Shown: positions 1 to 64,000 of the stretch, in pieces
Layout of the letters: each line of letters starts with the position of its first letter
Numbering within the stretch: the stretch's first letter is position 1
Assembly: GCA_030054175.1 (NCBI GenBank)
Contig: JASGCM010000018.1
Location: forward strand, 1 to 64,000
Direction: 5' to 3'
Length of the DNA stretch: 64,000 nucleotides
Source of the DNA: Alphaproteobacteria bacterium
GTDB lineage: Bacteria > Pseudomonadota > Gammaproteobacteria > Burkholderiales > Burkholderiaceae_C
Translations under genes and position numbers: made by a program
The notes under the pieces: generated by a model
Told to the model about the DNA's origin: nothing
Seen by the model: the letters and a program-made list of their open reading frames with translations, nothing else
Database searches by the model: none

Positions 1-344
1 AGACCGAGGTCTCAACTTAAACCAATTGGCCTCCACGAAACCCGGGGCGATTCACCAAACGCATCCCCGGCTTGCCAGATGTCCCCACTGTGCGCGAATT
101 GGGTCTCCCTGGGTTGGAGCTTGAGGGTTGGAACGGACTGTTCGCCCCAGCAAAAACCCCGCGTGATATTGTGGATCGCTTGCAACGCGAGGCCGCTGCG
201 GCAGTCAAGCACCCTGAGGTTGCACGACGCCTGGCCGAGTCGGGTGCCGAGGCCGTCGGCTCGAATGGTGCCGCACAAGAGGACATGTTGCGCCGTCAGA
301 TGGATCAATTCCGACCGGTCATCCGTGAGATGAAAATCGACTGA
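1..344 (+). pseudogene. Bug/TctC family periplasmic binding protein, C-terminal part, apparently frameshifted
   Basis: Only the C-terminal third lies in the window. The frame that ends at 342-344 carries the Bug hallmark LPDVPTVRELG, then GWNGLFAPAKTP and a helical tail of the tripartite tricarboxylate receptor family, which binds small carboxylates in the periplasm. Read upstream, this frame meets a stop at 18-20. The preceding segment, QLKPIGLHETRG, which fits the family, lies in the first frame. Adding one base in the G run near 43-47 joins the two into a continuous Bug-like sequence. I therefore infer a single-base deletion, either real decay or a sequence error. No tctA or tctB transporter genes are nearby, which is normal for orphan Bug proteins of Burkholderiales. 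Confidence 0.6.
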
Positions 345-350
345 CTCGGC

Positions 351-1223
351 TTATTTTTTCAGCCACCAGATCGGGAACTGGGTACAGTCGGCTGGCCCCA
401 AACCCTGGTCGATGGCTCGCTCCAAATTCACCAAAGTGGTTTGGGTCAGCGGCATGGGGCACCCATTCTTGGCGCCCTGCTCGACCATGGTGCACACATC
501 CTTGCGCATGGTGGCCAAGTCCACAGTGACGGTCGCCTGCGGCGTGCCGGCCAGGGCGTCAGCGATCATGCCACCACGCACTTTAAGCATATTGGGGCCG
601 CCCGATGACTCGGTCAGCACATCGACCAATTCCTTCGGATCAATCTCCAGGCTACGCACCAGCGATAAGGCCTCGCCAAGCGTCTGCCAGTAGACCATCA
701 GCGGCAGATTCACGCACAACTTCATGCGTGCGCCATTGCCGTGCGCCCCCACCAGCACCACCTTGCGGCACATTTGGTCCAGCAGACTGCGGGCTTGTGA
801 GACCACAGCTGCATCACCGCCGACAAAACCGATCAGCTTGCCCTCTTTGGCCGGGCCAATGCTGCCGCTGACGGGGCATTCAAGGTACCGGGCACCAGCC
901 AGTTGAGCGACTTGGGCCATTTTCTCCTGAAACTCCGGCGCCACAGTGCTCGACTCGATCAGCACGGCTCGGGGTTGCGACAGCAAGCCCTGGGGCCCGC
1001 AATACACCTGTTCGACGGCAGCGGCATCGGTCAGCAGATTCACCACCACATCACAATCCCGAGCCAGATCAGCGGGATGAACCGCCAGTTTGGCGCCACT
1101 TGCCACCACCGCCTGGGCACGTGATGCATTGCGGTTCCACACCCAGACCTCATGATCCAGGCCCAACATCCTTTGGGCCACGGCCTGCCCCATTTTGCCC
1201 ATACCGACGATACCGACTTTCAT
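351..1223 (-). CDS. 3-hydroxyisobutyrate dehydrogenase-family NAD(P)-dependent oxidoreductase
   Basis: A 290-residue member of the beta-hydroxyacid dehydrogenase family (3-hydroxyisobutyrate, tartronate semialdehyde and related enzymes). These cytoplasmic enzymes oxidise a beta-hydroxy acid or reduce the semialdehyde. The N-terminal Rossmann motif is G7-x-G9-x-x-G12. The substrate loop CPVSGSIGPAKEGKL lies near 116-129, and the catalytic lysine is K168 in GNGARMKLCVN. I chose the ATG at 1223 because AGGAG lies seven bases upstream; a TTG at 1241 would overlap the stop of the upstream Bug gene. It is probably co-transcribed with the Bug and MFS genes. The exact substrate cannot be told from sequence. 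Confidence 0.85.
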   Translation of the reverse strand: MKVGIVGMGKMGQAVAQRMLGLDHEVWVWNRNASRAQAVVASGAKLAVHPADLARDCDVVVNLLTDAAAVEQVYCGPQGLLSQPRAVLIESSTVAPEFQEKMAQVAQLAGARYLECPVSGSIGPAKEGKLIGFVGGDAAVVSQARSLLDQMCRKVVLVGAHGNGARMKLCVNLPLMVYWQTLGEALSLVRSLEIDPKELVDVLTESSGGPNMLKVRGGMIADALAGTPQATVTVDLATMRKDVCTMVEQGAKNGCPMPLTQTTLVNLERAIDQGLGPADCTQFPIWWLKK

Positions 1224-1237
1224 CTGTGTACTCCTGT

Positions 1238-2206
1238 TCAATCGACGGTGGCCCCCGAGGCCTTCACCACCATGGTCCAGCGCTCGATCTCGGCCTTGAA
1301 AAACGCCTGTGCTTCGGATGGGGTGTTGGTCACCACATCAAAGCCCAAGCCATTGAAGCGTTGTGTCATATCGGGGGCGTTCAAACCCTTGGCAATGTCC
1401 GCATGCAATTTGCGAATGATTTCGGGAGGCGTTCCTTTGGGCGCGGCAACGGCCTGCCAAGAGGTCACGTCAAAGTCCTTCATGCCGCTTTCGATCAGTG
1501 TAGGGACATCGGGCAATTGCGGCATGCGTTGGCGCGAGGTCACACCCAGGGCCTTCATTCGGCCGGCCTTGATGTAGGGCACGACGGTGCCGAAGTTCTG
1601 AAACGAGGCCTCGATGTTTCCAGCCATGATATCGGTTTGAGCCGCTGACCCACCCCGATAAGGGATGTGAACCCCAAACGTCTGGGTCTGCAACTTGAAC
1701 ATCTCTGCAGAAAGGTGGTCGCTGGAGCCCGAACCCGAAGAGCCATACGAGACCTTGCCGGGGTTCTTGCGAGCGAAGTCGATGAATTCTTTCAAGTTGT
1801 TGGCCGGAAAGTTGGGCGGCACGATCAACACATTGGGGGTGCGTACAGCGACGCTGATCGCATCAAAATCGCGCATCACATCGTACTTGGGGTTTTTGTA
1901 CAAACCCATGTTGATGGCAAAAGTGCCTATGGATCCCACCAACAGGGTGTAGCCATCGTTGGGCGATTTGGCCAAAGCTTCGGCCGCAATGGAACCGTTG
2001 GCTCCTGGACGGTTTTCCACCACGGTGGTGTATCCGGCCTCATTGAGTTTTTGAGAAATCGCGCGCGCCACGATGTCACTGGTGCCGCCTGCGACAAAAG
2101 GCACCATGATCTTGACCGGCTTGGAAGGATAGGCTTGCGCCCACACTTGGCCCAGACTCAATGCCCCGACCCACAGCATCCAGATCATCCGCCGCTTATT
2201 GTTCAA
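1238..2206 (-). CDS. Bug/TctC family tripartite tricarboxylate transporter receptor
   Basis: A 322-residue periplasmic solute-binding protein with a Sec signal peptide ending at about residue 24 (VWAQ-AYPSKPV). Family motifs are present: VPFVAGGTSDIVAR near the N-terminus, VENRPGANGSIAAEALAK, the IPYRGG segment and LPDVPTLIESG. Bug proteins bind carboxylates or aromatic acids, and most are orphans without membrane partners. The start is a TTG with AAAGGAG seven bases upstream, and no better ATG exists. It is the middle gene of a leftward run: MFS carrier upstream, dehydrogenase downstream with a 14-base gap. The ligand is unknown; by context it may be the acid handled by the dehydrogenase. 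Confidence 0.88.
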   Translation of the reverse strand: MNNKRRMIWMLWVGALSLGQVWAQAYPSKPVKIMVPFVAGGTSDIVARAISQKLNEAGYTTVVENRPGANGSIAAEALAKSPNDGYTLLVGSIGTFAINMGLYKNPKYDVMRDFDAISVAVRTPNVLIVPPNFPANNLKEFIDFARKNPGKVSYGSSGSGSSDHLSAEMFKLQTQTFGVHIPYRGGSAAQTDIMAGNIEASFQNFGTVVPYIKAGRMKALGVTSRQRMPQLPDVPTLIESGMKDFDVTSWQAVAAPKGTPPEIIRKLHADIAKGLNAPDMTQRFNGLGFDVVTNTPSEAQAFFKAEIERWTMVVKASGATVD

Positions 2207-2248
2207 GTCTGTCTCCTTTTCAATTTCAGTCAGTTTATCGGCAAAGAT

Positions 2249-3499
2249 TCAGGGATCGGCTCGGGATAACTCGGGTTTGATGGCCAGCCAAAAAGCCACC
2301 GAACCCAAAGCTGCGACGAATGCCAAAACGCTAAAACCCCAGCGGTAGTCGCCGGTCAGATCGGCCAAAATTCCAGCCACCATGGGGCCGGCCACCTGCC
2401 CAATGGCAATGATCGCTGCCGACAAGCCCATGATCATCCCAATCGAATTGCGTCCGAAATAATCGGCTCGGATGGCTTGCATCAAAGGCCCGCGCAAGCC
2501 CCAGGCCACGCCATGAAAAGCCGAGAAAGCCAACAGCCAAGCCACAGAAGGGGCGAAAGTCAGCATGAGCAACCCCAGGGCATGCGAGAGCATACAGACT
2601 GCTGCGATTTTGCGCTTCGAGAACTTGTCCCCAAGCCAGGCACCCAGCATCACGCCGACCAATTGCCCCAAAGTCATCAACATGATGATGAAACCAGCTT
2701 GAGCCACGGTGTAGCCCAGCCCTTCCTTCATGTGGCTGATGGCATGTACGTTCACCGCCGTGACCACCACCAAGGCCATGCCGTGGCCGGCAGCCAGATA
2801 CCAAAATGCCCTGGTTTGCAAAGCTTGACGTGCTGTGAATTCACGGGCCGGGGTGGTTTGGATGTGTCGAGTGGAGTCGTGCATGCCCGCCTCGACCCAA
2901 GGCTTTTCGTCCCCATCCATCTGCAATCCCAAGTCTTGCGGACGCCGCACCATCACCCGCGACAATGGGATGCCGATCAAAATGGCCGCCAGCCCTGAAG
3001 ACAAAGCCGCTGTGCGCCAACCCCAGGTTTGCATCACCCAGGCCACCAAGGGAACGGCCAAACCGCCCAAAGCCAAGCCGGAACTCATGATCGCCAAGGC
3101 ACGCGCGCGATGACGCTCGAACCATTGCACCAAGGCCACCGAAAGCGGAAAGTAACCGCAGAAACTGGTGCCGATGGCCATGATGATCGCACAGGCGTAG
3201 AACCCGGCCAAAGAGTCGATTTGGCTCAGCCCGCACAAGCCCAGTCCCATGATGACCACCCCAAAGCGAATCATCACCGGGCTGCCAAATCGATCCACCA
3301 CCCAACCCAACAGCGGGCCTATGATGGCCGCTTCTACCGATTGCAAAGCGGCAGCCGCCGACAAGGCGGTTTTGCTCCAACCCATCTCGTCGCTCAGGGT
3401 TGCGATGTACAAGCCGAAGGACTGCAAGACCAAGGCAGCCAGCAAAAACTGGATTCCGCAGGAAGCGGCGGTCATGCGCCAGCCGTAAAAAAATTTCAC
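2249..3499 (-). CDS. MFS transporter, probable carboxylate carrier
   Basis: A major facilitator superfamily inner-membrane carrier of about 416 residues with some twelve hydrophobic segments. It begins KFFYGWRMTAAS, a pattern common in the oxalate/formate-antiporter-like and monocarboxylate-like subgroup. The cytoplasmic loop after helix 2 reads WVVDRFGSPVMIRFG, the usual D-R-G MFS motif. I prefer a GTG start at 3499 because it places that segment at the N-terminus, as in relatives, and AAGG lies about ten bases upstream. An ATG at 3553 would add 18 unconvincing residues. It is divergent from the SDR gene at 3602 and heads the leftward MFS-Bug-dehydrogenase set, so it may import the same substrate. 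Confidence 0.82.
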   Translation of the reverse strand: MKFFYGWRMTAASCGIQFLLAALVLQSFGLYIATLSDEMGWSKTALSAAAALQSVEAAIIGPLLGWVVDRFGSPVMIRFGVVIMGLGLCGLSQIDSLAGFYACAIIMAIGTSFCGYFPLSVALVQWFERHRARALAIMSSGLALGGLAVPLVAWVMQTWGWRTAALSSGLAAILIGIPLSRVMVRRPQDLGLQMDGDEKPWVEAGMHDSTRHIQTTPAREFTARQALQTRAFWYLAAGHGMALVVVTAVNVHAISHMKEGLGYTVAQAGFIIMLMTLGQLVGVMLGAWLGDKFSKRKIAAVCMLSHALGLLMLTFAPSVAWLLAFSAFHGVAWGLRGPLMQAIRADYFGRNSIGMIMGLSAAIIAIGQVAGPMVAGILADLTGDYRWGFSVLAFVAALGSVAFWLAIKPELSRADP

Positions 3500-3519
3500 T
3501 TGACAGAAGCCTTGGTCAA
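3500..3519. promoter_or_regulatory. Inverted repeat TTGAC-N9-GTCAA between divergent genes
   Basis: A short inverted repeat (TTGAC at 3500-3504 and GTCAA at 3515-3519) lies between the MFS gene and the divergent SDR gene. It is a possible regulator binding site, and TTGACA could also be a -35 element for the SDR gene, but I see no convincing -10 at standard spacing. Five-base arms are short enough to arise by chance. Confidence 0.25.
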
Positions 3520-3601
3520 AAACAGTTAGAGTGTCGCAAACAAAGCGGCGCATTCATGTGCCGCGTGCGACTTAAATGTTCATCTTATCAAGGATCGATC
3601 C

Positions 3602-4366
3602 ATGGAACTCTTTGAATTGAAGGGCCAAGTGGCCATCATCACCGGCTCATCGCGCGGCATAGGTCGAGCCATCGCTGAACGCCTGGCTGAGCACGGCGCT
3701 CACGTGGTCATCTCGTCACGCAAACTGGCCCCTTGCCAAGAGGTGGCAGACGCCATCAACGCCCGTTACGGAGACGACAGGGCCATCGCCGTGGCAGCGA
3801 ATATTTCATCCAAAGCAGAGTTACAAAATCTGGTTGATGCCGCCCGAGCGCAATGGGGCCGAATCGATGTCTTGGTTTGCAACGCAGCCTCCAACCCCTA
3901 CTATGGTCCTATGGCTGGGATCAGTGATGATCAGTTTCGCAAAATCCTGGACAACAACATCATCTCCAACCATTGGTTAATCAGCATGGTCGCTCCGGAG
4001 ATGACCGCCCGCCGCTCCGGATCGATCATCATCGTCTCATCCATTGGGGGTCTTCGTGGCTCCCCCATCATCGGCGCCTATTGCATCAGCAAGGCCGCCG
4101 ACATGCAATTGGCGCGCAATTTGTCGGTCGAGCTGGGCCCCCACCAGGTTCGGGTCAACTGCATCGCCCCGGGTCTGATCAAAACAGACTTTGCCCGGGC
4201 CTTGTGGGAGGACCAGGCGCTATTGGCAGAGCGCAATGCCAGCACCCCGTTGCGCCGCATTGGTGAGCCTGACGAGATCGCAGGCGCAGCGGTTTTTCTG
4301 GCCTCTTCAGCCAGTGCCTTCATGACCGGTCAAACCCTGGTCATTGATGGTGGTGTGACCATTTGA
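3602..4366 (+). CDS. SDR family oxidoreductase
   Basis: A classical short-chain dehydrogenase/reductase of 254 residues, the usual family length. It has the cofactor motif TGSSRGIG at 14-21, the NAAS variant of the NNAG motif near 94, a catalytic serine near 146-147 (IVSSIGG), and Y160/K164 in YCISK. The C-terminal IDGG motif closes the fold. It reduces or oxidises a hydroxyl/keto group in the cytoplasm with NAD(P)H; the substrate is not readable from sequence. AGGAT lies upstream of the ATG at suitable distance. It is divergent from the MFS-Bug-dehydrogenase run and stands alone before the small gene at 4449. Confidence 0.87.
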   Translation: MELFELKGQVAIITGSSRGIGRAIAERLAEHGAHVVISSRKLAPCQEVADAINARYGDDRAIAVAANISSKAELQNLVDAARAQWGRIDVLVCNAASNPYYGPMAGISDDQFRKILDNNIISNHWLISMVAPEMTARRSGSIIIVSSIGGLRGSPIIGAYCISKAADMQLARNLSVELGPHQVRVNCIAPGLIKTDFARALWEDQALLAERNASTPLRRIGEPDEIAGAAVFLASSASAFMTGQTLVIDGGVTI

Positions 4367-4391
4367 TTAAATTTCAAAAAAATGTGTCTGG

Positions 4392-4432
4392 CTTGTCTAC
4401 CTGGCGCGGTATTACTGCGTTATTTAGACAAG
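4392..4432. promoter_or_regulatory. Inverted repeat CTTGTCTA / TAGACAAG in leader of small gene
   Basis: Eight-base perfect arms at 4392-4399 and 4425-4432 are separated by 25 bases, just upstream of the ribosome-binding site of the 63-residue gene. It could be a two-site operator or an mRNA stem-loop. The arms are perfect, but the function is unknown. Confidence 0.4.
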
Positions 4433-4448
4433 ATTGGAGAAAACGTCC

Positions 4449-4640
4449 ATGAAACCAGATGTCGCCTTATCGTTTGACCAGCGTCCCGAAGTCGAGAAAC
4501 GCTTCCAACCCTTGACCAATGAAATCATGCAACTCAAAGCGGGTTTCAATCGTTTGCGGGCACTTATGAATCAAGAAAATGAGCAAAAACAACGACCTGT
4601 GGCTCGCATTTACAGTGGTTCTCGAGCCGTAAAAGCCTGA
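4449..4640 (+). CDS. Small hypothetical protein (63 aa)
   Basis: I do not recognise this protein. It is hydrophilic with a predicted helical middle (NEIMQLKAGFNRLRAL), no cysteines, no signal peptide and no membrane segment. The ATG at 4449 was chosen because GGAG lies about ten bases upstream; a start at 4434 would lack a ribosome-binding site. Evidence that it is expressed includes its own leader with an inverted repeat upstream and a strong intrinsic terminator two bases after its stop. It is probably a free-standing transcription unit of unknown role. Confidence 0.55.
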   Translation: MKPDVALSFDQRPEVEKRFQPLTNEIMQLKAGFNRLRALMNQENEQKQRPVARIYSGSRAVKA

Positions 4641-4641
4641 T

Positions 4642-4676
4642 CAACACGCACCATGATGGTGCGTGTTGTCGTTTTT
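4642..4676 (+). terminator. Rho-independent terminator of the small gene
   Basis: A perfect twelve-base stem (CAACACGCACCA with TGGTGCGTGTTG, three-base loop TGA) is followed by GTC and five T residues. It starts right after the stop of the 63-residue gene and lies before the convergent end of the DapA-family gene. Confidence 0.85.
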
Positions 4677-4678
4677 AC

Positions 4679-5614
4679 TCAGCCCAAGTGAAGCAATCGC
4701 TGGGTTTGTCGGCGTACCAAACGGTCGATATCGGCCAAATCTGCGGCACTCGATTTCGGTCCCGGTTTGCGCACTGCAGCCGATGAAATCACCCCACGCT
4801 GCCAAAACAAATGCTTGCGCACGGCCAAACCGACCCCGGATTGCTGTTCGTATCGGGCCAGAGGCAAATAAGCGTCAAATAAATCATGCGCTCGATCCAC
4901 ATCCCCATTGGCATGCGCATTCACCACATCCACCATCATCTCGGGATAGGCAAAGCCGGTCATGGCGCCGTCAGCCCCCCGGCTGAGCTCCTCGGGTAGA
5001 AACAACCCGCCCCCGTTACCGCACAGAACCGACACCTTTGGAACCTCACCTCGTTGCATGGCGGATTGCAGATTGGAGAGTTTGGCCAGGCCGGGGCAGT
5101 CCTCGTGTTTGAGCATCACGCACTGTGGCGATTGTTTCAGGATGCGTTGGATGACCCCTGCCGACATTTGCACCCCGGTAGCGACCGGGTGGTCTTGCAG
5201 GCACCAGGGTGTATCCGGCCCCAAGGTTTCATTGACCATGTCAAAGTAGGCCCCGATCTGGTCATCGGTGCGAACCGTGGATGGGGGTGCGATCATCACC
5301 CCCGCCGCGCCCAACTCCATGACACTGTGGCTCAGTTCCCGCATGGGAGCAAAGCCGGCGGCAGAAGCGCCCACCACCACGGGAACTTGTCCTCGAACCC
5401 GTTGCAACACTTGGCGCACGAACTGCCTTGACTCTTCGGCGGTCAGCTTGGGGGCTTCGCCCATGATGCCCAACACCGTCAGCCCGGTCACTCCTCGCTC
5501 GAGCAAAAAATCAATCATGCGGTCGGTGCTGGCCAAATCGAGTGCGCCATTGTCCTGGAAGGGCGTGATGGTGATCAAGTAAACGCCGTTGGCGTTGCGG
5601 TTGAATGCGTTCAT
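4679..5614 (-). CDS. Dihydrodipicolinate synthase/N-acetylneuraminate lyase family protein
   Basis: A 311-residue class I aldolase-type TIM barrel of the DapA/NanA superfamily. The Schiff-base lysine is K169 (MLKHED), and GIMGEAPKLT at 49-58 replaces the usual GTTGE loop. The tyrosine that shuttles protons in true DapA enzymes (YNxP) is not there: the segment reads LQDHP at 139-143. It is therefore unlikely to be the lysine-pathway enzyme and more likely a catabolic lyase or dehydratase acting on a 2-keto acid. The start is uncertain: ATG at 5614 has no clear ribosome-binding site, and GTG/TTG codons lie just upstream (5623, 5626). It is transcribed alone, convergent with the small gene. Confidence 0.8.
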   Translation of the reverse strand: MNAFNRNANGVYLITITPFQDNGALDLASTDRMIDFLLERGVTGLTVLGIMGEAPKLTAEESRQFVRQVLQRVRGQVPVVVGASAAGFAPMRELSHSVMELGAAGVMIAPPSTVRTDDQIGAYFDMVNETLGPDTPWCLQDHPVATGVQMSAGVIQRILKQSPQCVMLKHEDCPGLAKLSNLQSAMQRGEVPKVSVLCGNGGGLFLPEELSRGADGAMTGFAYPEMMVDVVNAHANGDVDRAHDLFDAYLPLARYEQQSGVGLAVRKHLFWQRGVISSAAVRKPGPKSSAADLADIDRLVRRQTQRLLHLG

Positions 5615-5804
5615 GAGGGACACCAAAGAATGACGAATCCATAGGATACACCGCCCCGTCTCAGGGCAAACCCAGCGCAGAAAGACCCGCCAGTCCCATC
5701 AGGGACTTTGCTCTCGCCGCAAGGTGCATTAGACTGAGCACTTGATCAACATCGATCGGGCGATGCATTACCGCCACGGTCTAGAGTGAAAGGATTCATT
5801 CGCC

Positions 5805-6695
5805 ATGAGCGACTACAAATTACTGAGCGACCGTGTTCCCTATGTCCCCTTCCCGCAACGTCCCGTGCTCAAAGCACCGGCTGGCAAACGAATGCTGGTT
5901 TGGGTGATCGTCAATGTGGAACATTGGTCGATTGAACGCGCCATGCCACGCACCGTGCTGCCCCCACCGATGGGACAAAACCTGTTGCCCGATCTGGCCA
6001 ACTGGTCTTGGCACGAATACGGGATGCGCTCGGGTTTTTGGCGTTTATATGAGGCCCTGAAACAACGTGGCATCACCCCCACACTGGCCACCAACGGCAT
6101 CGTTTGTGAAACCTACCCCCAAGTGGCCGAAGCAGCCTTGAAAGAAGGCTGGGAATTCATGGGACATGGTTGGGTTCAAGGCCCTTCGCACAAGGTTGAC
6201 AACCAGGCTGAAGCCATTGCCAAGACGGTGGAGGCGATCCGTAAATTCTCCGGTAAGGCCCCGCGTGGCTGGGAATGTCCTGGACTGACCGAAACCGATG
6301 AAACCATCGATCTGCTCAGCGCCGCCGGTGTCGACTACGTGGCAGATTGGGTCATCGACGATCAACCGACTTGGATTCAAGGCACGCCACGCCCCATGCT
6401 TTCGGTGCCCTACACCGTCGAGATCAACGACATCCCGCTGATGGCCATTCAGCACCATCGAAGCGACGAGATGTACCACCGTGGCGTATTGCAACTCGAA
6501 CGCCTGTGGCAAGAAAGCGCGACCAACCCGCGCGTCATGGCCATCAGCGTACACCCCTACATCACCGGCGTGCCGCATCGAATTGCAGCCTTCGAGAAGC
6601 TGCTCGATCATGTGTTGGCCAAAGCCGAAGTGACTGTCATGCCCGGTGTGGAAATCGCCGATTGGTACTGCGCGCAAGTCCCACCCCAACGCTGA
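5805..6695 (+). CDS. Polysaccharide deacetylase (NodB-fold) family protein, PuuE/allantoinase-like
   Basis: A 296-residue carbohydrate esterase 4-type protein without a signal peptide. It resembles the cytoplasmic PuuE group, which acts on cyclic amides such as allantoin rather than on polysaccharide. Recognisable segments are the N-terminal PFPQRP, VNVEHWSIE, the WHEYG segment with its conserved histidine, the MGHGW metal-site segment near 121-125, GWECPGLTETDET, and the late SVHPYITG histidine. AAAGGA lies about a dozen bases before the ATG. It is convergent with the TetR gene (six bases apart). With the neighbouring 2,6-dihydroxypyridine-hydroxylase-like flavoprotein, a role in opening an N-heterocycle or cleaving an amide is plausible but inferred. 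Confidence 0.8.
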   Translation: MSDYKLLSDRVPYVPFPQRPVLKAPAGKRMLVWVIVNVEHWSIERAMPRTVLPPPMGQNLLPDLANWSWHEYGMRSGFWRLYEALKQRGITPTLATNGIVCETYPQVAEAALKEGWEFMGHGWVQGPSHKVDNQAEAIAKTVEAIRKFSGKAPRGWECPGLTETDETIDLLSAAGVDYVADWVIDDQPTWIQGTPRPMLSVPYTVEINDIPLMAIQHHRSDEMYHRGVLQLERLWQESATNPRVMAISVHPYITGVPHRIAAFEKLLDHVLAKAEVTVMPGVEIADWYCAQVPPQR

Positions 6696-6701
6696 AGCGG
6701 A

Positions 6702-7391
6702 TCAGGCTGATTTGGATTGCGCGGCCTTGGCCTCTTGAGCGACGATGATCGGGTACTGCACCTGGGCACCGGCCAAAAAGAGGTCCACGGCGTCAGCGGT
6801 GCGATCCTCAAAGGCTGTCCCGGAAAGCTTAGAACCAAAGATATGCTGACGAACGGCCCAGTAAAACATGCTGCCGTGCAGGTTCCACACCAACTCGACC
6901 TCTCGGCCGGAAATGGTGGGGGCCTCTTTCAGCACACGGGATGGGACGAAGGCGGCGCGAAATTCCTCGCACATGCCCAAGAGCAGCTTTTTTCGAACCA
7001 CAGTCAGGTAGTTGCGATTGAAGCCCATGTCGGCCAAGCCGGCGTACATGTAGATGCGGATCCACTCGGGCCGGTAAGTGGCCTTGGCGTACAACACGTA
7101 AAACTGCAACAAGCGCTCACGCAAATCGATGCTGCGGTCGTGCAACAACTTCTCCCAACTCGGGTCCCAACGGCGCATGAAGACCGCGTCAAAGACCGCC
7201 TGGATCAATTCCTGCTTGCTTGGGAAATAGCGGTACAGCAAAGGTTGCGAAACACCGATGCGCCGAGTCAGCTCGCGGGTTTGGACACCGAACCCGGCTT
7301 CGGCGAAGTAAGCGATGGCCGCATCGAGAATTTGTTGTCTGCGGGTGGCTGGATCCAAGCGCACCCCGGTTTTGGAGTTGGATTTATTCAC
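6702..7391 (-). CDS. TetR/AcrR family transcriptional regulator
   Basis: A 229-residue one-component repressor. The N-terminal helix-turn-helix is clear (RRQQILDAAIAYFAEAGF, then RELTRRIGVSQPLLYRYF and SKQELIQAVF, about residues 17-65). The rest is a helical ligand-binding domain. The start is GTG at 7391 with no clear ribosome-binding site; other GTG codons lie a few residues in. It is divergent from the flavoprotein gene at 7409 with only 17 bases between the two starts, so their promoters must overlap coding sequence. That arrangement suggests it controls the flavoprotein. Confidence 0.88.
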   Translation of the reverse strand: MNKSNSKTGVRLDPATRRQQILDAAIAYFAEAGFGVQTRELTRRIGVSQPLLYRYFPSKQELIQAVFDAVFMRRWDPSWEKLLHDRSIDLRERLLQFYVLYAKATYRPEWIRIYMYAGLADMGFNRNYLTVVRKKLLLGMCEEFRAAFVPSRVLKEAPTISGREVELVWNLHGSMFYWAVRQHIFGSKLSGTAFEDRTADAVDLFLAGAQVQYPIIVAQEAKAAQSKSA

Positions 7392-7408
7392 ATTTTGGAT
7401 TTTAGATC

Positions 7409-8632
7409 ATGAAAACGAAACAAAAAAAAGCCTTGGTCATAGGTGGTTCCATGGCTGGACTGTTTGCCGGTAATCTGCTTTTCCGGGCTGACTGGGATGT
7501 GACCATTCTGGAAAAGTCGTCCGTCCCTCTGGTCAGTCGAGGCACCGGCATCGCGACCCACCCCGGATTGATCAAGGCCCTGGATGCGGCAGGCGCTCGC
7601 TTAGGGCAGCAATCCCTGGGGATCGACACCGACCGTCGTTTTTTCAACACGATGGACGGGGAAATTTTGGCCGAAATGGTGGTGCCACAACAAATGACGA
7701 CGTGGGCCCGGCTGCTCAATGTGCTGGTGCAAGCCTTCCCGGCAGCGCAATACCACTTGGGTCAAAACGTGACACAGGTCTGGGATGGCGACAACCAGCA
7801 ACCGGCTCGTGTCCATTTGTCCGACGGGCGTGTCCTAGAAGCCGATTTGGTGGTTGCCGCCGACGGCAACCGCTCGGACGTTCGCCGCAAATTGTTTCAG
7901 CACCCACCCCTGAGGTACTCGGGCTATGTCGCATGGCGTGCGCTGACCCCGCGCGATCAGCTCAGTCCTGCCGCACAAGAGTTCATCCGCGACGGCTTTG
8001 GCTTTCAACAAGTGCCTGGTGACCAGATGGTGGGCTACGCCGTACTCAGCCCCGAAGATGGCCAAGTGGGGGTCAATATCGTATGGTACCGCCGTACCGA
8101 TCCTGAGCAGTTGCGCGATATCCTGACCGACGCCAAAGGCGTTCATCACCCCGAGGGCATCCCTCCGCATCTGTTGCGACCCGATGTGGTTCAATGGGCA
8201 CGAACGGAAGCCCGTCGCATGTTGCACCCGGCGTGGGCCGAGGTGGTGGAGAAGTCGCGCGAGGTGCTGGTTCAATCGATCAACGACGGCTGGTGCGACC
8301 GCATGGCGCTTCAACGAGTGGCGCTGATCGGCGATTCTGCGTTTGTCGCTCGACCCCATGTAGGCCAAGGTGTGGTCAAAGCCGCTGGTGATGCCTTGGC
8401 CATGGTGGAATGTTTGTCTAAAGATGGCTTGAAAGTGCCTCAGGCGCTGAACGAATTTTCAGACTTGCGCGTGCCGGTCGGCCATTTGGCGGTGAAAATG
8501 GCGCAACAAATGGGTGCAGTCATCGCGCCACCCAATGCTGAAATGGCCGAGTGGGTTCAATACTTCACCGACCCGATCAATCTGATCCGGGAAACCGCAG
8601 TCGAAATCCCAGGCGTCGCTCATCTGGTTTGA
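7409..8632 (+). CDS. FAD-dependent monooxygenase, 2,6-dihydroxypyridine 3-hydroxylase-like
   Basis: A class A flavoprotein hydroxylase of 407 residues. The N-terminal dinucleotide motif is GGSMAG (residues 12-17). The AADGNRSDVR segment matches the DG motif, and GDSAFVARPHVGQG is the second FAD motif in the form typical of 2,6-dihydroxypyridine 3-hydroxylase relatives. Such enzymes use NAD(P)H and O2 to hydroxylate an electron-rich ring. It is divergent from the TetR gene and followed by a hairpin. With the molybdenum hydroxylase and the PuuE-like protein nearby, a pyridine-type substrate is a reasonable guess, but hydroxybenzoate-type substrates cannot be excluded. Confidence 0.83.
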   Translation: MKTKQKKALVIGGSMAGLFAGNLLFRADWDVTILEKSSVPLVSRGTGIATHPGLIKALDAAGARLGQQSLGIDTDRRFFNTMDGEILAEMVVPQQMTTWARLLNVLVQAFPAAQYHLGQNVTQVWDGDNQQPARVHLSDGRVLEADLVVAADGNRSDVRRKLFQHPPLRYSGYVAWRALTPRDQLSPAAQEFIRDGFGFQQVPGDQMVGYAVLSPEDGQVGVNIVWYRRTDPEQLRDILTDAKGVHHPEGIPPHLLRPDVVQWARTEARRMLHPAWAEVVEKSREVLVQSINDGWCDRMALQRVALIGDSAFVARPHVGQGVVKAAGDALAMVECLSKDGLKVPQALNEFSDLRVPVGHLAVKMAQQMGAVIAPPNAEMAEWVQYFTDPINLIRETAVEIPGVAHLV

Positions 8633-8652
8633 TCCCGCCCCCCAGAGAGCCC

Positions 8653-8677
8653 CCTAAGCCCGAAGATCGGGCTTAGG
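8653..8677. terminator. Hairpin between convergent genes
   Basis: A perfect eleven-base stem (CCTAAGCCCGA / TCGGGCTTAGG, loop AGA) lies between the ends of the flavoprotein gene and the convergent molybdenum hydroxylase gene. No T run follows on either strand, so it may act as a weak terminator or as an mRNA-stabilising 3' end for both. Confidence 0.55.
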
Positions 8678-8692
8678 AGAAATCGGTCGAAA

Positions 8693-11083
8693 TCAGACCG
8701 TACCCAGGGCCTTGAGCACCCGTTGCGGCGTGAAGGGCTGTGTGGTGACTACTGCGCCCAAAGGCGCCAGCGCATCGTTGACGGCGTTCAACACCGCACC
8801 CGGGGCGCCTGCCGTGCCAGCCTCCCCAGCCCCTTTGGCGCCCAACTCTGAACCTTTGGTTGGGGTCTCGACGTGGCCCACGATGATGTCAGGCATCTCC
8901 GAGGCCATGGGCACCAAATAATCGGCCATGGACCCATTGAGCAATTGACCGTCTTCGTTATAGAGGCACTCTTCAAACAAGGCACCACCGATGCCCTGCA
9001 CCACCCCCCCACGAATCTGCTCATCGACCAGCATGGGGTTGATCACAGTGCCGCAGTCTTCCACGCACCAGTGCTTGAGCAACTTCACGAAACCCGTCTC
9101 GGGGTCGACTTCGACATAAGAGGCTTGAATGCCGTTGGTGAAGGTGAATCCGTATTCACGCGGGGTGTAATGTCGAGTGACGGTCAACTCCGACTGGAAA
9201 TTCATAGGCAGGGTGTCGGGACGGAAATAAGCGACTCGACCGACTTCGTTGAGGGGCAGCTTCACCTCCCCAGTCAACTTGTCCACCACTTGGTTGTTCA
9301 CCACATCCAATGTCGCCGCATCGGCTTGCAAGATGGCCGCAGCAATGGCCAGGATATTGGCTTTGAGTGCTTTGCCCGCCTGCAGCACGGCCTCACCACC
9401 AATGCCTGCCCCACGCGACGCCCAGGTGCCCCCGCCGTAGGGTGTGACCCCGGTGTCACCGGTGATGACCCGAACCCGGTCCACCGACACCCCCACCGCC
9501 TGGGCAGCGATCTGGGTGAAAACGGCCTCGGTGCCCTGCCCTTGCTCGGTCACACTGACCAGGACATTGAGCATGCCCTGAGGATCGAATCGGATGGTCG
9601 CACCGTCTTGGGCGGAAATTCGTGCACCGCCGACACCATAAAAAGCCGGTGAGGGGTTGGTGACTTCGATCATCGCCGCCAATCCGATGCCACGGTAAAT
9701 CCCTTTTTGACGCAAAGCATCCTGCTCGGCACGCAAGGCCTTGTAGTCCATCAACTGCAGCAATTTGTCCAGACATTGCCGATGCGACAATTTTTCATAC
9801 TTGGTCCCCGAGGGGAAGGTGTAGGGATATGCGTCATCGGGAATGATGTTGCGGCGTCTGAATTCGGCCGGATCCATCCCAATGGCACGCGCGGCCTCAT
9901 CGACGATGCCTTCGGTCAAGGCCACGGCAATGGGGTGTCCCACCGCTCGATATTGGCAAGTCACATTCTTGTTGGTGAACACCACATTGAGCTTGGCGCG
10001 GTAGTGTTTGTGCTTGTAGGGTCCCCCGGTCAGGTTGACGACCTGGTTACCCTCAATGCCGCTGGTGCGTGGATACACCGAGTACGGCCCGATGCCCGTC
10101 AGGTCATCCAAATCAAAGCCGATGATGTCACCCTGTTTGGTGCAAGCCAAGCGCACCGTGGCGGTGTGCTCGCGGGCATGGATGTCGGTCAAGAATGACT
10201 CGATTCGATCGGCCATGAATTTGACCGGGCGACGCAACATCACGGACAGAGCGGCGGTGGCCATTTCATCGGCGTAGACGTGCACCTTGATGCCAAAAGA
10301 ACCACCCACATCCTTGCAAATGACGCGCACGCTGGACTCGGGGATGTTCAAGTGGCGCGAAAAGATGTCTTGCATCATATTGGGCGCCTGGGTGGCATGG
10401 TAGACCGTCAATGCATGCTCGGCCGGGTTGTAATCGGCCAAAATCGCACGCGGCTCGTTGGTCACGCCGGTATGGCGGCCAAAGTCATAAGTTTTCTCCA
10501 CAATCACATCGGCCTTGGACCAAGCCTCAGCAAAGCCTTCAGTCTCCAAAGAGCGTGAAAAACAAATGTTGTCACCCAAATCCGGATGGATGACCACATC
10601 ACCCCGCAAAGAGGCCCGCATATCGGTCACGGCCGGGAGTGTTTCAAATTCGGCCACCACATGGTCGAGTGCGTCCTCGGCTTGGCGACGTGTTTCGGCG
10701 ACGATGGCCGCCACGGCCTCGCCTTGCCAGCACACCCGGTCGATCGCCACGGCATACTGCGTGGCCGATTTGATGCCTTTGAGGTGGCCCAGCACCCCCA
10801 CCCAGGGGGTGCAGAACTCGGCGATTGCCGCACCATCGAAACACCCAATGACACCCGGTTGCTGACGCGCAAGACTGAGGTCCAGCGATTTGATGCGAGC
10901 GTGGGCGTGCGGGCTGCGGAAGAACACCACATGGGCCAACCGGGGCACACGCACATCGTCCAGATATGCACCACGGCCTTGAAGCAACTTACGGGCGCCT
11001 GAACGGGGCACCGAGGTCCCGATGTACTTTTCCTGGGTGCGGGCATCGACCGGATTGGATGGGATTTCGGCGCGTGCGTTCAT
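8693..11083 (-). CDS. Xanthine dehydrogenase family, molybdopterin-binding large subunit
   Basis: A 796-residue catalytic subunit of a CoxL/XdhB-type molybdenum hydroxylase, which hydroxylates heterocycles or oxidises aldehydes using water as oxygen source. The domain order is normal: an a/b hammerhead domain at about 20-150, then the molybdopterin-binding domains. The catalytic glutamate is E754 in GAKGAGEAG, and other cofactor segments are GGSFGIK and TEQGQGTEA. The loop that carries the Cu-binding cysteine in CO dehydrogenase (VAYxCSFR) instead reads TCQYRAVGHP here, so CO is not the likely substrate. AAGGAG lies upstream of the ATG. The start overlaps the stop of the iron-sulfur subunit (ATGA), so the subunits are translationally coupled. 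Confidence 0.9.
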   Translation of the reverse strand: MNARAEIPSNPVDARTQEKYIGTSVPRSGARKLLQGRGAYLDDVRVPRLAHVVFFRSPHAHARIKSLDLSLARQQPGVIGCFDGAAIAEFCTPWVGVLGHLKGIKSATQYAVAIDRVCWQGEAVAAIVAETRRQAEDALDHVVAEFETLPAVTDMRASLRGDVVIHPDLGDNICFSRSLETEGFAEAWSKADVIVEKTYDFGRHTGVTNEPRAILADYNPAEHALTVYHATQAPNMMQDIFSRHLNIPESSVRVICKDVGGSFGIKVHVYADEMATAALSVMLRRPVKFMADRIESFLTDIHAREHTATVRLACTKQGDIIGFDLDDLTGIGPYSVYPRTSGIEGNQVVNLTGGPYKHKHYRAKLNVVFTNKNVTCQYRAVGHPIAVALTEGIVDEAARAIGMDPAEFRRRNIIPDDAYPYTFPSGTKYEKLSHRQCLDKLLQLMDYKALRAEQDALRQKGIYRGIGLAAMIEVTNPSPAFYGVGGARISAQDGATIRFDPQGMLNVLVSVTEQGQGTEAVFTQIAAQAVGVSVDRVRVITGDTGVTPYGGGTWASRGAGIGGEAVLQAGKALKANILAIAAAILQADAATLDVVNNQVVDKLTGEVKLPLNEVGRVAYFRPDTLPMNFQSELTVTRHYTPREYGFTFTNGIQASYVEVDPETGFVKLLKHWCVEDCGTVINPMLVDEQIRGGVVQGIGGALFEECLYNEDGQLLNGSMADYLVPMASEMPDIIVGHVETPTKGSELGAKGAGEAGTAGAPGAVLNAVNDALAPLGAVVTTQPFTPQRVLKALGTV

Positions 11084-11586
11084 GCGGTTGCTCCTTGGGT
11101 GATGGGCAGCACTCGCTGCGCCTTCAAAACCGACTCAATGGCGTCGACAATGGCTTGATACCCGGTGCAACGGCAATAGTTGCCCGAAATGAGGTCGCGA
11201 ATTTCTTCACGGTTGGCATCCGGGTGATGACGCAAGATGTCCAATGCGCTGATCAACATGCCCGAAGAACAAAACCCGCATTGAAAAGCGTTGTGCTGTA
11301 AAAATGCCTGTTGCAACACCGCCAGTTGACCGCTGTCTGACAAACCTTCGATGGTTTCCACGGCTTTGCCCTCGACGGCCACACCCAGGGTCAGGCAACC
11401 GCGCACGACTTGGCCATCGACCATGACCTGACACGCTCCGCAAACCCCATGCTCGCAGCCCAGGTGAGAACCCGTCAAGCCCAAATCTTCGCGCAGCATG
11501 TCAATCAAGTGCATTCGCACCGGGACTTCGCGCTGAACCGAAGCGCCGTTTAAAGTGAAAGAGGTGGTGATTTTCTTTTCGATCAT
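11080..11586 (-). CDS. (2Fe-2S)-binding small subunit of molybdenum hydroxylase
   Basis: A 168-residue electron-transfer subunit carrying two [2Fe-2S] clusters. The plant-ferredoxin-type cluster has C44, C49, C52 and C64 (CEHGVCGAC...GC). The second, helical-domain cluster has C103, C106, C138 and C140 (CGFC, CRC). I chose the ATG at 11586 because GGGGAGCG precedes it and it overlaps the stop of the FAD subunit by ATGA; the open frame extends upstream without homology. It passes electrons from the molybdenum centre to the FAD subunit. Confidence 0.93.
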   Translation of the reverse strand: MIEKKITTSFTLNGASVQREVPVRMHLIDMLREDLGLTGSHLGCEHGVCGACQVMVDGQVVRGCLTLGVAVEGKAVETIEGLSDSGQLAVLQQAFLQHNAFQCGFCSSGMLISALDILRHHPDANREEIRDLISGNYCRCTGYQAIVDAIESVLKAQRVLPITQGATA

Positions 11587-12443
11587 GATGCGCTCCCCAT
11601 GGCATTGAGTGCACGACCCAGCAGAACACGAGCCAGGTGAACCTTGGTGGCTGGATCGGCTTGCAGGTCGCCGTTCGGGCTTAAATCCTGAGCCAAAGCC
11701 TGTTGCGCCTTTTGAATGGACGCCGCATCCAGGGCTTGACCTTGCAAAGCGGACATCGCCCGCGTGGCCAGCACGGGGCCATCGCCCATGGCCAAATAAG
11801 CCAACCGAGCTTCTTTGATCTTCGAACCGTTCATGTGCACAGCACAAGCCAAGCCGACCATGGCGTAGTCGCCACGGCGTCGTGACAGCTCGTCAAAGTG
11901 AAAGCGTTGTTCGGTATTCGCCAATGGAAACTCGACCGCCACCAGCATCTCATCCGGTTGCAAGGCGGTTTGATACAAACCCTGAAAATAGTCAGCGATC
12001 GGGATCAGACGTTGGCCGCGAGGGCCTTGAGCCACGATGGTGGCCTCCAAGGCCAAAGCCACAGCGGGGTATTCGGCGGCCGGATCGGCCAAGGCCAGGC
12101 TGCCGCCGATGGTGCCGACGTTGCGAATAGCCAAGTGCGCCACATGCGGCACCGCTTGCGCCAGGAGAGGTACATGGCGCGCCACCAAGTCTGACTTGAG
12201 CAGGGCATGGTGGGTAACCAGAGCACCAATCCGCAGGACTGAGCCATGCACTTGCGTGGTCTTCAGATCCGCGATCCCGCTGATGTCGATGAGCAGGCCT
12301 GGTTGTGCCAAGCGCAGGTTCATCATCGCCATCAGACTTTGGCCGCCCGCAAGCAACTGCGCCGAACCAGCATGCTGGCGGAGTAAATCGATGGCCTCCT
12401 CGACCGAGGTGACCCGGGTGTAATCAAACGCCGCAGCTTTCAT
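11583..12443 (-). CDS. FAD-binding medium subunit of molybdenum hydroxylase
   Basis: A 286-residue subunit of the CoxM/XdhA-type FAD-binding family. Both FAD motifs are present: AGGQSLMAMMNLRLAQP near 31-47 and TIGGSLALADPAAEYP in the middle. It receives electrons from the iron-sulfur subunit and passes them to an acceptor. The ATG at 12443 has AAAGGAG upstream; the extra 13 residues possible before it lack a ribosome-binding site. Gene order FAD, FeS, Mo matches coxMSL. It lies 60 bases after the LivF-type ATPase on the same strand, which suggests that import and hydroxylation of the same compound are linked. Confidence 0.92.
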   Translation of the reverse strand: MKAAAFDYTRVTSVEEAIDLLRQHAGSAQLLAGGQSLMAMMNLRLAQPGLLIDISGIADLKTTQVHGSVLRIGALVTHHALLKSDLVARHVPLLAQAVPHVAHLAIRNVGTIGGSLALADPAAEYPAVALALEATIVAQGPRGQRLIPIADYFQGLYQTALQPDEMLVAVEFPLANTEQRFHFDELSRRRGDYAMVGLACAVHMNGSKIKEARLAYLAMGDGPVLATRAMSALQGQALDAASIQKAQQALAQDLSPNGDLQADPATKVHLARVLLGRALNAMGSAS

Positions 12444-12503
12444 AGATGGCGCTCCTTTCAAACATGGCGCCCCGGGCGACATGCGCGCCAGGGCTACACG
12501 GGG

Positions 12504-13241
12504 TTAATGGGCAACAACGCCCAGGTAAAAACTCTTGACCATCTCGTTGTTCTTGATGGAATCCACATCGCCTTGGAACACGATCTCACCGTGAACGATG
12601 ATATAGCCGTAGTCGGCGATGCGCGTAGCCTGGTTGAAGTTCTGCTCGGCCATCAGCACGGTCAGTTGATACTTGTCTTTCAACTCCTTGAGCTTGGTGA
12701 TGGTTTGCGACACCAGCAAAGGTGACAAACCCACCGAAGGCTCATCGACCAGCAGCACTTTGGGAGCCGACATCAAGGCACGGGCAATCGCCAGCATCTG
12801 TTGCTGACCACCCGACATGGAACCGGCCAGCTGCTTGCGCCGCTCTTTCAGCAACGGAAAGGCCTCGAAAGCGAATTCCAGGTTGGTCTCGATTTGAGCG
12901 CGAGCCAAGGGCCTGAAGGCACCCAGCAACAGGTTCTCTTCGACTGTCAATTTGGGAAACAGGCGACGACCCTCGGGCACCAAGGCCACGCCCAGGTTCA
13001 CGATTTGCTCGGTGGACAGGGCCGTCAAATCGTGTGTTTGGCCGTCGATGTCCAAAGTGATCGAGCCCGATTCAGGCTTGACCATGCCCATGATGCACTT
13101 CATGAGCGTGCTCTTGCCATTGCCATTGGTGCCCAAAAGAACCACCGTTTGGCCCTGATTGAGTTCCAGAGAAACGCCCATCAGGGCGCGAACCATGCCG
13201 TAACCGGCGTGGACGTTTTGAATGTCTAGCTTAATCGCCAA
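12504..13241 (-). CDS. ABC transporter ATP-binding protein, LivF type
   Basis: A 245-residue ATPase of the branched-chain amino acid/aromatic acid importer class. It has the Walker A motif GTNGNGKST near 37-45, signature MSGGQQQML, Walker B VLLVDEPSVGLSP and the switch region with MAEQN. The start is a TTG with GAGGG six bases upstream, and it overlaps the end of the LivG-type gene by 11 bases. It is the last transporter gene before the molybdenum hydroxylase genes. The substrate may be an aromatic or N-heterocyclic acid rather than an amino acid; that is inferred from the operon. Confidence 0.92.
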   Translation of the reverse strand: MAIKLDIQNVHAGYGMVRALMGVSLELNQGQTVVLLGTNGNGKSTLMKCIMGMVKPESGSITLDIDGQTHDLTALSTEQIVNLGVALVPEGRRLFPKLTVEENLLLGAFRPLARAQIETNLEFAFEAFPLLKERRKQLAGSMSGGQQQMLAIARALMSAPKVLLVDEPSVGLSPLLVSQTITKLKELKDKYQLTVLMAEQNFNQATRIADYGYIIVHGEIVFQGDVDSIKNNEMVKSFYLGVVAH

Positions 13242-13947
13242 GGTATGCCCTCTGAACTTGCGGATTGGTGATGATGGTTTGCGGATCGCCTTGGCAAATG
13301 ATCTTGCCCGCGTCCAAACAAACCAGGCGCTCTGAAAACTTCATGACCGCGTGCATGATATGCTCGATCATGATGATGGTGATGCCCATTTTGTTGAGTG
13401 CGAACAGCAAATCGAGCACTTCATCGATTTCCGCCCCGGCCAGACCGGCCATGGCCTCATCGGACACCAACAGTTTGGGTTTGGCTGCCACGGCGCGAGC
13501 CAATTCCATCTTCCGCAATTCGACCTGCGACAAAGAACCCGAAAGGGTTTTTGCCTTTGCCGCTAGCCCCATGCTGGCGAGTATGCGCATGGCTTCTTCT
13601 TCTGCCTTGTGACCACTCATGCTGCACACATAGGCCAAAGGAACCATCAGGTTTTCCAACACCGTCATGCTACGAAAAGGACGCGGAATCTGAAAACTGC
13701 GGGCAATGCCCAGCTTGGTGCGCTGAAATGCCTGCAACCCACTGAGCTCACGGCCTTCGAACTTGATCGAGCCGCCATCATTTTGCAAGGCGCCAGAGAT
13801 GCAGTTGATCAGTGTGGTCTTGCCGGAGCCGTTGGGGCCAATGAGGCCCAAACGCTCGCCCTTTTTCAATTTCAGGTCGATGCTGTGCAAGGCGGTGAAG
13901 CCGCCAAAGTGCTTCGCGACCTGGCTTACTTCGAGGATTGTTTCCAT
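13231..13947 (-). CDS. ABC transporter ATP-binding protein, LivG type
   Basis: A 238-residue ATPase with an intact Walker A (GPNGSGKTT near 37-45) and the H-loop histidine (IEHIMHAVM). Two motifs deviate: the signature usually written LSxGQ reads LSQVELRKMELARA, and the Walker B ends SDEAMAGL instead of LDEPxxGL, keeping the D-E pair. LivG proteins tolerate signature variation, and the LivF partner has a normal one, so the heterodimer may have one canonical site. The gene overlaps the LivM-type permease by 22 bases and the LivF-type gene by 11, as expected in a coupled operon. Confidence 0.9.
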   Translation of the reverse strand: METILEVSQVAKHFGGFTALHSIDLKLKKGERLGLIGPNGSGKTTLINCISGALQNDGGSIKFEGRELSGLQAFQRTKLGIARSFQIPRPFRSMTVLENLMVPLAYVCSMSGHKAEEEAMRILASMGLAAKAKTLSGSLSQVELRKMELARAVAAKPKLLVSDEAMAGLAGAEIDEVLDLLFALNKMGITIIMIEHIMHAVMKFSERLVCLDAGKIICQGDPQTIITNPQVQRAYLGD

Positions 13948-14858
13948 TTTTTCACGAGTCCCAAAACACCATCGGGTGCCAAAACAACGAACAGAACCAG
14001 CAATAGCCCCACCACCAACACATTGAGCTCACTCGAAATGGTCACGGTAACCACCTGTTGCAAGGTGCCCAAAATCAGCGCACCAATCAGGGGGCCCAAC
14101 CAATGTGAGGTACCGCCAATGATCGGCATGGCCAAAGCCGAAATGGAGTAGCTCAGGTTGAACGTCGAAACAGGCTCGACATTCGCCAAATACATGGGCA
14201 TGGGTGCTCCAGCCACGCCCATGAGCGCGCCCATCACGGTACAGGCTACCAACTTGATGCGCAAGGTGGGCACGCCCGAACACTCCGCAGCCTCTTCTGA
14301 ATCACGGACGGCGCGCAATCCCTGACCCAGGAATGAATCCTGGATGTAGCGGGCGATGGCCAAAGAAGCCAAGGCCAAGATGCCCATGACGAAGAACAGG
14401 AAACGGGTATAACTCTCGAAACCCAAAATCGGGTCCGGGCGCGTGAACTGGATGCCAGTGGCGCCACCGACATAGCGCCAATTCATCACCACCGCCTCTA
14501 GGATAAAGACCACCGCGACTGTGGCAATCGAGAAGAAGATACCGCGCAACTTCAAAGTCAGCATGCCCACAATCAAACCCAACAGGCCGGCCATGATGGC
14601 ACCACCCAAAAGCTGGACAAGCAAAGGCGCATGGAATGCTTTGAACAGCACCACCGCGGTGTAAGAGCCCACGGCCACAAAGGCCGGGACACCAAAGTTC
14701 ACGTAGCCGGCGTAACCACCCAGAATATTCCAGGCGGTCGCCAAAACGATGAACTGCAGCACCACGAACCCTGCAAAGAACAGGTATTCGTTGAGGTTGG
14801 ACATGGACAGCCCCAGGAACGCCAGGGCGGCCACCACACATGAGATCCAGAATTTCAT
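13926..14858 (-). CDS. ABC transporter permease, LivM type
   Basis: A 310-residue inner-membrane permease of the branched-chain amino acid transporter family, with eight to ten hydrophobic segments. It contains NILGGYAGYVNFG and the cytoplasmic coupling segment GQGLRAVRDSEEAAECSGV, which contacts the ATPases. The ATG at 14858 has GGGAGG about ten bases upstream; an upstream extension to 14942 is not membrane-like and runs into the LivH-type gene. It pairs with the LivH-type permease encoded eight bases upstream. Confidence 0.9.
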   Translation of the reverse strand: MKFWISCVVAALAFLGLSMSNLNEYLFFAGFVVLQFIVLATAWNILGGYAGYVNFGVPAFVAVGSYTAVVLFKAFHAPLLVQLLGGAIMAGLLGLIVGMLTLKLRGIFFSIATVAVVFILEAVVMNWRYVGGATGIQFTRPDPILGFESYTRFLFFVMGILALASLAIARYIQDSFLGQGLRAVRDSEEAAECSGVPTLRIKLVACTVMGALMGVAGAPMPMYLANVEPVSTFNLSYSISALAMPIIGGTSHWLGPLIGALILGTLQQVVTVTISSELNVLVVGLLLVLFVVLAPDGVLGLVKKWKQSSK

Positions 14859-14866
14859 TTTTTCAA

Positions 14867-15739
14867 TTACCTCCCAAACAGGCCCTGCGGGCGCAAGCCC
14901 AGCATGATGAGCAGCAGGCCGAACGCCACCGCCGGGGCCCAAGAGGCGCCAAACATCATCAACACGATCGATTCAGCCACGCCCAGAATGATGCCGGCCA
15001 CCAAAGTGCCACTCATGCTGCCCAAGCCAGCCAGAACCACCACACAGAAGGTGCGACCGATGTAGATCCGATCCATGGCAGGCTCAACTGGGCCCACAAT
15101 GATCAGCATCGCACCGGCCAAGGCGTTCACCGCCGTGGCGATGCCAAAGGCCCATTGCTTGATGCGAACCGGGTCCGCCCCCATCAGACGCAATGCACCT
15201 TCGTCTTGACCCACTGCCTTGATGGCACGGCCTGTAAAAGTACGCGAAAAATAGGCTGTGAGCACAACGGTCAGCAACAAGGCGATGGCGAAAGCGATCA
15301 GCATTCGGTATGGCAAGCGATATTCACCGATTTCCAGGCTGAATCCAATGTAATCAGCTTGCACAGAACGTTGGTCCACGCCAAAGATCAGAATCAAAAC
15401 GACTTCGATGATGAAGGCCAGACCGAAAAAGAAACCCAACCCCCGAACTCCGGTATCGGTCCCTCGCTTCTCGAAAGTCTCGTAATAAAAACGGTACAAA
15501 AACATGCCCAGCAAGAAAAACACGGGCATGGCCAATACGCCCGCGACCAAGGGATCTAAGCCCAGGCCCCACAAGAAGTAGGTGAAATAAGAACCCGTGA
15601 TCAACAAAGCCGGGTGCCCCACATAAGGCACATCCAGCAAGCCGAAGGCGACCGACAGGCCCAAACTGACGGCGGCATAGAAACAGCCCAACAAAAGGCC
15701 GAACATCACCGCCTCAAACAAGAGGTCAATGGAGAACAT
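14867..15739 (-). CDS. ABC transporter permease, LivH type
   Basis: A 290-residue inner-membrane permease with about eight hydrophobic segments. It has the family's N-terminal GLLLGCFYAAVSLGLSVAFG, and the coupling helix segment GRAIKAVGQDEGALRLMGAD. It forms the channel with the LivM-type partner. The ATG at 15739 has no strong ribosome-binding site. A hairpin with a T run lies between this gene and the binding-protein gene, which would lower expression of the membrane genes relative to the binding protein. Confidence 0.9.
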   Translation of the reverse strand: MFSIDLLFEAVMFGLLLGCFYAAVSLGLSVAFGLLDVPYVGHPALLITGSYFTYFLWGLGLDPLVAGVLAMPVFFLLGMFLYRFYYETFEKRGTDTGVRGLGFFFGLAFIIEVVLILIFGVDQRSVQADYIGFSLEIGEYRLPYRMLIAFAIALLLTVVLTAYFSRTFTGRAIKAVGQDEGALRLMGADPVRIKQWAFGIATAVNALAGAMLIIVGPVEPAMDRIYIGRTFCVVVLAGLGSMSGTLVAGIILGVAESIVLMMFGASWAPAVAFGLLLIMLGLRPQGLFGR

Positions 15740-15747
15740 AAGCGATC

Positions 15748-15775
15748 AAAAAAAAGGGGCGAGCGCTGCCCGTCC
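15748..15775 (-). terminator. Possible partial terminator between binding protein and permease genes
   Basis: On the minus strand a short GC-rich hairpin (GGGC...GCCC around AGCGCT) is followed by eight T residues. The stem is short, so read-through is expected. Such elements often set a high ratio of binding protein to membrane components. Confidence 0.4.
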
Positions 15776-15793
15776 CTGTTGAGAAAAAAAAGA

Positions 15794-17053
15794 TCAGGTC
15801 GCTTTGCGGGCGGCGTCAAACGGGGTAATGACATTGCCTTGCTTGAGCGAATCGGGCCACACCACGATCTGTTTGCCCTGCTGCTTGAATTGCTCAATGT
15901 CGTCGTTCTTGACACCACGGAACTGGGCCTGGAACACCGCCGACTTTGCGCGCTCGCCATTGTTATTGAAGGAGACTGGGCCGACGATGGTCTGAATCTC
16001 ACTCTTCCTCAGGTAGTCGGCGATGCGACGGTCTTCAAAGCTCTTGGTGGCGTTGATGGCTGCTTCCAGCATTTGCCCCGAAGAGTAGTTGAAAGGCGCA
16101 ATGTAAAAACCCAGGGGGTCGACCTTGGCGGCGTTGGCGCGGTCGGCATACCGCTTGAAGAAATCGTCGATACCGGGGTACTGCACACCCGGCACCCAGG
16201 TGTTGTAGTTGGTCACCCCGTTGAGCAGGCTTCCCAGGGTTCGCATGATGGGCGTGAATTGCAAGCCCACCATGCCGCCGCCAAACAACACAGTCTGCGA
16301 ACCCAGGCCGATCTCGTTGACAGAGCGCATGAAAGCCACGGCTTCAGAGGGGTAGCAAGCCACGAAAATGACCTCGGCACGTGATGCGCGGATGGCGCGA
16401 ACGATGGAGGAGAAATCGGTGCTGTTGGGGGGGTAGTTCTGATCGAAAACAATGTTCATGCCACCGGACTGTTTCAGCACCTCTCGAGCGCCGTTGGACA
16501 GGTTCTGCTGGAATTCACCGTCGGCAGCGACGATGGCAGCTGTTTTGGCACCCGCAGACTTGCCCATGCCGAAGAAACCTTCGGCCCAGCCACGAGCGTC
16601 ATTCCAGGGGGCGTTGTTGAACCACATGTCATGCTGCGGGCGGGCGTTGACCTGAAAAGAGAAATTACCCATCAGCAATTTCTTGCGCTCTTTGACCAGC
16701 GGCATGATTGGGGCGGTCACGTTGGTGCCGTAAGGCGCGATCAGCAGGTCAGCCTTGTCGACATCGAGCAGCTTGGTGTAAATGCCCGGGGTGTTGGCAC
16801 CGTTCGATTGATCATCGTAGGCGGTCAACTCGACTTTGCGACCCAACAAGCCGCCTTTGGCGTTGACATCATCCACCCACATGCGCAAAGCGATCAGGGC
16901 CGATTGCCCACCGGCACCCAAAGGTCCGGTCTGGGGCATGCTCATGCCCAGCTTGAGGGGGCCATCTTGGGCCCAGACTTGACCCACCCCCAATTGGGAG
17001 GCCACGACTGCGGCACCGGCGGTGCTCAAGACTTTGCGACGATTCATTTCCAT
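15794..17053 (-). CDS. ABC transporter substrate-binding protein, LivK/amide-urea-aromatic type
   Basis: A 419-residue periplasmic binding protein of peripheral-binding-protein fold type I. The N-terminus NRRKVLSTAGAAV has a twin-arginine-like motif, and a cleavage site follows VWAQ near residue 29, so export may be by Tat. The mature part starts GPLKLGMSMPQTGPLG, typical of the family. The ATG at 17053 has AGGAG six bases upstream. It is the first transporter gene of the leftward operon, 38 bases after the VOC gene. At more than 400 residues it is longer than classical LivK, as in binding proteins for amides, urea or aromatic acids; the ligand is unknown. Confidence 0.9.
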   Translation of the reverse strand: MEMNRRKVLSTAGAAVVASQLGVGQVWAQDGPLKLGMSMPQTGPLGAGGQSALIALRMWVDDVNAKGGLLGRKVELTAYDDQSNGANTPGIYTKLLDVDKADLLIAPYGTNVTAPIMPLVKERKKLLMGNFSFQVNARPQHDMWFNNAPWNDARGWAEGFFGMGKSAGAKTAAIVAADGEFQQNLSNGAREVLKQSGGMNIVFDQNYPPNSTDFSSIVRAIRASRAEVIFVACYPSEAVAFMRSVNEIGLGSQTVLFGGGMVGLQFTPIMRTLGSLLNGVTNYNTWVPGVQYPGIDDFFKRYADRANAAKVDPLGFYIAPFNYSSGQMLEAAINATKSFEDRRIADYLRKSEIQTIVGPVSFNNNGERAKSAVFQAQFRGVKNDDIEQFKQQGKQIVVWPDSLKQGNVITPFDAARKAT

Positions 17054-17091
17054 TTTTTACTCCTGAAGTGATAGGAAGGCAAACAAGGGGC

Positions 17092-17553
17092 TCAATCAAC
17101 TCGGGCCATTTGTGTGTAATTTTCGCCACCGAAAGCGGCGACGTCTTCAACACCAAAGAAGTTGAGCTCGATCATGACCCCATCGGGGTCGCGTAAAAAC
17201 AGTTGAAACAGCTGGTTTTCAGGAAGGAATCGGGTGCGGTATTGCACGCTTTTACCGTCCAGCCGTTCCTTGAATTGCCCAGGGTCTTCGCAAAGGAAAG
17301 CCACGTGGTCAATCACGCCGGTTTGTCCGTTGGCTGCGTCTTCGGGGGTGCCCAGGTAGTAAAAACTGCGGTTGTCTATGCCATCTTGTGCAATATGAAC
17401 CTGAATGCTGCCGTTGGTACCCAGCCAATAACCAGGAAAAGGGAAATCGGGGCGGGGCGCCACTTCAAAACCCAAGACGTCGACATAGAAGTTCTTCGAA
17501 CGCTCAATGTCGGCAGAACGAATCAGGAAATGATTGATGGATGAGACTGGCAT
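17092..17553 (-). CDS. VOC family protein (glyoxalase/extradiol dioxygenase fold)
   Basis: A 153-residue vicinal-oxygen-chelate protein with two paired beta-alpha-beta-beta-beta modules. Likely metal ligands are H8 (SINHFL), the histidine in DHVAF and the glutamate in VMIELNF near the end. Members include lactoylglutathione lyases, fosfomycin-type transferases and ring-cleavage dioxygenases. GGAG lies upstream of the ATG. It is the first gene of the operon with the Liv importer and the molybdenum hydroxylase, so a step on the imported compound or its aldehyde product is likely, but the reaction is not known. Confidence 0.85.
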   Translation of the reverse strand: MPVSSINHFLIRSADIERSKNFYVDVLGFEVAPRPDFPFPGYWLGTNGSIQVHIAQDGIDNRSFYYLGTPEDAANGQTGVIDHVAFLCEDPGQFKERLDGKSVQYRTRFLPENQLFQLFLRDPDGVMIELNFFGVEDVAAFGGENYTQMARVD

Positions 17554-17584
17554 GGTTGAACTCCGGGTTGAAGCCCTTTATCTA

Positions 17585-17607
17585 GGAAAAAACGATAGCG
17601 TTTTTCC
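17585..17607. promoter_or_regulatory. Candidate operator upstream of the VOC-Liv-molybdenum hydroxylase operon
   Basis: An inverted repeat runs from 17585 to 17607: GGAAAAA-ACG and CGTTTTTCC flank ATAG, with one extra A in the left arm. It lies about 30 bases upstream of the VOC gene's ATG, where it could block or overlap the promoter. GGAAA...TTTCC arms resemble sites of IclR-family regulators; this is a resemblance only. The only IclR gene in the window is at 55621, far away. Confidence 0.45.
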
Positions 17608-17672
17608 TGATGAAAGGCATTAGGGCAAACGATGAAGTAATCACTTGATAACCAATCGGGGTATCAGGTCAT

Positions 17673-18914
17673 TCAAAGTAGAAAACCGGCAGGCGATGGC
17701 AATCCCAACGCGCTCTGTCCGTAAGCAGCGCCATGGATGTCCCAGGTCAGTGCGATGTGTGAAGAAGCCGCATGAATGTCACGGAATTGACGCTGCAAAG
17801 GACCCTCGGCGGACAAACCACCTGCCCCGGAGGCGGGCATGAGCGCATCGACCGCACGCACCGCCAATTGGGTGGCGAAGGCCGCGTTGCGTTTCCAACT
17901 CAACTTGGTTTCCATGCTGGGGTAGTCGCGCGCCTTGGCACAGGCTTCCAAGGCCTGCCAGTCACGCCGAATCACAGTTTCGGCGAACTCGACACAAGCA
18001 CTGGCCTCCGCAATGCGGACCTGCACGGAATTCATCTCAGCCAGTCGGGCGCCGGTGTAGGTGCCAGCACGCTGGCGCAACTGGTTGGTGATCTGTTCAA
18101 CAGCGCCTTTTGCAGCGGCCACCGGGGTGGCACATAACACGTAGGCGAATGCCGCGAATGTGGGCATGGCAAACAGTGGGTTGTCGTACAACTTGGCGCC
18201 GGGCAAATGCTGTGCGGCCGCGAAAATCTCTGCCGAAACGCTGCGGTGCGTGGGTACGAATGCGCCCTTGACCTCGATGTCGTGGCTGCCGGTGCCTGTC
18301 AGACCGTAAGTGTTCCAGTTGTCATGGACGACAAAGTCTTTTTCATGAACCAGGAAGAAACGGCGCTGGGGAGTTCCACCTTCTTGTTCGGTCATGGCTC
18401 CAACCAACATCCAGGAACAGGCATTGATGCCGCTGCAAAATGGCCAGCGACCGCTGAGTTGAAACCCACCCTCGACTGGCGTGGCTTTGCCACAGGGAAA
18501 AGCCAAGCCGGTTGCAGCGAGCGCATCGGGGTCTTTGGACCAAACGTCTTCCTGGGCTTGCAAGTCGAACTGACCAATGTTCCAGGCGTGAGAAGCCAGG
18601 TTCGAATAGACCCAGGCGGTAGATGCGCAAACCTTGCCGATTTCAAAAACCACGTTCATGAGGTCATCGAGCCAGAGTTCAGAGCCGCCAAACCGTGCCG
18701 GTTGCATCAACCGCATCAAGCCGGCCTCATGCAATTCGCGAATGGTGTCGGGGTGAACGCGGCGCATTTGCTCGGTTTCTCTGGCCCGGGCGGCAATGCG
18801 TGGCACGATTTCCTTGATGGCAGCCACGGCGCTTTGAGCGGTGTGCTTGACAGGCTTGGAAACGCTGGACTTGGCCAGTGAAAGACTGCGAACGTTCATC
18901 GGGAAACTCTTCAT
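17673..18914 (-). CDS. Acyl-CoA dehydrogenase-fold flavin monooxygenase (group D, HsaA/HpaB-like)
   Basis: A 413-residue protein with the acyl-CoA dehydrogenase fold in the flavin-dependent monooxygenase branch. Its segments are an N-terminal helical domain (PRIAARARETEQMRRVHP), MQPARFGGSE, a WPFCSGINACSW segment in the middle sheet domain, and a C-terminal domain containing RRDWQALE and RDIHAASSH. It lacks the acyl-CoA dehydrogenase catalytic glutamate context (YEGTNEIQ). Such enzymes hydroxylate aromatic or steroid rings using reduced flavin from a separate reductase; no reductase gene is adjacent. The ATG at 18914 overlaps the SMP-30 stop (ATGA), which decides the start; 18899 is an alternative. 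Confidence 0.82.
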   Translation of the reverse strand: MKSFPMNVRSLSLAKSSVSKPVKHTAQSAVAAIKEIVPRIAARARETEQMRRVHPDTIRELHEAGLMRLMQPARFGGSELWLDDLMNVVFEIGKVCASTAWVYSNLASHAWNIGQFDLQAQEDVWSKDPDALAATGLAFPCGKATPVEGGFQLSGRWPFCSGINACSWMLVGAMTEQEGGTPQRRFFLVHEKDFVVHDNWNTYGLTGTGSHDIEVKGAFVPTHRSVSAEIFAAAQHLPGAKLYDNPLFAMPTFAAFAYVLCATPVAAAKGAVEQITNQLRQRAGTYTGARLAEMNSVQVRIAEASACVEFAETVIRRDWQALEACAKARDYPSMETKLSWKRNAAFATQLAVRAVDALMPASGAGGLSAEGPLQRQFRDIHAASSHIALTWDIHGAAYGQSALGLPSPAGFLL

Positions 18915-19834
18915 CCGTTGATCTTTAGATAAATAGCATACAACGAAGTGGTGCCACAAATAAAGAGCCTATTGCGAGCAAGGCCACCAAAAGTCAAGTT
19001 GGCGACCATTTCGGGGACTCTCACTCGCCCAATCAGGTGACCTTGTGGGTTGAAACACAACACCCCTTGGGCCGAACTGGTCCAAACGCGCCCCGCTTCG
19101 TCGATGCGGAATCCATCAAAAAAGCCTGCCGGACATGTGGCAAACACCTTGGATGGCCCCAACAAAGTCTTGCCGTTGGAGGCAACATCAAACACCCGAA
19201 TGTGGCGTGGGTGATCGGGCCCCTCGGTAAATCCACTGTCTGCGATGAACAGTTGTTTCTCATCGCGTGAGAAAGCCAGACCGTTGGGATGATGAAAATC
19301 AGAGGCCACACGGGTGACTTCGCCATCGTGCGGATCGATGCGATAGACGTGGCAACCGTCTTGCTCACGGATGGCACAGCTGCCCTCGTAGTCGGCAATG
19401 ATGCCGTAATCGGGGTCGGTGAACCATATAGATCCGTCCGACTTCACCACCACATCGTTGGGAGAATTGAGGCGTTTGCCTTGGTAACTGTCCGCCAGTG
19501 ACACCACCCGACCATCGTGCTCGGTTCGGGAAACCCTTCGGCCCAGGTGCTCACAGGTGATCAAGCGGCCTTGGGCGTCGACCGTATTGCCGTTGGCGAA
19601 TTGGCTGGGCGCACGAAACACAGACACATGGCCGTCGGTGTCGTCATAGCGCAAGATGCGGTTATTGGGCAAGTCAGACCACAACAGGTAGCGGCCACCG
19701 CCAAACCAAGCCGGCCCTTCAGTCCAGCGACAACCCGTGTACAAACGCTCTAAGCGAGCGTGTCCGACAAAGGTCTGCGCGAACTCGGGTTCGATGACCT
19801 CGAACCCACCCCCTTCGATTTCCCCGTAAAACAT
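18911..19834 (-). CDS. SMP-30/gluconolactonase/LRE family protein
   Basis: A 307-residue six-bladed beta-propeller of the SMP-30/lactonase family. Expected metal ligands are visible: the glutamate in TEGPAWF near residue 35, the asparagine in NSPNDVVV, and the aspartate in ADSGFTEG. Such enzymes hydrolyse lactones or related esters in a Ca2+- or Zn2+-dependent way. I chose the ATG at 19834 because AGGAG lies nine bases upstream; the longer frame to 20029 crosses the start region of the divergent ThDP gene. The stop overlaps the start of the flavin monooxygenase, so the two are coupled and may act in sequence: hydroxylation, lactone formation, ring opening. Confidence 0.85.
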   Translation of the reverse strand: MFYGEIEGGGFEVIEPEFAQTFVGHARLERLYTGCRWTEGPAWFGGGRYLLWSDLPNNRILRYDDTDGHVSVFRAPSQFANGNTVDAQGRLITCEHLGRRVSRTEHDGRVVSLADSYQGKRLNSPNDVVVKSDGSIWFTDPDYGIIADYEGSCAIREQDGCHVYRIDPHDGEVTRVASDFHHPNGLAFSRDEKQLFIADSGFTEGPDHPRHIRVFDVASNGKTLLGPSKVFATCPAGFFDGFRIDEAGRVWTSSAQGVLCFNPQGHLIGRVRVPEMVANLTFGGLARNRLFICGTTSLYAIYLKING

Positions 19835-19991
19835 CGTTTTCAACTCCTGCATTCTTAGCTTTGCATTGTGCCGACATTGGGCCGATTTTGCACCTCGGGC
19901 TAAACCCAGGCGACAGCAGTGCATCCCGGTATCCCTATACTTGCCGCATTCCACCGATCCAGCTCTGCCACGCAGTGGCACAGGAGTTCGC

Positions 19992-21548
19992 ATGAATGGC
20001 GCCGAAAGTCTGACCCGCTCCCTCGTCAATCAAGGGGTGACCGTCTGTTTTGCCAACCCGGGCACCTCCGAAATGCACTTTGTCGCGGCCCTGGACCAAG
20101 TCCAGGGCATGCGCTGCGTGCTGGGCTTGTTCGAAGGGGTGGTCACTGCCGCCGCCGACGGCTACTACCGCATGGCCGACAAACCGGCGTGTACCCTGCT
20201 GCACCTGGGACCGGGATTGGGCAATGGTTTGGCCAATCTGCACAACGCCAAGAAAGCCGGTTCGGGCATCATCAACATTGTGGGCGAGCATGCGACTTAC
20301 CACATCGAACACAACGCTCCGCTGACCAGTGACATCGAGGGCGTGGCTCGCCCTATGTCGCACTGGGTACAGACCTGCAACGACAGCACCCAAATCGCCA
20401 GCGCAGGGGCCGATGCCGTGGAAGCGGCACGCCAACCGCCCGGGCAAATTGCCACCCTGGTGTTGCCGGCCGACACCGCCTGGAATCCTGGGGGAGCCAT
20501 CCCCGAACGCCGGCCAACGCCGCAACGAGCATCGGTCCCGGGAAATGCCGTCGACGAAGTGGCGCGCGCCTTGCGGTCCGGCCGCAAGACGGCCCTGTTA
20601 CTGGGCGGCGCTGCCGGGCGTGAAACGGCGCTGATGTGGGCGGGACGCATTGCTGCGGCAAGCGGTGCCGATGTATTGTGTGAATACAGTTTGGCCCGAC
20701 TCGAGCGCGGCGCTGGTCGAGTGACTCCCAAGCGCGTGCCTTACAGTGTCGATTTGGCGGTAAAAATGTTGGCGGCCTACGAGCAAATCGTCCTGATTGG
20801 CTCGCGTCCGCCAGTGGCCTTCTTCGCCTATCCCGGCAAACCCAGCCTGTTGGCGGCACCCGGTTGTGAGTTCGTCCGCTTGGCCGAAGCGCATGAAGAC
20901 ATCGATGGTGCGCTAGAGGCGCTGGTCGACGCTTTGGGGGCACGCCAAACGCAACCATTGCAACTCGCGACATTGAGTCGTCCACCCCCGCCCGGTCCTG
21001 GCCGCGACCCGATTGAGCCCATCGGATTGGGACAACTGATCGCTGCCCTGATTCCCGAAGGTGCTGTGGTAGTGGATGAATCGGTCTCCAGTGGCCGTGG
21101 CTTTGACCAACCCACCGGGCAGTCGGCCCCACACAGTTGGCTCAACATCATGGGGGGAGCCATCGGACATGGCCTGCCCGGTGCGGTCGGTGCAGCCATC
21201 GGGGCGCCCGATCGACCAGTCATTGTGCTGGAGGGTGATGGCAGCGGCATGTATACCCTGCAAGCCTTGTGGTCCATGGCACGCGAATCACTCAACGTCA
21301 AGGTGGTCATCATGGCCAACCGCAGTTACAACATTTTGCAAGGCGAACTGAAAAATGTCGGGGTCTTGGCACCCGGCGTCAATGCCCGCGCCATGCTGAC
21401 CCTGGACACACCTGCGCTGGACTGGGTCCACCTGGCTCGTGGCATGGGGGTACCAGGCCATCGGGTTGAGAGTCTGCAAGAGTTGGCTCAGGCCATGCAA
21501 AACGCCCTGCGCACACCCGGACCGGTCTTGATCGAAGCCATCATGTGA
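19992..21548 (+). CDS. Acetolactate synthase-like thiamine diphosphate-dependent enzyme
   Basis: A 518-residue ThDP enzyme of the acetolactate synthase/benzoylformate decarboxylase superfamily. The N-terminal pyrimidine-binding domain has the activating glutamate in FEGVVTAAADGYYRM, near residue 50. The C-terminal pyrophosphate-binding domain has the EGDGSGMYT...NRSYNIL motif (GDG-N). It is shorter than true acetolactate synthase (about 570) and distinct from the biosynthetic ilvB at the window's end. It more likely decarboxylates or carboligates a 2-keto acid in catabolism. The ATG at 19992 follows AGGAG by five bases; the frame upstream has no homology. It is divergent from the SMP-30 gene and lies upstream of a broken Bug gene. 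Confidence 0.85.
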   Translation: MNGAESLTRSLVNQGVTVCFANPGTSEMHFVAALDQVQGMRCVLGLFEGVVTAAADGYYRMADKPACTLLHLGPGLGNGLANLHNAKKAGSGIINIVGEHATYHIEHNAPLTSDIEGVARPMSHWVQTCNDSTQIASAGADAVEAARQPPGQIATLVLPADTAWNPGGAIPERRPTPQRASVPGNAVDEVARALRSGRKTALLLGGAAGRETALMWAGRIAAASGADVLCEYSLARLERGAGRVTPKRVPYSVDLAVKMLAAYEQIVLIGSRPPVAFFAYPGKPSLLAAPGCEFVRLAEAHEDIDGALEALVDALGARQTQPLQLATLSRPPPPGPGRDPIEPIGLGQLIAALIPEGAVVVDESVSSGRGFDQPTGQSAPHSWLNIMGGAIGHGLPGAVGAAIGAPDRPVIVLEGDGSGMYTLQALWSMARESLNVKVVIMANRSYNILQGELKNVGVLAPGVNARAMLTLDTPALDWVHLARGMGVPGHRVESLQELAQAMQNALRTPGPVLIEAIM

Positions 21549-21668
21549 GCCATCAACCCCGAAATCTTTGGGGATACTGATGCGGGTAACACCTGAATGA
21601 CCTGGCATGACCATGCGTCTACCATTCGCCACGTTTTGTTTTATTGCAACACCTCAGGGAGATCACAC

Positions 21669-22600
21669 ATGTTGCGTCGACATCTTTTGAGGACATTGGC
21701 TGCAGTCCTGACCGCTTTGTCAGCCCAAGCCCAAACCGCTTGGCCGAGCCAACCCATCAAGGTCATTAACCCCTTTCCCACCGGCGGCACAGTCGATCAG
21801 ATCACCCGCTTGTTGCAACCCCATCTGCAACAAAACCTGGGACAAGCCATTGTGGTTGAAAACAGAGTGGGTGCTTCGGGCTCGATCGGGACAGGTCTTG
21901 TGGCCAAAGCCCCCGCCGACGGCAACACTTGGGTGATGGTGTTCGACACCCACGGCGTCAACCCCAGCCTGTACCCCAACCTGCCTTTTGACACATAAAA
22001 GAACTGCGTGGCGTGATGCTGCTCGGCACTGGCGCCATGGTCATCACCTCCCACGCCAGCACCCCCATCAAAACCTATGCGGAACTGGTTCAGGCTGCGC
22101 GCGCCAAACCAGGCAGCATCGGCTACGGCACCATTGGCGCAGGCAGCATGGCCTACCTGGCCATGACGGCCTTGGGTAACCATCTGAAAGTCGAATGGAC
22201 CCATGTGCCCTACAAGGGCGGCGGTCCCTTGGCCACAGATGGTGTCGCCGGCCACGTACCGATCACCATGGCTACTTACGCCTTGTGGGCTCCGCATCTA
22301 TCCAGCGGCAAATTGCGCCCGCTGGCCGTGACCTCGCCCAAACGCATGGCCGAATTGCCCGAAGTGCCCACTCTGCAGGAATTGGATGTGCCTGGCTTTG
22401 AAGCCCAGGCTTGGTGGGGCATGTTGGCACCGGCCGGCACGCCGGACGCCATCGTCAACAAAATGAATGCGGCTTTGCAAAAAGCCTTGCAGGAACCGGT
22501 CGTCAAAGAACGCTTGCAACAAATGGGCGTGGTCGTCACTGCTTCCAGCCCTGCCGACTTGGATCGCTTCGTGAAGAACGAAGTCGAAAAGTGGGGCTAG
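21669..22600 (+). pseudogene. Bug/TctC family receptor disrupted by a single-base frameshift
   Basis: The N-terminal half (signal peptide ending ALSAQAQ, WPSQPIKVINPFPTGGTVD, VENRVGASGSIGTGLVAKA, NLPFD) runs into a TAA at 21996-21998. The C-terminal half continues in another frame with IKELRGVMLLG, IGYGTIGAGS, VPYKGGGP, LPEVPTLQELD and a normal Bug C-terminus ending at 22600. Adding one base between 21994 and 21995 gives DTIKELRGV and restores one full-length protein of about 310 residues. GGGAG precedes the ATG at 21669. It is either a recent pseudogene or a sequence error. It lies after the ThDP gene and may have been co-transcribed with it. Confidence 0.85.
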
Positions 22601-22733
22601 GTGGTGCGCGATAACAAGATCACGCCTCAATAAGTCCAATTTCATTCATCAAGCCTGGCAGACCATCCTTTGGAATTAATTCTTTGGTAGCATGATGGGG
22701 GTTTAACCCATCCAGCATCCGAAAGTTTTTCTC

Positions 22734-25205
22734 ATGGTCCGAAAAGCGTTGCTTATCCTGTCCGCTCTGACCTTGCTGGTGTTGGGGGCTACGGGCATTT
22801 ACGTTTGGCGCACTTTGCCCCAGCTGGATGGGGAAATGAAATTGCACGGGCTGCGCGCACAGGTTCAAATCCGCCGCGATTCATCTGACGTCACCCACAT
22901 CCAAGCCCAATCCCCTCAAGACGTTTGGTTCGCACTGGGCCTTGTCCATGCCCAAGAGCGAAGCTGGCAGTTGTCATTCAACCGACGCGTGATGCATGGC
23001 ACCTTGTCTGAAATCTTGGGGCCGGCAACCCTGGAGACCGATCGACTGCTGCGCACCCTCGACATCATGGGAGCGGCCCGCCGTCAATACGCCGCGCTAC
23101 CAAAGGTCGCGCAGGAAGCCTTGCAACGCTACAGCGACGGCATCAACGCCTTTCACCAACAGTCCACCCAAGCCTTGCCTCCCGAATTCCATGCCTTGGT
23201 GGGGAGCAAACCCCGGGGGGATGACCCCGTCTGGACACCGCAAGACAGTGTGGGCTGGGCCTTGATGATGGCGCTTGATCTGGGCGGGAATTGGGGGGCC
23301 GAGATGGCTCGCTTATCGCTGCTGCAAACGCTGAACACCCATGCCTTGTGGCAACTCATGCCCCCCTACCCTGGCGAAAAACCCTTGTCATCGGTCGATC
23401 TGGCCGAGCTCTACCGTGGTTTGGGTGTGTATCGAACGGCCACCGCCACCGGCTCAACCGCTGACCACGTGGTTCCCGAATCCGCTTGGGCGCGTTGGTC
23501 CCAGGATCTCGTGAACCAAATGGGTGAGGCCGGTGGCAAAGGCTCCAACAATTGGGCATTGGCCGGCAACCGCACCATCAGCGGGTTACCCCTGCTGGCC
23601 AACGACCCCCATTTGGGCTTGAGCGCACCAGCGATTTGGTACTTTGCCAGCTTGCAGGCGCCTGCCGGGCAAGCGACCGATGGCACCCCCATTGGCAGGC
23701 TACAGGTGATGGGCGCCACGCTGCCCGGTTTGCCCTTTGTGGTGCTGGGCCGAACCGAAGGCGTGGCCTGGGCCTTCACCAACACCGGACCGGATGTACA
23801 AGACCTGTATCTCGAGCGCATTCATCCAGAACACCCAACACATTACCAGACCCCACAAGGGTGGAAAGAGTTTGAGACACGCCAAGAAACCATCCGAGTC
23901 AAAGGCCAAGCCGACGTCATGCACACGGTTCGCCGCACCCGGCATGGCCCCGTCATCAGTGATGCGGTGGCATCCACCATCGAACTCATCGACAGTCGCC
24001 GCTTTGCAATCGCCCTGCGCTGGAGTGCGCTCGATGACGACAATCGCACGGTTTTAGGGGGCTTGTTGGCCAACCAAGCGCATGATGTGGACGGCCTCTT
24101 TGCCGCATTCGCCCACCACCATTCACCCATGCAAAGTGCGATCGCCGCCGACACCCGAGGGACGATCCGAATGCGGGCCATTGGTCGCGTCCCGGTGCGT
24201 CATCCCGCCAATGACTTGCGTGGTCTGGCCCCCGCCCCTGGTTGGGACGCCCGCTACGACTGGCAAGGGGAGCTCGCTTATCAGGATAACCCCCAAGACT
24301 TGGGCGACAAAGGCTGGATCGCCACCGCCAACCAGCGCATCACCGAGCCCGACTATCCGCACCATTTGACCCAGGACTGGATCCTGCCGTACCGACAGGA
24401 CCGAATCGTTCAAGGGTTGGCATCCAAAGAGCGGCATGACATGGCGTCACTGCAAGACCTTCAAAACGATGTGTACTCAGCGGCCATGCTGCGGCTTTGG
24501 CTCCATCTCTTGAAAGTGAAATCGAATCATCCTTTGGCCGAATCGGCCATGGCAGTGTTGAAGCATTTTGATGGGCGCATGCTGGCCGACCAGGCCGCCC
24601 CCTTGATCGGCGCGGTCTGGGTCGATGAACTGGCGCGCGGCATCATCGCCGCCAAAATAGGTTCGGCCAAATTCAAAGCCCTGTATGGCAAGCGCGATTT
24701 CCGCGCTGGGATCGAAGGCATCCTGGAACGCAATGACAACGACTGGTGCGGCCCTTCGGGTTGCTCAGGGGTGACTCAAAAAGCCTTCGAACAGGCCCTG
24801 GATCGAATCACGGCCTGGCAAGGCCCGAGAGTGACCGATTGGCAATGGGGTCGCACTCACATGGCGCGCAGCATGCACCGCCCGTTTGACAAGGTCGATG
24901 CACTCTCGTCTCTGTTCAATGTCGAACGCCCCAGCTCAGGCGACAACTACACCGTCAATGTGGGCCAATACCACGCATCAGAAGTCATTGCGCCCTTTGC
25001 CAACCGACATGCGGCGTCCTTGCGGGCCATCTACGATTTGTCCGACTTGGAGCGTTCAGTCTTCATCTACCAAACCGGACAAAGCGGTTTGGTGTTCAGC
25101 CCACGCTACCGGGACATGGCCGACGAGTGGGCACAGGGGCGCTACCGGGCGCTGCAATTCAGACCCGATCTGTGGCGTCATGAACTGAAACTTCAGCCAC
25201 ACTGA
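22734..25205 (+). CDS. Penicillin acylase family protein (Ntn hydrolase)
   Basis: An 823-residue precursor of the penicillin G acylase/acyl-homoserine lactone acylase family. An N-terminal hydrophobic segment (residues 4-25) directs export. The alpha chain is followed by the self-cleavage site with nucleophile S271 (KGSNNW), which becomes the N-terminus of the beta chain. Residues expected in the beta chain are visible, such as the LANDPHLGL and PLLANDP region and the late GDNYTVNV segment. These enzymes hydrolyse amide bonds in the periplasm: beta-lactam side chains, N-acyl-homoserine lactones or other N-acyl compounds. No strong ribosome-binding site precedes the ATG. It appears to be transcribed alone. 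Substrate is unknown. Confidence 0.9.
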   Translation: MVRKALLILSALTLLVLGATGIYVWRTLPQLDGEMKLHGLRAQVQIRRDSSDVTHIQAQSPQDVWFALGLVHAQERSWQLSFNRRVMHGTLSEILGPATLETDRLLRTLDIMGAARRQYAALPKVAQEALQRYSDGINAFHQQSTQALPPEFHALVGSKPRGDDPVWTPQDSVGWALMMALDLGGNWGAEMARLSLLQTLNTHALWQLMPPYPGEKPLSSVDLAELYRGLGVYRTATATGSTADHVVPESAWARWSQDLVNQMGEAGGKGSNNWALAGNRTISGLPLLANDPHLGLSAPAIWYFASLQAPAGQATDGTPIGRLQVMGATLPGLPFVVLGRTEGVAWAFTNTGPDVQDLYLERIHPEHPTHYQTPQGWKEFETRQETIRVKGQADVMHTVRRTRHGPVISDAVASTIELIDSRRFAIALRWSALDDDNRTVLGGLLANQAHDVDGLFAAFAHHHSPMQSAIAADTRGTIRMRAIGRVPVRHPANDLRGLAPAPGWDARYDWQGELAYQDNPQDLGDKGWIATANQRITEPDYPHHLTQDWILPYRQDRIVQGLASKERHDMASLQDLQNDVYSAAMLRLWLHLLKVKSNHPLAESAMAVLKHFDGRMLADQAAPLIGAVWVDELARGIIAAKIGSAKFKALYGKRDFRAGIEGILERNDNDWCGPSGCSGVTQKAFEQALDRITAWQGPRVTDWQWGRTHMARSMHRPFDKVDALSSLFNVERPSSGDNYTVNVGQYHASEVIAPFANRHAASLRAIYDLSDLERSVFIYQTGQSGLVFSPRYRDMADEWAQGRYRALQFRPDLWRHELKLQPH

Positions 25206-25212
25206 ATCAGAA

Positions 25213-26700
25213 CTACTGCGCGCGCAGGGTGTTGAAGGTTACTAATGCGGCCATGTAGCACAGGGTGGCCATGGTGCCATGTACCTCCACGGTTAAAGAC
25301 GTCCACGCGTTGGTAAAAGACAGGTTCAAGCCATAGGCGACAAATGCATTCTTCAGCGAAGCAGAGGAGGCTGAGTCGCTGGCGGTGATGGCGGCGTTGA
25401 GGTTGAGAGCCGAAACAGGGGCTGTGGCCGATTTGGCTTGGACATAGCTGACAAATTGGGTGGTGTTGTCCCAAAACACGGACGGATCGTTGTCGGCCCC
25501 GCACAGCAAGGTTGGTGCCTTGGGCACCCAGCCCGAGCGCAAATCGTTCTTGAGCAGAGCCTGCCGCAAGGGGTTATCCACCTTGGTGGGCAAGGTGTTG
25601 CCACTGACCGGGTTCAACCCAGCGTCGCTCTTGTAGTTGCTGCGCGCTGTGCTGTTGAACAAGGCATTGGTGCCGATGCCCAAAATGCCGCTTTCAGGTG
25701 AAATGGTAGGCAATAGGTTGGCAAACTTCAAGGTGTTGAACGAGGTGAATTTGGGTGTATCCGTGCTGACATCGAGGTCAATCCCCGGCAGCAGCCCTGG
25801 CACTGTGCTGGCAAAGTTGGGGTTGTAAATGTCAGAAGCCGTGCTGTAGAGGTTACCGTAGGCGATTTGTGCGGCATCAATCAGCATGGGCGAAAAAATG
25901 GTGCCGCCCCGATTGGGCTTGCCTTCAAAGATCTTGTCGCCAAAGCTCAGCATGGCATAGGGGCCGCTACCGGGCGCACTGGCGGTCAGGCTGACCCCGG
26001 CGGCCTCAAGGTCCCGCTGTGTGGCCATGGCCACCGCGCCTCCCTGCGAATAACCCGTGACAAACAACTTGCCGTTGGCGGCAAACAGACCCGAACGCCG
26101 GGCGGCAGTCAACGCATCCTGCATGTCTTTGGACTGTTGGGCCAAGATCAAATACGGGTGATACGGCAGGGTCGAGGTGTCATACCCCGCATAATTGGGC
26201 GCCACCACCACATAACCCTGAGACGCAAAGATGGCAGCGTACAGACTGGCTTCACCTTCGGCGAATGCAGTGGTGTCGTAGGCTTTGTTGGGGGTGGTGC
26301 CGTGGGCGGCCAGCACCACCGGGAACGGGCCATTGCACTTGCTGTTGGTGGGCACCACTGGCACCGGCACCATCACCGCCGCCGTGGCGGTGGTTGCCTC
26401 TCCTGCCGCACCTACAGTGTTGTAACTGATCTTGCTGACCGCGATATCGCATGGCAAGGCCAGTGATGCTGTCACCGTTGCGGGTGGCGTTGCTGAATTG
26501 GTATTGATCTGCTGCAAGCCAGCCGCTATGGGTGCATAGTTACTCACAAAATTTGTTTTGAATGTTGCGGCTGTCGGCGCACTGACCACCGTTGTGCCGT
26601 TCAGCGTTCCGCGATACTCCTCAGCCGTTTTGCCGGAGTCCCCACAGGCCGCCAGTACCGCCACCACCGCCAGGCACCAACCCGTATAAATTTTCCTCAT
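25213..26700 (-). CDS. Alpha/beta-hydrolase lipoprotein, probable secreted lipase/esterase
   Basis: A 495-residue lipoprotein. The signal peptide ends with a lipobox (VLAAC, residues 15-19), so the cysteine is likely lipidated and the protein anchored in the outer membrane. The nucleophile elbow is GYSQGG and the preceding fold includes LAAHGTTPNK (oxyanion side). The region after it (APGSGPYAML) and the late CGADNDPSVF aspartate fit a lipase-type triad. The ATG at 26700 starts a proper signal peptide; the 18 upstream codons do not. The gene follows an unusually AT-rich leader (26701-26760). It is convergent with the penicillin acylase gene, eight bases away. Confidence 0.82.
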   Translation of the reverse strand: MRKIYTGWCLAVVAVLAACGDSGKTAEEYRGTLNGTTVVSAPTAATFKTNFVSNYAPIAAGLQQINTNSATPPATVTASLALPCDIAVSKISYNTVGAAGEATTATAAVMVPVPVVPTNSKCNGPFPVVLAAHGTTPNKAYDTTAFAEGEASLYAAIFASQGYVVVAPNYAGYDTSTLPYHPYLILAQQSKDMQDALTAARRSGLFAANGKLFVTGYSQGGAVAMATQRDLEAAGVSLTASAPGSGPYAMLSFGDKIFEGKPNRGGTIFSPMLIDAAQIAYGNLYSTASDIYNPNFASTVPGLLPGIDLDVSTDTPKFTSFNTLKFANLLPTISPESGILGIGTNALFNSTARSNYKSDAGLNPVSGNTLPTKVDNPLRQALLKNDLRSGWVPKAPTLLCGADNDPSVFWDNTTQFVSYVQAKSATAPVSALNLNAAITASDSASSASLKNAFVAYGLNLSFTNAWTSLTVEVHGTMATLCYMAALVTFNTLRAQ

Positions 26701-26820
26701 TGTTGAATTCTTTGGTATTATTTGAATTAATAAATTTAAACATAAATAAATCATTTAATTCAAGTCAATCCAAAAAAACAACGATGGCCTGCCGGTTCAA
26801 TGTGCCGGCTATCGAATGGC

Positions 26821-26848
26821 AAAAAAAAACCGACGCATCAGCGTCGGT
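26821..26848 (-). terminator. Rho-independent terminator of the aminotransferase gene
   Basis: On the minus strand, an eight-base stem (ACCGACGC / GCGTCGGT, loop TGAT) is followed by nine T residues. It sits 40 bases after the stop of the class V aminotransferase gene. Four T residues also follow it on the plus strand. Confidence 0.85.
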
Positions 26849-26887
26849 TTTCAAGGGGGTGATCAAGAACCCGAGAGAGTCCGGGAC

Positions 26888-28033
26888 TCAGGCGGCCTTG
26901 CGGGTGTAGCCCAACTGTTCGAGGGCATGCGCCAAATGCTGCACGCTGCGCTCGGGCTGGTGCCACTTGTCCAAACCAAACAAACCCAGTCGGAAGGTCA
27001 TGAAGTCTTTCGGTTCATCGCACTGCAAAGGCACGCCGGCGGCAGTTTGCAGACCCAGTGCCAGGAATTTTTTGCTGTTTTGAATCTCTGGATCGCGGGT
27101 ATAACTGACGACCACGCCAGCCGCCTTGTAGCCGTCGGCGGCCACGCTGCGAATGCCACAACTCTCGAGCAACGCGCGGACTTGGCGACCCAGTTCAATT
27201 TGTTCGTTGCGCACCTTGTCAAAACCGTATTCACGGGTTTCCAACATGATGTCACGCATGCGGATCAGGGCATCGGTGGGCAGTGTGGTGTGATAAATAT
27301 GACCGCCGGCTTCATAAGCCTCCATGACCTGCAACCACTTTTTCAGATCACAGGCGAAGCTGCTGCTCTGGGTGGCATCGATGGCTTGGCGGCCACGCTC
27401 GCTGAGCATGACCATCGCACAGCAAGGTGAACTGCTCCAACCTTTTTGCGGGGCGCTGACCAACAGGTCGACGCCAGTGGCCTTCATGTCCACCCACAAA
27501 GCGCCCGAAGCGATGCAATCGAGTACCATCAATCCACCGACCTGGTGAACCGCATCTGCCACTTGTCGAATGTATTCATCGGGCAACACCATCCCCGCGC
27601 TGGTCTCCACGTGGGGGGCAAACACCACCGCCGGTTTTTCGCGCAGGATGGTGGCCACGACCTCTTCAATCGGGCACGGGATCCAAGGGGCTTCCGGTGC
27701 GGCGCTCAACGGACGCGCCTTCAGCACGATCTCTTGCGCCGGGATTTTGCCCATCTCGAAAATCTGCGTCCAACGGTAACTGAACCAGCCATTGCGGATG
27801 ACCAGCACTTTTTGCCCCTGAGCGAATTGACGGGCAACGGCCTCCATGCCGAACGTGCCACTGCCGGGCACCAATACCACTGAGTGTGCGTTATAGACGG
27901 TTTTAAGCATGCTGGAGATGTCACGCATCACGCCCTGAAAGCGCTGCGACATGTGGTTCAGGGCGCGATCGGTGTAGACCACCGAGAACTCGAGCAAGCC
28001 ATCGGGATCGATGTTGGACAGCAATGCGGGCAT
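26888..28033 (-). CDS. Aminotransferase class V (alanine/serine-glyoxylate type)
   Basis: A 381-residue PLP enzyme of fold type I. The PLP lysine is in SAPQKGWSSSP; the aspartate of VLDCIASGALWVD pairs with the cofactor ring; GSGTFGMEAVAR binds the phosphate. It belongs with the alanine/serine-glyoxylate aminotransferase and PucG group, which makes glycine from glyoxylate or handles ureidoglycine. I chose the ATG at 28033 because AGGAATT lies seven bases upstream. It is a single-gene unit with its own terminator, divergent from the aryl-CoA operon at 28200. Confidence 0.87.
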   Translation of the reverse strand: MPALLSNIDPDGLLEFSVVYTDRALNHMSQRFQGVMRDISSMLKTVYNAHSVVLVPGSGTFGMEAVARQFAQGQKVLVIRNGWFSYRWTQIFEMGKIPAQEIVLKARPLSAAPEAPWIPCPIEEVVATILREKPAVVFAPHVETSAGMVLPDEYIRQVADAVHQVGGLMVLDCIASGALWVDMKATGVDLLVSAPQKGWSSSPCCAMVMLSERGRQAIDATQSSSFACDLKKWLQVMEAYEAGGHIYHTTLPTDALIRMRDIMLETREYGFDKVRNEQIELGRQVRALLESCGIRSVAADGYKAAGVVVSYTRDPEIQNSKKFLALGLQTAAGVPLQCDEPKDFMTFRLGLFGLDKWHQPERSVQHLAHALEQLGYTRKAA

Positions 28034-28134
28034 GGTAATTCCTGACTTAATCAAGGTTAAAAAGACATTTTATCCCTTGGTGTGTTTTCTCGCCCTGCCA
28101 TGAAAAGGCCCGCAGTACCAGGGTAAACACCAAG

Positions 28135-28164
28135 TTGTTTTTTTTGGTGGTGAAGGGATATAGT
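28135..28164 (+). promoter_or_regulatory. Candidate sigma-70 promoter of the aryl-CoA operon
   Basis: TTGTTT at 28135-28140 and TATAGT at 28159-28164 are spaced by 18 bases, upstream of the crotonase gene. The match is fair and the position suits the operon start. Confidence 0.5.
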
Positions 28165-28178
28165 TATAAAAAATAACT
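28162..28178. promoter_or_regulatory. Candidate operator AGTTAT-N5-ATAACT
   Basis: A perfect six-base inverted repeat with a five-A spacer overlaps the end of the proposed -10 and the transcription start. Position and size suit a dimeric MarR-type repressor, and the last gene of this operon (34853) encodes one. Autorepression is inferred. Confidence 0.45.
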
Positions 28179-28199
28179 TTCTTGAATGAACTTCATCCC

Positions 28200-28982
28200 A
28201 TGAGCGCATCCAACTCCCCCGATTTGAACCTGAGCATGGACGGTGATGTCGCCGTGGTTTGTCTGTCTCGCCCGATCAAGCGGAATGCATTGAATGATGG
28301 CTTGATCGTCGCTTTGCGTGACATGTTTCAGAATTTGCCCAGCCAAGCCAAAGCAGCCGTGCTCCATGGCGAGGGCGATCATTTCTGTGCCGGGCTTGAT
28401 TTGTCGGAATTGAAAGAGCGCGACGCCGGGCAAGGTGTCATGCACTCGCGCATGTGGCACCAAGCGCTCGATTGCGTTCAATACGGCCCCGTGCCGGTCG
28501 TGGCTGCCTTGCACGGCGCCGTGGTCGGCGGTGGCCTCGAACTGGCCAGCGCTTGCCACATCCGAGTGGCAGATGAAAGCACTTTTTACGCCTTGCCCGA
28601 GGGCACACGCGGCATCTTTGTCGGCGGCGGGGGCTCTGTGCGCGTGCCCAAGTTGATCGGTGCGGCACGCATGACCGACATGATGCTGACGGGGCGCGTC
28701 TACAACGCAGTGGACGGAGAAAGAATCGGTTTGTCGCAATACGTGGTCCCCAACGGCGAGGCCTTGACCAAGGCCATGGACTTGGCCCGCCGCATCGCCA
28801 CCAACGCGCCGTTGACCAATTACGCATTGACCCATGTGTTGCCCCGCATTGCCGAGCAACCCGCCGATCACGGATTGATGACCGAAGCCATGATGGCCGC
28901 CATCGCCCAAGCCGCACCGGAAGCCAAGGCCAGATTGAATGCTTTTTTGCAGGGCAAGGCGGACAAAGTTAAAAAACCCTGA
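28200..28982 (+). CDS. Enoyl-CoA hydratase/isomerase family protein
   Basis: A 260-residue crotonase. Oxyanion-hole segments are HFCAGLDLSEL and HGAVVGGGLELASACH. Both catalytic glutamates of hydratases are in place, one in GGLELAS and one in ALPEGTRG. It probably hydrates an aryl-enoyl-CoA. The ATG at 28200 lacks a strong ribosome-binding site; a TTG at 28182 would add six residues. It is the first gene of the operon with the CoA ligase, hydroxyacyl-CoA dehydrogenase and thioesterase. It could in principle be a feruloyl-CoA hydratase-lyase, but the downstream dehydrogenase argues for beta-oxidation instead. Confidence 0.88.
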   Translation: MSASNSPDLNLSMDGDVAVVCLSRPIKRNALNDGLIVALRDMFQNLPSQAKAAVLHGEGDHFCAGLDLSELKERDAGQGVMHSRMWHQALDCVQYGPVPVVAALHGAVVGGGLELASACHIRVADESTFYALPEGTRGIFVGGGGSVRVPKLIGAARMTDMMLTGRVYNAVDGERIGLSQYVVPNGEALTKAMDLARRIATNAPLTNYALTHVLPRIAEQPADHGLMTEAMMAAIAQAAPEAKARLNAFLQGKADKVKKP

Positions 28983-29019
28983 AAACCGCCATATACAGAG
29001 CGTGCCGAGGAGACCACAC

Positions 29020-30870
29020 ATGAACAATCGCTATAGAGCCATGCAATTCGCTGTCACCCGCGTCGAGTTGCGCGATGGGGCGAAAGGGGTACGCTATCTA
29101 CAAGCACAACAACCTCTGGGCCCTTACCCCGATCGAATCACCGACCGCATGGCGCACTGGGCGCAAACCTGTCCTGATCGCACTTTCATGGCCCGCCGCG
29201 CCCGACTGGCCGATGGCAGCCGAGGTGATTGGCAACATCTGAGCTTTGGCCCAGCCTGGAGCCGGGGCCGCGCCATTGCCCAAGCCTTGATCGAAAGAGG
29301 CCTGAGCACCGAGCGCCCCGTGGTCATCCTGAGCGAAAACAGCCTGGAGCATGCGCAATTGGCCGTGGGCTGCCTGATCGCTGGCGTGCCATTCGTGCCA
29401 GTCTCGCCGCCCTACTCTTTGGTCAGCCAAGATTACGACAAGCTCAAACATGTATTGGCCACCGTTACCCCGGGCTTGGTATTCGCACAAGATGCCCGCT
29501 ATGCCCCAGCCATCGCGGCAGCCGTACCCGCCGAGACCGAAGTGGTCTTGGCCGAAGGGCATCTGACCAACCGTCCAAACCTGAGTTTCAGCGATTTAGA
29601 GGCCACCATCGCGACCCCAGCGGTTGACGCTGCCATGACCGCGAGCGGACCCGACACCATCGCCAAATTCTTGTTCACCAGTGGGTCGACCAAGTTGCCC
29701 AAAGCGGTCATCAACACCCAGCGACTGTGGTGCGCCAACCAACAGCAAATGGTTCAATCCATGCCCGTTTTGGGCCAGCCCCCGCTGGTGCTGGTCGATT
29801 GGTTGCCCTGGAACCACACCTTTGGCGGCAATCACAACTTTGGCATGGTCATGTACCACGGGGGAACTCTGTACATCGACGATGGCAAGCCCACTCCCGC
29901 GCTCATGGGCGAGACCTTGCGCAATCTCAGAGAGATCGCCCCGACCGTGTATTTCAATGTGCCCACGGGCTTCGAGGCGATTGCCAACGCCATGAAAACC
30001 GACCCGGTGTTGCGCCGCAACCTGTTGTCCAGAGTGAAGATGTTTTTCTATGCTGGAGCAGCCTTGGCCCAACCGGTGTGGGACAGCCTTTACGAGTCGG
30101 CCGAAGCTGAAATCGGCGAGCGCATTGTCATGAGCACCGGTTTGGGCATGACCGAATCCGGCCCCTTTGCGATTTTTGTCACTCGCCCCGAAGTCCGCTC
30201 CGGAGATCTGGGCGTGCCCACGCCTGGCTTGGAGTTGAAGCTGGTCGATATCGAAGACAAAACAGAGGTGCGGTACCGTGGCCCCAACATCACACCAGGG
30301 TATTGGCGCAATGCACAGGAAACCACCTGCGCTTTCGACGAGGAAGGCTTTTTCCGTTCGGGTGATGCCGTCAAATGGATCGATGAAACCGATGTTCATC
30401 TGGGCCTGAAATTCGATGGCCGCATCGCCGAGGACTTCAAATTGGCCACCGGCACTTTCGTCAGCGTCGGACCTTTGCGCGCCAAAATCATCGCCGCAGG
30501 CGCGCCGTACATTCAAGACGTGGTGCTGACCGGCTTGAACATGAAAGAGGTCGGCGCCATGGTCTTCCCAACGCCAGCCGTGCGCCAATTGTGCAAGCTG
30601 AGGGCCGATGCCCCCTTGGCCAATGTCTTGTCCAGCCCAGAGGTCCAAGCCCGCTTTCAGGACATCGTCAACGAACTGGCGCGCACCGCCACCGGCAGCG
30701 CCAACCGCATTGCGCGACTGTGCTTGCTCTACGACCCACCCACCATCGACCGCGGCGAAATCACCGATAAAGGCTCGATCAACCAGCGCGCCGTGTTGGG
30801 TCATCGGGCCGACACCGTGGCCGCTTTGCACGAAGACCGGTTGCACCACATCATCAAACCCACGGCCTGA
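29020..30870 (+). CDS. fcs: Feruloyl-CoA synthase-like AMP-dependent ligase
   Basis: A 616-residue acyl-adenylating enzyme that activates an aryl acid to its CoA ester with ATP. The AMP-binding motif FLFTSGSTKLPKAV lies at 217-230, with GLGMTESGP and the adenylation-domain GYWRN and SGDAVKW segments following. The N-terminal PLGPYPDRITDRMAHWA, the CPDRTFMA segment and the overall length match the feruloyl-CoA synthase group rather than short 4-coumarate ligases. GAGGAG lies upstream of the ATG. The gene follows the crotonase by 37 bases and precedes the dehydrogenase by 27. Ferulate, coumarate or a related arylpropenoate is the probable substrate; the exact acid is not certain. Confidence 0.85.
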   Translation: MNNRYRAMQFAVTRVELRDGAKGVRYLQAQQPLGPYPDRITDRMAHWAQTCPDRTFMARRARLADGSRGDWQHLSFGPAWSRGRAIAQALIERGLSTERPVVILSENSLEHAQLAVGCLIAGVPFVPVSPPYSLVSQDYDKLKHVLATVTPGLVFAQDARYAPAIAAAVPAETEVVLAEGHLTNRPNLSFSDLEATIATPAVDAAMTASGPDTIAKFLFTSGSTKLPKAVINTQRLWCANQQQMVQSMPVLGQPPLVLVDWLPWNHTFGGNHNFGMVMYHGGTLYIDDGKPTPALMGETLRNLREIAPTVYFNVPTGFEAIANAMKTDPVLRRNLLSRVKMFFYAGAALAQPVWDSLYESAEAEIGERIVMSTGLGMTESGPFAIFVTRPEVRSGDLGVPTPGLELKLVDIEDKTEVRYRGPNITPGYWRNAQETTCAFDEEGFFRSGDAVKWIDETDVHLGLKFDGRIAEDFKLATGTFVSVGPLRAKIIAAGAPYIQDVVLTGLNMKEVGAMVFPTPAVRQLCKLRADAPLANVLSSPEVQARFQDIVNELARTATGSANRIARLCLLYDPPTIDRGEITDKGSINQRAVLGHRADTVAALHEDRLHHIIKPTA

Positions 30871-30897
30871 AATGCGGGCAATCAAGGAGAACGGCTC

Positions 30898-31661
30898 ATG
30901 AAAATACAAGGACAAGCGGTCCTGGTCACCGGCGGTGGCTCAGGCTTGGGCGAAGCGACGGCGCGGGCCCTGGCCGCACAAGGCGCCAAAGTGGCCGTCC
31001 TCGACATCAACGCCGAGCAAGCGAATCAGGTCGCTGAAGAGATTGGTGGCGTGGCCTGCCGCTGTGACATCACCGACACTGACAGTTTGCAGGCCGCCAT
31101 CCACCTGGCCGCCAGCGCACACGGCCCGGCTCGCATACTGATGAGCATCGCCGGCATCGGCACTGCCAAGCGCGTGGTGGGCAAGGACGGCAGCCCGGCC
31201 TCGCTGGAGGAATTCAGCCGCGTCATCCAAGTCAATCTGATCGGCACCTACAACGCCAGCCGCCTGTTTGCCGCGGCCTGCGCAAAACTGGACCCCATGA
31301 CCGACGGTGAACGCGGCGTGATGGTCTTCACCGCCTCGGTCGCCGCATTCGATGGCCAAGTGGGTCAGCAAGCTTACAGCGCGTCCAAAGCGGGCGTGGT
31401 GGGCATGACCTTGCCCATGGCCCGCGATTTGGCTCAGCACGGGATCCGGGTCTGCACCATCGCCCCCGGTCTTTTTGCCACGCCGCTGTGCGCTCACTGC
31501 CCGAACCCATCCAGGCCTCTTTGGCCTCTTCCATCCCCTTCCCGCAACGCTTGGGACACCCATCCGAATTTGCCGACCTGGCCCTGCACATCGTCACCAA
31601 CGGACATCTCAACGGTGAGGTCATCCGGCTTGACGGCGCTTTGCGCATGGCCCCGCGCTGA
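30898..31661 (+). pseudogene. Type II 3-hydroxyacyl-CoA dehydrogenase-like SDR with a C-terminal frameshift
   Basis: Residues 1-197 form a normal SDR: TGGGSGLG near 11-18, S147, Y160 and K164 (YSASK), and [10 protein letters not shown]. The sequence resembles HSD10-type 3-hydroxyacyl-CoA dehydrogenases, including VGKDGSPASLEEF and [14 protein letters not shown]. After CTG at 31486-31488 the frame changes. The family-like C-terminus ([18 protein letters not shown], then [16 protein letters not shown]) lies in another frame and stops at 31659-31661. Adding one G between 31488 and 31489 restores it. As it stands, the frame runs to 31674 with an unrelated tail that overlaps the thioesterase start. 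Function would be oxidation of the beta-hydroxyacyl-CoA. It is damaged, or a sequence error. Confidence 0.85.
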
Positions 31662-31670
31662 AGGCTCACC

Positions 31671-32090
31671 ATGAGTAAAACCGTGGCCTATCGAGTGGAC
31701 GTGCTGTTTGGCGACTGCGACCCGGCAGGCATCGTCTTTTTCCCCAACTTCAGCAAATGGATGGACGCTTCATCGCTGAATTTCTTCATGCAATGCGGTG
31801 TTCCCCCATGGCGAGAGCTGGTCAAGACCCGCGGCATCATCGGCACTCCCTTGCTTGAAATTCACACCCGATTTCTGCGGCCAGCCACCTATGGACAAAC
31901 CATCGAGGTCCACACCTCGGTGGAAGAATGGGCGGCCAAGGTATTCACCCACCGCCATGTCGTAAGACGTGGCGACGAGATCCTGTGCGAGGGCACCGAA
32001 AAGCGCGCCTTTTGCATCCGACACCCCGAGGATCCTGACCGGATCAAGGCCATCGAGGTGCCCGAGGACATCAAGGCCCTGTGCAGCTGA
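31671..32090 (+). CDS. 4-hydroxybenzoyl-CoA thioesterase-type hotdog protein
   Basis: A 139-residue single-hotdog thioesterase. FGDCDPAGIVFFPNF at 13-27 carries the catalytic aspartate D17, at the same position as in the Pseudomonas 4-hydroxybenzoyl-CoA thioesterase as I recall it, and MDASSLNFF, CGVPPWRE and the AIEVPED C-terminus also match that enzyme well. It would hydrolyse an aroyl-CoA to the free acid. In this operon it would release, for example, 4-hydroxybenzoate or vanillate after side-chain shortening. Its ATG follows the corrected dehydrogenase stop by nine bases. Confidence 0.88.
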   Translation: MSKTVAYRVDVLFGDCDPAGIVFFPNFSKWMDASSLNFFMQCGVPPWRELVKTRGIIGTPLLEIHTRFLRPATYGQTIEVHTSVEEWAAKVFTHRHVVRRGDEILCEGTEKRAFCIRHPEDPDRIKAIEVPEDIKALCS

Positions 32091-32120
32091 TCCAAGTAAC
32101 CATTGAATAGGAAACAAACC

Positions 32121-33122
32121 ATGACCCAACGACGTGAATTTCTTCAAGCCGGCGCTGCCGCCGCATTGTTCGGCTCCACCGCCTTTCGCCAAGCCTGGGC
32201 ACAAAGTGGACTGCCCATTGAACAAGTCAAAATCTTTTACGGTTTTCCGGCTGGCAGCTCAGGAGATATCGTTTCCCGCCGTGTCGCCGAGAAAATCGCT
32301 GGCAGCCCTTACACCCGCAATGTGGCCGTGGTCGATAACCGCCCGGGTGCCGGCGGTCGCATTGCCCTCGATGTGCTCAAACCCGCACCGGCCGATGGCA
32401 GCCACCTGGCGCTCACGCCCTACTCGATGCTCGCCGTGTTCCCACATGTCTATCGCAACCTCAGCTACGATCCGTTCAAAGACTTCGTTCCCGTGTCGAT
32501 GACCTCCATCATCAACCACGGCCTGGCCGTTGGCCCCTTGGTTCCCGACAGCGTCAAGTCCGTGCGCCAATTCCTGGATTGGGCCAAGGCCAACCCCACA
32601 CTGGCCAATTTCGGTTCGCCGGGTGCTGGCTCCACCCCTCACTTTTTAGGCGCCTTGCTCGGCATCAACTCCGGCGTGGCACTCAACCACATCCCCTACA
32701 AAGGTTCCATCCCCGGGGTCACCGACGTGGTCGGCGGACAAGTTGCGGCCATGGTGACTCCACACGGAGATTTCATCGCCAACCAAAAGTCCGGAAAGAT
32801 GCGCATCCTGGGCACCTCGGGAGCCCGCCGCTCACCCTTTGTCCCCGAAGTTCCCACCTTCGCCGAACAAGGCTTCCCTGAACTCACGGTCGACGAATGG
32901 TTCTCGATCTTTGCGCCGGCACGCACCCCCGCAACGGTGGTGGCCGCCGCCAACGCCGCCATCAACGCCGCCGTGCGTGACAAATCGGTGATCGACAGCC
33001 TGGCCGTGGTCGGTCTGGTGGCACGCGGCTCGACGCCCGAAGAACTGGCCCAAAGCCTGCGCGAACAGCACGATCGCTGGGGACCGCTGGTCAAACGCAT
33101 CGGCTTTACTGCCGACACCTGA
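32121..33122 (+). CDS. Bug/TctC family receptor with twin-arginine signal
   Basis: A 333-residue periplasmic binding protein. The signal sequence QRREFLQAGAAAALFG has a twin-arginine motif, with a cleavage site after QAWAQ. Family segments include FPAGSSGDIVSRR, DNRPGAGGRIALDVL, the IPYKGS segment and VPEVPTFAEQGFPEL. The ATG at 32121 is preceded by AGGAAAC; a TTG at 32103 is less likely. Lying inside the aryl-CoA operon, it probably binds the aromatic acid degraded there, in uptake or sensing. Confidence 0.88.
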   Translation: MTQRREFLQAGAAAALFGSTAFRQAWAQSGLPIEQVKIFYGFPAGSSGDIVSRRVAEKIAGSPYTRNVAVVDNRPGAGGRIALDVLKPAPADGSHLALTPYSMLAVFPHVYRNLSYDPFKDFVPVSMTSIINHGLAVGPLVPDSVKSVRQFLDWAKANPTLANFGSPGAGSTPHFLGALLGINSGVALNHIPYKGSIPGVTDVVGGQVAAMVTPHGDFIANQKSGKMRILGTSGARRSPFVPEVPTFAEQGFPELTVDEWFSIFAPARTPATVVAAANAAINAAVRDKSVIDSLAVVGLVARGSTPEELAQSLREQHDRWGPLVKRIGFTADT

Positions 33123-33146
33123 AATCCAACACTGACAGGCCCCGAG

Positions 33147-34856
33147 ATGGACTACCAACCCCGCAGCGCCGACGCCTGGTTTCTGATCGACCGGGTTCTG
33201 GGACTGCCCACTCAACTCCGACAACTCACTGCGTTTGCCGACATCGATGCCGAACTCATGCGGCAGGTCCTCGATGAATCCGGGACGTTCGTCGCAGAAG
33301 TCATTGCCCCGCTCTACCGAGTTGGCGATGAACATGGGGCCCAGTGGCGCGGCGGAAAGGTCACCATGCCCCAAGGCTTTCGCGACGCCTATCAAGCGTT
33401 CTGGCAAGCCGGCTGGCCCGCTCTGGCCTGCGACCCGGCTGACGGCGGACAAGGCTTGCCCACGGTCTTGGAGGCCACCCTGTATGAAATGCTCAGCGCC
33501 GCCAACCATGGCTGGACCATGGCCCCCGGCTTGCTGCATGGCGCTTATGAGTGCATCAAACACCATGCCAACGAAGAACTCCGGCGCCTGTATTTGGAGA
33601 AAGTTGCCAGCGGAGAATGGCTGGCGACCATGTGCCTGACCGAACCGCATGCCGGCAGCGATCTGGGCTTGATTCGGACCAAAGCGGTCCCCCAAGCCGA
33701 TGGCCGCTATGCCCTGAGCGGCAGCAAAATCCTCATCTCCGGCGGCGAGCACGACCTGAGTGACAACATCATTCACCTGGTGCTGGCGCGATTGCCCGAC
33801 TCTCCACCCGGCCCCAAGGGTTTATCGCTGTTTCTGGTGCCCAAGATCGATCCTCAGGGCCAGCGCAGCGCCGTCTTTTGTGACCGCATCGAGGACAAAA
33901 TGGGTCTGCACGGCAGCCCCACCTGCGCCATGCGTTTTGATGTAGCCCTGGGCTGGATGGTCGGTGAGCCCGGCAAAGGATTGGCCACCATGTTCGTCAT
34001 GATGAATGCCGCACGCCTGCACGTGGCATTGCAAGGGATCGGCTTGTTGGAAGCCGCATGGCAAAAGGCCGATGCTTATGCACGCGAACGGCGCCAAATG
34101 CGCGCACCTGGCAGCGACCGAGGCGGCGCAGAAGCCGATCTGATCATTCAACACCCGGCTGTTTCTCGCATCCTCGATACCCAACGCGCCTGGATCGACG
34201 GAGGTCGCTGGTTGGCCTATCGCACGGCTTTTGAACTCGATCGCGCCAAGCACGCCGCCGATCCAACACAGCGCGCTGCCGCTCAACGCTGGTGCGCATT
34301 GGTCACACCGGTACTCAAATCGCTGTTCACTCAGCAGGCTTTTGACGGTGCCAGCGCCTGTCTGCAGGTGCTGGGTGGCCACGGTTATGTGCGTGAATGG
34401 GGCGTCGAACAACATGTGCGCGATGCCCGCGTGGCCATGATTTACGAAGGCACCAACGAGATCCAAGCCATCGATCTGCTGATCCGCAAAGTCTTGCCCG
34501 ATGGTGGGCAAGTCCTTTCTGAGTGGATGGCGATGGAGCTCAAAGGCTTGCCCCAAGCGTCCCCCGCATTGACCGAGCAAGCGCGGCAATGGCTAGACTT
34601 GAGCGAAGCGCTGGCCCAACAGCAATCCAGTCCCACCCTGGCCCACGAGCTGGCCGATGACTATTTGCGGGGTTTGGGACTGTGGATGATGCAACTGGCC
34701 TGGGCCCACATACGGCCATGTGTGCCTGACTCTGCAGACACCCAACGCTGGCACGCTGCCGACCAGTCTTTCCAGCGCTGGTGCGTGCCCGAGTGGCGCA
34801 TGCGCGTGGAGATCATCCGAGATGCCTTGCAAGCCAAGGCGACTGTGCCGGCATGA
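33147..34856 (+). CDS. Acyl-CoA dehydrogenase
   Basis: A 569-residue flavoenzyme of the longer acyl-CoA dehydrogenase class with a C-terminal extension. It has MCLTEPHAGSDLG (FAD/substrate segment), GLHGSPTCAM, and the YEGTNEIQAIDLL segment whose glutamate is the likely catalytic base. It would introduce the double bond of an aryl-propionyl-CoA, so saturated side chains could enter the same pathway. ACAGG precedes the ATG weakly. Its stop overlaps the start of the MarR gene (ATGA). Confidence 0.9.
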   Translation: MDYQPRSADAWFLIDRVLGLPTQLRQLTAFADIDAELMRQVLDESGTFVAEVIAPLYRVGDEHGAQWRGGKVTMPQGFRDAYQAFWQAGWPALACDPADGGQGLPTVLEATLYEMLSAANHGWTMAPGLLHGAYECIKHHANEELRRLYLEKVASGEWLATMCLTEPHAGSDLGLIRTKAVPQADGRYALSGSKILISGGEHDLSDNIIHLVLARLPDSPPGPKGLSLFLVPKIDPQGQRSAVFCDRIEDKMGLHGSPTCAMRFDVALGWMVGEPGKGLATMFVMMNAARLHVALQGIGLLEAAWQKADAYARERRQMRAPGSDRGGAEADLIIQHPAVSRILDTQRAWIDGGRWLAYRTAFELDRAKHAADPTQRAAAQRWCALVTPVLKSLFTQQAFDGASACLQVLGGHGYVREWGVEQHVRDARVAMIYEGTNEIQAIDLLIRKVLPDGGQVLSEWMAMELKGLPQASPALTEQARQWLDLSEALAQQQSSPTLAHELADDYLRGLGLWMMQLAWAHIRPCVPDSADTQRWHAADQSFQRWCVPEWRMRVEIIRDALQAKATVPA

Positions 34857-35293
34857 CGCGCCACACGGGTATCGACACCTCTTTTCTGGAAGGGCTGCTG
34901 GGCTACAACGCCCGCAGAGCAGCTCTAGTCATCATTGAGCACTTCGTACGCGGCATGGCCGAGTTCGACCTCAGACCTGTCGATTTTTCTGTTCTGTCGG
35001 TGATCCACCACAACCCCGGCGTCACATCCAGAGAGTTGTGCGCCAGCCTGAATCTGCTGCCGCCCAACCTGGTCGGTTTGATTCGTGGTTTAGAGCAACG
35101 CGGACTCATCGAACGGCAGCCACACCCTCTGGACAGACGCGCACAAGGTTTGCATGCTACCGCCGCTGGCATCGAACTGATGCAACAGGCAGAAACAAGA
35201 GCCAGCTCAATCGAACGCGAAGTGGCCACGCGGTTAAGCCCGCAAGAACAGGCCCAACTCATCGAAATGCTGCAACGGATCTACTTGAACTGA
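34853..35293 (+). CDS. MarR family transcriptional regulator
   Basis: A 146-residue winged-helix regulator. The DNA-binding part reads TSRELCASLNLLPPNLVGLI, with the recognition helix around PNLVGLIRGLEQRGLIER, then the DRRAQGLHATAAG wing. The start is set by the ATGA overlap with the acyl-CoA dehydrogenase stop. As the last gene of the aryl-CoA operon it is the natural candidate for its repressor, with a CoA thioester as possible inducer, as known for other MarR regulators of hydroxycinnamate genes. The operator may be the inverted repeat at 28162-28178. Confidence 0.9.
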   Translation: MTRHTGIDTSFLEGLLGYNARRAALVIIEHFVRGMAEFDLRPVDFSVLSVIHHNPGVTSRELCASLNLLPPNLVGLIRGLEQRGLIERQPHPLDRRAQGLHATAAGIELMQQAETRASSIEREVATRLSPQEQAQLIEMLQRIYLN

Positions 35294-35306
35294 GGCCTTG
35301 AGGCGC

Positions 35307-36086
35307 TCAGGAAAAGACCATTCCACCGTCGATGTGCAGGCTCTGTCCCGTGATACCGCGCGCCGCAGACGAACCCAAAAATACCGCCATTTCAGCGATT
35401 TCAGTCGGCTGCATCAAGCGCCCCAGAGGCACGCGAGTCATCATGGCCTTGACAAATTCATCGACGCTGGCCCCTGCCGCCTGAGCAGCCTGAGCTTTGA
35501 GTTCATCGATCATGTCGGTCTGCACAAAACCGGGGCAAATCGCATTCACAGTCACCTGATGGGTACTGGCCTCCAAGGCCACGCAGCGCGTCAGGCCGAC
35601 CACCGCATGTTTGCTGGTGTTGTAGGCACTTTGGTTACGCGATCCCCATTTGCCGGCTGTCGATGCAATATTGATGATCGAACCGCTGCGGCGCAACTGC
35701 ATGTGCGGTAAACAGGCTTGCATAAAATGCATCACACCAAACAAATTCACGTCGAGCAGTCGCTGAAAGTCTTGCGGGGTGTGCTCCAAAAAGGGGGCTG
35801 CATGGTAGATGCCGGCATTGTTCACCAAAACATCCACCTGACCCCAACGCTGCATGGCCTGACTCACTACCGCCTGGCAGTCGCTTGCCTTGGACACATC
35901 GGCAGCGACGCACAGGGTCTGCTCCGTGCTCAAGCCCAAATCATTGCAGACCGATCTCAAGGGGGCCTCGCGGGTAGCCACCAAAACCACCCGCGCCCCT
36001 TGGCGAGCATAGGCCTGCACCACGGCTCGTCCGATGCCTCGGCTGGCGCCGGTGACGATGGCGACTTGTTCATTCAATGCATTCAT
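35307..36086 (-). CDS. SDR family oxidoreductase, 3-hydroxybutyrate dehydrogenase-like
   Basis: A 259-residue classical SDR with TGASRGIG at 12-19, NNAG at 89-92, and the S142-Y155-K159 triad (IASTAG, YNTSK). The segment VNAICPGFVQTDM and the C-terminal IDGG are normal. It is similar in length and motifs to D-3-hydroxybutyrate dehydrogenases, but substrate assignment is not secure. AAAGGA lies upstream of the ATG. It is the last gene of the leftward operon that begins at the quinone oxidoreductase (40394). Confidence 0.87.
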   Translation of the reverse strand: MNALNEQVAIVTGASRGIGRAVVQAYARQGARVVLVATREAPLRSVCNDLGLSTEQTLCVAADVSKASDCQAVVSQAMQRWGQVDVLVNNAGIYHAAPFLEHTPQDFQRLLDVNLFGVMHFMQACLPHMQLRRSGSIINIASTAGKWGSRNQSAYNTSKHAVVGLTRCVALEASTHQVTVNAICPGFVQTDMIDELKAQAAQAAGASVDEFVKAMMTRVPLGRLMQPTEIAEMAVFLGSSAARGITGQSLHIDGGMVFS

Positions 36087-36113
36087 GAGGGTCCTTTCAT
36101 GCCTGAGTGTGAT

Positions 36114-37049
36114 TCAGGGAGTCATGCGGCGAGACCGCGCCAACCAGGGCCCCAAGAACAAGGGAGCAAAATACATGGGGATCTGTACGATCGCCACGTA
36201 CAAAGCAAATGCGGGTCCTGCGGTGCCGGCAGTAACCACCAGCAACAGCCCCATATTGCGGTTGCCGCTCAACAAGGCCGCCGTGTAGGCTGTGTTGAGT
36301 CCGGCCCGACGACACAAAGCATGTCCAACCGCATGCCAAACCAGGACTGATGTGCAAGCCAGACCCAACAGCTTGAACGCAAAGGGTGGGTCTTGCAGCA
36401 AGATGTTTTGCACCCCCTCCATGACGGCCACCGCAAAAATGACCAACATCACCACATTCATACCAGCCAAATCCTCATCGATCGCACTCAAGCGCTCGCG
36501 ACCAACCTGACGACGAATCAGCGCCGCCAGGGCAAAAGGCAGTGCCACCAACACCAAGACCCGCAGAAAAAAAGTCCATAAATCGACTTCGATGCCGAAT
36601 TGAGGCAGCAACCAGGCCACCATCGCCGTCAAGGTGAGGGGCAAGCCCAAAGTGGCCCACACCGTGGTGACCATGCACAAACTGGCCTCCAGCCCAAGAA
36701 ACATCGCGAACGCGGCGGAAGAACCGATGGGCGGGCCTGCTGCTTGTAAAACCAACAAGACTGTCCATTCAGGTGGAAGACCGACCGCACCAGCCAGGAT
36801 CCACACCAGCAAGGGAGACATCAAGGTCAACCAAAGCACCAAGCCCAAGGGCCATGCGGGTTGGCGCACCCAAGTCCACATCCGATCCCAATCCATGCGC
36901 AGCAAGGCGGCGACCAAGGTACCCACCACCGCCACGGGCAATAAAGGGCGCCATGCGCTGGCCAGGCTGGGCCACAAAATGCCCACAAAGACACCTGCAG
37001 GCAGGGACCAACGCGCCTGTCTACCGAGCCAACGCAGTGCGGTCCTCAC
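36114..37049 (-). CDS. Bile acid:sodium symporter (BASS/SBF-like) family membrane protein
   Basis: A 311-residue inner-membrane protein with about nine to ten hydrophobic segments. Its pattern (GLPPEWTVLLVLQAAGPPIGSS and the late LLSGNRNMGLLLV) is that of the SBF/BASS fold, in which two crossing helices bind Na+ and an organic anion. The start is a GTG overlapping the stop of the Bug gene (GTGA). It may import the organic acid processed by this operon. Subfamily assignment is moderate. Confidence 0.72.
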   Translation of the reverse strand: MRTALRWLGRQARWSLPAGVFVGILWPSLASAWRPLLPVAVVGTLVAALLRMDWDRMWTWVRQPAWPLGLVLWLTLMSPLLVWILAGAVGLPPEWTVLLVLQAAGPPIGSSAAFAMFLGLEASLCMVTTVWATLGLPLTLTAMVAWLLPQFGIEVDLWTFFLRVLVLVALPFALAALIRRQVGRERLSAIDEDLAGMNVVMLVIFAVAVMEGVQNILLQDPPFAFKLLGLACTSVLVWHAVGHALCRRAGLNTAYTAALLSGNRNMGLLLVVTAGTAGPAFALYVAIVQIPMYFAPLFLGPWLARSRRMTP

Positions 37050-38023
37050 TTCTTCTCGATCTTGGCTCGAGCGATCACGTCAGCCCACCGACGGATGTCC
37101 GCCTGCAAAATATCCACCGCCTGTTCTGGCGTGCTGCCTTGTGCGTACAAACTGAGTTCGCTCAAACGAGCCTTCACCTCGGACATGGCCAAAATGGTCT
37201 GCAATTCTTGATTCAATCTCACCACCACCTCACGCGGCGTTTTGGCCGGCACAGCCAAACCGTTCCAAGACGACACATTGAAAGAGGCCAAATTCCCACC
37301 GGCCTCACGCACTGCTGGCACATCGGGTAAAGCGGCACCTCGCTTGTCGCTCAGCACCGCCACAGGACGCAAGGCACCCGATTTGATCTGACTCATGACT
37401 GGGCCCAGGATTTCAACCATGGCATCCAGATTGCCCCCACGCAATGCGGTGATGACTGGAGGAGTGCCATTGAAGGGCACGATTTGAGCCTGCAAACCTG
37501 AGCTGGCCAAAAACAACTCGGCTGCCAAGTTCTGGGTGGTCCCGGCCTGAGGCGTTCCGATGTTGAGCTTGCCAGGATTGTTGCGGCCGTAGTCCAACAA
37601 TTCGGACAAGGACTTGAAACGCCCCCCCTCGGCCACACAAAGCACCAAATCAAAGCTGGCCAACTTGGAGACCGGTGCGAAATCTTTCAAGGTATCAAAA
37701 GGCATTGATTTGAACAGCGATGCGCTGACCGCAGTACCGCTGGAAATCAGCAACATGGTATGACCATCGGAATCCGTCTTGGCCACCAACTCACCGGCCA
37801 CAATCCCGCCGGCGCTGGCGCGGTTGTCGATCACCACCGGTTGACCCAGTGCTTCGGACAATTTCTGTCCGACGGTTCGGGCCGTGATGTCGGCAGCGCC
37901 ACCAGCGGCATTGGGCACCACGATTTTGAGGGGCTTGAAAGGAAAGGTCTGAGCCCGAGACCAAGGTGCAAAGATGGTCGCTCCAGCGGCCCACAAAAGA
38001 CTGCGCCGAGACAACGGTTTCAT
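37046..38023 (-). CDS. Bug/TctC family receptor with twin-arginine signal
   Basis: A 325-residue periplasmic binding protein. The signal SRRSLLWAAGATIFAPWSRA has a twin-arginine motif. Family segments are VPNAAGGAADITART, DNRASAGGIVAGELVAKT, FDTLKDFAPVSKLA and LPDVPAVREAGG. The ATG at 38023 gives a standard signal; 38032 is possible and neither has a clear ribosome-binding site. It is coupled to the carrier gene by a GTGA overlap and follows the tautomerase by two bases. Its ligand is unknown. Confidence 0.87.
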   Translation of the reverse strand: MKPLSRRSLLWAAGATIFAPWSRAQTFPFKPLKIVVPNAAGGAADITARTVGQKLSEALGQPVVIDNRASAGGIVAGELVAKTDSDGHTMLLISSGTAVSASLFKSMPFDTLKDFAPVSKLASFDLVLCVAEGGRFKSLSELLDYGRNNPGKLNIGTPQAGTTQNLAAELFLASSGLQAQIVPFNGTPPVITALRGGNLDAMVEILGPVMSQIKSGALRPVAVLSDKRGAALPDVPAVREAGGNLASFNVSSWNGLAVPAKTPREVVVRLNQELQTILAMSEVKARLSELSLYAQGSTPEQAVDILQADIRRWADVIARAKIEKK

Positions 38024-38025
38024 GA

Positions 38026-38220
38026 TCAACATTCGGGCTTGTCAGACCACAACACCCCGCCGGTGGCCCAATCGTGCTTTTTGATGTCGGTGAAGATGAT
38101 CTCAACCGCTTCGGGTTTGCTGCCCAGAGTCTGCACGGTCGCTTCGGTCAAAGCCTTGGCATAAGCGCGCTTTTGCTCCAGGGTACGGCCCTCGAACAAC
38201 TCAACATGTATGGTCGGCAT
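38026..38220 (-). CDS. 4-oxalocrotonate tautomerase family protein
   Basis: A 64-residue tautomerase. Removal of the start methionine exposes the catalytic Pro1 (PTIHVELFEGR), and Arg11 is retained. Arg39 of canonical 4-OT is a glutamate here, and the Phe50 position is a tryptophan, so the substrate may differ from 2-hydroxymuconate. AAGGAG precedes the ATG at 38220; the much longer open frame upstream is not homologous to anything I recognise. It sits between the serine hydrolase and Bug genes. Confidence 0.88.
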   Translation of the reverse strand: MPTIHVELFEGRTLEQKRAYAKALTEATVQTLGSKPEAVEIIFTDIKKHDWATGGVLWSDKPEC

Positions 38221-38236
38221 GACTGCTCCTTGTGAC

Positions 38237-39391
38237 TCAAATTTGAATGGCGGCATGCACCAGATTACTGACCTGATCGAGTCGCAGGCTGTGCCATGGA
38301 TCAGGCACCCGGGCATTGGTGATGTAGGCGAAAGACAGACCGCTTTGGGGGTCGGCCCAGCAGTAACTGGTGCCCACGCCACCATGTCCGAAGGTTCCTG
38401 GATGTGCCAAAGAGCCCAAACCCCGGATGCCGATGCTGTGTCCACGCAAATGCGGTCCCAGCCCACGGTGCATGGGCATGCCGATGAATTCATCCACCCG
38501 GTCGCCGGTGTAGTTGCGCAAGGCATAAGCCAAAGTGCGTGGCGAGAGCAACTGCACATCCCCCAAACGCCCACCTTGAAGCATCATTTGGTAAAGGGCC
38601 GCCATGCCTCGGGCGGTGCCATAGGCTCCGCCACCGGGCACACCCGCTTCTTGCCACACCCGAGAGGTGCTCTCTGGCCGCAACACCAAACGGCCACCCT
38701 GAGCCGAGTCAGGCTCGTACAGAAACGACATTCGCGGCAATTGGGCTTCGGGCAACCCCAGGAAAATCTCGTCGGCCAAGCCAAGCGGTTGCAGGACCTG
38801 TTCACGCACGACCTGTCGGTAGTCTTGTCCGGTGACCGCTTCAATCACCATGGCCAAGGTCCAATGCGCGGTCAGGCCGTGGTAACTGACCTTGCTGCCG
38901 GCAGGCCATTCAGGCACGAAATCACACACCGCCTGACGAACTCGGGCATGGTCATGCCAAAGCTCAGAAGTCACCTCTAAACCCGGGTAGCCGGCCTGGT
39001 GAGTGATGACTTGAAGCAGCGTGATGTCTTGTTTGCCATGGGCAGCGAATTCGGGCAAATAATCGGTGACTCTGTCGGTGAAGCGCAACAAGCCACGCTC
39101 GTGCAACAGCCACAGGGTAGTTGCGATGATGACCTTGGTGTTGGAGTACAACAGCCACAGGGTGTCGGGTTTCGTGGACTCGGCGCGACCATCTGCGGCC
39201 CCGCCCTGACCCGTACGGGCCTGGCCAAAGCTCATGTCCAGCACCAACTCCCCCCGATAACCTAAAGCGATTTGCGCTCCGGGATAGCGCCCTTGGGCGA
39301 TGTGTTGCTGGATCAAATCAAACAAGGGCTGCAGAGCGCCTTCTCGAACGGGGGCATCGTTCAGTGAGCCTGTGGGCATGGGACGGGTCAT
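38237..39391 (-). CDS. Serine hydrolase, class C beta-lactamase-like (EstB type)
   Basis: A 384-residue protein of the beta-lactamase/penicillin-binding fold. It has the nucleophile S83 in SNTK (S-x-x-K), Y170 in SYHG (the Y-x-N equivalent) and HGG (FGHGGVG) in place of KTG. No signal peptide is seen, so it is probably a cytoplasmic esterase or amidase rather than a beta-lactamase. GGAGG precedes the ATG at 39391; the M at 39403 is less likely. It starts one base after the stop of the quinone oxidoreductase gene. Confidence 0.87.
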   Translation of the reverse strand: MTRPMPTGSLNDAPVREGALQPLFDLIQQHIAQGRYPGAQIALGYRGELVLDMSFGQARTGQGGAADGRAESTKPDTLWLLYSNTKVIIATTLWLLHERGLLRFTDRVTDYLPEFAAHGKQDITLLQVITHQAGYPGLEVTSELWHDHARVRQAVCDFVPEWPAGSKVSYHGLTAHWTLAMVIEAVTGQDYRQVVREQVLQPLGLADEIFLGLPEAQLPRMSFLYEPDSAQGGRLVLRPESTSRVWQEAGVPGGGAYGTARGMAALYQMMLQGGRLGDVQLLSPRTLAYALRNYTGDRVDEFIGMPMHRGLGPHLRGHSIGIRGLGSLAHPGTFGHGGVGTSYCWADPQSGLSFAYITNARVPDPWHSLRLDQVSNLVHAAIQI

Positions 39392-39392
39392 C

Positions 39393-40394
39393 TCAACCTC
39401 CAACTTTCAACATGATTTTGCCAATATGCGCCGATGACTCCATCAGGGAGTGCGCTTGCGCAGCCTCGGCCATGGGATAGACTTTGAAAATATAGGGTTT
39501 GACCGTCCCCTGAGCCAGCAGGGGCCAGACCTGTTGATGAAGATTTTGCGCCATGGCCGCCTTGTCGGCTGCACTGCGCGGGCGCAGGGTCGAACCGGTG
39601 TAGGTCAACCGTTTGGCCATCAGTTGAACCCAATCCACCTCGGCTTTGGAAGACTCCAGGAAGGCGATTTGAACCAAGCGGCCGTCCATGGCCAGCATGC
39701 GCAAATTGCGTTGGATATAGGGCCCGCCCACCATGTCCAGAATCAGGTTCAGGCCCTGCTTGCCCGTGATCTCCTGGACCACCTCAACGAAATCCTGACT
39801 CTTGTAGTTGATGGCGTGGTCGGCGCCGGCGGCGCGACAAGCCTGCGCCTTGTCTTCGCTGCCCACCGTGCAAAACACTTCGACACCCCAGGCATGGGCG
39901 AGTTGGATGGCTGTCAAACCGATGCCCGATGACCCGCCATGAACCAAAAAGCGCTCACCTTTTTTCAAACGACCGCGATCAAACACATTGGTCCAGACGG
40001 TGAAGAAGTTTTCCGGTAAAGCCGCAGCCTGCAACATGTCGTAGCCTTGCGGGATCGGCAAGGCCTGACCCTCTGGCACGCAACAGTATTCGGCATAGCC
40101 CCCCCCGTTGGCCAAGGCGCACAAACGGTCACCCAATTTCCACCGCTTCACGCCGGCCCCGAGAGCCACCACCTCGCCCGAAATTTCCAATCCCATGATC
40201 GGGGAGGCGCCAGGTGGGGGCGGATAGCGACCACTGCGCTGGCTGCAATCGGGGCGATTGACGCCAGCATATGCGACCTTGACCAAAACTTCGCCGGCGG
40301 CCGGACTCGGCACCGGACAGGTCTTCAACTGGATGACCTCGGGGCCGCCGCCGGCACCATGGTCCAGGAAATTCATTTCTGTGGGCAAACTCAT
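39393..40394 (-). CDS. NAD(P)H-quinone oxidoreductase, zinc-free MDR family (PIG3-like)
   Basis: A 333-residue medium-chain dehydrogenase/reductase without the zinc-binding cysteines. YAGVNRPDCSQRSGRYPPPPGAS and ALPENFFTVWTNVF are typical of the TP53I3/PIG3-type quinone oxidoreductases, and the NADPH-binding HGGSSGIGLTAIQLA loop lies mid-protein. It reduces quinones or enals with NADPH in the cytoplasm. GAGAG precedes the ATG. It is the first gene of the leftward operon and divergent from the dehydratase-amidase gene, with an inverted repeat between them. Confidence 0.88.
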   Translation of the reverse strand: MSLPTEMNFLDHGAGGGPEVIQLKTCPVPSPAAGEVLVKVAYAGVNRPDCSQRSGRYPPPPGASPIMGLEISGEVVALGAGVKRWKLGDRLCALANGGGYAEYCCVPEGQALPIPQGYDMLQAAALPENFFTVWTNVFDRGRLKKGERFLVHGGSSGIGLTAIQLAHAWGVEVFCTVGSEDKAQACRAAGADHAINYKSQDFVEVVQEITGKQGLNLILDMVGGPYIQRNLRMLAMDGRLVQIAFLESSKAEVDWVQLMAKRLTYTGSTLRPRSAADKAAMAQNLHQQVWPLLAQGTVKPYIFKVYPMAEAAQAHSLMESSAHIGKIMLKVGG

Positions 40395-40407
40395 GCGACT
40401 CTCTCAG

Positions 40408-40420
40408 GTATTTCAAATAC
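40408..40420. promoter_or_regulatory. Inverted repeat GTATTT-C-AAATAC between divergent operons
   Basis: A perfect six-base palindrome with a one-base centre lies 14 bases upstream of the quinone oxidoreductase start, close to a TATATT-like -10 on the minus strand (40426-40431). It may be an operator for that operon. No regulator gene is adjacent. Confidence 0.35.
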
Positions 40421-40508
40421 GTCAGAATATACAACTGTTTGACTTGACAAGTACCATCCGGGTTGTCATGTCAGACACACCCATCCGTCAATTTTCAAAG
40501 GCATCGTC

Positions 40509-41969
40509 ATGAGCTTCAATCCTCAAGCCCACCCCTGGGGCGATTGGAAACCCAACAGCAACCACACCGCCGTGACCCGGGAATGGTCGTTTGAATCGTT
40601 TGGACTGGCCATGGTCTTTTTGAATCGGGTGGCCGATATCGCCCATGCCCACGATCACCACCCTGACATCCGCAATGTTTACAACCGGGTGCAACTCACC
40701 CTCAGTACCCACGATGCCGGCGGACTGACGGAACGCGATGCCCGACTGGCCCAGGCCATCGATGCCTTGCTGCTCACCCCCAGCGCCCCCTCCGGCCCGA
40801 CTGTGTCAGAACAGGCCCGCTGCTTCATCCCTTACCCCACGGTCTTGGTATCACACCGAAGCACAGGCCCCTTGTCGGGGCTGACTTTTGCCGCCAAAGA
40901 CCTCTTTCACGTGGCGGGTTACCCCACCGGGGGGGGCCAGCCTTTCGTACTGGCACGCTCGGGCATCAAATCCCGCAACGCGGTCACAGTACAGAAACTG
41001 CTCGACGCCGGCGCTCGATTTGTCGGCAAGGTCGTGACCGATGAGCTCGCCTTTTCCATGAACGGTCAAAACGCCCACTTTGGCAATCCCGTGAATGGCG
41101 CCGCCCCTGATCGCATCACCGGCGGATCTTCCTCGGGTTCGGCATCGGCCGTATCGAATAGCCTGTGTGACTTTGCCCTGGGCACCGATACCGGCGGCTC
41201 GGTGCGCGCACCGGCCAACCATTGCGGCTTATATGGCTTGCGCCCGACCCACGGTCGGGTCAGTTTGGAAGGTGCACTCGATCTATCACCCTCGTTTGAC
41301 ACCTGTGGCTGGTTCACGCGCGATATCGGCACCTTCTCCCGGGTGGCCGATGTCTTGTTGGGTGCAGACGCCCAGTCACTGCCCAACCGGATTCGCTTGC
41401 TGATGCCCACCGACATTTGGGGCTTGCTTCACGCCGATGTACGGACCGCCTTGGAGCCAGCCTTGGGGCGTCTCACCCGCGCCCATGGTCAACCCCAAGC
41501 CCTGGACGGATTCTTTGGTGACTTCGACGCCCTCTATTGGGCTTTTCGCTTCATTCAAGGACGCGAGGCCTGGGCCACCGATGGCGACTTGATCAGCCGT
41601 TACCAACCCCCTTTGGGCCCCAGCGTCAAAGAGCGTTTTGAGTGGTCGCGTAAAGTCACCGATGAGCAAGTCAGCCAATCCTGGCTCATCCGCAGCGAAC
41701 TCACGCAACGGCTCTCCGACCTCTTGGGTGACGACGGCGTGTTGGTCATGCCCACCATGCCTGACGCCGCACCGCTGATCAGCCAGCCCGAATCCGAGTT
41801 GGAAAATTACCGCAACAGTGCCGTTCGCATGCTCTGCGTCTCGGGATTGACCGGATTACCACAACTGAGTATGCCCCTGGCCCAGCGCCACGGCGCACCT
41901 TTGGGCCTGTCCTTGCTGGGTCCCAAGGGTCGCGATCGGAGCCTGATCCGACTGGCCGAGGCCCTCTGA
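40509..41969 (+). CDS. Fusion: pterin-4a-carbinolamine dehydratase domain + amidase domain
   Basis: A 486-residue single frame with two enzyme domains. Residues 1-87 are a complete pterin-4a-carbinolamine dehydratase: H46-x3-H50-H51-P52, Y58, H68 and D77 fit the family spacing, with the usual S-THDAGGLT segment. This enzyme recycles the oxidised cofactor of phenylalanine hydroxylase. Residues about 105-486 are an amidase-signature enzyme with catalytic K130 (FAAKDLF), GGSSSGSA at 205-212 (cis-Ser S207) and nucleophile S231 (DTGGS). The linker 88-104 is short and proline/serine-rich. AAAGG precedes the ATG; a GTG near residue 99 has no ribosome-binding site. I know of no described role for this combination. 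No phenylalanine hydroxylase gene is nearby. Confidence 0.85.
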   Translation: MSFNPQAHPWGDWKPNSNHTAVTREWSFESFGLAMVFLNRVADIAHAHDHHPDIRNVYNRVQLTLSTHDAGGLTERDARLAQAIDALLLTPSAPSGPTVSEQARCFIPYPTVLVSHRSTGPLSGLTFAAKDLFHVAGYPTGGGQPFVLARSGIKSRNAVTVQKLLDAGARFVGKVVTDELAFSMNGQNAHFGNPVNGAAPDRITGGSSSGSASAVSNSLCDFALGTDTGGSVRAPANHCGLYGLRPTHGRVSLEGALDLSPSFDTCGWFTRDIGTFSRVADVLLGADAQSLPNRIRLLMPTDIWGLLHADVRTALEPALGRLTRAHGQPQALDGFFGDFDALYWAFRFIQGREAWATDGDLISRYQPPLGPSVKERFEWSRKVTDEQVSQSWLIRSELTQRLSDLLGDDGVLVMPTMPDAAPLISQPESELENYRNSAVRMLCVSGLTGLPQLSMPLAQRHGAPLGLSLLGPKGRDRSLIRLAEAL

Positions 41970-42012
41970 GCTTGGCCGCACATCACATTCCCGCATTTGA
42001 TAGAATGATGAG

Positions 42013-42270
42013 ATGACTAGAGACGGCAAAACCCAGATCAGCAGCGACGGCTTGCGTTACAAGTCGCGCACCGGCGGCTCCCCCTTCGGCGAGCGGGGCC
42101 AAACAGGCGCCACCATGAGCTGCTTCAAGTGCGGGGTTCACAAGCCCCGCGCCTATGGCTCTTACAAGCGTTTGGCCGGCACCCTCATGTTCGCATGCTA
42201 TGACTGTTACCCGCCCAAGGACAAAGACACCAAAGCCGCTGAACCCAAGGCCGACGCCAAGTCCTCTTGA
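42013..42270 (+). CDS. Small zinc-ribbon-like protein (85 aa)
   Basis: A small basic protein with two CxxC pairs (CFKC and CYDC, residues about 37-67), which suggests one structural zinc. The N-terminus includes SRTGGSPFGERG and the C-terminus is a lysine/alanine-rich tail. I recognise no defined function; small proteins of this look are common in Burkholderiales and may bind nucleic acid or protein. It follows the dehydratase-amidase gene by 43 bases on the same strand. Confidence 0.65.
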   Translation: MTRDGKTQISSDGLRYKSRTGGSPFGERGQTGATMSCFKCGVHKPRAYGSYKRLAGTLMFACYDCYPPKDKDTKAAEPKADAKSS

Positions 42271-42388
42271 ATCTCATCATGATCGCCTGATCATCAGACG
42301 CTCATGTGACTCGATTTTTCTACTCCTTCGACTTAAGATGGTGATGCTCCAGCCCGGGAGCAGTTTGCATCATTGGAAGGAGAAACCC

Positions 42389-43087
42389 ATGGCCAGTTGG
42401 AAAGACATCCGAGTCCTCAGTAAAAAAGACATGGACAAGCGCATTGCCCGCTTTGCCAAGCTCAGCGGATCTGATGGCGGCCTCCCTGACAGTCCCCTGC
42501 CTGAGTGCAAGCGCACCCTCTATGCAGTGATCGGCTTTCAGCCTCCCAAGAAAGCCAATGGCGCCACCACGTCCCCCGTCGGTGACAACGCCGCCATGAT
42601 GCCTGCCATCGCCATCGCCGAAGGCTTCAACCTGGGCTATGCCAAAGCCAAACCCGGTTGTGGCCCGCTGATGCACAATCACGACACCAATGAAACGTTC
42701 ATCCCCATGACCGGCATCTGGCGTTGCGAGTGGAACGAAGGCAAGAAAAAACTGCACGCAGACCTCAAACCTTACGATGTCATCTCATTCCCGCCAGGCG
42801 TTGCCCGCCGATTCATGAACGTGACCAAGGGCGACCCCAAAAAAGAGCACCTCCTGATGTTTGTGATTGGCGGCAATCAACCCCGAGCCGAATTCACCCC
42901 GCTGGCAATGCAACGCTGCCAGGAGTTCGCACAGGAACAAGCCGCTAAGAAGCCAGTGGCGAAAAAAGCGGCTGTCAAGAGAGCGGCCTCGAAGAAGCCA
43001 GCGGCCAAGCAAGTCACAGCCAAAAAAGCGCCTGCGAAAAAAGCGGCCGCGAAAAAGACGACCGGAAGAAAGACCACCGCCCGTTGA
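42389..43087 (+). CDS. Cupin domain protein with histone H1-like lysine/alanine tail
   Basis: A 232-residue protein. Residues about 80-170 form a single cupin barrel with likely metal ligands H96, H98 and E102 (MHNHDTNETF) and the PPGVAR turn. From about 186 to the end it is almost only lysine and alanine in repeats such as AKKAPAKKAAAKK, as in histone H1-like proteins. GGAAGGAG precedes the ATG at 42389; the frame extends upstream but without homology. A cupin dioxygenase or sensor with a nucleic-acid-binding tail is unusual; the tail may tether it to DNA or RNA. It stands alone, convergent with the gentisate operon. Confidence 0.85.
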   Translation: MASWKDIRVLSKKDMDKRIARFAKLSGSDGGLPDSPLPECKRTLYAVIGFQPPKKANGATTSPVGDNAAMMPAIAIAEGFNLGYAKAKPGCGPLMHNHDTNETFIPMTGIWRCEWNEGKKKLHADLKPYDVISFPPGVARRFMNVTKGDPKKEHLLMFVIGGNQPRAEFTPLAMQRCQEFAQEQAAKKPVAKKAAVKRAASKKPAAKQVTAKKAPAKKAAAKKTTGRKTTAR

Positions 43088-43122
43088 AAAATCAGTCAGC
43101 CCCAAGACACAAGGGGCTGACT
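43088..43122 (-). terminator. Terminator of the gentisate operon
   Basis: A perfect ten-base stem (AGTCAGCCCC / GGGGCTGACT, nine-base loop) lies right after the operon's last stop. On the minus strand it is followed by GATTTTTC. Confidence 0.75.
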
Positions 43123-43126
43123 CGAT

Positions 43127-44164
43127 TCAGCCACGAACCTCATATACCCCCAATTTGCGATGCAAGGGGGACTCGTCAGCCATAAAGACAAAGCTGGGCG
43201 CATCTGGTCGCGCGTTGCTCAGGCTCACCGACTCGTAACCAGGGGTGCAACTGGTGTCGGCTTCAATCAAATCAAACCCGGCCCCGGCGCACTGCACGCG
43301 TACCGCTCCCTCGACCACGTGGAACACCTGTGCCGGTGAGCGAGCCGGCAAACGCAAGGTCTGTCCCGGTCTGAGCATGAGGGCATAAAACCCCAGCACG
43401 TTCTCGACATCGGCGCCGGTTTGCGGATTCACATAAGTGATTTGGACATGCTCCAAAGTCGGCTCGTCTGCCGCCAAATCCAACAAGGCCGCTTTGACCT
43501 CTGCCCAAGGGTAGCGCAACATCGGATAGTCTTTGTGACCGCGCACAAAAGCCGGCGTCGGCAAAACTCCACCATGCGCGTGCCGACGGTCACCCTGTCC
43601 CGGCACCACATCCTGTCGAGTTCCGTTGACATGGTATGACACCTCGGCATAGAACATCAGCGGCAAATCCAGCACATCCAACCACACCACTGGGTCAGAG
43701 CCATCATGTCCATGCTCGTGCCAAAGTCCCGTGGGAGTGAGGATCAAATCGCCACGACTCATGGGGCATTTTTCGCCATCGACCGTGGTGTAAGCGCCCT
43801 CACCTTCCACGATCATGCGCACTGCATTGGGCGTGTGTCTGTGCGATGGCGCCCATTCACCCGGGAGCAGCAATTGCATGCCCAGGTACATGGCTGCGCT
43901 GGCTTGCATTTTGTCCAGTCCGTGACCAGGGTTGGCCAACACCAGCACGCGGCGCTCGGCCTTTTCAATCGGCGTCAATTCGCCAGCTCGCAACAACAGA
44001 GGCCGAATGCTTTGATAGGGCCAATGGGTGGGACGGGTCTGACGGGTCGGCACCCTGGGCGGCAAGACCCCTCGCAAGCTGGGCCACAAGGGCACCAAGT
44101 TCTGACGCCGCATTTCCTCGACGTATTCGACGGGCAAATCTTCCAGTCTTCCCAAATCGTTCAT
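43127..44164 (-). CDS. Gentisate 1,2-dioxygenase
   Basis: A 345-residue double-cupin ring-cleaving dioxygenase. The iron ligands are H108 and H110 (SHRHTPNAVR) plus a later histidine in the GLWHEHGH region. Long stretches such as LWPSLRGVLPP, LTPIEKAERRVLVLANPG and YLGMQLLLPGEWAP match the family closely. It opens gentisate to maleylpyruvate with O2. The ATG at 44164 overlaps the hydroxylase stop (ATGA), so the two are coupled. Genes for maleylpyruvate isomerase and fumarylpyruvate hydrolase are not adjacent in this window. Confidence 0.93.
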   Translation of the reverse strand: MNDLGRLEDLPVEYVEEMRRQNLVPLWPSLRGVLPPRVPTRQTRPTHWPYQSIRPLLLRAGELTPIEKAERRVLVLANPGHGLDKMQASAAMYLGMQLLLPGEWAPSHRHTPNAVRMIVEGEGAYTTVDGEKCPMSRGDLILTPTGLWHEHGHDGSDPVVWLDVLDLPLMFYAEVSYHVNGTRQDVVPGQGDRRHAHGGVLPTPAFVRGHKDYPMLRYPWAEVKAALLDLAADEPTLEHVQITYVNPQTGADVENVLGFYALMLRPGQTLRLPARSPAQVFHVVEGAVRVQCAGAGFDLIEADTSCTPGYESVSLSNARPDAPSFVFMADESPLHRKLGVYEVRG

Positions 44165-45378
44165 GATCGGTCTCCATAGCCGGCGGCTTGCAGGCAATTG
44201 TCCACGTTCCAGCCGTACAGCCACTCCATCGCATCATAAAAGCGCTCGGGCGGACGTCCCCGCCACAAGTCGTTGCGCACCAGTCGTTCGACCCCTTTGG
44301 CGTGATAAAGGCGCCCCATCTCTCTGCTGGAGAGCACGATGCGGGCGGTGCGCCCAATTCGTGCCTTCTGGTACATGTCCAGCGCACGCGTCCAATCCTG
44401 TCCTGTGACTCGCAGTGCTTCGCCCAAGGTCACGGCGTCTTCCATGGCCATACAAGCGCCTTGGGCCATGTACTGGGTCGTGGGGTGAGCGGCATCGCCG
44501 AGCAAAGTCACCCGGCCATAAGTCCATTGACCAATCGGGTCGCGGTCTGCCGTCGCCCAACGACGCCAACTCTTGGGCAAATCAATCAGCTGACGTGCTT
44601 TGGGGCAAATGCCCTGAAAGTAGCTTTGCACTTCCTCTTTGCTGCCATCCTTCACGCCCCACTCCTCTTGCTCACGGCTGTGAAAGGTCACCACCACGTT
44701 GTATTGCTCACCACCACGCAGGGGGTAATGCACCAAATGGCAGTTTGGACCGACCCAGATGCTGGCAGCATTCCATTGCAATTCGGCGGGGAAGTCCTTT
44801 TTCTCGACCACCGCCCGATAGACCACATGCCCCGTGACCCGCGCCGGATCACCCACATACTGATCTCGAACCACCGACTTCACCCCATCGGCACCAATCA
44901 AGGCGATCCCTTGGTGGCTCTGTCCTTGATGGTCATGCACTGTCACGCCATGCTCACCTTGTTCTATGCGCACCGCCCGGGTGTCGGTCAAGCATTCAAT
45001 TCGGCCACTGGCCTGCGCCCCCTCGAGCAAGGACAAATGCACGTCCGCTCGATGGATCACCGCATAGGGGTTGCCAAAGCGCTGACGGAACGCCTCACCC
45101 GTGGGGATGCTTCCAATCTGGTATTCATTCAATGCATCATGCATCACCATGTAGTCGGTATACACCGCACGCGCGTGGGCCTGTTTTCCGATGCCCAAGG
45201 CATCGAAAGCATGAAACGCATTCGGCCCCAACTGTATGCCCGCGCCGATTTCACCCAACTCGGGGGCCTGTTCCAAGACCTTGATCTGATAGCCCTGACG
45301 CACCAAAGCCAAAGCCGCCGCCAGGCCGCCAATGCCTCCGCCGGCAACCAACACCGGTAATTTTTGTTCTACCAACAT
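44161..45378 (-). CDS. 3-hydroxybenzoate 6-hydroxylase (FAD monooxygenase)
   Basis: A 405-residue class A flavoprotein hydroxylase. It has GGGIGG at 13-18, the DG motif GADGVKSVVRD, and GDAAHPTTQYMAQGA. ELGEIGAGIQLGPNAFHAFD and RFGNPYAVIHRADVHLSL are characteristic of 3-hydroxybenzoate 6-hydroxylases. It makes gentisate with NADH and O2, and is followed in overlap by gentisate dioxygenase. AAAGGA precedes the ATG. Expression is probably controlled at the promoter/palindrome at 45395-45436. A salicylate 5-hydroxylase role is excluded by the enzyme class. Confidence 0.88.
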   Translation of the reverse strand: MLVEQKLPVLVAGGGIGGLAAALALVRQGYQIKVLEQAPELGEIGAGIQLGPNAFHAFDALGIGKQAHARAVYTDYMVMHDALNEYQIGSIPTGEAFRQRFGNPYAVIHRADVHLSLLEGAQASGRIECLTDTRAVRIEQGEHGVTVHDHQGQSHQGIALIGADGVKSVVRDQYVGDPARVTGHVVYRAVVEKKDFPAELQWNAASIWVGPNCHLVHYPLRGGEQYNVVVTFHSREQEEWGVKDGSKEEVQSYFQGICPKARQLIDLPKSWRRWATADRDPIGQWTYGRVTLLGDAAHPTTQYMAQGACMAMEDAVTLGEALRVTGQDWTRALDMYQKARIGRTARIVLSSREMGRLYHAKGVERLVRNDLWRGRPPERFYDAMEWLYGWNVDNCLQAAGYGDRS

Positions 45379-45394
45379 GGTGTTCCTTTGAAAT

Positions 45395-45412
45395 TAATAA
45401 GTATACTTATTA
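45395..45412. promoter_or_regulatory. Perfect 18-base palindrome, candidate repressor operator
   Basis: TAATAAGTATACTTATTA is a perfect palindrome that overlaps the last four bases of the -10 element and the transcription start of the hydroxybenzoate operon. Its size and AT-rich form suit a dimeric MarR-family repressor. No regulator gene lies next to it, so the regulator is encoded elsewhere or is the MarR at 34853. Confidence 0.7.
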
Positions 45413-45436
45413 TATGGCTATCCATCACCCTGTCAA
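45409..45436 (-). promoter_or_regulatory. Near-consensus sigma-70 promoter of the hydroxybenzoate-gentisate operon
   Basis: On the minus strand TTGACA (45431-45436) and TATAAT (45409-45414) are both perfect consensus hexamers spaced by 16 bases. It lies about 30 bases upstream of the hydroxylase start. A promoter this strong normally needs a repressor, consistent with the overlapping palindrome. Confidence 0.8.
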
Positions 45437-45453
45437 TCTGGAGACTGGCTCAG

Positions 45454-46239
45454 TCAGCCGCGTGTAGACAGGTGTTCGCGAAAGCGTTGGACCAAACTGT
45501 CACTGGCCTTAATCAACAGACCTTGGTCAGACCCTATGCCGACCATGGTGTAACCCCACTCGATGTAGCGCTTGGCGTCTTCCTCTAACACCGCCAGAAT
45601 GCCCGGCGCCTTGCGGCAGGCAATGATGGCATCAAGCACCTCTCGAATGGCTTTTTGGACTACCGGGTGGTTCGAATGCCCCATGTGCCCCATGCATGCT
45701 GCCAGATCATTGGGGCCGACAAAAATGCCGTCAACACCCTCGACCGACGCAATCTCGCGCGCGTGCTCGACCCCGGGCAAGGATTCGACTTGCAACATCA
45801 GACACAGCTCTTCATGGGCGTGCTGGGCATAGCCCTGCATACGACCCCAACGATTGCCCCGCTGTTGACCGGCCACCCCACGAAATCCGCCTTGGGCCGG
45901 GTAGCGTGTGCTGGCGACGATCTCGCGAGCGGTGTCGGCACTTTCGACATTGGCAAATACAAAGCCACGCACACCCATGTCCAAATACAGTTTGACCAAG
46001 TCCTTGTCGAATTTGTAGAGGCGCACCAAAGGTTCAGCATGATATGGAGCGATGGCCTGCAACTGACTCAGGACACTTTTGAGATCGTTGGGAGAGTGCT
46101 CCATATCCAACAAAATCCAGTCATAGCCCGAGCCGGCAACGATCTCCGCGCTGTAATTGTTCGACAACGAACTCCACAAGCCGATTTGAACCTGACCTTG
46201 GGCCAACGATTGCTTGAACTGATTGGGCTTGATTTGCAT
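45454..46239 (-). CDS. HpcH/HpaI family aldolase
   Basis: A 261-residue metal-dependent class II pyruvate aldolase. LLDMEH near 43-48 and the late FVGPNDLA are the metal- and substrate-binding segments, and VRLYKFD and LMLQVES also fit. Relatives are 4-hydroxy-2-oxoheptanedioate aldolase and 2-keto-3-deoxy-L-rhamnonate aldolase. AAGGAG precedes the ATG at 46239. It lies upstream of the hydroxybenzoate promoter on the same strand, 75 bases from it, and is probably a separate unit; its products (pyruvate plus an aldehyde) do not belong to the gentisate route. Confidence 0.86.
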   Translation of the reverse strand: MQIKPNQFKQSLAQGQVQIGLWSSLSNNYSAEIVAGSGYDWILLDMEHSPNDLKSVLSQLQAIAPYHAEPLVRLYKFDKDLVKLYLDMGVRGFVFANVESADTAREIVASTRYPAQGGFRGVAGQQRGNRWGRMQGYAQHAHEELCLMLQVESLPGVEHAREIASVEGVDGIFVGPNDLAACMGHMGHSNHPVVQKAIREVLDAIIACRKAPGILAVLEEDAKRYIEWGYTMVGIGSDQGLLIKASDSLVQRFREHLSTRG

Positions 46240-46332
46240 GTCGATGACTCCTTCAGGTTTGAGATGAGTTTCATTCTATGATCCGCTCCCAAAGGGGGGG
46301 CATGACCGCGTTGCCCGTGCGACAGGCTCGCC

Positions 46333-46962
46333 TCAATCGTGAGAGGTCCGCCAAAATTGGGCCGCCGCTAAGACACGGTTCGGATAATCAGACACTCCCA
46401 GGGTCCCGTTGTACCGCCTCAAGGCTGCCGCCAAGTTGCCCCGCTCAACATCCAGATAATGGCGCAAGATCAGGCAACCGTATCTCAAATTGGGCTGAGT
46501 ACGCAACAAGGCGCCCACATCGCCGTCGCCGATATGCCGCGCCCAAAACGGCATGATTTGCATGTATCCGACAGCACCAGCGGCAGAGATGGCATGCTTG
46601 CGAAAACCGCTTTCCACCTCGATCAAACCCAACACCAAAGACAAACTCAGACCAGCCCGCCGGGCCTCGTACCACAGGTGTCGACTCAGTTCTGAGCGCA
46701 AAGACAACTCGGGGATCCAACGCCCTAAACGGGACTGCACCTGATCTTGCCAAACCAGTGCCGTCAACGGCCATGACACATCGGTGGTCGTTTCACGCCA
46801 ACGCTGCCCCAGCACCCCTCGCAGGGCATCGCTCAATTCGACCTCGCGTGCCGCACCCCAGACTCCTTCGGGAATGCCCAGCGCGCACAGAGAACCGACC
46901 CATGCCCAACCCAAGCACTTGCGACGGGCATGTGGATATTTATTTTTAATTGGACAATTCAT
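46333..46962 (-). CDS. Lytic transglycosylase (SLT domain) protein
   Basis: A 209-residue exported protein with a basic-hydrophobic N-terminus (about residues 15-37) as signal. The SLT domain has the catalytic glutamate in EVESGFRKHAIS and the following GAVGYMQIMP segment, then LRYGCLILRHYL and RYNG. It cleaves peptidoglycan to 1,6-anhydro products in the periplasm. The start at 46962 lacks a strong ribosome-binding site but no better one exists. It is divergent from the B12-binding-type gene, 60 bases away. Confidence 0.85.
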   Translation of the reverse strand: MNCPIKNKYPHARRKCLGWAWVGSLCALGIPEGVWGAAREVELSDALRGVLGQRWRETTTDVSWPLTALVWQDQVQSRLGRWIPELSLRSELSRHLWYEARRAGLSLSLVLGLIEVESGFRKHAISAAGAVGYMQIMPFWARHIGDGDVGALLRTQPNLRYGCLILRHYLDVERGNLAAALRRYNGTLGVSDYPNRVLAAAQFWRTSHD

Positions 46963-47022
46963 TGTGTCAATTTATATCGACATTACTTGGATTTCCACCT
47001 AAAGTCGACTTGCGAGCCCTAC

Positions 47023-47784
47023 ATGGATCACAGAATACGTTACACCTCCACTTTGCGAGAAGCCCTGCGCGGCTTTGTCGACGCAGATCATTATCGTGCG
47101 CATTTTCCTGCCTCGCGCATCTATCCTGCATTCGAGGGCAAACAAATCGAAGAAATGGCGATGGAGTCGATCGAACTGAATCCTTCTCGATTTTTACGAC
47201 ACACCGAAAAAATGTTGCGACACTGCATCGATGTCGAACAATTCATGGTGAAAGCCATTACTGGCGCAGCGGTGGTTTTGGGCGGATGGTGGGCCAGCGA
47301 TCGGATCAATTACCGATCGGTCGAATTGGGGTCTGATCGTCTGCTGGAATTGGTTTACGACATTGCCGATGAGCGCTTGCGAATGGGTCACAGCCCCAGT
47401 AAACCGCACAAAATCGTGCTGTCCGGGCCCGATCACAGCCGTCACACATTGGGTTTGGCCGTGACAGGTGAAATCTTTCATTGGCATGGTTGGAATGTGC
47501 TGGCTGGTCCCACCGTGCCTTACAAATTATTGCACGAGCGGGTCGCTGACGAGTGGGTCGACATACTGGGAATGACTGTGGCTGATGACCGTGACATGGA
47601 CCACATCCATCTCACGATTGAGCGCTGCCGATTGGACAGCAAGAACCGGCAATTGAAGGTGATGGTGGGCGGACCACAAGTCTTTCTACGCCCTCACTTG
47701 GCCTCAGAACTGGGTGCAGACGGCGCCTCCACCCATGCGGGGCAAGCCCAGGCCATGATCCTGGCCTGGGTGCGTCAATCCTGA
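47023..47784 (+). CDS. Cobalamin-binding-domain protein (AerR/PpaA-like candidate)
   Basis: A 253-residue cytoplasmic protein. Residues about 55-120 look like the helical cap of B12-binding modules, with GGWWASDRIN near 87-95. Residues about 128-250 look like a Rossmann-type B12-binding domain, with H141-x-x-G144 in SRHTLG, a degenerate form of DxHxxG, and VMVGGPQVF later. Degenerate B12-binding domains of this kind occur in AerR/PpaA and AppA-type antirepressors that sense light or redox through cobalamin or haem. That role is inferred; no photosynthesis gene is in the window. The ATG at 47023 has only a weak ribosome-binding site. Confidence 0.68.
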   Translation: MDHRIRYTSTLREALRGFVDADHYRAHFPASRIYPAFEGKQIEEMAMESIELNPSRFLRHTEKMLRHCIDVEQFMVKAITGAAVVLGGWWASDRINYRSVELGSDRLLELVYDIADERLRMGHSPSKPHKIVLSGPDHSRHTLGLAVTGEIFHWHGWNVLAGPTVPYKLLHERVADEWVDILGMTVADDRDMDHIHLTIERCRLDSKNRQLKVMVGGPQVFLRPHLASELGADGASTHAGQAQAMILAWVRQS

Positions 47785-47790
47785 ACTCGT

Positions 47791-48822
47791 TCAGGGCTGC
47801 TTGCTGGCCGGTTCACCCTCCGCCTGCTCCTCTTCCTCCAAAGGCTTGGGCTGGATGCGGGACAGTTGACGCACCAGCCACGGACGGTTTAGCAGCCACT
47901 CACGTTCCCGCTGTTCAGCGGCCTTGATTTTGCGTTGACGCTCGGCTTGTGCAGCCTCTTGCTGGGCCAGACGCTCGGCATCCTCACGGGCTTTCTGCTC
48001 AGCCAACGCCTTCTTGAAGGCCTCGACCCGAGCCTGCTCATCGGCTTGTGCTTTTTCCAACGCCGCTTTAGCGGCACGGGCTCGTGCTTGCTGCGCTGCA
48101 ACACTTTCTGCATGGTGTGCAATCAAGACCTCACCCGCCAAATGACGCGCCAAAGCCTGCTCGTAATTCAACCGGGGACCTTTTCCGCCAGCCAATGTGT
48201 AATACCCGTCGCAACGCGTTTTAAGGCCTTTCAAATCGCAGGCATGTCCCAGCAAGGGTCCGTTGCCCCAAGGCGTTTTAATTTGTACGAACTGCTCGCA
48301 CTGCAACTGGCTGCGTGCGATCACCTTGTCATGGATGCTCCCGACGGCATCGCGCCGATCAAACCAGTCTGGTCTGACCCCTTGCAATCTGAAAGCCGTT
48401 TGCAAACACTGTCCTAAAGCGGGGTCTTTTGTGGCCCACTGGGACTGCCAATCCAGCTGCAGGTCGGCATTGCCACCTGAGGCCATGAATCTGGTCTGGC
48501 CCATGGTGGGACAGGCGTTGAATAACTCGTCCTTTTCTGTGCGATGAAAGACGCCACGCCAACTCACCTGAACAGGACCGCTGCGTCCCGGTGTCAATAC
48601 CAACCAAGCAATGAAATCAGGGGCCGACACACGCTGGTGAAATGGGGCGGCCCCTTCGACCTGTATTTCCACATTGCATGATGTTTCCGAATTGCGAACT
48701 TCGATGCCCAGGGGCACCCGATTGGGTTGCCCCACTTGCAAGCGGTATTGCCCCGCCCAGGCACCAACACTGGCCCAAAACCAGACCCAACCGCACAGCA
48801 CGAAGGCTGTTTTAGACCACAT
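47791..48822 (-). CDS. Exported hypothetical protein with C-terminal coiled coil
   Basis: I do not recognise this family. It is 343 residues with a signal peptide (MWSKTAFVLC...GAWA, about 23 residues). The mature half (24-220) has six or more cysteines (TSCNVEIQ, FNACP, GQCLQ, LQCEQ, HACDL, TRCDG), which suggests disulfide bonds in the periplasm. From about 230 to 320 it is a long alanine/glutamate/lysine/arginine coiled coil, ending in an acidic tail. GGAG precedes the ATG. It is convergent with the B12-binding-type gene and upstream of nothing on its strand. Confidence 0.7.
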   Translation of the reverse strand: MWSKTAFVLCGWVWFWASVGAWAGQYRLQVGQPNRVPLGIEVRNSETSCNVEIQVEGAAPFHQRVSAPDFIAWLVLTPGRSGPVQVSWRGVFHRTEKDELFNACPTMGQTRFMASGGNADLQLDWQSQWATKDPALGQCLQTAFRLQGVRPDWFDRRDAVGSIHDKVIARSQLQCEQFVQIKTPWGNGPLLGHACDLKGLKTRCDGYYTLAGGKGPRLNYEQALARHLAGEVLIAHHAESVAAQQARARAAKAALEKAQADEQARVEAFKKALAEQKAREDAERLAQQEAAQAERQRKIKAAEQREREWLLNRPWLVRQLSRIQPKPLEEEEQAEGEPASKQP

Positions 48823-48907
48823 CGAGGACTCCAGGACTAAGCATGCCCTTCAAGTATCGACTCCAAGCGCAGATAGTTGAGTCGCGACCCAAACTGAGAC
48901 GGAAATT

Positions 48908-49861
48908 TCACGCCGGCAACAAGAAATCCCGACTGATCCGCCCGCCCAATTCATTCACCTGATCCAAGAAACGGGTCAGGAAGGCGTGCAATCCGCTGGC
49001 CAAAATATCTTGTATGTCCCCGTACTTCAACTCGGCACGCAGTTTGCCGGCCAGCCGTTCGGTCGCCGCCGACTCGGCATTGGCCACCAGACCCAGGTTG
49101 GACACCACCTCGTTCATGCTGGCGTGCAGCGAACGAGGCATGTCGGGTCGCAGCACCAGCAACTCGGCCACCCGCTCAGGCTTGATCACATCGCGGTACA
49201 CCTTGCGGTAAATTTCAAACCCGGAGACGCTGCGCAAAATCGCACTCCAATGGTAGAAGTCGTGCACTTGGTCGCGCTGTTGTGCCGCTCCCATGAAATC
49301 ACTTTCTACCGCATGAAATTTCACGTCCAACAAACGCGCCGTATTATCGGCGCGCTCAAGGAATGTGCCCAAGCGCATGAAGTGCAAAGATTCGTCCATC
49401 AGCATGGTGCCCACAGTGACACCCCGGGACAAGTGCGAGCGATACTTCACCCACTCAAAAAAACGGGTCGGGTCATCTTTGTGGTCGCCTTGAGCCAGCC
49501 TTTGCTGTAACTCCAGCCAAGTCTGATTCTGGGTCTCCCACACTTCGGTGGTTAAGGTACCGCGAACAGCCCGGGCGTTTTCTCGCGCTGCCCGCAAACA
49601 AGAGACGATGGATGAAGGGTTGTCGGTATCACTCACCATGAACTCCAGCACCTTGACAGCGCTGATGTCACCATACAGGGCCTGGTATGAAGTTTCCAAC
49701 TCACTGATCGAGAGCAAGCCATGCCAACCGATTTCGGCCACTGCCGCCGATTGGGGCAACAAGCCGGTTTGCACATTGACGTCCAGCATGCGCGCGGTGT
49801 TTTCAGCGCGTTCGGTGTAGCGCGACATCCAAAACAAATGATCAGCGGTGCGTGAAAGCAT
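48908..49861 (-). CDS. Alpha-E domain-containing protein (DUF403)
   Basis: A 317-residue all-helical protein that starts MLSRTADHLFWMSRYTERAENTARML, the hallmark of the alpha-E family. Such proteins are encoded next to circularly permuted ATP-grasp enzymes, often with transglutaminase-like proteases, in a conserved peptide-modification-like system whose product is not known. The ATG at 49861 has GGAG eight bases upstream and follows the ATP-grasp stop by two bases. No transglutaminase gene is present in this window. Confidence 0.9.
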   Translation of the reverse strand: MLSRTADHLFWMSRYTERAENTARMLDVNVQTGLLPQSAAVAEIGWHGLLSISELETSYQALYGDISAVKVLEFMVSDTDNPSSIVSCLRAARENARAVRGTLTTEVWETQNQTWLELQQRLAQGDHKDDPTRFFEWVKYRSHLSRGVTVGTMLMDESLHFMRLGTFLERADNTARLLDVKFHAVESDFMGAAQQRDQVHDFYHWSAILRSVSGFEIYRKVYRDVIKPERVAELLVLRPDMPRSLHASMNEVVSNLGLVANAESAATERLAGKLRAELKYGDIQDILASGLHAFLTRFLDQVNELGGRISRDFLLPA

Positions 49862-49863
49862 GT

Positions 49864-51312
49864 TCAGTTCTCCAACACCCAAGTGTCCTTGGTGCCACCG
49901 CCTTGCGAAGAATTGACGACCAGGGAGTCTTTCTTCAGCGCCACTCGGGTCAAACCACCTGGCACCATTTGTACTGTTTTTCCGGTCAACACGAATGGTC
50001 GAAGATCAATGTGTCTGGGCGCAATGCCCTCCTCGACATAGGTCGGGCAGGTCGACAGCGACAAAGTGGGTTGGGCGATGTAACGAGCCGGATCGGCCAG
50101 CAAAGCCCCCCGGAATGCCTCGATTTCTGCACGACTCGCCGCCGGCCCCACCAACATGCCGTAGCCACCTGCCCCGTGCACTTCTTTCACCACCAGTACA
50201 GACAAATGGTCCAGGGTGTATTGCAAATCCTGCGGATCACGGCAAATGCGTGTGGGCACATTCGCCAACAAGGGCTTTTCCCCCAGATAAAACTCGATCA
50301 TCCGTGGAACATAGGGGTAAATTGATTTGTCATCAGCAATCCCCGTGCCGATGGCATTGCAAATATTCACATGACCAGCTCGGTAAGCCCTGAGCAAACC
50401 AGCACACCCCAAAGTAGACTGAGGGCGGAACACCTGCGGGTCCAAAAAGTCATCATCGACCCGCCGGTAAATCACATCAACGCGTTTGGGTCCTTGCGTG
50501 GTGCGCATGTACACAAAGTCATCGCGCACGAACAAGTCCTGGCCTTCGACCAACTCCACCCCCATCTGCTGAGCCAGGAAGGCGTGCTCAAAATAGGCAC
50601 TGTTGTACATGCCTGGCGTCAACACCACCACGGTGGGCTCGGCGCTGGTCATGGGCGCGCTGGCACGCAATGTTTCCAACAACAAGTCGGGGTAGTGGGC
50701 TACCGGAGAGACCGCATGCGAACTGAACAGTTCAGGGAATAGGCGCATCATCATCTTGCGGTCTTCCAGCATGTAACTGACCCCACTGGGGACTCGCAAA
50801 TTGTCTTCCAGTACGTAATAGCACGGCCGCCCCTGTTCGTCGGGCGCTCGCACGATATCGATACCACTGATGTGCGAATACACATCGCCCGGCACGTTCA
50901 AACCCTGCATTTGAGGTCGAAACTGGGCGTTGCCCATCACCATGTCAGTAGGTATCAAGCCAGCTCGCAAAATCTCTTGGTCATGGTAGATGTCGTGGAT
51001 GAACCGATTCAAAGCGGTGACCCTTTGCACCAGGCCCTGCTGTAACTCTCGCCATTCGTGCGCCGGGATGATCCTTGGGATCAAATCAAAAGGGATGAGG
51101 CGTTCAGTCCCCGCCCCATCAGCATCCTTGTCACCATAGACGGCGAAAGTGATGCCAACTCGGCGAAAGACCATCTCGGCCTCTTGTTGACGGTCGGCCA
51201 TGGTGCGATGCGATTGACGTGCCAACCAGGCCTGATAGGAGCGATAGTGAGGCCGAACATCACCCCCACTGCCTTGGCCCAACCCCGCATGCATTTCGTC
51301 CAACCGTTCCAT
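49864..51312 (-). CDS. Circularly permuted ATP-grasp protein (DUF404/DUF407)
   Basis: A 482-residue ATP-grasp-type ligase in permuted order. Characteristic segments are RFIHDIYHDQEIL, YVLEDNLRVPSGVSYMLEDRK, AGLLRAYRAGHVNICNAIGTGIADDK and LVVKEVHGAGGYGM. It is thought to form an amide or peptide bond using ATP. The ATG at 51312 follows GGAGAGG; the frame upstream to 51366 is less plausible. It is translated just ahead of the alpha-E partner gene. Confidence 0.9.
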   Translation of the reverse strand: MERLDEMHAGLGQGSGGDVRPHYRSYQAWLARQSHRTMADRQQEAEMVFRRVGITFAVYGDKDADGAGTERLIPFDLIPRIIPAHEWRELQQGLVQRVTALNRFIHDIYHDQEILRAGLIPTDMVMGNAQFRPQMQGLNVPGDVYSHISGIDIVRAPDEQGRPCYYVLEDNLRVPSGVSYMLEDRKMMMRLFPELFSSHAVSPVAHYPDLLLETLRASAPMTSAEPTVVVLTPGMYNSAYFEHAFLAQQMGVELVEGQDLFVRDDFVYMRTTQGPKRVDVIYRRVDDDFLDPQVFRPQSTLGCAGLLRAYRAGHVNICNAIGTGIADDKSIYPYVPRMIEFYLGEKPLLANVPTRICRDPQDLQYTLDHLSVLVVKEVHGAGGYGMLVGPAASRAEIEAFRGALLADPARYIAQPTLSLSTCPTYVEEGIAPRHIDLRPFVLTGKTVQMVPGGLTRVALKKDSLVVNSSQGGGTKDTWVLEN

Positions 51313-51533
51313 CTCTGCCTCTCCATTCAGGCTTACACGTGCAAGTTCGATGCCAATGTTTCGCACCCATCATGGCACCAAACGGGTGCTTGAGCACCAC
51401 TGTAGCGCAGTGGCACCTTGCGGCAAGTCAAAAATCACCGACCTGGGGCTTTATCGCCCCCAAAGCCCCATCTTGGGCATGGGGCGACCGGATTGACAGA
51501 AAATGGATTCCTATCAAACCCCTTTTTGACCCC

Positions 51534-53273
51534 ATGTCCACATCCCCCCCCCCTTCTGGCTTTAAAAAAGGCCTGACCCAGTATGGTGACAGCGGTTTCT
51601 CGCTGTTTTTGCGCAAAGCCTTCATCAAGGGGGCAGGCTACACCGACGAAGCCCTGGACCGCCCAGTCATCGGCATCGCCAGCACCGGAAGCGCCTACAA
51701 CCCCTGCCACGGCAATATGCCGCAACTCCTGGAGGCCGTGACCCGTGGCATTCAATTGGCCGGTGGACTGCCCATGCCCTTTCCCACCATCTCGTTGCAT
51801 GAGAGCTTTGCTTCACCCACCAGCATGTTTCTGCGCAATCTGATGTCCATGGACACCGAAGAGATGTTACGCGCCCAACCTATGGATGCGGTGGTATTGA
51901 TTGGTGGTTGCGACAAAACTGTCCCGGCCCAACTCATGGGAGCGGCCTCGGCCAATGTGCCGGCGATCCAACTCATCACAGGCTCCATGCTGACCGGCTC
52001 GCACCGCAGCCAACGCGTGGGAGCCTGCACCGACTGTCGGCGTTATTGGGCAATGTATCGATCGGAATCCATTGATGATGCCGAAATCAACGACGTCAAC
52101 AACCAGTTGGTTGCCAGCGTGGGCACCTGCAGCGTCATGGGCACGGCCAGCACGATGGCCTGCTTGGCCGAGGCCATGGGATTGACGGTACCTGGCGGTG
52201 CATCGCCCCCGGCGGTCACCGCAGACCGCATGCGGGTCGCCGAACAGACTGGTCAACAAGCCGTTTGGCTGGCGCGCCAGCGCCTCAACATCACCCAAAT
52301 TTTGGATGAACGCGCACTGGAAAACGGCATGCGCGTGCTGCTGGCCATCGGCGGCTCGACCAACGCCATCGTTCATTTGGCCGCCATCGCGGGCCGTCTG
52401 GGTTTTGAGCTCGATCTGCAAGCGCTCGATCGCATGGGCCGCGAGACCCCGGTGTTGCTCGACCTCAAACCCTCGGGCGAACACTACATGGAAGACTTCC
52501 ATGCCGCCGGAGGCATGACCACTTTGCTGCGTGAACTCAAGCCCCTGATGCATCTCGATGCCATGACTGTCACCGGCCGCACCCTGGGCGAAGAAATCGA
52601 CCGCGCCGGTACCGGCTTTGCCCAGAATGTCGTGCGTCCCTTGCATCGCCCCATCTACCCCCAAGGTGGCTTGGCCGTGTTACAGGGTAACTTGGCCCCG
52701 GGCGGCGCCATCATCAAGGCATCGGCCGCAGACCCCCAATTAATGGAGCATGAGGGTCGGGCCGTGGTCTTCGAAAACCTCCAGGACTTGGCTGAGCGCA
52801 TCGATCGCGATGATTTGGATGTGAATGCCGAGGACATCTTGGTGCTCAAGAACATCGGCCCCAAAGGCGCACCCGGTATGCCCGAGGCCGGCTACATGCC
52901 GATTCCCCGCAAATTGGCGCGCGCTGGCGTCAAAGACATCGTTCGCATCTCCGATGGTCGCATGAGCGGCACCGCCTTTGGCACCATCGTCTTGCATGTC
53001 ACGCCGGAATCCGCCATCGGCGGACCACTGGCCTGGATCAAAACCGGGGATCGAATACGCCTGTCGGTGTCTGAGCGCAGCCTGCAATGGCTGATCAGCG
53101 ATGAAGAGTTGGCCCGTCGCCAAGCAGCACAGCCGGTCAGCCCACCCAGCGCCGAGCGAGGCTATCGCAAACTCTATTTGCAGTCGGTGTCACAGGCCGA
53201 TCAGGGGGCCGACTTTGATTTTCTGACCCCGCCGGGTCCTCGCAGCAAGGTGCCACGCACGCCCCAAGGCTAG
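51534..53273 (+). CDS. IlvD/Edd family dehydratase
   Basis: A 579-residue iron-sulfur dehydratase of the dihydroxy-acid/6-phosphogluconate/sugar-acid group. Cluster cysteines are in GGCDKTVPA, ACTDC and GTCSVMGTAST. The C-terminal domain has the SDGRMSGTAFG motif. It could be a sugar-acid dehydratase (arabonate/xylonate type) or a second dihydroxy-acid dehydratase; the ilv genes at the window's end lack ilvD. The ATG at 51534 begins the conserved N-terminus (GFKKGLTQYGDSGFS); no clear ribosome-binding site. The C-terminus overlaps the convergent crotonase gene by four bases. Confidence 0.87.
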   Translation: MSTSPPPSGFKKGLTQYGDSGFSLFLRKAFIKGAGYTDEALDRPVIGIASTGSAYNPCHGNMPQLLEAVTRGIQLAGGLPMPFPTISLHESFASPTSMFLRNLMSMDTEEMLRAQPMDAVVLIGGCDKTVPAQLMGAASANVPAIQLITGSMLTGSHRSQRVGACTDCRRYWAMYRSESIDDAEINDVNNQLVASVGTCSVMGTASTMACLAEAMGLTVPGGASPPAVTADRMRVAEQTGQQAVWLARQRLNITQILDERALENGMRVLLAIGGSTNAIVHLAAIAGRLGFELDLQALDRMGRETPVLLDLKPSGEHYMEDFHAAGGMTTLLRELKPLMHLDAMTVTGRTLGEEIDRAGTGFAQNVVRPLHRPIYPQGGLAVLQGNLAPGGAIIKASAADPQLMEHEGRAVVFENLQDLAERIDRDDLDVNAEDILVLKNIGPKGAPGMPEAGYMPIPRKLARAGVKDIVRISDGRMSGTAFGTIVLHVTPESAIGGPLAWIKTGDRIRLSVSERSLQWLISDEELARRQAAQPVSPPSAERGYRKLYLQSVSQADQGADFDFLTPPGPRSKVPRTPQG

Positions 53274-54055
53274 GGCGCTGGCCACTGAGGGGGGCGTTTC
53301 TCCAAGAAGGCCTGAAAGCCCTCTTGGGCCGCATGGTCCATCATATTGCAAGCCATGGTTTGCCCAGCCAACTGGTAGGCTGCAGCGATGCCCAATTCGA
53401 GCTGTTGGTAAAACAGCGCCTTACCCATGCGCACCGAGGCGGGCGGCTTGGCCACAATCTTTTGGCACAACTCGGCCACGGCAAGATCGAGTTGCTCGGC
53501 TGGAACGCAGCGGTTGATCAAGCCTTCGCGCTCGGCCTGGGCCGCGTCGATGAAGTCGCCAGTCAGCAGCATCTCCATCGCTTTCTTGCGCGCCACATTG
53601 CGCGACAAACCCACACTGGGTGTCGAGCAAAACAAACCATAGTTGATGCCGGAGACGGCAAACCGGGCCCGGTCACTGGCCACGGCCAAGTCACACATCG
53701 ACACCAATTGACAACCCGCCGCAGTGGCAATGCCCTGCACCTGCGCGATGACTGGTTGCGGCAACTGCTGCAAGGCCTGCATCAATCTGGAACACTGCGT
53801 GAACAATGATTGATAAAACGCCAAATCTGGCTGGGCTCTCATTTCTCGCAAATCATGGCCGGCACAGAAGGCTTTCCCCTCAGCCGCAATCACCAGCACA
53901 CGACACTGGGGATCCATCGCGATCTGTTTGAGTCGATCCTGCAACTCAGACATCATTTCAGAAGACAACGCATTCAACGCATCGGGGCGTGACAAAGTCA
54001 ATCGGATCACCCCGGCTTGGGGCCAGTCGATTTGGGTCAGTGTTGAATTGGACAT
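53270..54055 (-). CDS. Enoyl-CoA hydratase/isomerase family protein, ECHDC3-like, without catalytic glutamates
   Basis: A 261-residue crotonase-fold protein. The first oxyanion segment AFCAGHDLREM is normal, but the two hydratase glutamates are replaced: GGCEL reads AGCQLVS, and the PEI segment reads AVSGINYG. The same loss is known in the ECHDC3-type branch. It is therefore unlikely to be a classical enoyl-CoA hydratase, though CoA binding is probable. AGGAG precedes the ATG at 54055. It is divergent from aat (54108), with 52 bases between. Confidence 0.85.
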   Translation of the reverse strand: MSNSTLTQIDWPQAGVIRLTLSRPDALNALSSEMMSELQDRLKQIAMDPQCRVLVIAAEGKAFCAGHDLREMRAQPDLAFYQSLFTQCSRLMQALQQLPQPVIAQVQGIATAAGCQLVSMCDLAVASDRARFAVSGINYGLFCSTPSVGLSRNVARKKAMEMLLTGDFIDAAQAEREGLINRCVPAEQLDLAVAELCQKIVAKPPASVRMGKALFYQQLELGIAAAYQLAGQTMACNMMDHAAQEGFQAFLEKRPPQWPAP

Positions 54056-54107
54056 GGCGGCTCCTGTGGACCTCGCAGGCCCGAGGAGCCATTTTACAAT
54101 TGAACCC

Positions 54108-54860
54108 ATGAGCCGAAATGCGCCTGTGCCCTGGCTGGGGCCTGAAGACCCCTTTCCACGCGTGGAAGAGGCCTGGACGACGGGCAGCCCCGCCCCGGGC
54201 CTGTTGGCCGCCGGCGGCAACCTCTCAGCACCGCGTTTGGTGGATGCCTACCGCCACGGCATCTTCCCCTGGTTCAGTCCGGGCCAAGCCATTTTGTGGT
54301 TCAGCACCGATCCGCGCATGGTGTTGCGTCCGACTGAATTTCTGCTGCACCATGCTCTGCGCAAGACATTGAGACAACTCGTGCGCATGAACCGTTTGCA
54401 AATCCGCTTTGACGATGATTTTGAGCAGGTCATGCGCCTGTGCGCTGCCAGCCCCAGGTCGGGCCAATCGGGAACTTGGATCGGCAACGACATGATCCAC
54501 GCTTACGGTCGGTTGCACCGCATGGGGCATGCCCGGTGCGTCACGGCCTGGGTCGATGGTGAGTTGGCCGGAGGACTGTATGCCGTCATCATGGGTCGCA
54601 TGGTGTATGGTGAGTCCATGTTCACGCGGCGCAGCTCGGGCTCAAAAATGGCGCTGGGGGCACTGGTGGCATGGGCACTGGAGCACCAACTTCCATTGAT
54701 AGATTGCCAACAAGACACTGAACACTTGCGCAGCTTGGGTGCCCAAACCCTGTCCAGGCCCCTCTTTCTGTCTGAAATGACCCCCTTGACCGAAATGGTC
54801 ACACCGCCATGGGCTTTTTCCCCTATATTCTGGGCACATCTGGGCATACATTCCACGTGA
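54108..54860 (+). CDS. aat: Leucyl/phenylalanyl-tRNA--protein transferase
   Basis: A 250-residue Aat enzyme of the N-end rule. It transfers Leu or Phe from tRNA to N-terminal Lys/Arg, marking proteins for ClpS/ClpAP. Family segments are [37 protein letters not shown] and [18 protein letters not shown], with the LPLIDCQQ end. The ATG at 54108 gives the standard N-terminus; the frame extends upstream without homology. Its stop overlaps the bpt start (GTGA). Confidence 0.95.
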
Positions 54861-55597
54861 CGAACCTTCACGACCTCCCTTTGCAGTCGTTGCAGTTTTA
54901 CGCAACGGCCCCCTACCCTTGCAGCTACCTGCCGCAAAGACAAGCCCGCTCGCAAGTGGCCACGCCCAGCCATCTGATCCACAACGACACTTATTCCGAA
55001 TTGGTGGCCATGGGCTTTCGCCGCAGTGGTATGTTCACCTATCGGCCGTATTGCGATGGCTGCCGCGCTTGCGTGCCACTGCGCGTCAACGCGCTCGCAT
55101 TTCAAGCCAACCGCAGTCAAAGACGGAGCTGGCGTCAGCACCAAGATCTGGAAGTGCGCGTGCTGAAGCTGGGCTATGTGCCAGAGCACTATCAGTTGTA
55201 CCTTCTTTACCAAAATGGCCGCCATGCTGGCGGCGGCATGGATCAAGACAGCATCGACCAATACACCCAATTTTTGCTCCAAAGCCGTGTCAACTCACGC
55301 TTGGTGGAGTTCCGCAGCCCGTCCAGCCATGGCACGCCAGGCACCTTGAAAATGGTGGCCATTCTCGATGTCCTGAACGACGGTTTATCGGCGGTCTACA
55401 CCTTCTACGAACCAGAGGACCACGCCAGTTACGGCACCTTTGGTGTCTTATGGCAAATCGAACAAGCCAAAACCTTGGACTTACCTTGGCTCTATTTGGG
55501 CTACTGGATAGGCGAGAGTCCGAAAATGAATTACAAAAGCTTATTTCGACCCCATCAAATTCTGATCGATGGACATTGGGTAGACGGCGCAAAGTAA
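54857..55597 (+). CDS. bpt: Aspartate/glutamate leucyltransferase (Bpt)
   Basis: A 246-residue bacterial arginyl-transferase-like enzyme that adds Leu to N-terminal Asp or Glu. [25 protein letters not shown], then [16 protein letters not shown] with its cysteine cluster, and [13 protein letters not shown] are diagnostic. I chose the GTG at 54857 because it overlaps the aat stop and begins exactly where homologues start; an ATG at 54809 would lie inside aat. Together with aat it supplies both branches of the bacterial N-degron tagging step. Confidence 0.94.
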
Positions 55598-55620
55598 CCT
55601 TGGCGGGATAAGATATCGCC

Positions 55621-56412
55621 ATGCGAAAAACCGATGCTCCTTCCGCCCCGGCGGCCCCCGCAGCGCCTGCAATCCAGGTGATTGAAAGAATGTTCAGCCT
55701 GATCGATGTGTTGGCCTCCCGCGAAGACGCCGTCAGCCTCAAAGAGATCAGCGAAAAAACCGGCCTGCACCCCTCTACCGCGCACCGCATTCTGAACGAC
55801 CTGGCTCTGGGGCGCTTCGTCGACCGCCCAGAGGCCGGCAGTTACCGATTGGGCATGCGTTTGCTTGAGCTGGGCAACTTGGTCAAAACCAGGCTGAGCG
55901 TGCGCGACGCGGCTTTGCTGCCCATGCGCGACTTGCATCGACAAATCCAGCAGCCGGTCAATCTGAGCGTTCGTCAGAGTGATGAGATCATCTACATTGA
56001 GCGAGCCTACAGCGAACGCTCAGGCATGCAGGTGGTCCGCGCCATCGGTGGACGTGCACCATTGCACCTGACCTCGGTGGGGAAACTTTTTTTGGCCATG
56101 GAAGAACCAAGCCGCTTGCGCGCCTATGCGACCCGCACCGGCTTATCGGGCAACACCCGCAACAGCATCACCCAACTACCGGTTCTTGAAAAAGAACTGG
56201 CCCGCGTGCGCCAGCAAGAAACAGCACGCGACAATGAAGAGTTGGAATTGGGGGTGCGATGCATGGCCGCCGGCATTTACGACGATCAACGCAAACTGGT
56301 GGCTGGGCTGTCTATTTCGGCTCCCGCAGATCGCTTGGATGAGGCTTGGTTGCCCAGGCTGCAAGCCACAGCTGCGGAAATTTCAAGATACCTGGGATTC
56401 AGGGGGCAATGA
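55621..56412 (+). CDS. IclR family transcriptional regulator
   Basis: A 263-residue regulator. The winged helix-turn-helix at about 20-85 contains SLKEISEKTGLHPSTAHRIL and then SYRLGMRLLELG. The C-terminal ligand domain has the usual LHLTSVGKLFLA and GVRCMAAGIYD segments. An alanine/proline-rich N-terminal tail (residues 6-17) precedes the DNA-binding domain. It lies 23 bases after bpt and may be co-transcribed. Its targets are not next to it; the inverted repeat at 17585-17607 is one candidate site type. Confidence 0.9.
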   Translation: MRKTDAPSAPAAPAAPAIQVIERMFSLIDVLASREDAVSLKEISEKTGLHPSTAHRILNDLALGRFVDRPEAGSYRLGMRLLELGNLVKTRLSVRDAALLPMRDLHRQIQQPVNLSVRQSDEIIYIERAYSERSGMQVVRAIGGRAPLHLTSVGKLFLAMEEPSRLRAYATRTGLSGNTRNSITQLPVLEKELARVRQQETARDNEELELGVRCMAAGIYDDQRKLVAGLSISAPADRLDEAWLPRLQATAAEISRYLGFRGQ

Positions 56413-56446
56413 ATCAGGTACGCGGGCCGCTTGCCACCGGGTTGTG

Positions 56447-57448
56447 TCACAGGGCGTGATGCGCTTCGACCCAGCGGCGAACTCGCTCGGCATCAGCCAC
56501 ACGGCTGAGTTTGCCTGCGGAATCCAGGAACACCATGATCAATTTGCGACCCGCGATGCGTGCCTGCATCACCAAACATTGACCCGCTTCTGATATGTAG
56601 CCTGTTTTTTGCAGACCGATGTCCCAATGCGGATTGCTGATCAATCGGTTGGTGGATCGGTATTGAAGGGTCTGACGCCCCACCTCCACCACATGGCCGG
56701 GTGAAGTGGACAACTCTCGCAACAAAGGATCGTTGTAGGCCCTGCCCACCAGCACCGCCAAATCACGTGCGCTGGATTGGTTCTTGCTGGACAAGCCCGT
56801 GGGCTCGTCATAACGGGTGTCGTTCATGCCCAATTGCACGGCCTTGGCATTCATCAACCGCACAAAGGCCGCCAAGCCACCCGGATAAGTACGACCCAAG
56901 GCATGTGCGGCGCGGTTTTCGCTGGACATCAAAGCCAGGTGCAGCATCTCGCCACGGCTCAGGGTGGTGCCCACTCGCAAGCGCGAAGAACTGCCCTTTT
57001 CGGTATCGACATCGTCTTGAGAGATGGTGATGGGTTCATCAAGATCGAGCTTGGCTTCGCTGATGATCAAGCCTGTCATGAGCTTGGTGATGGAGGCGAT
57101 GGGCAATACCGCATGGTCGTTTTTGCGGAACAAGACCTCTTGGGTGTCTTGATCAACCACAAAGGCCACACTGGACTTCAGCGCCAACTCGTCATTGACC
57201 GAATGCAAACCAGCCAACTGTCCGTATGAGGGGCGGGGCGCTACTTCGGCCGATACCTTGCGTGCCTTCACAGGCGTCTGCAAGGTTTTGGACGCAACCT
57301 TGCGGATGGGCTGAGGCACCTTGGGTTTGGATTTGGCTTGCTGACCCGATGAGGTCTTGAAACGGCCATTCTCGGCTTGGGCTTGCACCCCGAAGGCCAC
57401 CAAACCACCGATGGCGGCAACGGAAATAAGGCGAAAGAGTCGATTCAA
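56447..57448 (-). CDS. pbpG: D-alanyl-D-alanine endopeptidase PbpG (PBP7-like)
   Basis: A 333-residue low-molecular-weight penicillin-binding protein. Active-site motifs are SITK (S-x-x-K), SSEN (S-x-N) and KTGY. The N-terminus after a TTG start at 57448 (MNRLFRLISVAAIGG...QAQA) is a proper signal peptide, with AGAGAG six bases upstream; the longer ATG frame at 57508 would add a poor N-terminus. A lysine/proline/serine-rich linker follows (about 28-75). It cleaves DD-crosslinks in the periplasm. It is convergent with the IclR gene. Confidence 0.9.
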   Translation of the reverse strand: MNRLFRLISVAAIGGLVAFGVQAQAENGRFKTSSGQQAKSKPKVPQPIRKVASKTLQTPVKARKVSAEVAPRPSYGQLAGLHSVNDELALKSSVAFVVDQDTQEVLFRKNDHAVLPIASITKLMTGLIISEAKLDLDEPITISQDDVDTEKGSSSRLRVGTTLSRGEMLHLALMSSENRAAHALGRTYPGGLAAFVRLMNAKAVQLGMNDTRYDEPTGLSSKNQSSARDLAVLVGRAYNDPLLRELSTSPGHVVEVGRQTLQYRSTNRLISNPHWDIGLQKTGYISEAGQCLVMQARIAGRKLIMVFLDSAGKLSRVADAERVRRWVEAHHAL

Positions 57449-57551
57449 TGCAAGCTCTCTGCTGGATCGTGAACAATACTCACAGTATAGCAAGCAGTCG
57501 AAATCCATGCAAGAACAAAGACTTGCATGCTGTTCTTCATACGCCTGTGAC

Positions 57552-59090
57552 TCAACCCTGGGCCGCCACGCGTTCGGCCTTGCTGTGGAGCTTGTTCAAA
57601 GCACTCAAATAGGCTTTGGCCGACGCGACGATGATGTCCGGATCGGAGCCCACCCCATTGACCACCCGCCCGCTGTTTTGCAGCCGAACCGTCACCTCAC
57701 CCTGGCTCTCGGTCGAGCCGCTGATGGCATTGACCGAGTACAAGACCATTTCCGCGCCACTGTTGACATGGCTTTCGATGGCTTTGAGCGAAGCATCGAC
57801 CGGCCCGTTGCCATCGGAGATGCTTTTCACCTCCTTGCCATCGACAGTGAACACAATGGTGGCCTGTGGCCGCTCGCCGGTCTCGCTGTGCTGGCTGAGC
57901 GACACGAAGCCGTATTGATCGAGGTCGTGCGTCACGCTCTCTTCGCTGACCAAGGCCAGAATGTCCTCGTCGAAAATTTCGCTCTTGCGATCGGCCAATT
58001 CTTTGAATTTGGCAAAAGCGCTGTTGATATCGGCTTCGGACTCGAGTTGCACCCCCAAATCGACCAAACGTTGCTTGAAGGCATTGCGGCCACTGAGCTT
58101 GCCCAACACAATCTTGTTGGCGCTCCAGCCCACGTCTTCGGCGCGCATGATCTCATAGGTATCGCGCGCTTTGAGCACGCCGTCTTGGTGGATGCCCGAA
58201 GCATGGGCGAAGGCGTTGGCACCGACCACGGCCTTGTTGGGTTGCACGACGAAACCGGTGGTCTGGCTGACCATGCGGCTGGCCGCCACGATGTGCTGGG
58301 TCTCGATGCCCACCTCAAGCCCAAAATAGTCACGACGGGTCTTCACCGCCATCACCACCTCTTCCAAAGAGCAGTTGCCGGCCCGTTCACCCAAGCCGTT
58401 GATGGTGCACTCAACCTGTCGGGCTCCGCCGATTTTCACGCCAGACAAAGAATTGGCGACCGCCATGCCCAAATCGTTGTGACAGTGAACCGACCAAATC
58501 GCCTTGTCGCTGTTGGGCACCATTTCGCGCAATCGGCGGATGTATTCGCCATAGAGCTCGGGGATGCCGTAGCCTACGGTGTCGGGGATGTTGATGGTGG
58601 TAGCCCCCTCGGCGATCACGGCCTCGACCACCCGGGCGAGAAAATCAAGTTCACTGCGGTACCCGTCTTCGGCGCTGAACTCCACATCGGCACACAAATT
58701 GCGAGCGAAACGCACCGCTTGACGAGATTGCTCCAAAACCTGCTCGGGGGTCATGCGCAACTTCTTCTCCATGTGCAGGGGAGAGGTCGCGATGAAGGTA
58801 TGAATACGGGCACTGTTGGCCCCTTTCAAGGCCTCGGCCGCACGCGAAATGTCGCGATCATTGGCGCGCGACAGTGAGCACACGGTGGAGTCTTTGATGG
58901 CATGAGCGATGGCCTGCACCGCTTCAAAGTCGCCGTTAGAGCTGGCCGCAAAGCCCGCCTCGATCACATCCACCCGCAGGCGTTCGAGCTGGCGCGCAAT
59001 GCGCAGCTTCTCGTCCTTGGTCATGGAAGCGCCGGGCGACTGCTCGCCGTCGCGCAATGTGGTGTCAAAAATGATCAGCTTGTCGGCCAT
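57552..59090 (-). CDS. leuA: 2-isopropylmalate synthase
   Basis: A 512-residue LeuA, first enzyme of leucine synthesis: acetyl-CoA plus 2-ketoisovalerate. [18 protein letters not shown] carries the metal-binding aspartate; [13 protein letters not shown] supplies histidines; the C-terminal regulatory domain binds leucine. GGAG precedes the ATG at 59090. It lies downstream of a leucine leader peptide and attenuator (59136-59240), so it is probably controlled by attenuation as well as by feedback. It is the last gene of the ilvBHC-pssA-leuA block. Confidence 0.97.
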
Positions 59091-59135
59091 GATGATCTCC
59101 GTGATCGTTCGCCCTCGTGAGGCGTAAAACAAAAC

Positions 59136-59166
59136 AAAAAAGCCCGCTGCTGAGGCAAACGGGCTT
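59136..59166 (-). terminator. Attenuator terminator upstream of leuA
   Basis: On the minus strand a stem of AAGCCCG / CGGGCTT (13-base loop) is followed by six T residues and then a second T run. It lies between the leader peptide gene and leuA, the classical position for an attenuator. Confidence 0.75.
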
Positions 59167-59189
59167 GAAGGTGAAATTCGCGCGTGCGA

Positions 59190-59240
59190 CTACATCAGCC
59201 CGGGACGGGACAGCAGTAGTAGAGTCAGCGAGAAATTCAT
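59190..59240 (-). CDS. leuL: leu operon leader peptide (16 aa)
   Basis: A 16-codon frame starting ATG-AAT-TTC with the residues MNFSLTLLLLSRPGLM. Five codons in a stretch of six (LTLLLL) are leucine, and a sixth Leu precedes the stop. It lies 23 bases upstream of a hairpin with a T run and about 100 bases before leuA. This is the layout of leucine-controlled transcription attenuation, where stalling on Leu codons prevents terminator formation. The frame is too short to show by itself that it is translated. Confidence 0.7.
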   Translation of the reverse strand: MNFSLTLLLLSRPGLM

Positions 59241-59247
59241 GCATGGT

Positions 59248-59253
59248 AATTTA
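59248..59253 (-). promoter_or_regulatory. Possible -10 element of the leu leader
   Basis: TAAATT on the minus strand lies eight bases before the leader peptide ATG. No good -35 is visible at standard spacing. The short distance would make the leader mRNA almost leaderless. Confidence 0.25.
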
Positions 59254-59284
59254 GCACAAAAATGGCTGCCGGCACGCACCTGTG

Positions 59285-60088
59285 TCATTTGTGCAACCCT
59301 TGCTCATCGGGCTCATCAGTGGAAGTACTGATCACGCTGGTCTGCAAACCTTTGGCGCGGCGCCAAGCATAAACGGTATAACCGCTCAAGCCATAGAGCA
59401 CGAACAGCGCAAACAAAACAATGGGCGGGTGGATGTTGATGATCGCGATGATCAAGGCAATGGCCACGATGAATGCGAAAGGAACGCTCTTTTTCATCGA
59501 AAAATCTTTGAAACTGTAAAAGGGGACGTTGGTCACCATGGTCAGACCACTGGCCAGACACAGAGCGAACACGAACCAGCGCACATCCTCAGGCGACACC
59601 TCGAGATCGGTCATCAGCCAGACCAAACCCATCACCAAAGCAGCTGCGGCCGGTGAAGGCAAACCCTGAAAGTAACGCTTGTCGACCACAGCCGTGTTGA
59701 CGTTAAAGCGCGCCAAGCGCAGCGCCGCGCAAGCGCAATAGACGAAGGCGGCGATCCAACCCCAACGTCCCAATCCGCGCAAAGCCCACTCATAAGCGAT
59801 CAAGGCCGGTGCCGCGCCAAACGACACCATGTCGGACAAGGAGTCCATCTGCTCGCCAAAAGCGCTTTGGGTATTGGTCATTCGCGCCACGCGACCGTCA
59901 AGGCTATCGAGCACCATGGCACAAAAAACGCCCATGGCGGCAAAATCAAAACGACCATTCATGGCCATCACGATGGCATAGAAACCTCCGAACAGCGCAG
60001 CCAGCGTGAACAGGTTGGGCAACACATAAATGCCTTTGCTGGGCTTGCGAGGGGTTTCCTCAGGGCTCTCGGTTTGGGTATCGTTCAT
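59285..60088 (-). CDS. pssA: CDP-diacylglycerol--serine O-phosphatidyltransferase
   Basis: A 267-residue integral membrane CDP-alcohol phosphatidyltransferase with about seven hydrophobic segments. The catalytic motif starts DGRVAR and continues through SAFGEQMDSLSD, near residues 64-85. It makes phosphatidylserine for phosphatidylethanolamine. Its position between ilvC and leuA is the normal arrangement in Burkholderiales. A terminator separates it from ilvC, so it needs its own promoter. Confidence 0.94.
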   Translation of the reverse strand: MNDTQTESPEETPRKPSKGIYVLPNLFTLAALFGGFYAIVMAMNGRFDFAAMGVFCAMVLDSLDGRVARMTNTQSAFGEQMDSLSDMVSFGAAPALIAYEWALRGLGRWGWIAAFVYCACAALRLARFNVNTAVVDKRYFQGLPSPAAAALVMGLVWLMTDLEVSPEDVRWFVFALCLASGLTMVTNVPFYSFKDFSMKKSVPFAFIVAIALIIAIINIHPPIVLFALFVLYGLSGYTVYAWRRAKGLQTSVISTSTDEPDEQGLHK

Positions 60089-60113
60089 GAATCAGATTGT
60101 AATGTGCCGGCCC

Positions 60114-60143
60114 AAAAAAACGGTGCCCACCCAGGGGCACCGT
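60114..60143 (-). terminator. Rho-independent terminator after ilvC
   Basis: On the minus strand a perfect nine-base stem (ACGGTGCCC / GGGCACCGT, six-base loop) is followed by seven T residues. It ends the ilvB-ilvH-ilvC unit. Confidence 0.9.
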
Positions 60144-60171
60144 GTCATGCAAGTCCGCAGGGGAATTGCGA

Positions 60172-61709
<1,538 letters not shown>

Positions 61710-61804
61710 GATCTCGATTCCTCTTTTGGTCGCCCTCCCCCGCCAGCGGTAACCGGCGAGCTTGGCGGACCATAGATTCGTCTATGGAAAAAAATGCGCC
61801 AGGC

Positions 61805-63580
61805 TCAGAGGTCTTCGGAGCCCAGCAGCATTTCGGTGATGCCCTTGCCAGCCTGAACCATCGGGAACACGTTCTCGGTGGGGTCAGTGCGGAAGTCCAA
61901 GAACACGGTGCGATCCTTGAGTTTGCGCGCTTCGCGCAAAGCGGGTTCAACGTCTTCGTGGCGCTCAATGAGGATACCCACGTGGCCATAGGCCTCAGCC
62001 AGCTTGACGAAATTGGGCAATGCGTCCATGTAACTGTGGCTGTAGCGGCCTGAATACTCAATCTCTTGCCATTGACGCACCATACCCAAATAGCGGTTGT
62101 TCAGCGCCAGGACCTTGATCGGGGTGTTGTATTGCAAGCAAGTCGAGAGTTCTTGGATGCACATCTGCACCGAACCTTCACCAGTGACGCAAAACACTTC
62201 GCTCTGGGGCTTGGCCAGTTTAATGCCCATGGCGTAAGGAATGCCCACACCCATGGTGCCCAAACCGCCCGAGTTGATCCATCGGCGCGGATCGTTGAAC
62301 TTGAAATACTGGGCCGCCCACATTTGGTGTTGACCCACATCGGATGTGACATACACATCGTCGTTTCGGGTCATGTTCCAGAGGGTTTCAATGACATATT
62401 GAGGCTTGATGACGCTGGTGTTGGCCCGGTCGTAAGCCAAGCAATCGCGAGCGCGCCAAGCTTCGATGGCTTTCCACCAGTCGGCCAAGGCGGTGACATC
62501 GGGTTTGGTGCCTGACTCGCGGATCATGCCGATCATTTCGGTCAAAACATCTTTGACATCACCAACGATGGGCACATCGACCTTGACGCGCTTTGAAATG
62601 CTGGATGGGTCGATGTCGATGTGGATGATCTTGCGTTCGTTTTGGGCGAAGTGCTTGGGGTTGCCAATCACGCGGTCGTCAAAACGTGCACCAACGGCCA
62701 GCAGCACATCGCAATTTTGCATGGCATTATTGGCCTCGAACGTGCCGTGCATGCCCAACATGCCCAGAAACTTGCGATCGGTCGCAGGGTAAGCGCCCAA
62801 GCCCATCAGGGTGTTGGTAACAGGGTAACCCAACATATCCACCAAGGTGCGCAGCTCGGCACTGGCCTCGCTCATCAGCACGCCGCCACCGGTATAAATG
62901 TAGGGTCGCTTGGCGTTCAGCAACAGCTGCAGGGCCTTGCGAATCTGGCCTCCGTGGCCCTTGCGCACGGGGTTGTATGAACGCATCTCGATGTGCTCGG
63001 GATAACCGTGGTAGGGTACTTTCTTGAACGAGACATCTTTGGGCAGATCCACCACCACCGGGCCGGGACGGCCGCTGCGGGCGATGTGAAAAGCCTTTTT
63101 CATGATCTTGGGGATGTCGCGGGCATCCTTGACCAGAAAGTTATGTTTGACGATGGGACGGGTGATGCCCACCGTGTCGCATTCCTGGAAGGCGTCCAGG
63201 CCAATCGCTGTGGTGGGCACCTGGCCGGTGATCACCACCAGAGGAATGCTGTCCATATAAGCGGTGGCGATGCCTGTGACCGCATTGGTCACGCCTGGGC
63301 CGGAAGTGACCAGAGCCACACCGACCTTGCCGGTGGCGCGCGCATAGCCATCGGCGGCATGCACGGCAGCTTGTTCATGGCGCACCAAAATGTGCTGGAT
63401 GGTGTCTTGCCGATAAATGGCGTCGTAGATGTAGAGTGCTGCGCCGCCCGGGTAACCCCAGATGTATTCGACCTGTTCGGCCTGCAACGTTTTGATCAGG
63501 ATGTCAGCGCCCATCAAGTCAGGGGCGTTGTCATTGGAGGCTGCGGCTGCCTTTTGCAGCTCGGCGGAGTTGATTTCCAT
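61805..63580 (-). CDS. ilvB: Acetolactate synthase large (catalytic) subunit
   Basis: A 591-residue ThDP enzyme that makes acetolactate and acetohydroxybutyrate. The catalytic glutamate is in VRHEQAAVHAADGYARATG; ThDP/Mg2+ binding is in GEGSVQMCIQELST...NNRYLGM. The ATG at 63580 has AAAGG about nine bases upstream. It heads the ilvB-ilvH-ilvC unit. Its 257-base leader (63581-63837) holds a GTTCC-AAAA-GAAC hairpin but no branched-chain leader peptide that I can see. It is divergent from the sigma factor gene. Confidence 0.96.
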   Translation of the reverse strand: MEINSAELQKAAAASNDNAPDLMGADILIKTLQAEQVEYIWGYPGGAALYIYDAIYRQDTIQHILVRHEQAAVHAADGYARATGKVGVALVTSGPGVTNAVTGIATAYMDSIPLVVITGQVPTTAIGLDAFQECDTVGITRPIVKHNFLVKDARDIPKIMKKAFHIARSGRPGPVVVDLPKDVSFKKVPYHGYPEHIEMRSYNPVRKGHGGQIRKALQLLLNAKRPYIYTGGGVLMSEASAELRTLVDMLGYPVTNTLMGLGAYPATDRKFLGMLGMHGTFEANNAMQNCDVLLAVGARFDDRVIGNPKHFAQNERKIIHIDIDPSSISKRVKVDVPIVGDVKDVLTEMIGMIRESGTKPDVTALADWWKAIEAWRARDCLAYDRANTSVIKPQYVIETLWNMTRNDDVYVTSDVGQHQMWAAQYFKFNDPRRWINSGGLGTMGVGIPYAMGIKLAKPQSEVFCVTGEGSVQMCIQELSTCLQYNTPIKVLALNNRYLGMVRQWQEIEYSGRYSHSYMDALPNFVKLAEAYGHVGILIERHEDVEPALREARKLKDRTVFLDFRTDPTENVFPMVQAGKGITEMLLGSEDL

Positions 63581-63837
63581 GATGATGAACCTTTGTGAAT
63601 TTCGGCAACGAAAAACCTTGGGTGCTCCTTCGACAGTTCTTTTGGAACTTCGGCGGAACTTTGGACCTGAGGCCATTGGAGCGGCTAAGCCGTCCGACCC
63701 AGACCCGTTTGCTCAATTGTTGAAGTGCAAGTCCGCCATTGTCGCACTTTTTTGACCCAACTCCTGAAAGATGAAATAAAAATTCATCGGTGACATAATC
63801 TCATCCCCAAAGGGGTCGTGCAGCACCCCCATCACCC

Positions 63838-64000
63838 GTGGCCACCGACAAAGAACTCAACGATTTCCTCGCCAGCGTCGAGAAACGCGCCTTCAAGCGT
63901 TGCCTGTTTCAGGTACGCGATGACGAAGCCGCCCTGGACATCGTGCAAGACAGCATGATGAAGCTGGCCGAACACTACGGCAACAAGCCCGTGGCCGAAT
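63838..64000 (+). CDS. RNA polymerase sigma factor, RpoE-like (partial)
   Basis: The first 54 residues of a sigma-70-family factor: ATDKELNDFLASVEKRAFKR, then VRDDEAALDIVQDSMMKLAE, which is the start of region 2. It continues beyond the window. A GTG at 63838 is the likely start, matching relatives that stand next to ilvB in Burkholderiales; AAAGGGG lies some 20 bases upstream. Confidence 0.8.
   Translation, partial: MATDKELNDFLASVEKRAFKRCLFQVRDDEAALDIVQDSMMKLAEHYGNKPVAE

Follow-up and report, generated by a model that had tools for sequence, protein, structure and literature searches.

A pterin-4a-carbinolamine dehydratase-like domain joined in frame to an amidase-signature enzyme, and the partners of this dehydratase across a bacterial genus

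Pterin-4a-carbinolamine dehydratases (PCD; PF01329, COG2154) form the family of PhhB and DCoH, whose active site follows the pattern H/E/D/K-x3-HH-P, then a tyrosine, a histidine and an aspartate. DCoH also dimerises HNF-1, a role named in the titles of PDB entries. To our knowledge, the role of bacterial PCDs in the absence of phenylalanine hydroxylase is largely open. PMC3223725 assigns PCD (COG2154) a role in molybdenum-cofactor metabolism. Amidases of the PRK08310 type (NF006169, within PF01425) are standalone proteins of about 395 aa in the relatives of the gene studied here. What does a dehydratase do without its textbook partner? Relatives that keep PCD and amidase apart, or that join PCD to something else, would offer a clue. 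Here we describe a gene in which the two families meet in one reading frame, and the company that PCD keeps in related genomes.

One frame, two domains

We analysed a window of 64,000 nt (JASGCM010000018.1:1-64,000, assembly GCA_030054175.1), in whose numbering all coordinates are given unless a congener locus is named. The host genome is a draft of 39 contigs with 4.91% contamination, probably that of a freshwater-type bacterium of the genus Limnohabitans. The composite gene is built as follows.

40509..41969, plus strand: fusion gene, ATG at 40509 to TGA at 41969, 486 aa without internal stop
40542..40769, plus strand: PCD domain (PF01329), residues 12-87, sole PF01329 match in the host genome
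40770..40808, plus strand: linker, residues 88-100, with an in-frame GTG at 40803-40805
40809..41966, plus strand: amidase-signature domain of the PRK08310 type, residues 101-486, K130-S207-S231 (Pfam, NCBIfam, conserved columns, fold)

As sequence, the fusion of PCD and amidase-signature domain is real: the single uninterrupted frame claimed in the preliminary description was recovered with correct coordinates and strand, and both domains exceed their Pfam cut-offs. The ten catalytic residues named there (H46, H50, H51, P52, Y58, H68, D77, K130, S207 and S231) are all present at the positions given, so that both catalytic sets are complete.

The N-terminal domain scores 88.0 bits against PF01329 (gathering cut-off 26), carries the active-site pattern and keeps 14/14 of the columns whose conservation across 75 congener PCDs is 90% or higher. 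Modelled alone it reaches a pLDDT of 89.2, and its nearest PDB folds are DCoH/PCD structures, among them the complex of DCoH with HNF-1 and a RuBisCO assembly factor that resembles PCD. In Pfam score, motif and fold it is thus alike to its family. It differs by its C-terminal amidase, by belonging to a genus without phenylalanine hydroxylase and by lacking the first family helix: the match covers profile positions 17-91 only, and the model has no helix before residue 31. It also falls below the NCBIfam equivalog cut-offs for 4a-hydroxytetrahydrobiopterin dehydratase (PRK00823 series; 86.6/108, 86.4/146 and 69.7/80, among the matches listed, the best 25 of 31 families). A PCD from one congener (L199) is likewise under the cut-off in the five families shown, and that from another (L175) scores 108.0 against a cut-off of 108. 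Because the first helix is missing and the scores lie below the listed equivalog cut-offs, the domain is, as judged from its sequence, best termed PCD-like pending an assay.

The amidase half matches PRK08310 nearly end to end (residues 101-485 against profile positions 5-389 of 395; 536.9 bits, cut-off 391), and its best PF01425 stretch, residues 117-289, scores 205.1 bits (cut-off 27). It keeps 93/94 of the columns conserved in at least 27/29 aligned relatives, and K130, S207 and S231, the Ser-cisSer-Lys triad in the GGSSSGS region, are present in 29/29 of these. It departs from its PRK08310 relatives in the extra N-terminal PCD domain. In a model of the full-length protein the amidase half is confident and its nearest solved folds are amidases; the PCD half is poor (pLDDT below 60 throughout residues 1-100), perhaps the effect of a mixed alignment misplacing the PCD rows.

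How widespread is this architecture? The preliminary description had proposed conservation across the family as a check, and this was not borne out: in 200 family genomes searched with the whole protein, relatives match only the amidase part among the matches listed. Ten of 84 genus genomes matched at E ≤ 1e-45 (the host included), 45 of 399 order genomes at E ≤ 1e-70 and 45 of 398 phylum genomes at E ≤ 1e-45; in each of these searches the fusion was found only in its own genome among the matches listed, the family, order and phylum draws overlapping. By tblastn, no PCD was detected in 99 loci taken from the searches of the family and of named genomes, in 70 named amidase loci, or in nine congener amidase loci and longer stretches surrounding several of these; the flanks covered were often just 1.5 kb. 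Eight matches with early starts (L033, L036, L065, G190, G339, G725, G586 and G436) were considered as hidden fusions and rejected, no PCD being detected by tblastn; the G190 match, from the family search, starts at residue 23. In other genera some PCDs lie within long open frames, and the idea that these mark further fusions was likewise rejected: 9 of 20 fetched were scanned with Pfam, PCD was the only domain in 9/9, and these are therefore open GC-rich frames. Eleven plasmid records align over more than 80% of the query, from residue 98 or later among the matches listed; viral contigs held no relative of the fusion. The literature searched, with most subscription papers outside it, contained no report of a PCD-amidase fusion. 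The gene is a new combination of two known domain families, so far from a single genome, and may be private to its host.

The locus and the origin of the PCD half

The gene stands between the following neighbours.

35307..39403, minus strand: SDR, SBF transporter, TctC receptor and beta-lactamase-fold esterase genes, with a 4-OT tautomerase (block syntenic with relatives)
39393..40394, minus strand: PIG3-type quinone oxidoreductase (Pfam, NCBIfam, synteny)
40395..40508, no strand: divergent spacer of 114 bp from the PIG3-type gene to the fusion (synteny comparison)
42013..42270, plus strand: 85-aa small protein, no Pfam match; found downstream of the standalone amidase in congeners G217 and G234

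In G217 and G234, the two nearest relatives that share synteny with the window, a counterpart of the 85-aa protein (95% and 91% identity, respectively) directly follows an amidase 67% identical to that of the fusion; the G234 amidase is split over two frames. Relatives of the small protein occur in 78/84 genus genomes, often in multiple copies. Both congeners keep the PIG3-esterase-TctC order, which on the shorter G234 contig is traceable only to TctC, beyond some 7.2-7.5 kb of other genes that include a cupin gene, a branched-chain-type ABC transporter and an oxidoreductase. In the window, PCD and the 114-bp spacer stand in place of these 7.2-7.5 kb. Further along, a gentisate-dioxygenase-like gene, which is under its NCBIfam cut-off, and a 3-hydroxybenzoate 6-monooxygenase gene adjoin the fusion (43127-45378, minus strand).

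The PCD of G217 and G234 lies elsewhere in the genome, where it makes up the C-terminal part of a frame that begins with a phosphatase; the host genome lacks a counterpart of the phosphatase (best match 29%, E 2e-5). In a tree of 76 PCD domains the fusion PCD groups with the eight phosphatase-PCD rows (support 98/96), and it shares HHP[DE]I and TL[TS]THD with most of them. Its branch is long (0.94; highest identity to any congener 47% in the tree alignment), which makes the placement less sure. Constraining it to either of two amidase-paired groups is rejected (p-AU 0.023 and 0.0205); a third such group, two rows near ppk, is not rejected (p-AU 0.067), all groups having been picked after the tree was seen. 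Because of the grouping with phosphatase-PCD rows, the simplest history seems to be that the domain switched partner from phosphatase to amidase. In the congener phosphatase-PCD proteins (PF01451 and PF01329) PCD is also fused, and in the one scanned it also lacks the first helix. These proteins hold the closest PCD branch, yet there the domain is C-terminal and its partner is a low-molecular-weight phosphatase.

Partners of PCD across the genus

PF01329 is found in 80/84 genus genomes. We fetched PCD neighbourhoods from 75 of 79 matching congeners (all but G203, G215, G224 and G249). PCD stands alone in 42 of these loci, is directly followed by an amidase gene in 18, forms phosphatase-PCD in eight and PCD-DUF4440/SnoaL in seven. 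Within the two fusion groups, L199 and L175 were typed by Pfam scan and the other members by motif, tblastn and frame. The three partnered arrangements are represented by these loci, in locus numbering.

L150, 6866-8530: PCD gene and PRK07056-type amidase gene as a pair (17 further congener loci)
L199, 4565-5296: low-molecular-weight tyrosine phosphatase-PCD in one frame, by Pfam (L141, L142, L156, L197, L206, L209 and L212 by motif)
L175, 4343-5062: PCD with a C-terminal DUF4440/SnoaL-like domain, by Pfam (also L157, L160, L173, L174, L177 and L194)

One branch of solo PCDs (L145, L146, L214 and others) lies near genes that we take to be photolyase-like, MerR-like and DUF2237-like, a neighbourhood that resembles light-response regulons. 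COG4319 is an NTF2/SnoaL-type family. The PCD-DUF4440/SnoaL fusion would independently support it as a folate or pterin enzyme, a suspicion under which COG4319 is listed in PMC3223725.

In the 18 paired loci PCD has a gene of its own, immediately upstream of the amidase gene and on the same strand, with -7 to 162 nt between the aligned ends; the L219 locus is cut by a contig end. These 18 are all the amidases that tblastn detected in 744,662 bases of congener loci, and each lies just behind PCD. The two amidases examined are of the PRK07056 type, not PRK08310. Three or more settings can be told apart for the pairs, which follow an aldolase-isomerase-PIG3 set, a TctC receptor, or ppk with a phosphohistidine-phosphatase-like gene (the names of these last two genes being provisional readings of their sequences). 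In the TctC and PIG3 settings, among the loci listed, a HAD-family hydrolase gene lies beyond the amidase in convergent orientation. The PIG3-type gene of the window also has counterparts upstream of the pairs in 7/75 congener loci (65-69% identity). On the PCD tree the pairs need one or two origins.

As in the fusion, PCD in the pairs comes directly ahead of an amidase-signature enzyme on one strand. There, by contrast, the two are separate genes, the amidase is 30% and 37% identical to that of the fusion (two loci measured) and PCD belongs to another branch. With the fusion counted, PCD has thus come together with amidases two or more times in the genus, and with different subfamilies. That the pairing extends to other genera was rejected: a search with the paired amidase as query matched 46/250 family genomes, and the 30 loci kept held no PCD; L233, L236 and L237 among them are unpaired copies from this genus.

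The preliminary description had noted that no hydroxylase is nearby, and this extends beyond the locus: phenylalanine hydroxylase (PF00351) is found neither in the host genome (0/1) nor in the genus (0/84 genomes) in a search that detected it in Caulobacter among 14 control genomes. The PhhAB-type arrangement, with PF00351 in the same genome, is hence absent, and the PCD half therefore cannot serve phenylalanine hydroxylase. With PCD in most of its genomes, three fusion partners and the amidase pairs, the genus offers defined pairs of genes, and one single gene, on which the role of PCD could be tested. The genus-wide pairing and the changes of partner are in our view more interesting than the single fusion gene.

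What the joining may mean

We lean, with modest confidence, towards a recent composite, bifunctional gene that keeps both active sites, in which a hydroxylase-independent PCD has swapped partners and the amidase acts on a small amide. The lineage's single PCD, in sister species the C-terminal half of phosphatase-PCD, would have lost its phosphatase partner and become fused, in frame, to the start of a PRK08310-type amidase already resident there, as the DNA separating this amidase from the PIG3-type gene was replaced. The resulting enzyme would be bifunctional, with both active sites retained. Its PCD half would be an active dehydratase, the host's only PCD activity, working independently of phenylalanine hydroxylase. 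The leading candidate for its role is the metabolism of the molybdenum cofactor or of another pterin, and the amidase half would hydrolyse a small amide. The window also encodes the large and FAD subunits of a molybdopterin dehydrogenase (8693-12482, minus strand), a possible client of the cofactor role proposed for PCD. The two activities would probably serve one pathway or be jointly needed, because in congeners PCD also pairs with amidases of a different subfamily; whether a single pathway takes in both halves is, given that pairing, about evenly balanced. Should both halves act on one substrate, the chemistry of the amidase would point to the substrate of PCD.

Does the pairing reflect function at all? 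The repeated joining favours a functional link without proving it, given that PCD takes other partners too, and such swapping among phosphatase, DUF4440 and amidase could just as well indicate that the partner does not matter. On that account PCD, small and stable, would tolerate any partner; the amidase merely happened to lie downstream and the halves work independently. We regard this as the less likely course, if a serious one. It is consistent with the fusion of PCD to three unrelated partners in one genus (phosphatase in eight loci, DUF4440/SnoaL in seven, amidase in the window), with a rearrangement that falls in the window exactly between PIG3 and amidase, and with the family, order and phylum searches, which list no related fusion in other genomes. 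Against it, the pairing of PCD with amidases of another subfamily in 18/75 loci, one or two origins as these may be, would make a second amidase an odd coincidence.

A bolder proposal, which we consider unlikely, is that PCD and an amidase-signature enzyme form a two-enzyme module, so far unrecognised in the genus, for the processing of pterins or some other N-heterocyclic amide. One half would dehydrate the carbinolamine and the other cut a ring or side-chain amide. The fusion would be the covalent version of the module, arrived at a second time with an amidase from an unrelated subfamily. If true, this would give bacterial PCD a role without phenylalanine hydroxylase. More doubtful still is that PCD is catalytically idle and oligomerises the amidase, by analogy with DCoH and HNF-1. 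The nearest folds, with the HNF-1 complex and the RuBisCO assembly factor among them, are in keeping with such a part, but all 14 conserved PCD columns are kept, active-site histidines included, in a domain otherwise at most 47% identical to its congeners, and it is the only PCD match in the host genome.

To return to the composite gene that we favour, the fusion is on this reading genuine and probably recent. Its in-frame GTG (codon 99, 40803) lies near the start position of standalone amidase relatives. The preliminary description had named, as signs against a true fusion, homologues split into two genes together with a ribosome-binding site for a separate amidase or a base lost at the junction. 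The first stands, in that relatives match the amidase part only; the others do not. Shine-Dalgarno strength does not discriminate, at the GTG (-1.7 kcal/mol, equalled by 67% of 2000 random places) or at the ATG at 40509 (-3.2 kcal/mol, 31% of 2000), and no trace of a lost base was seen; repeats at the junction are short and chance-like. The two alternative frames contain no stop for 37 and 90 codons beyond residue 88, and a one-base sequencing slip would therefore not leave a normally ended PCD gene. That an assembly or sequencing error joined two adjacent genes is highly improbable: the fusion is known from one draft genome, relatives carry the two genes apart and a substituted stop codon could still hide in the linker, but neither shifted frame has a stop near the junction, the host genome retains no separate PCD, and GC content per codon position is near-equal on both sides (PCD 0.64/0.43/0.71, amidase 0.63/0.51/0.71).
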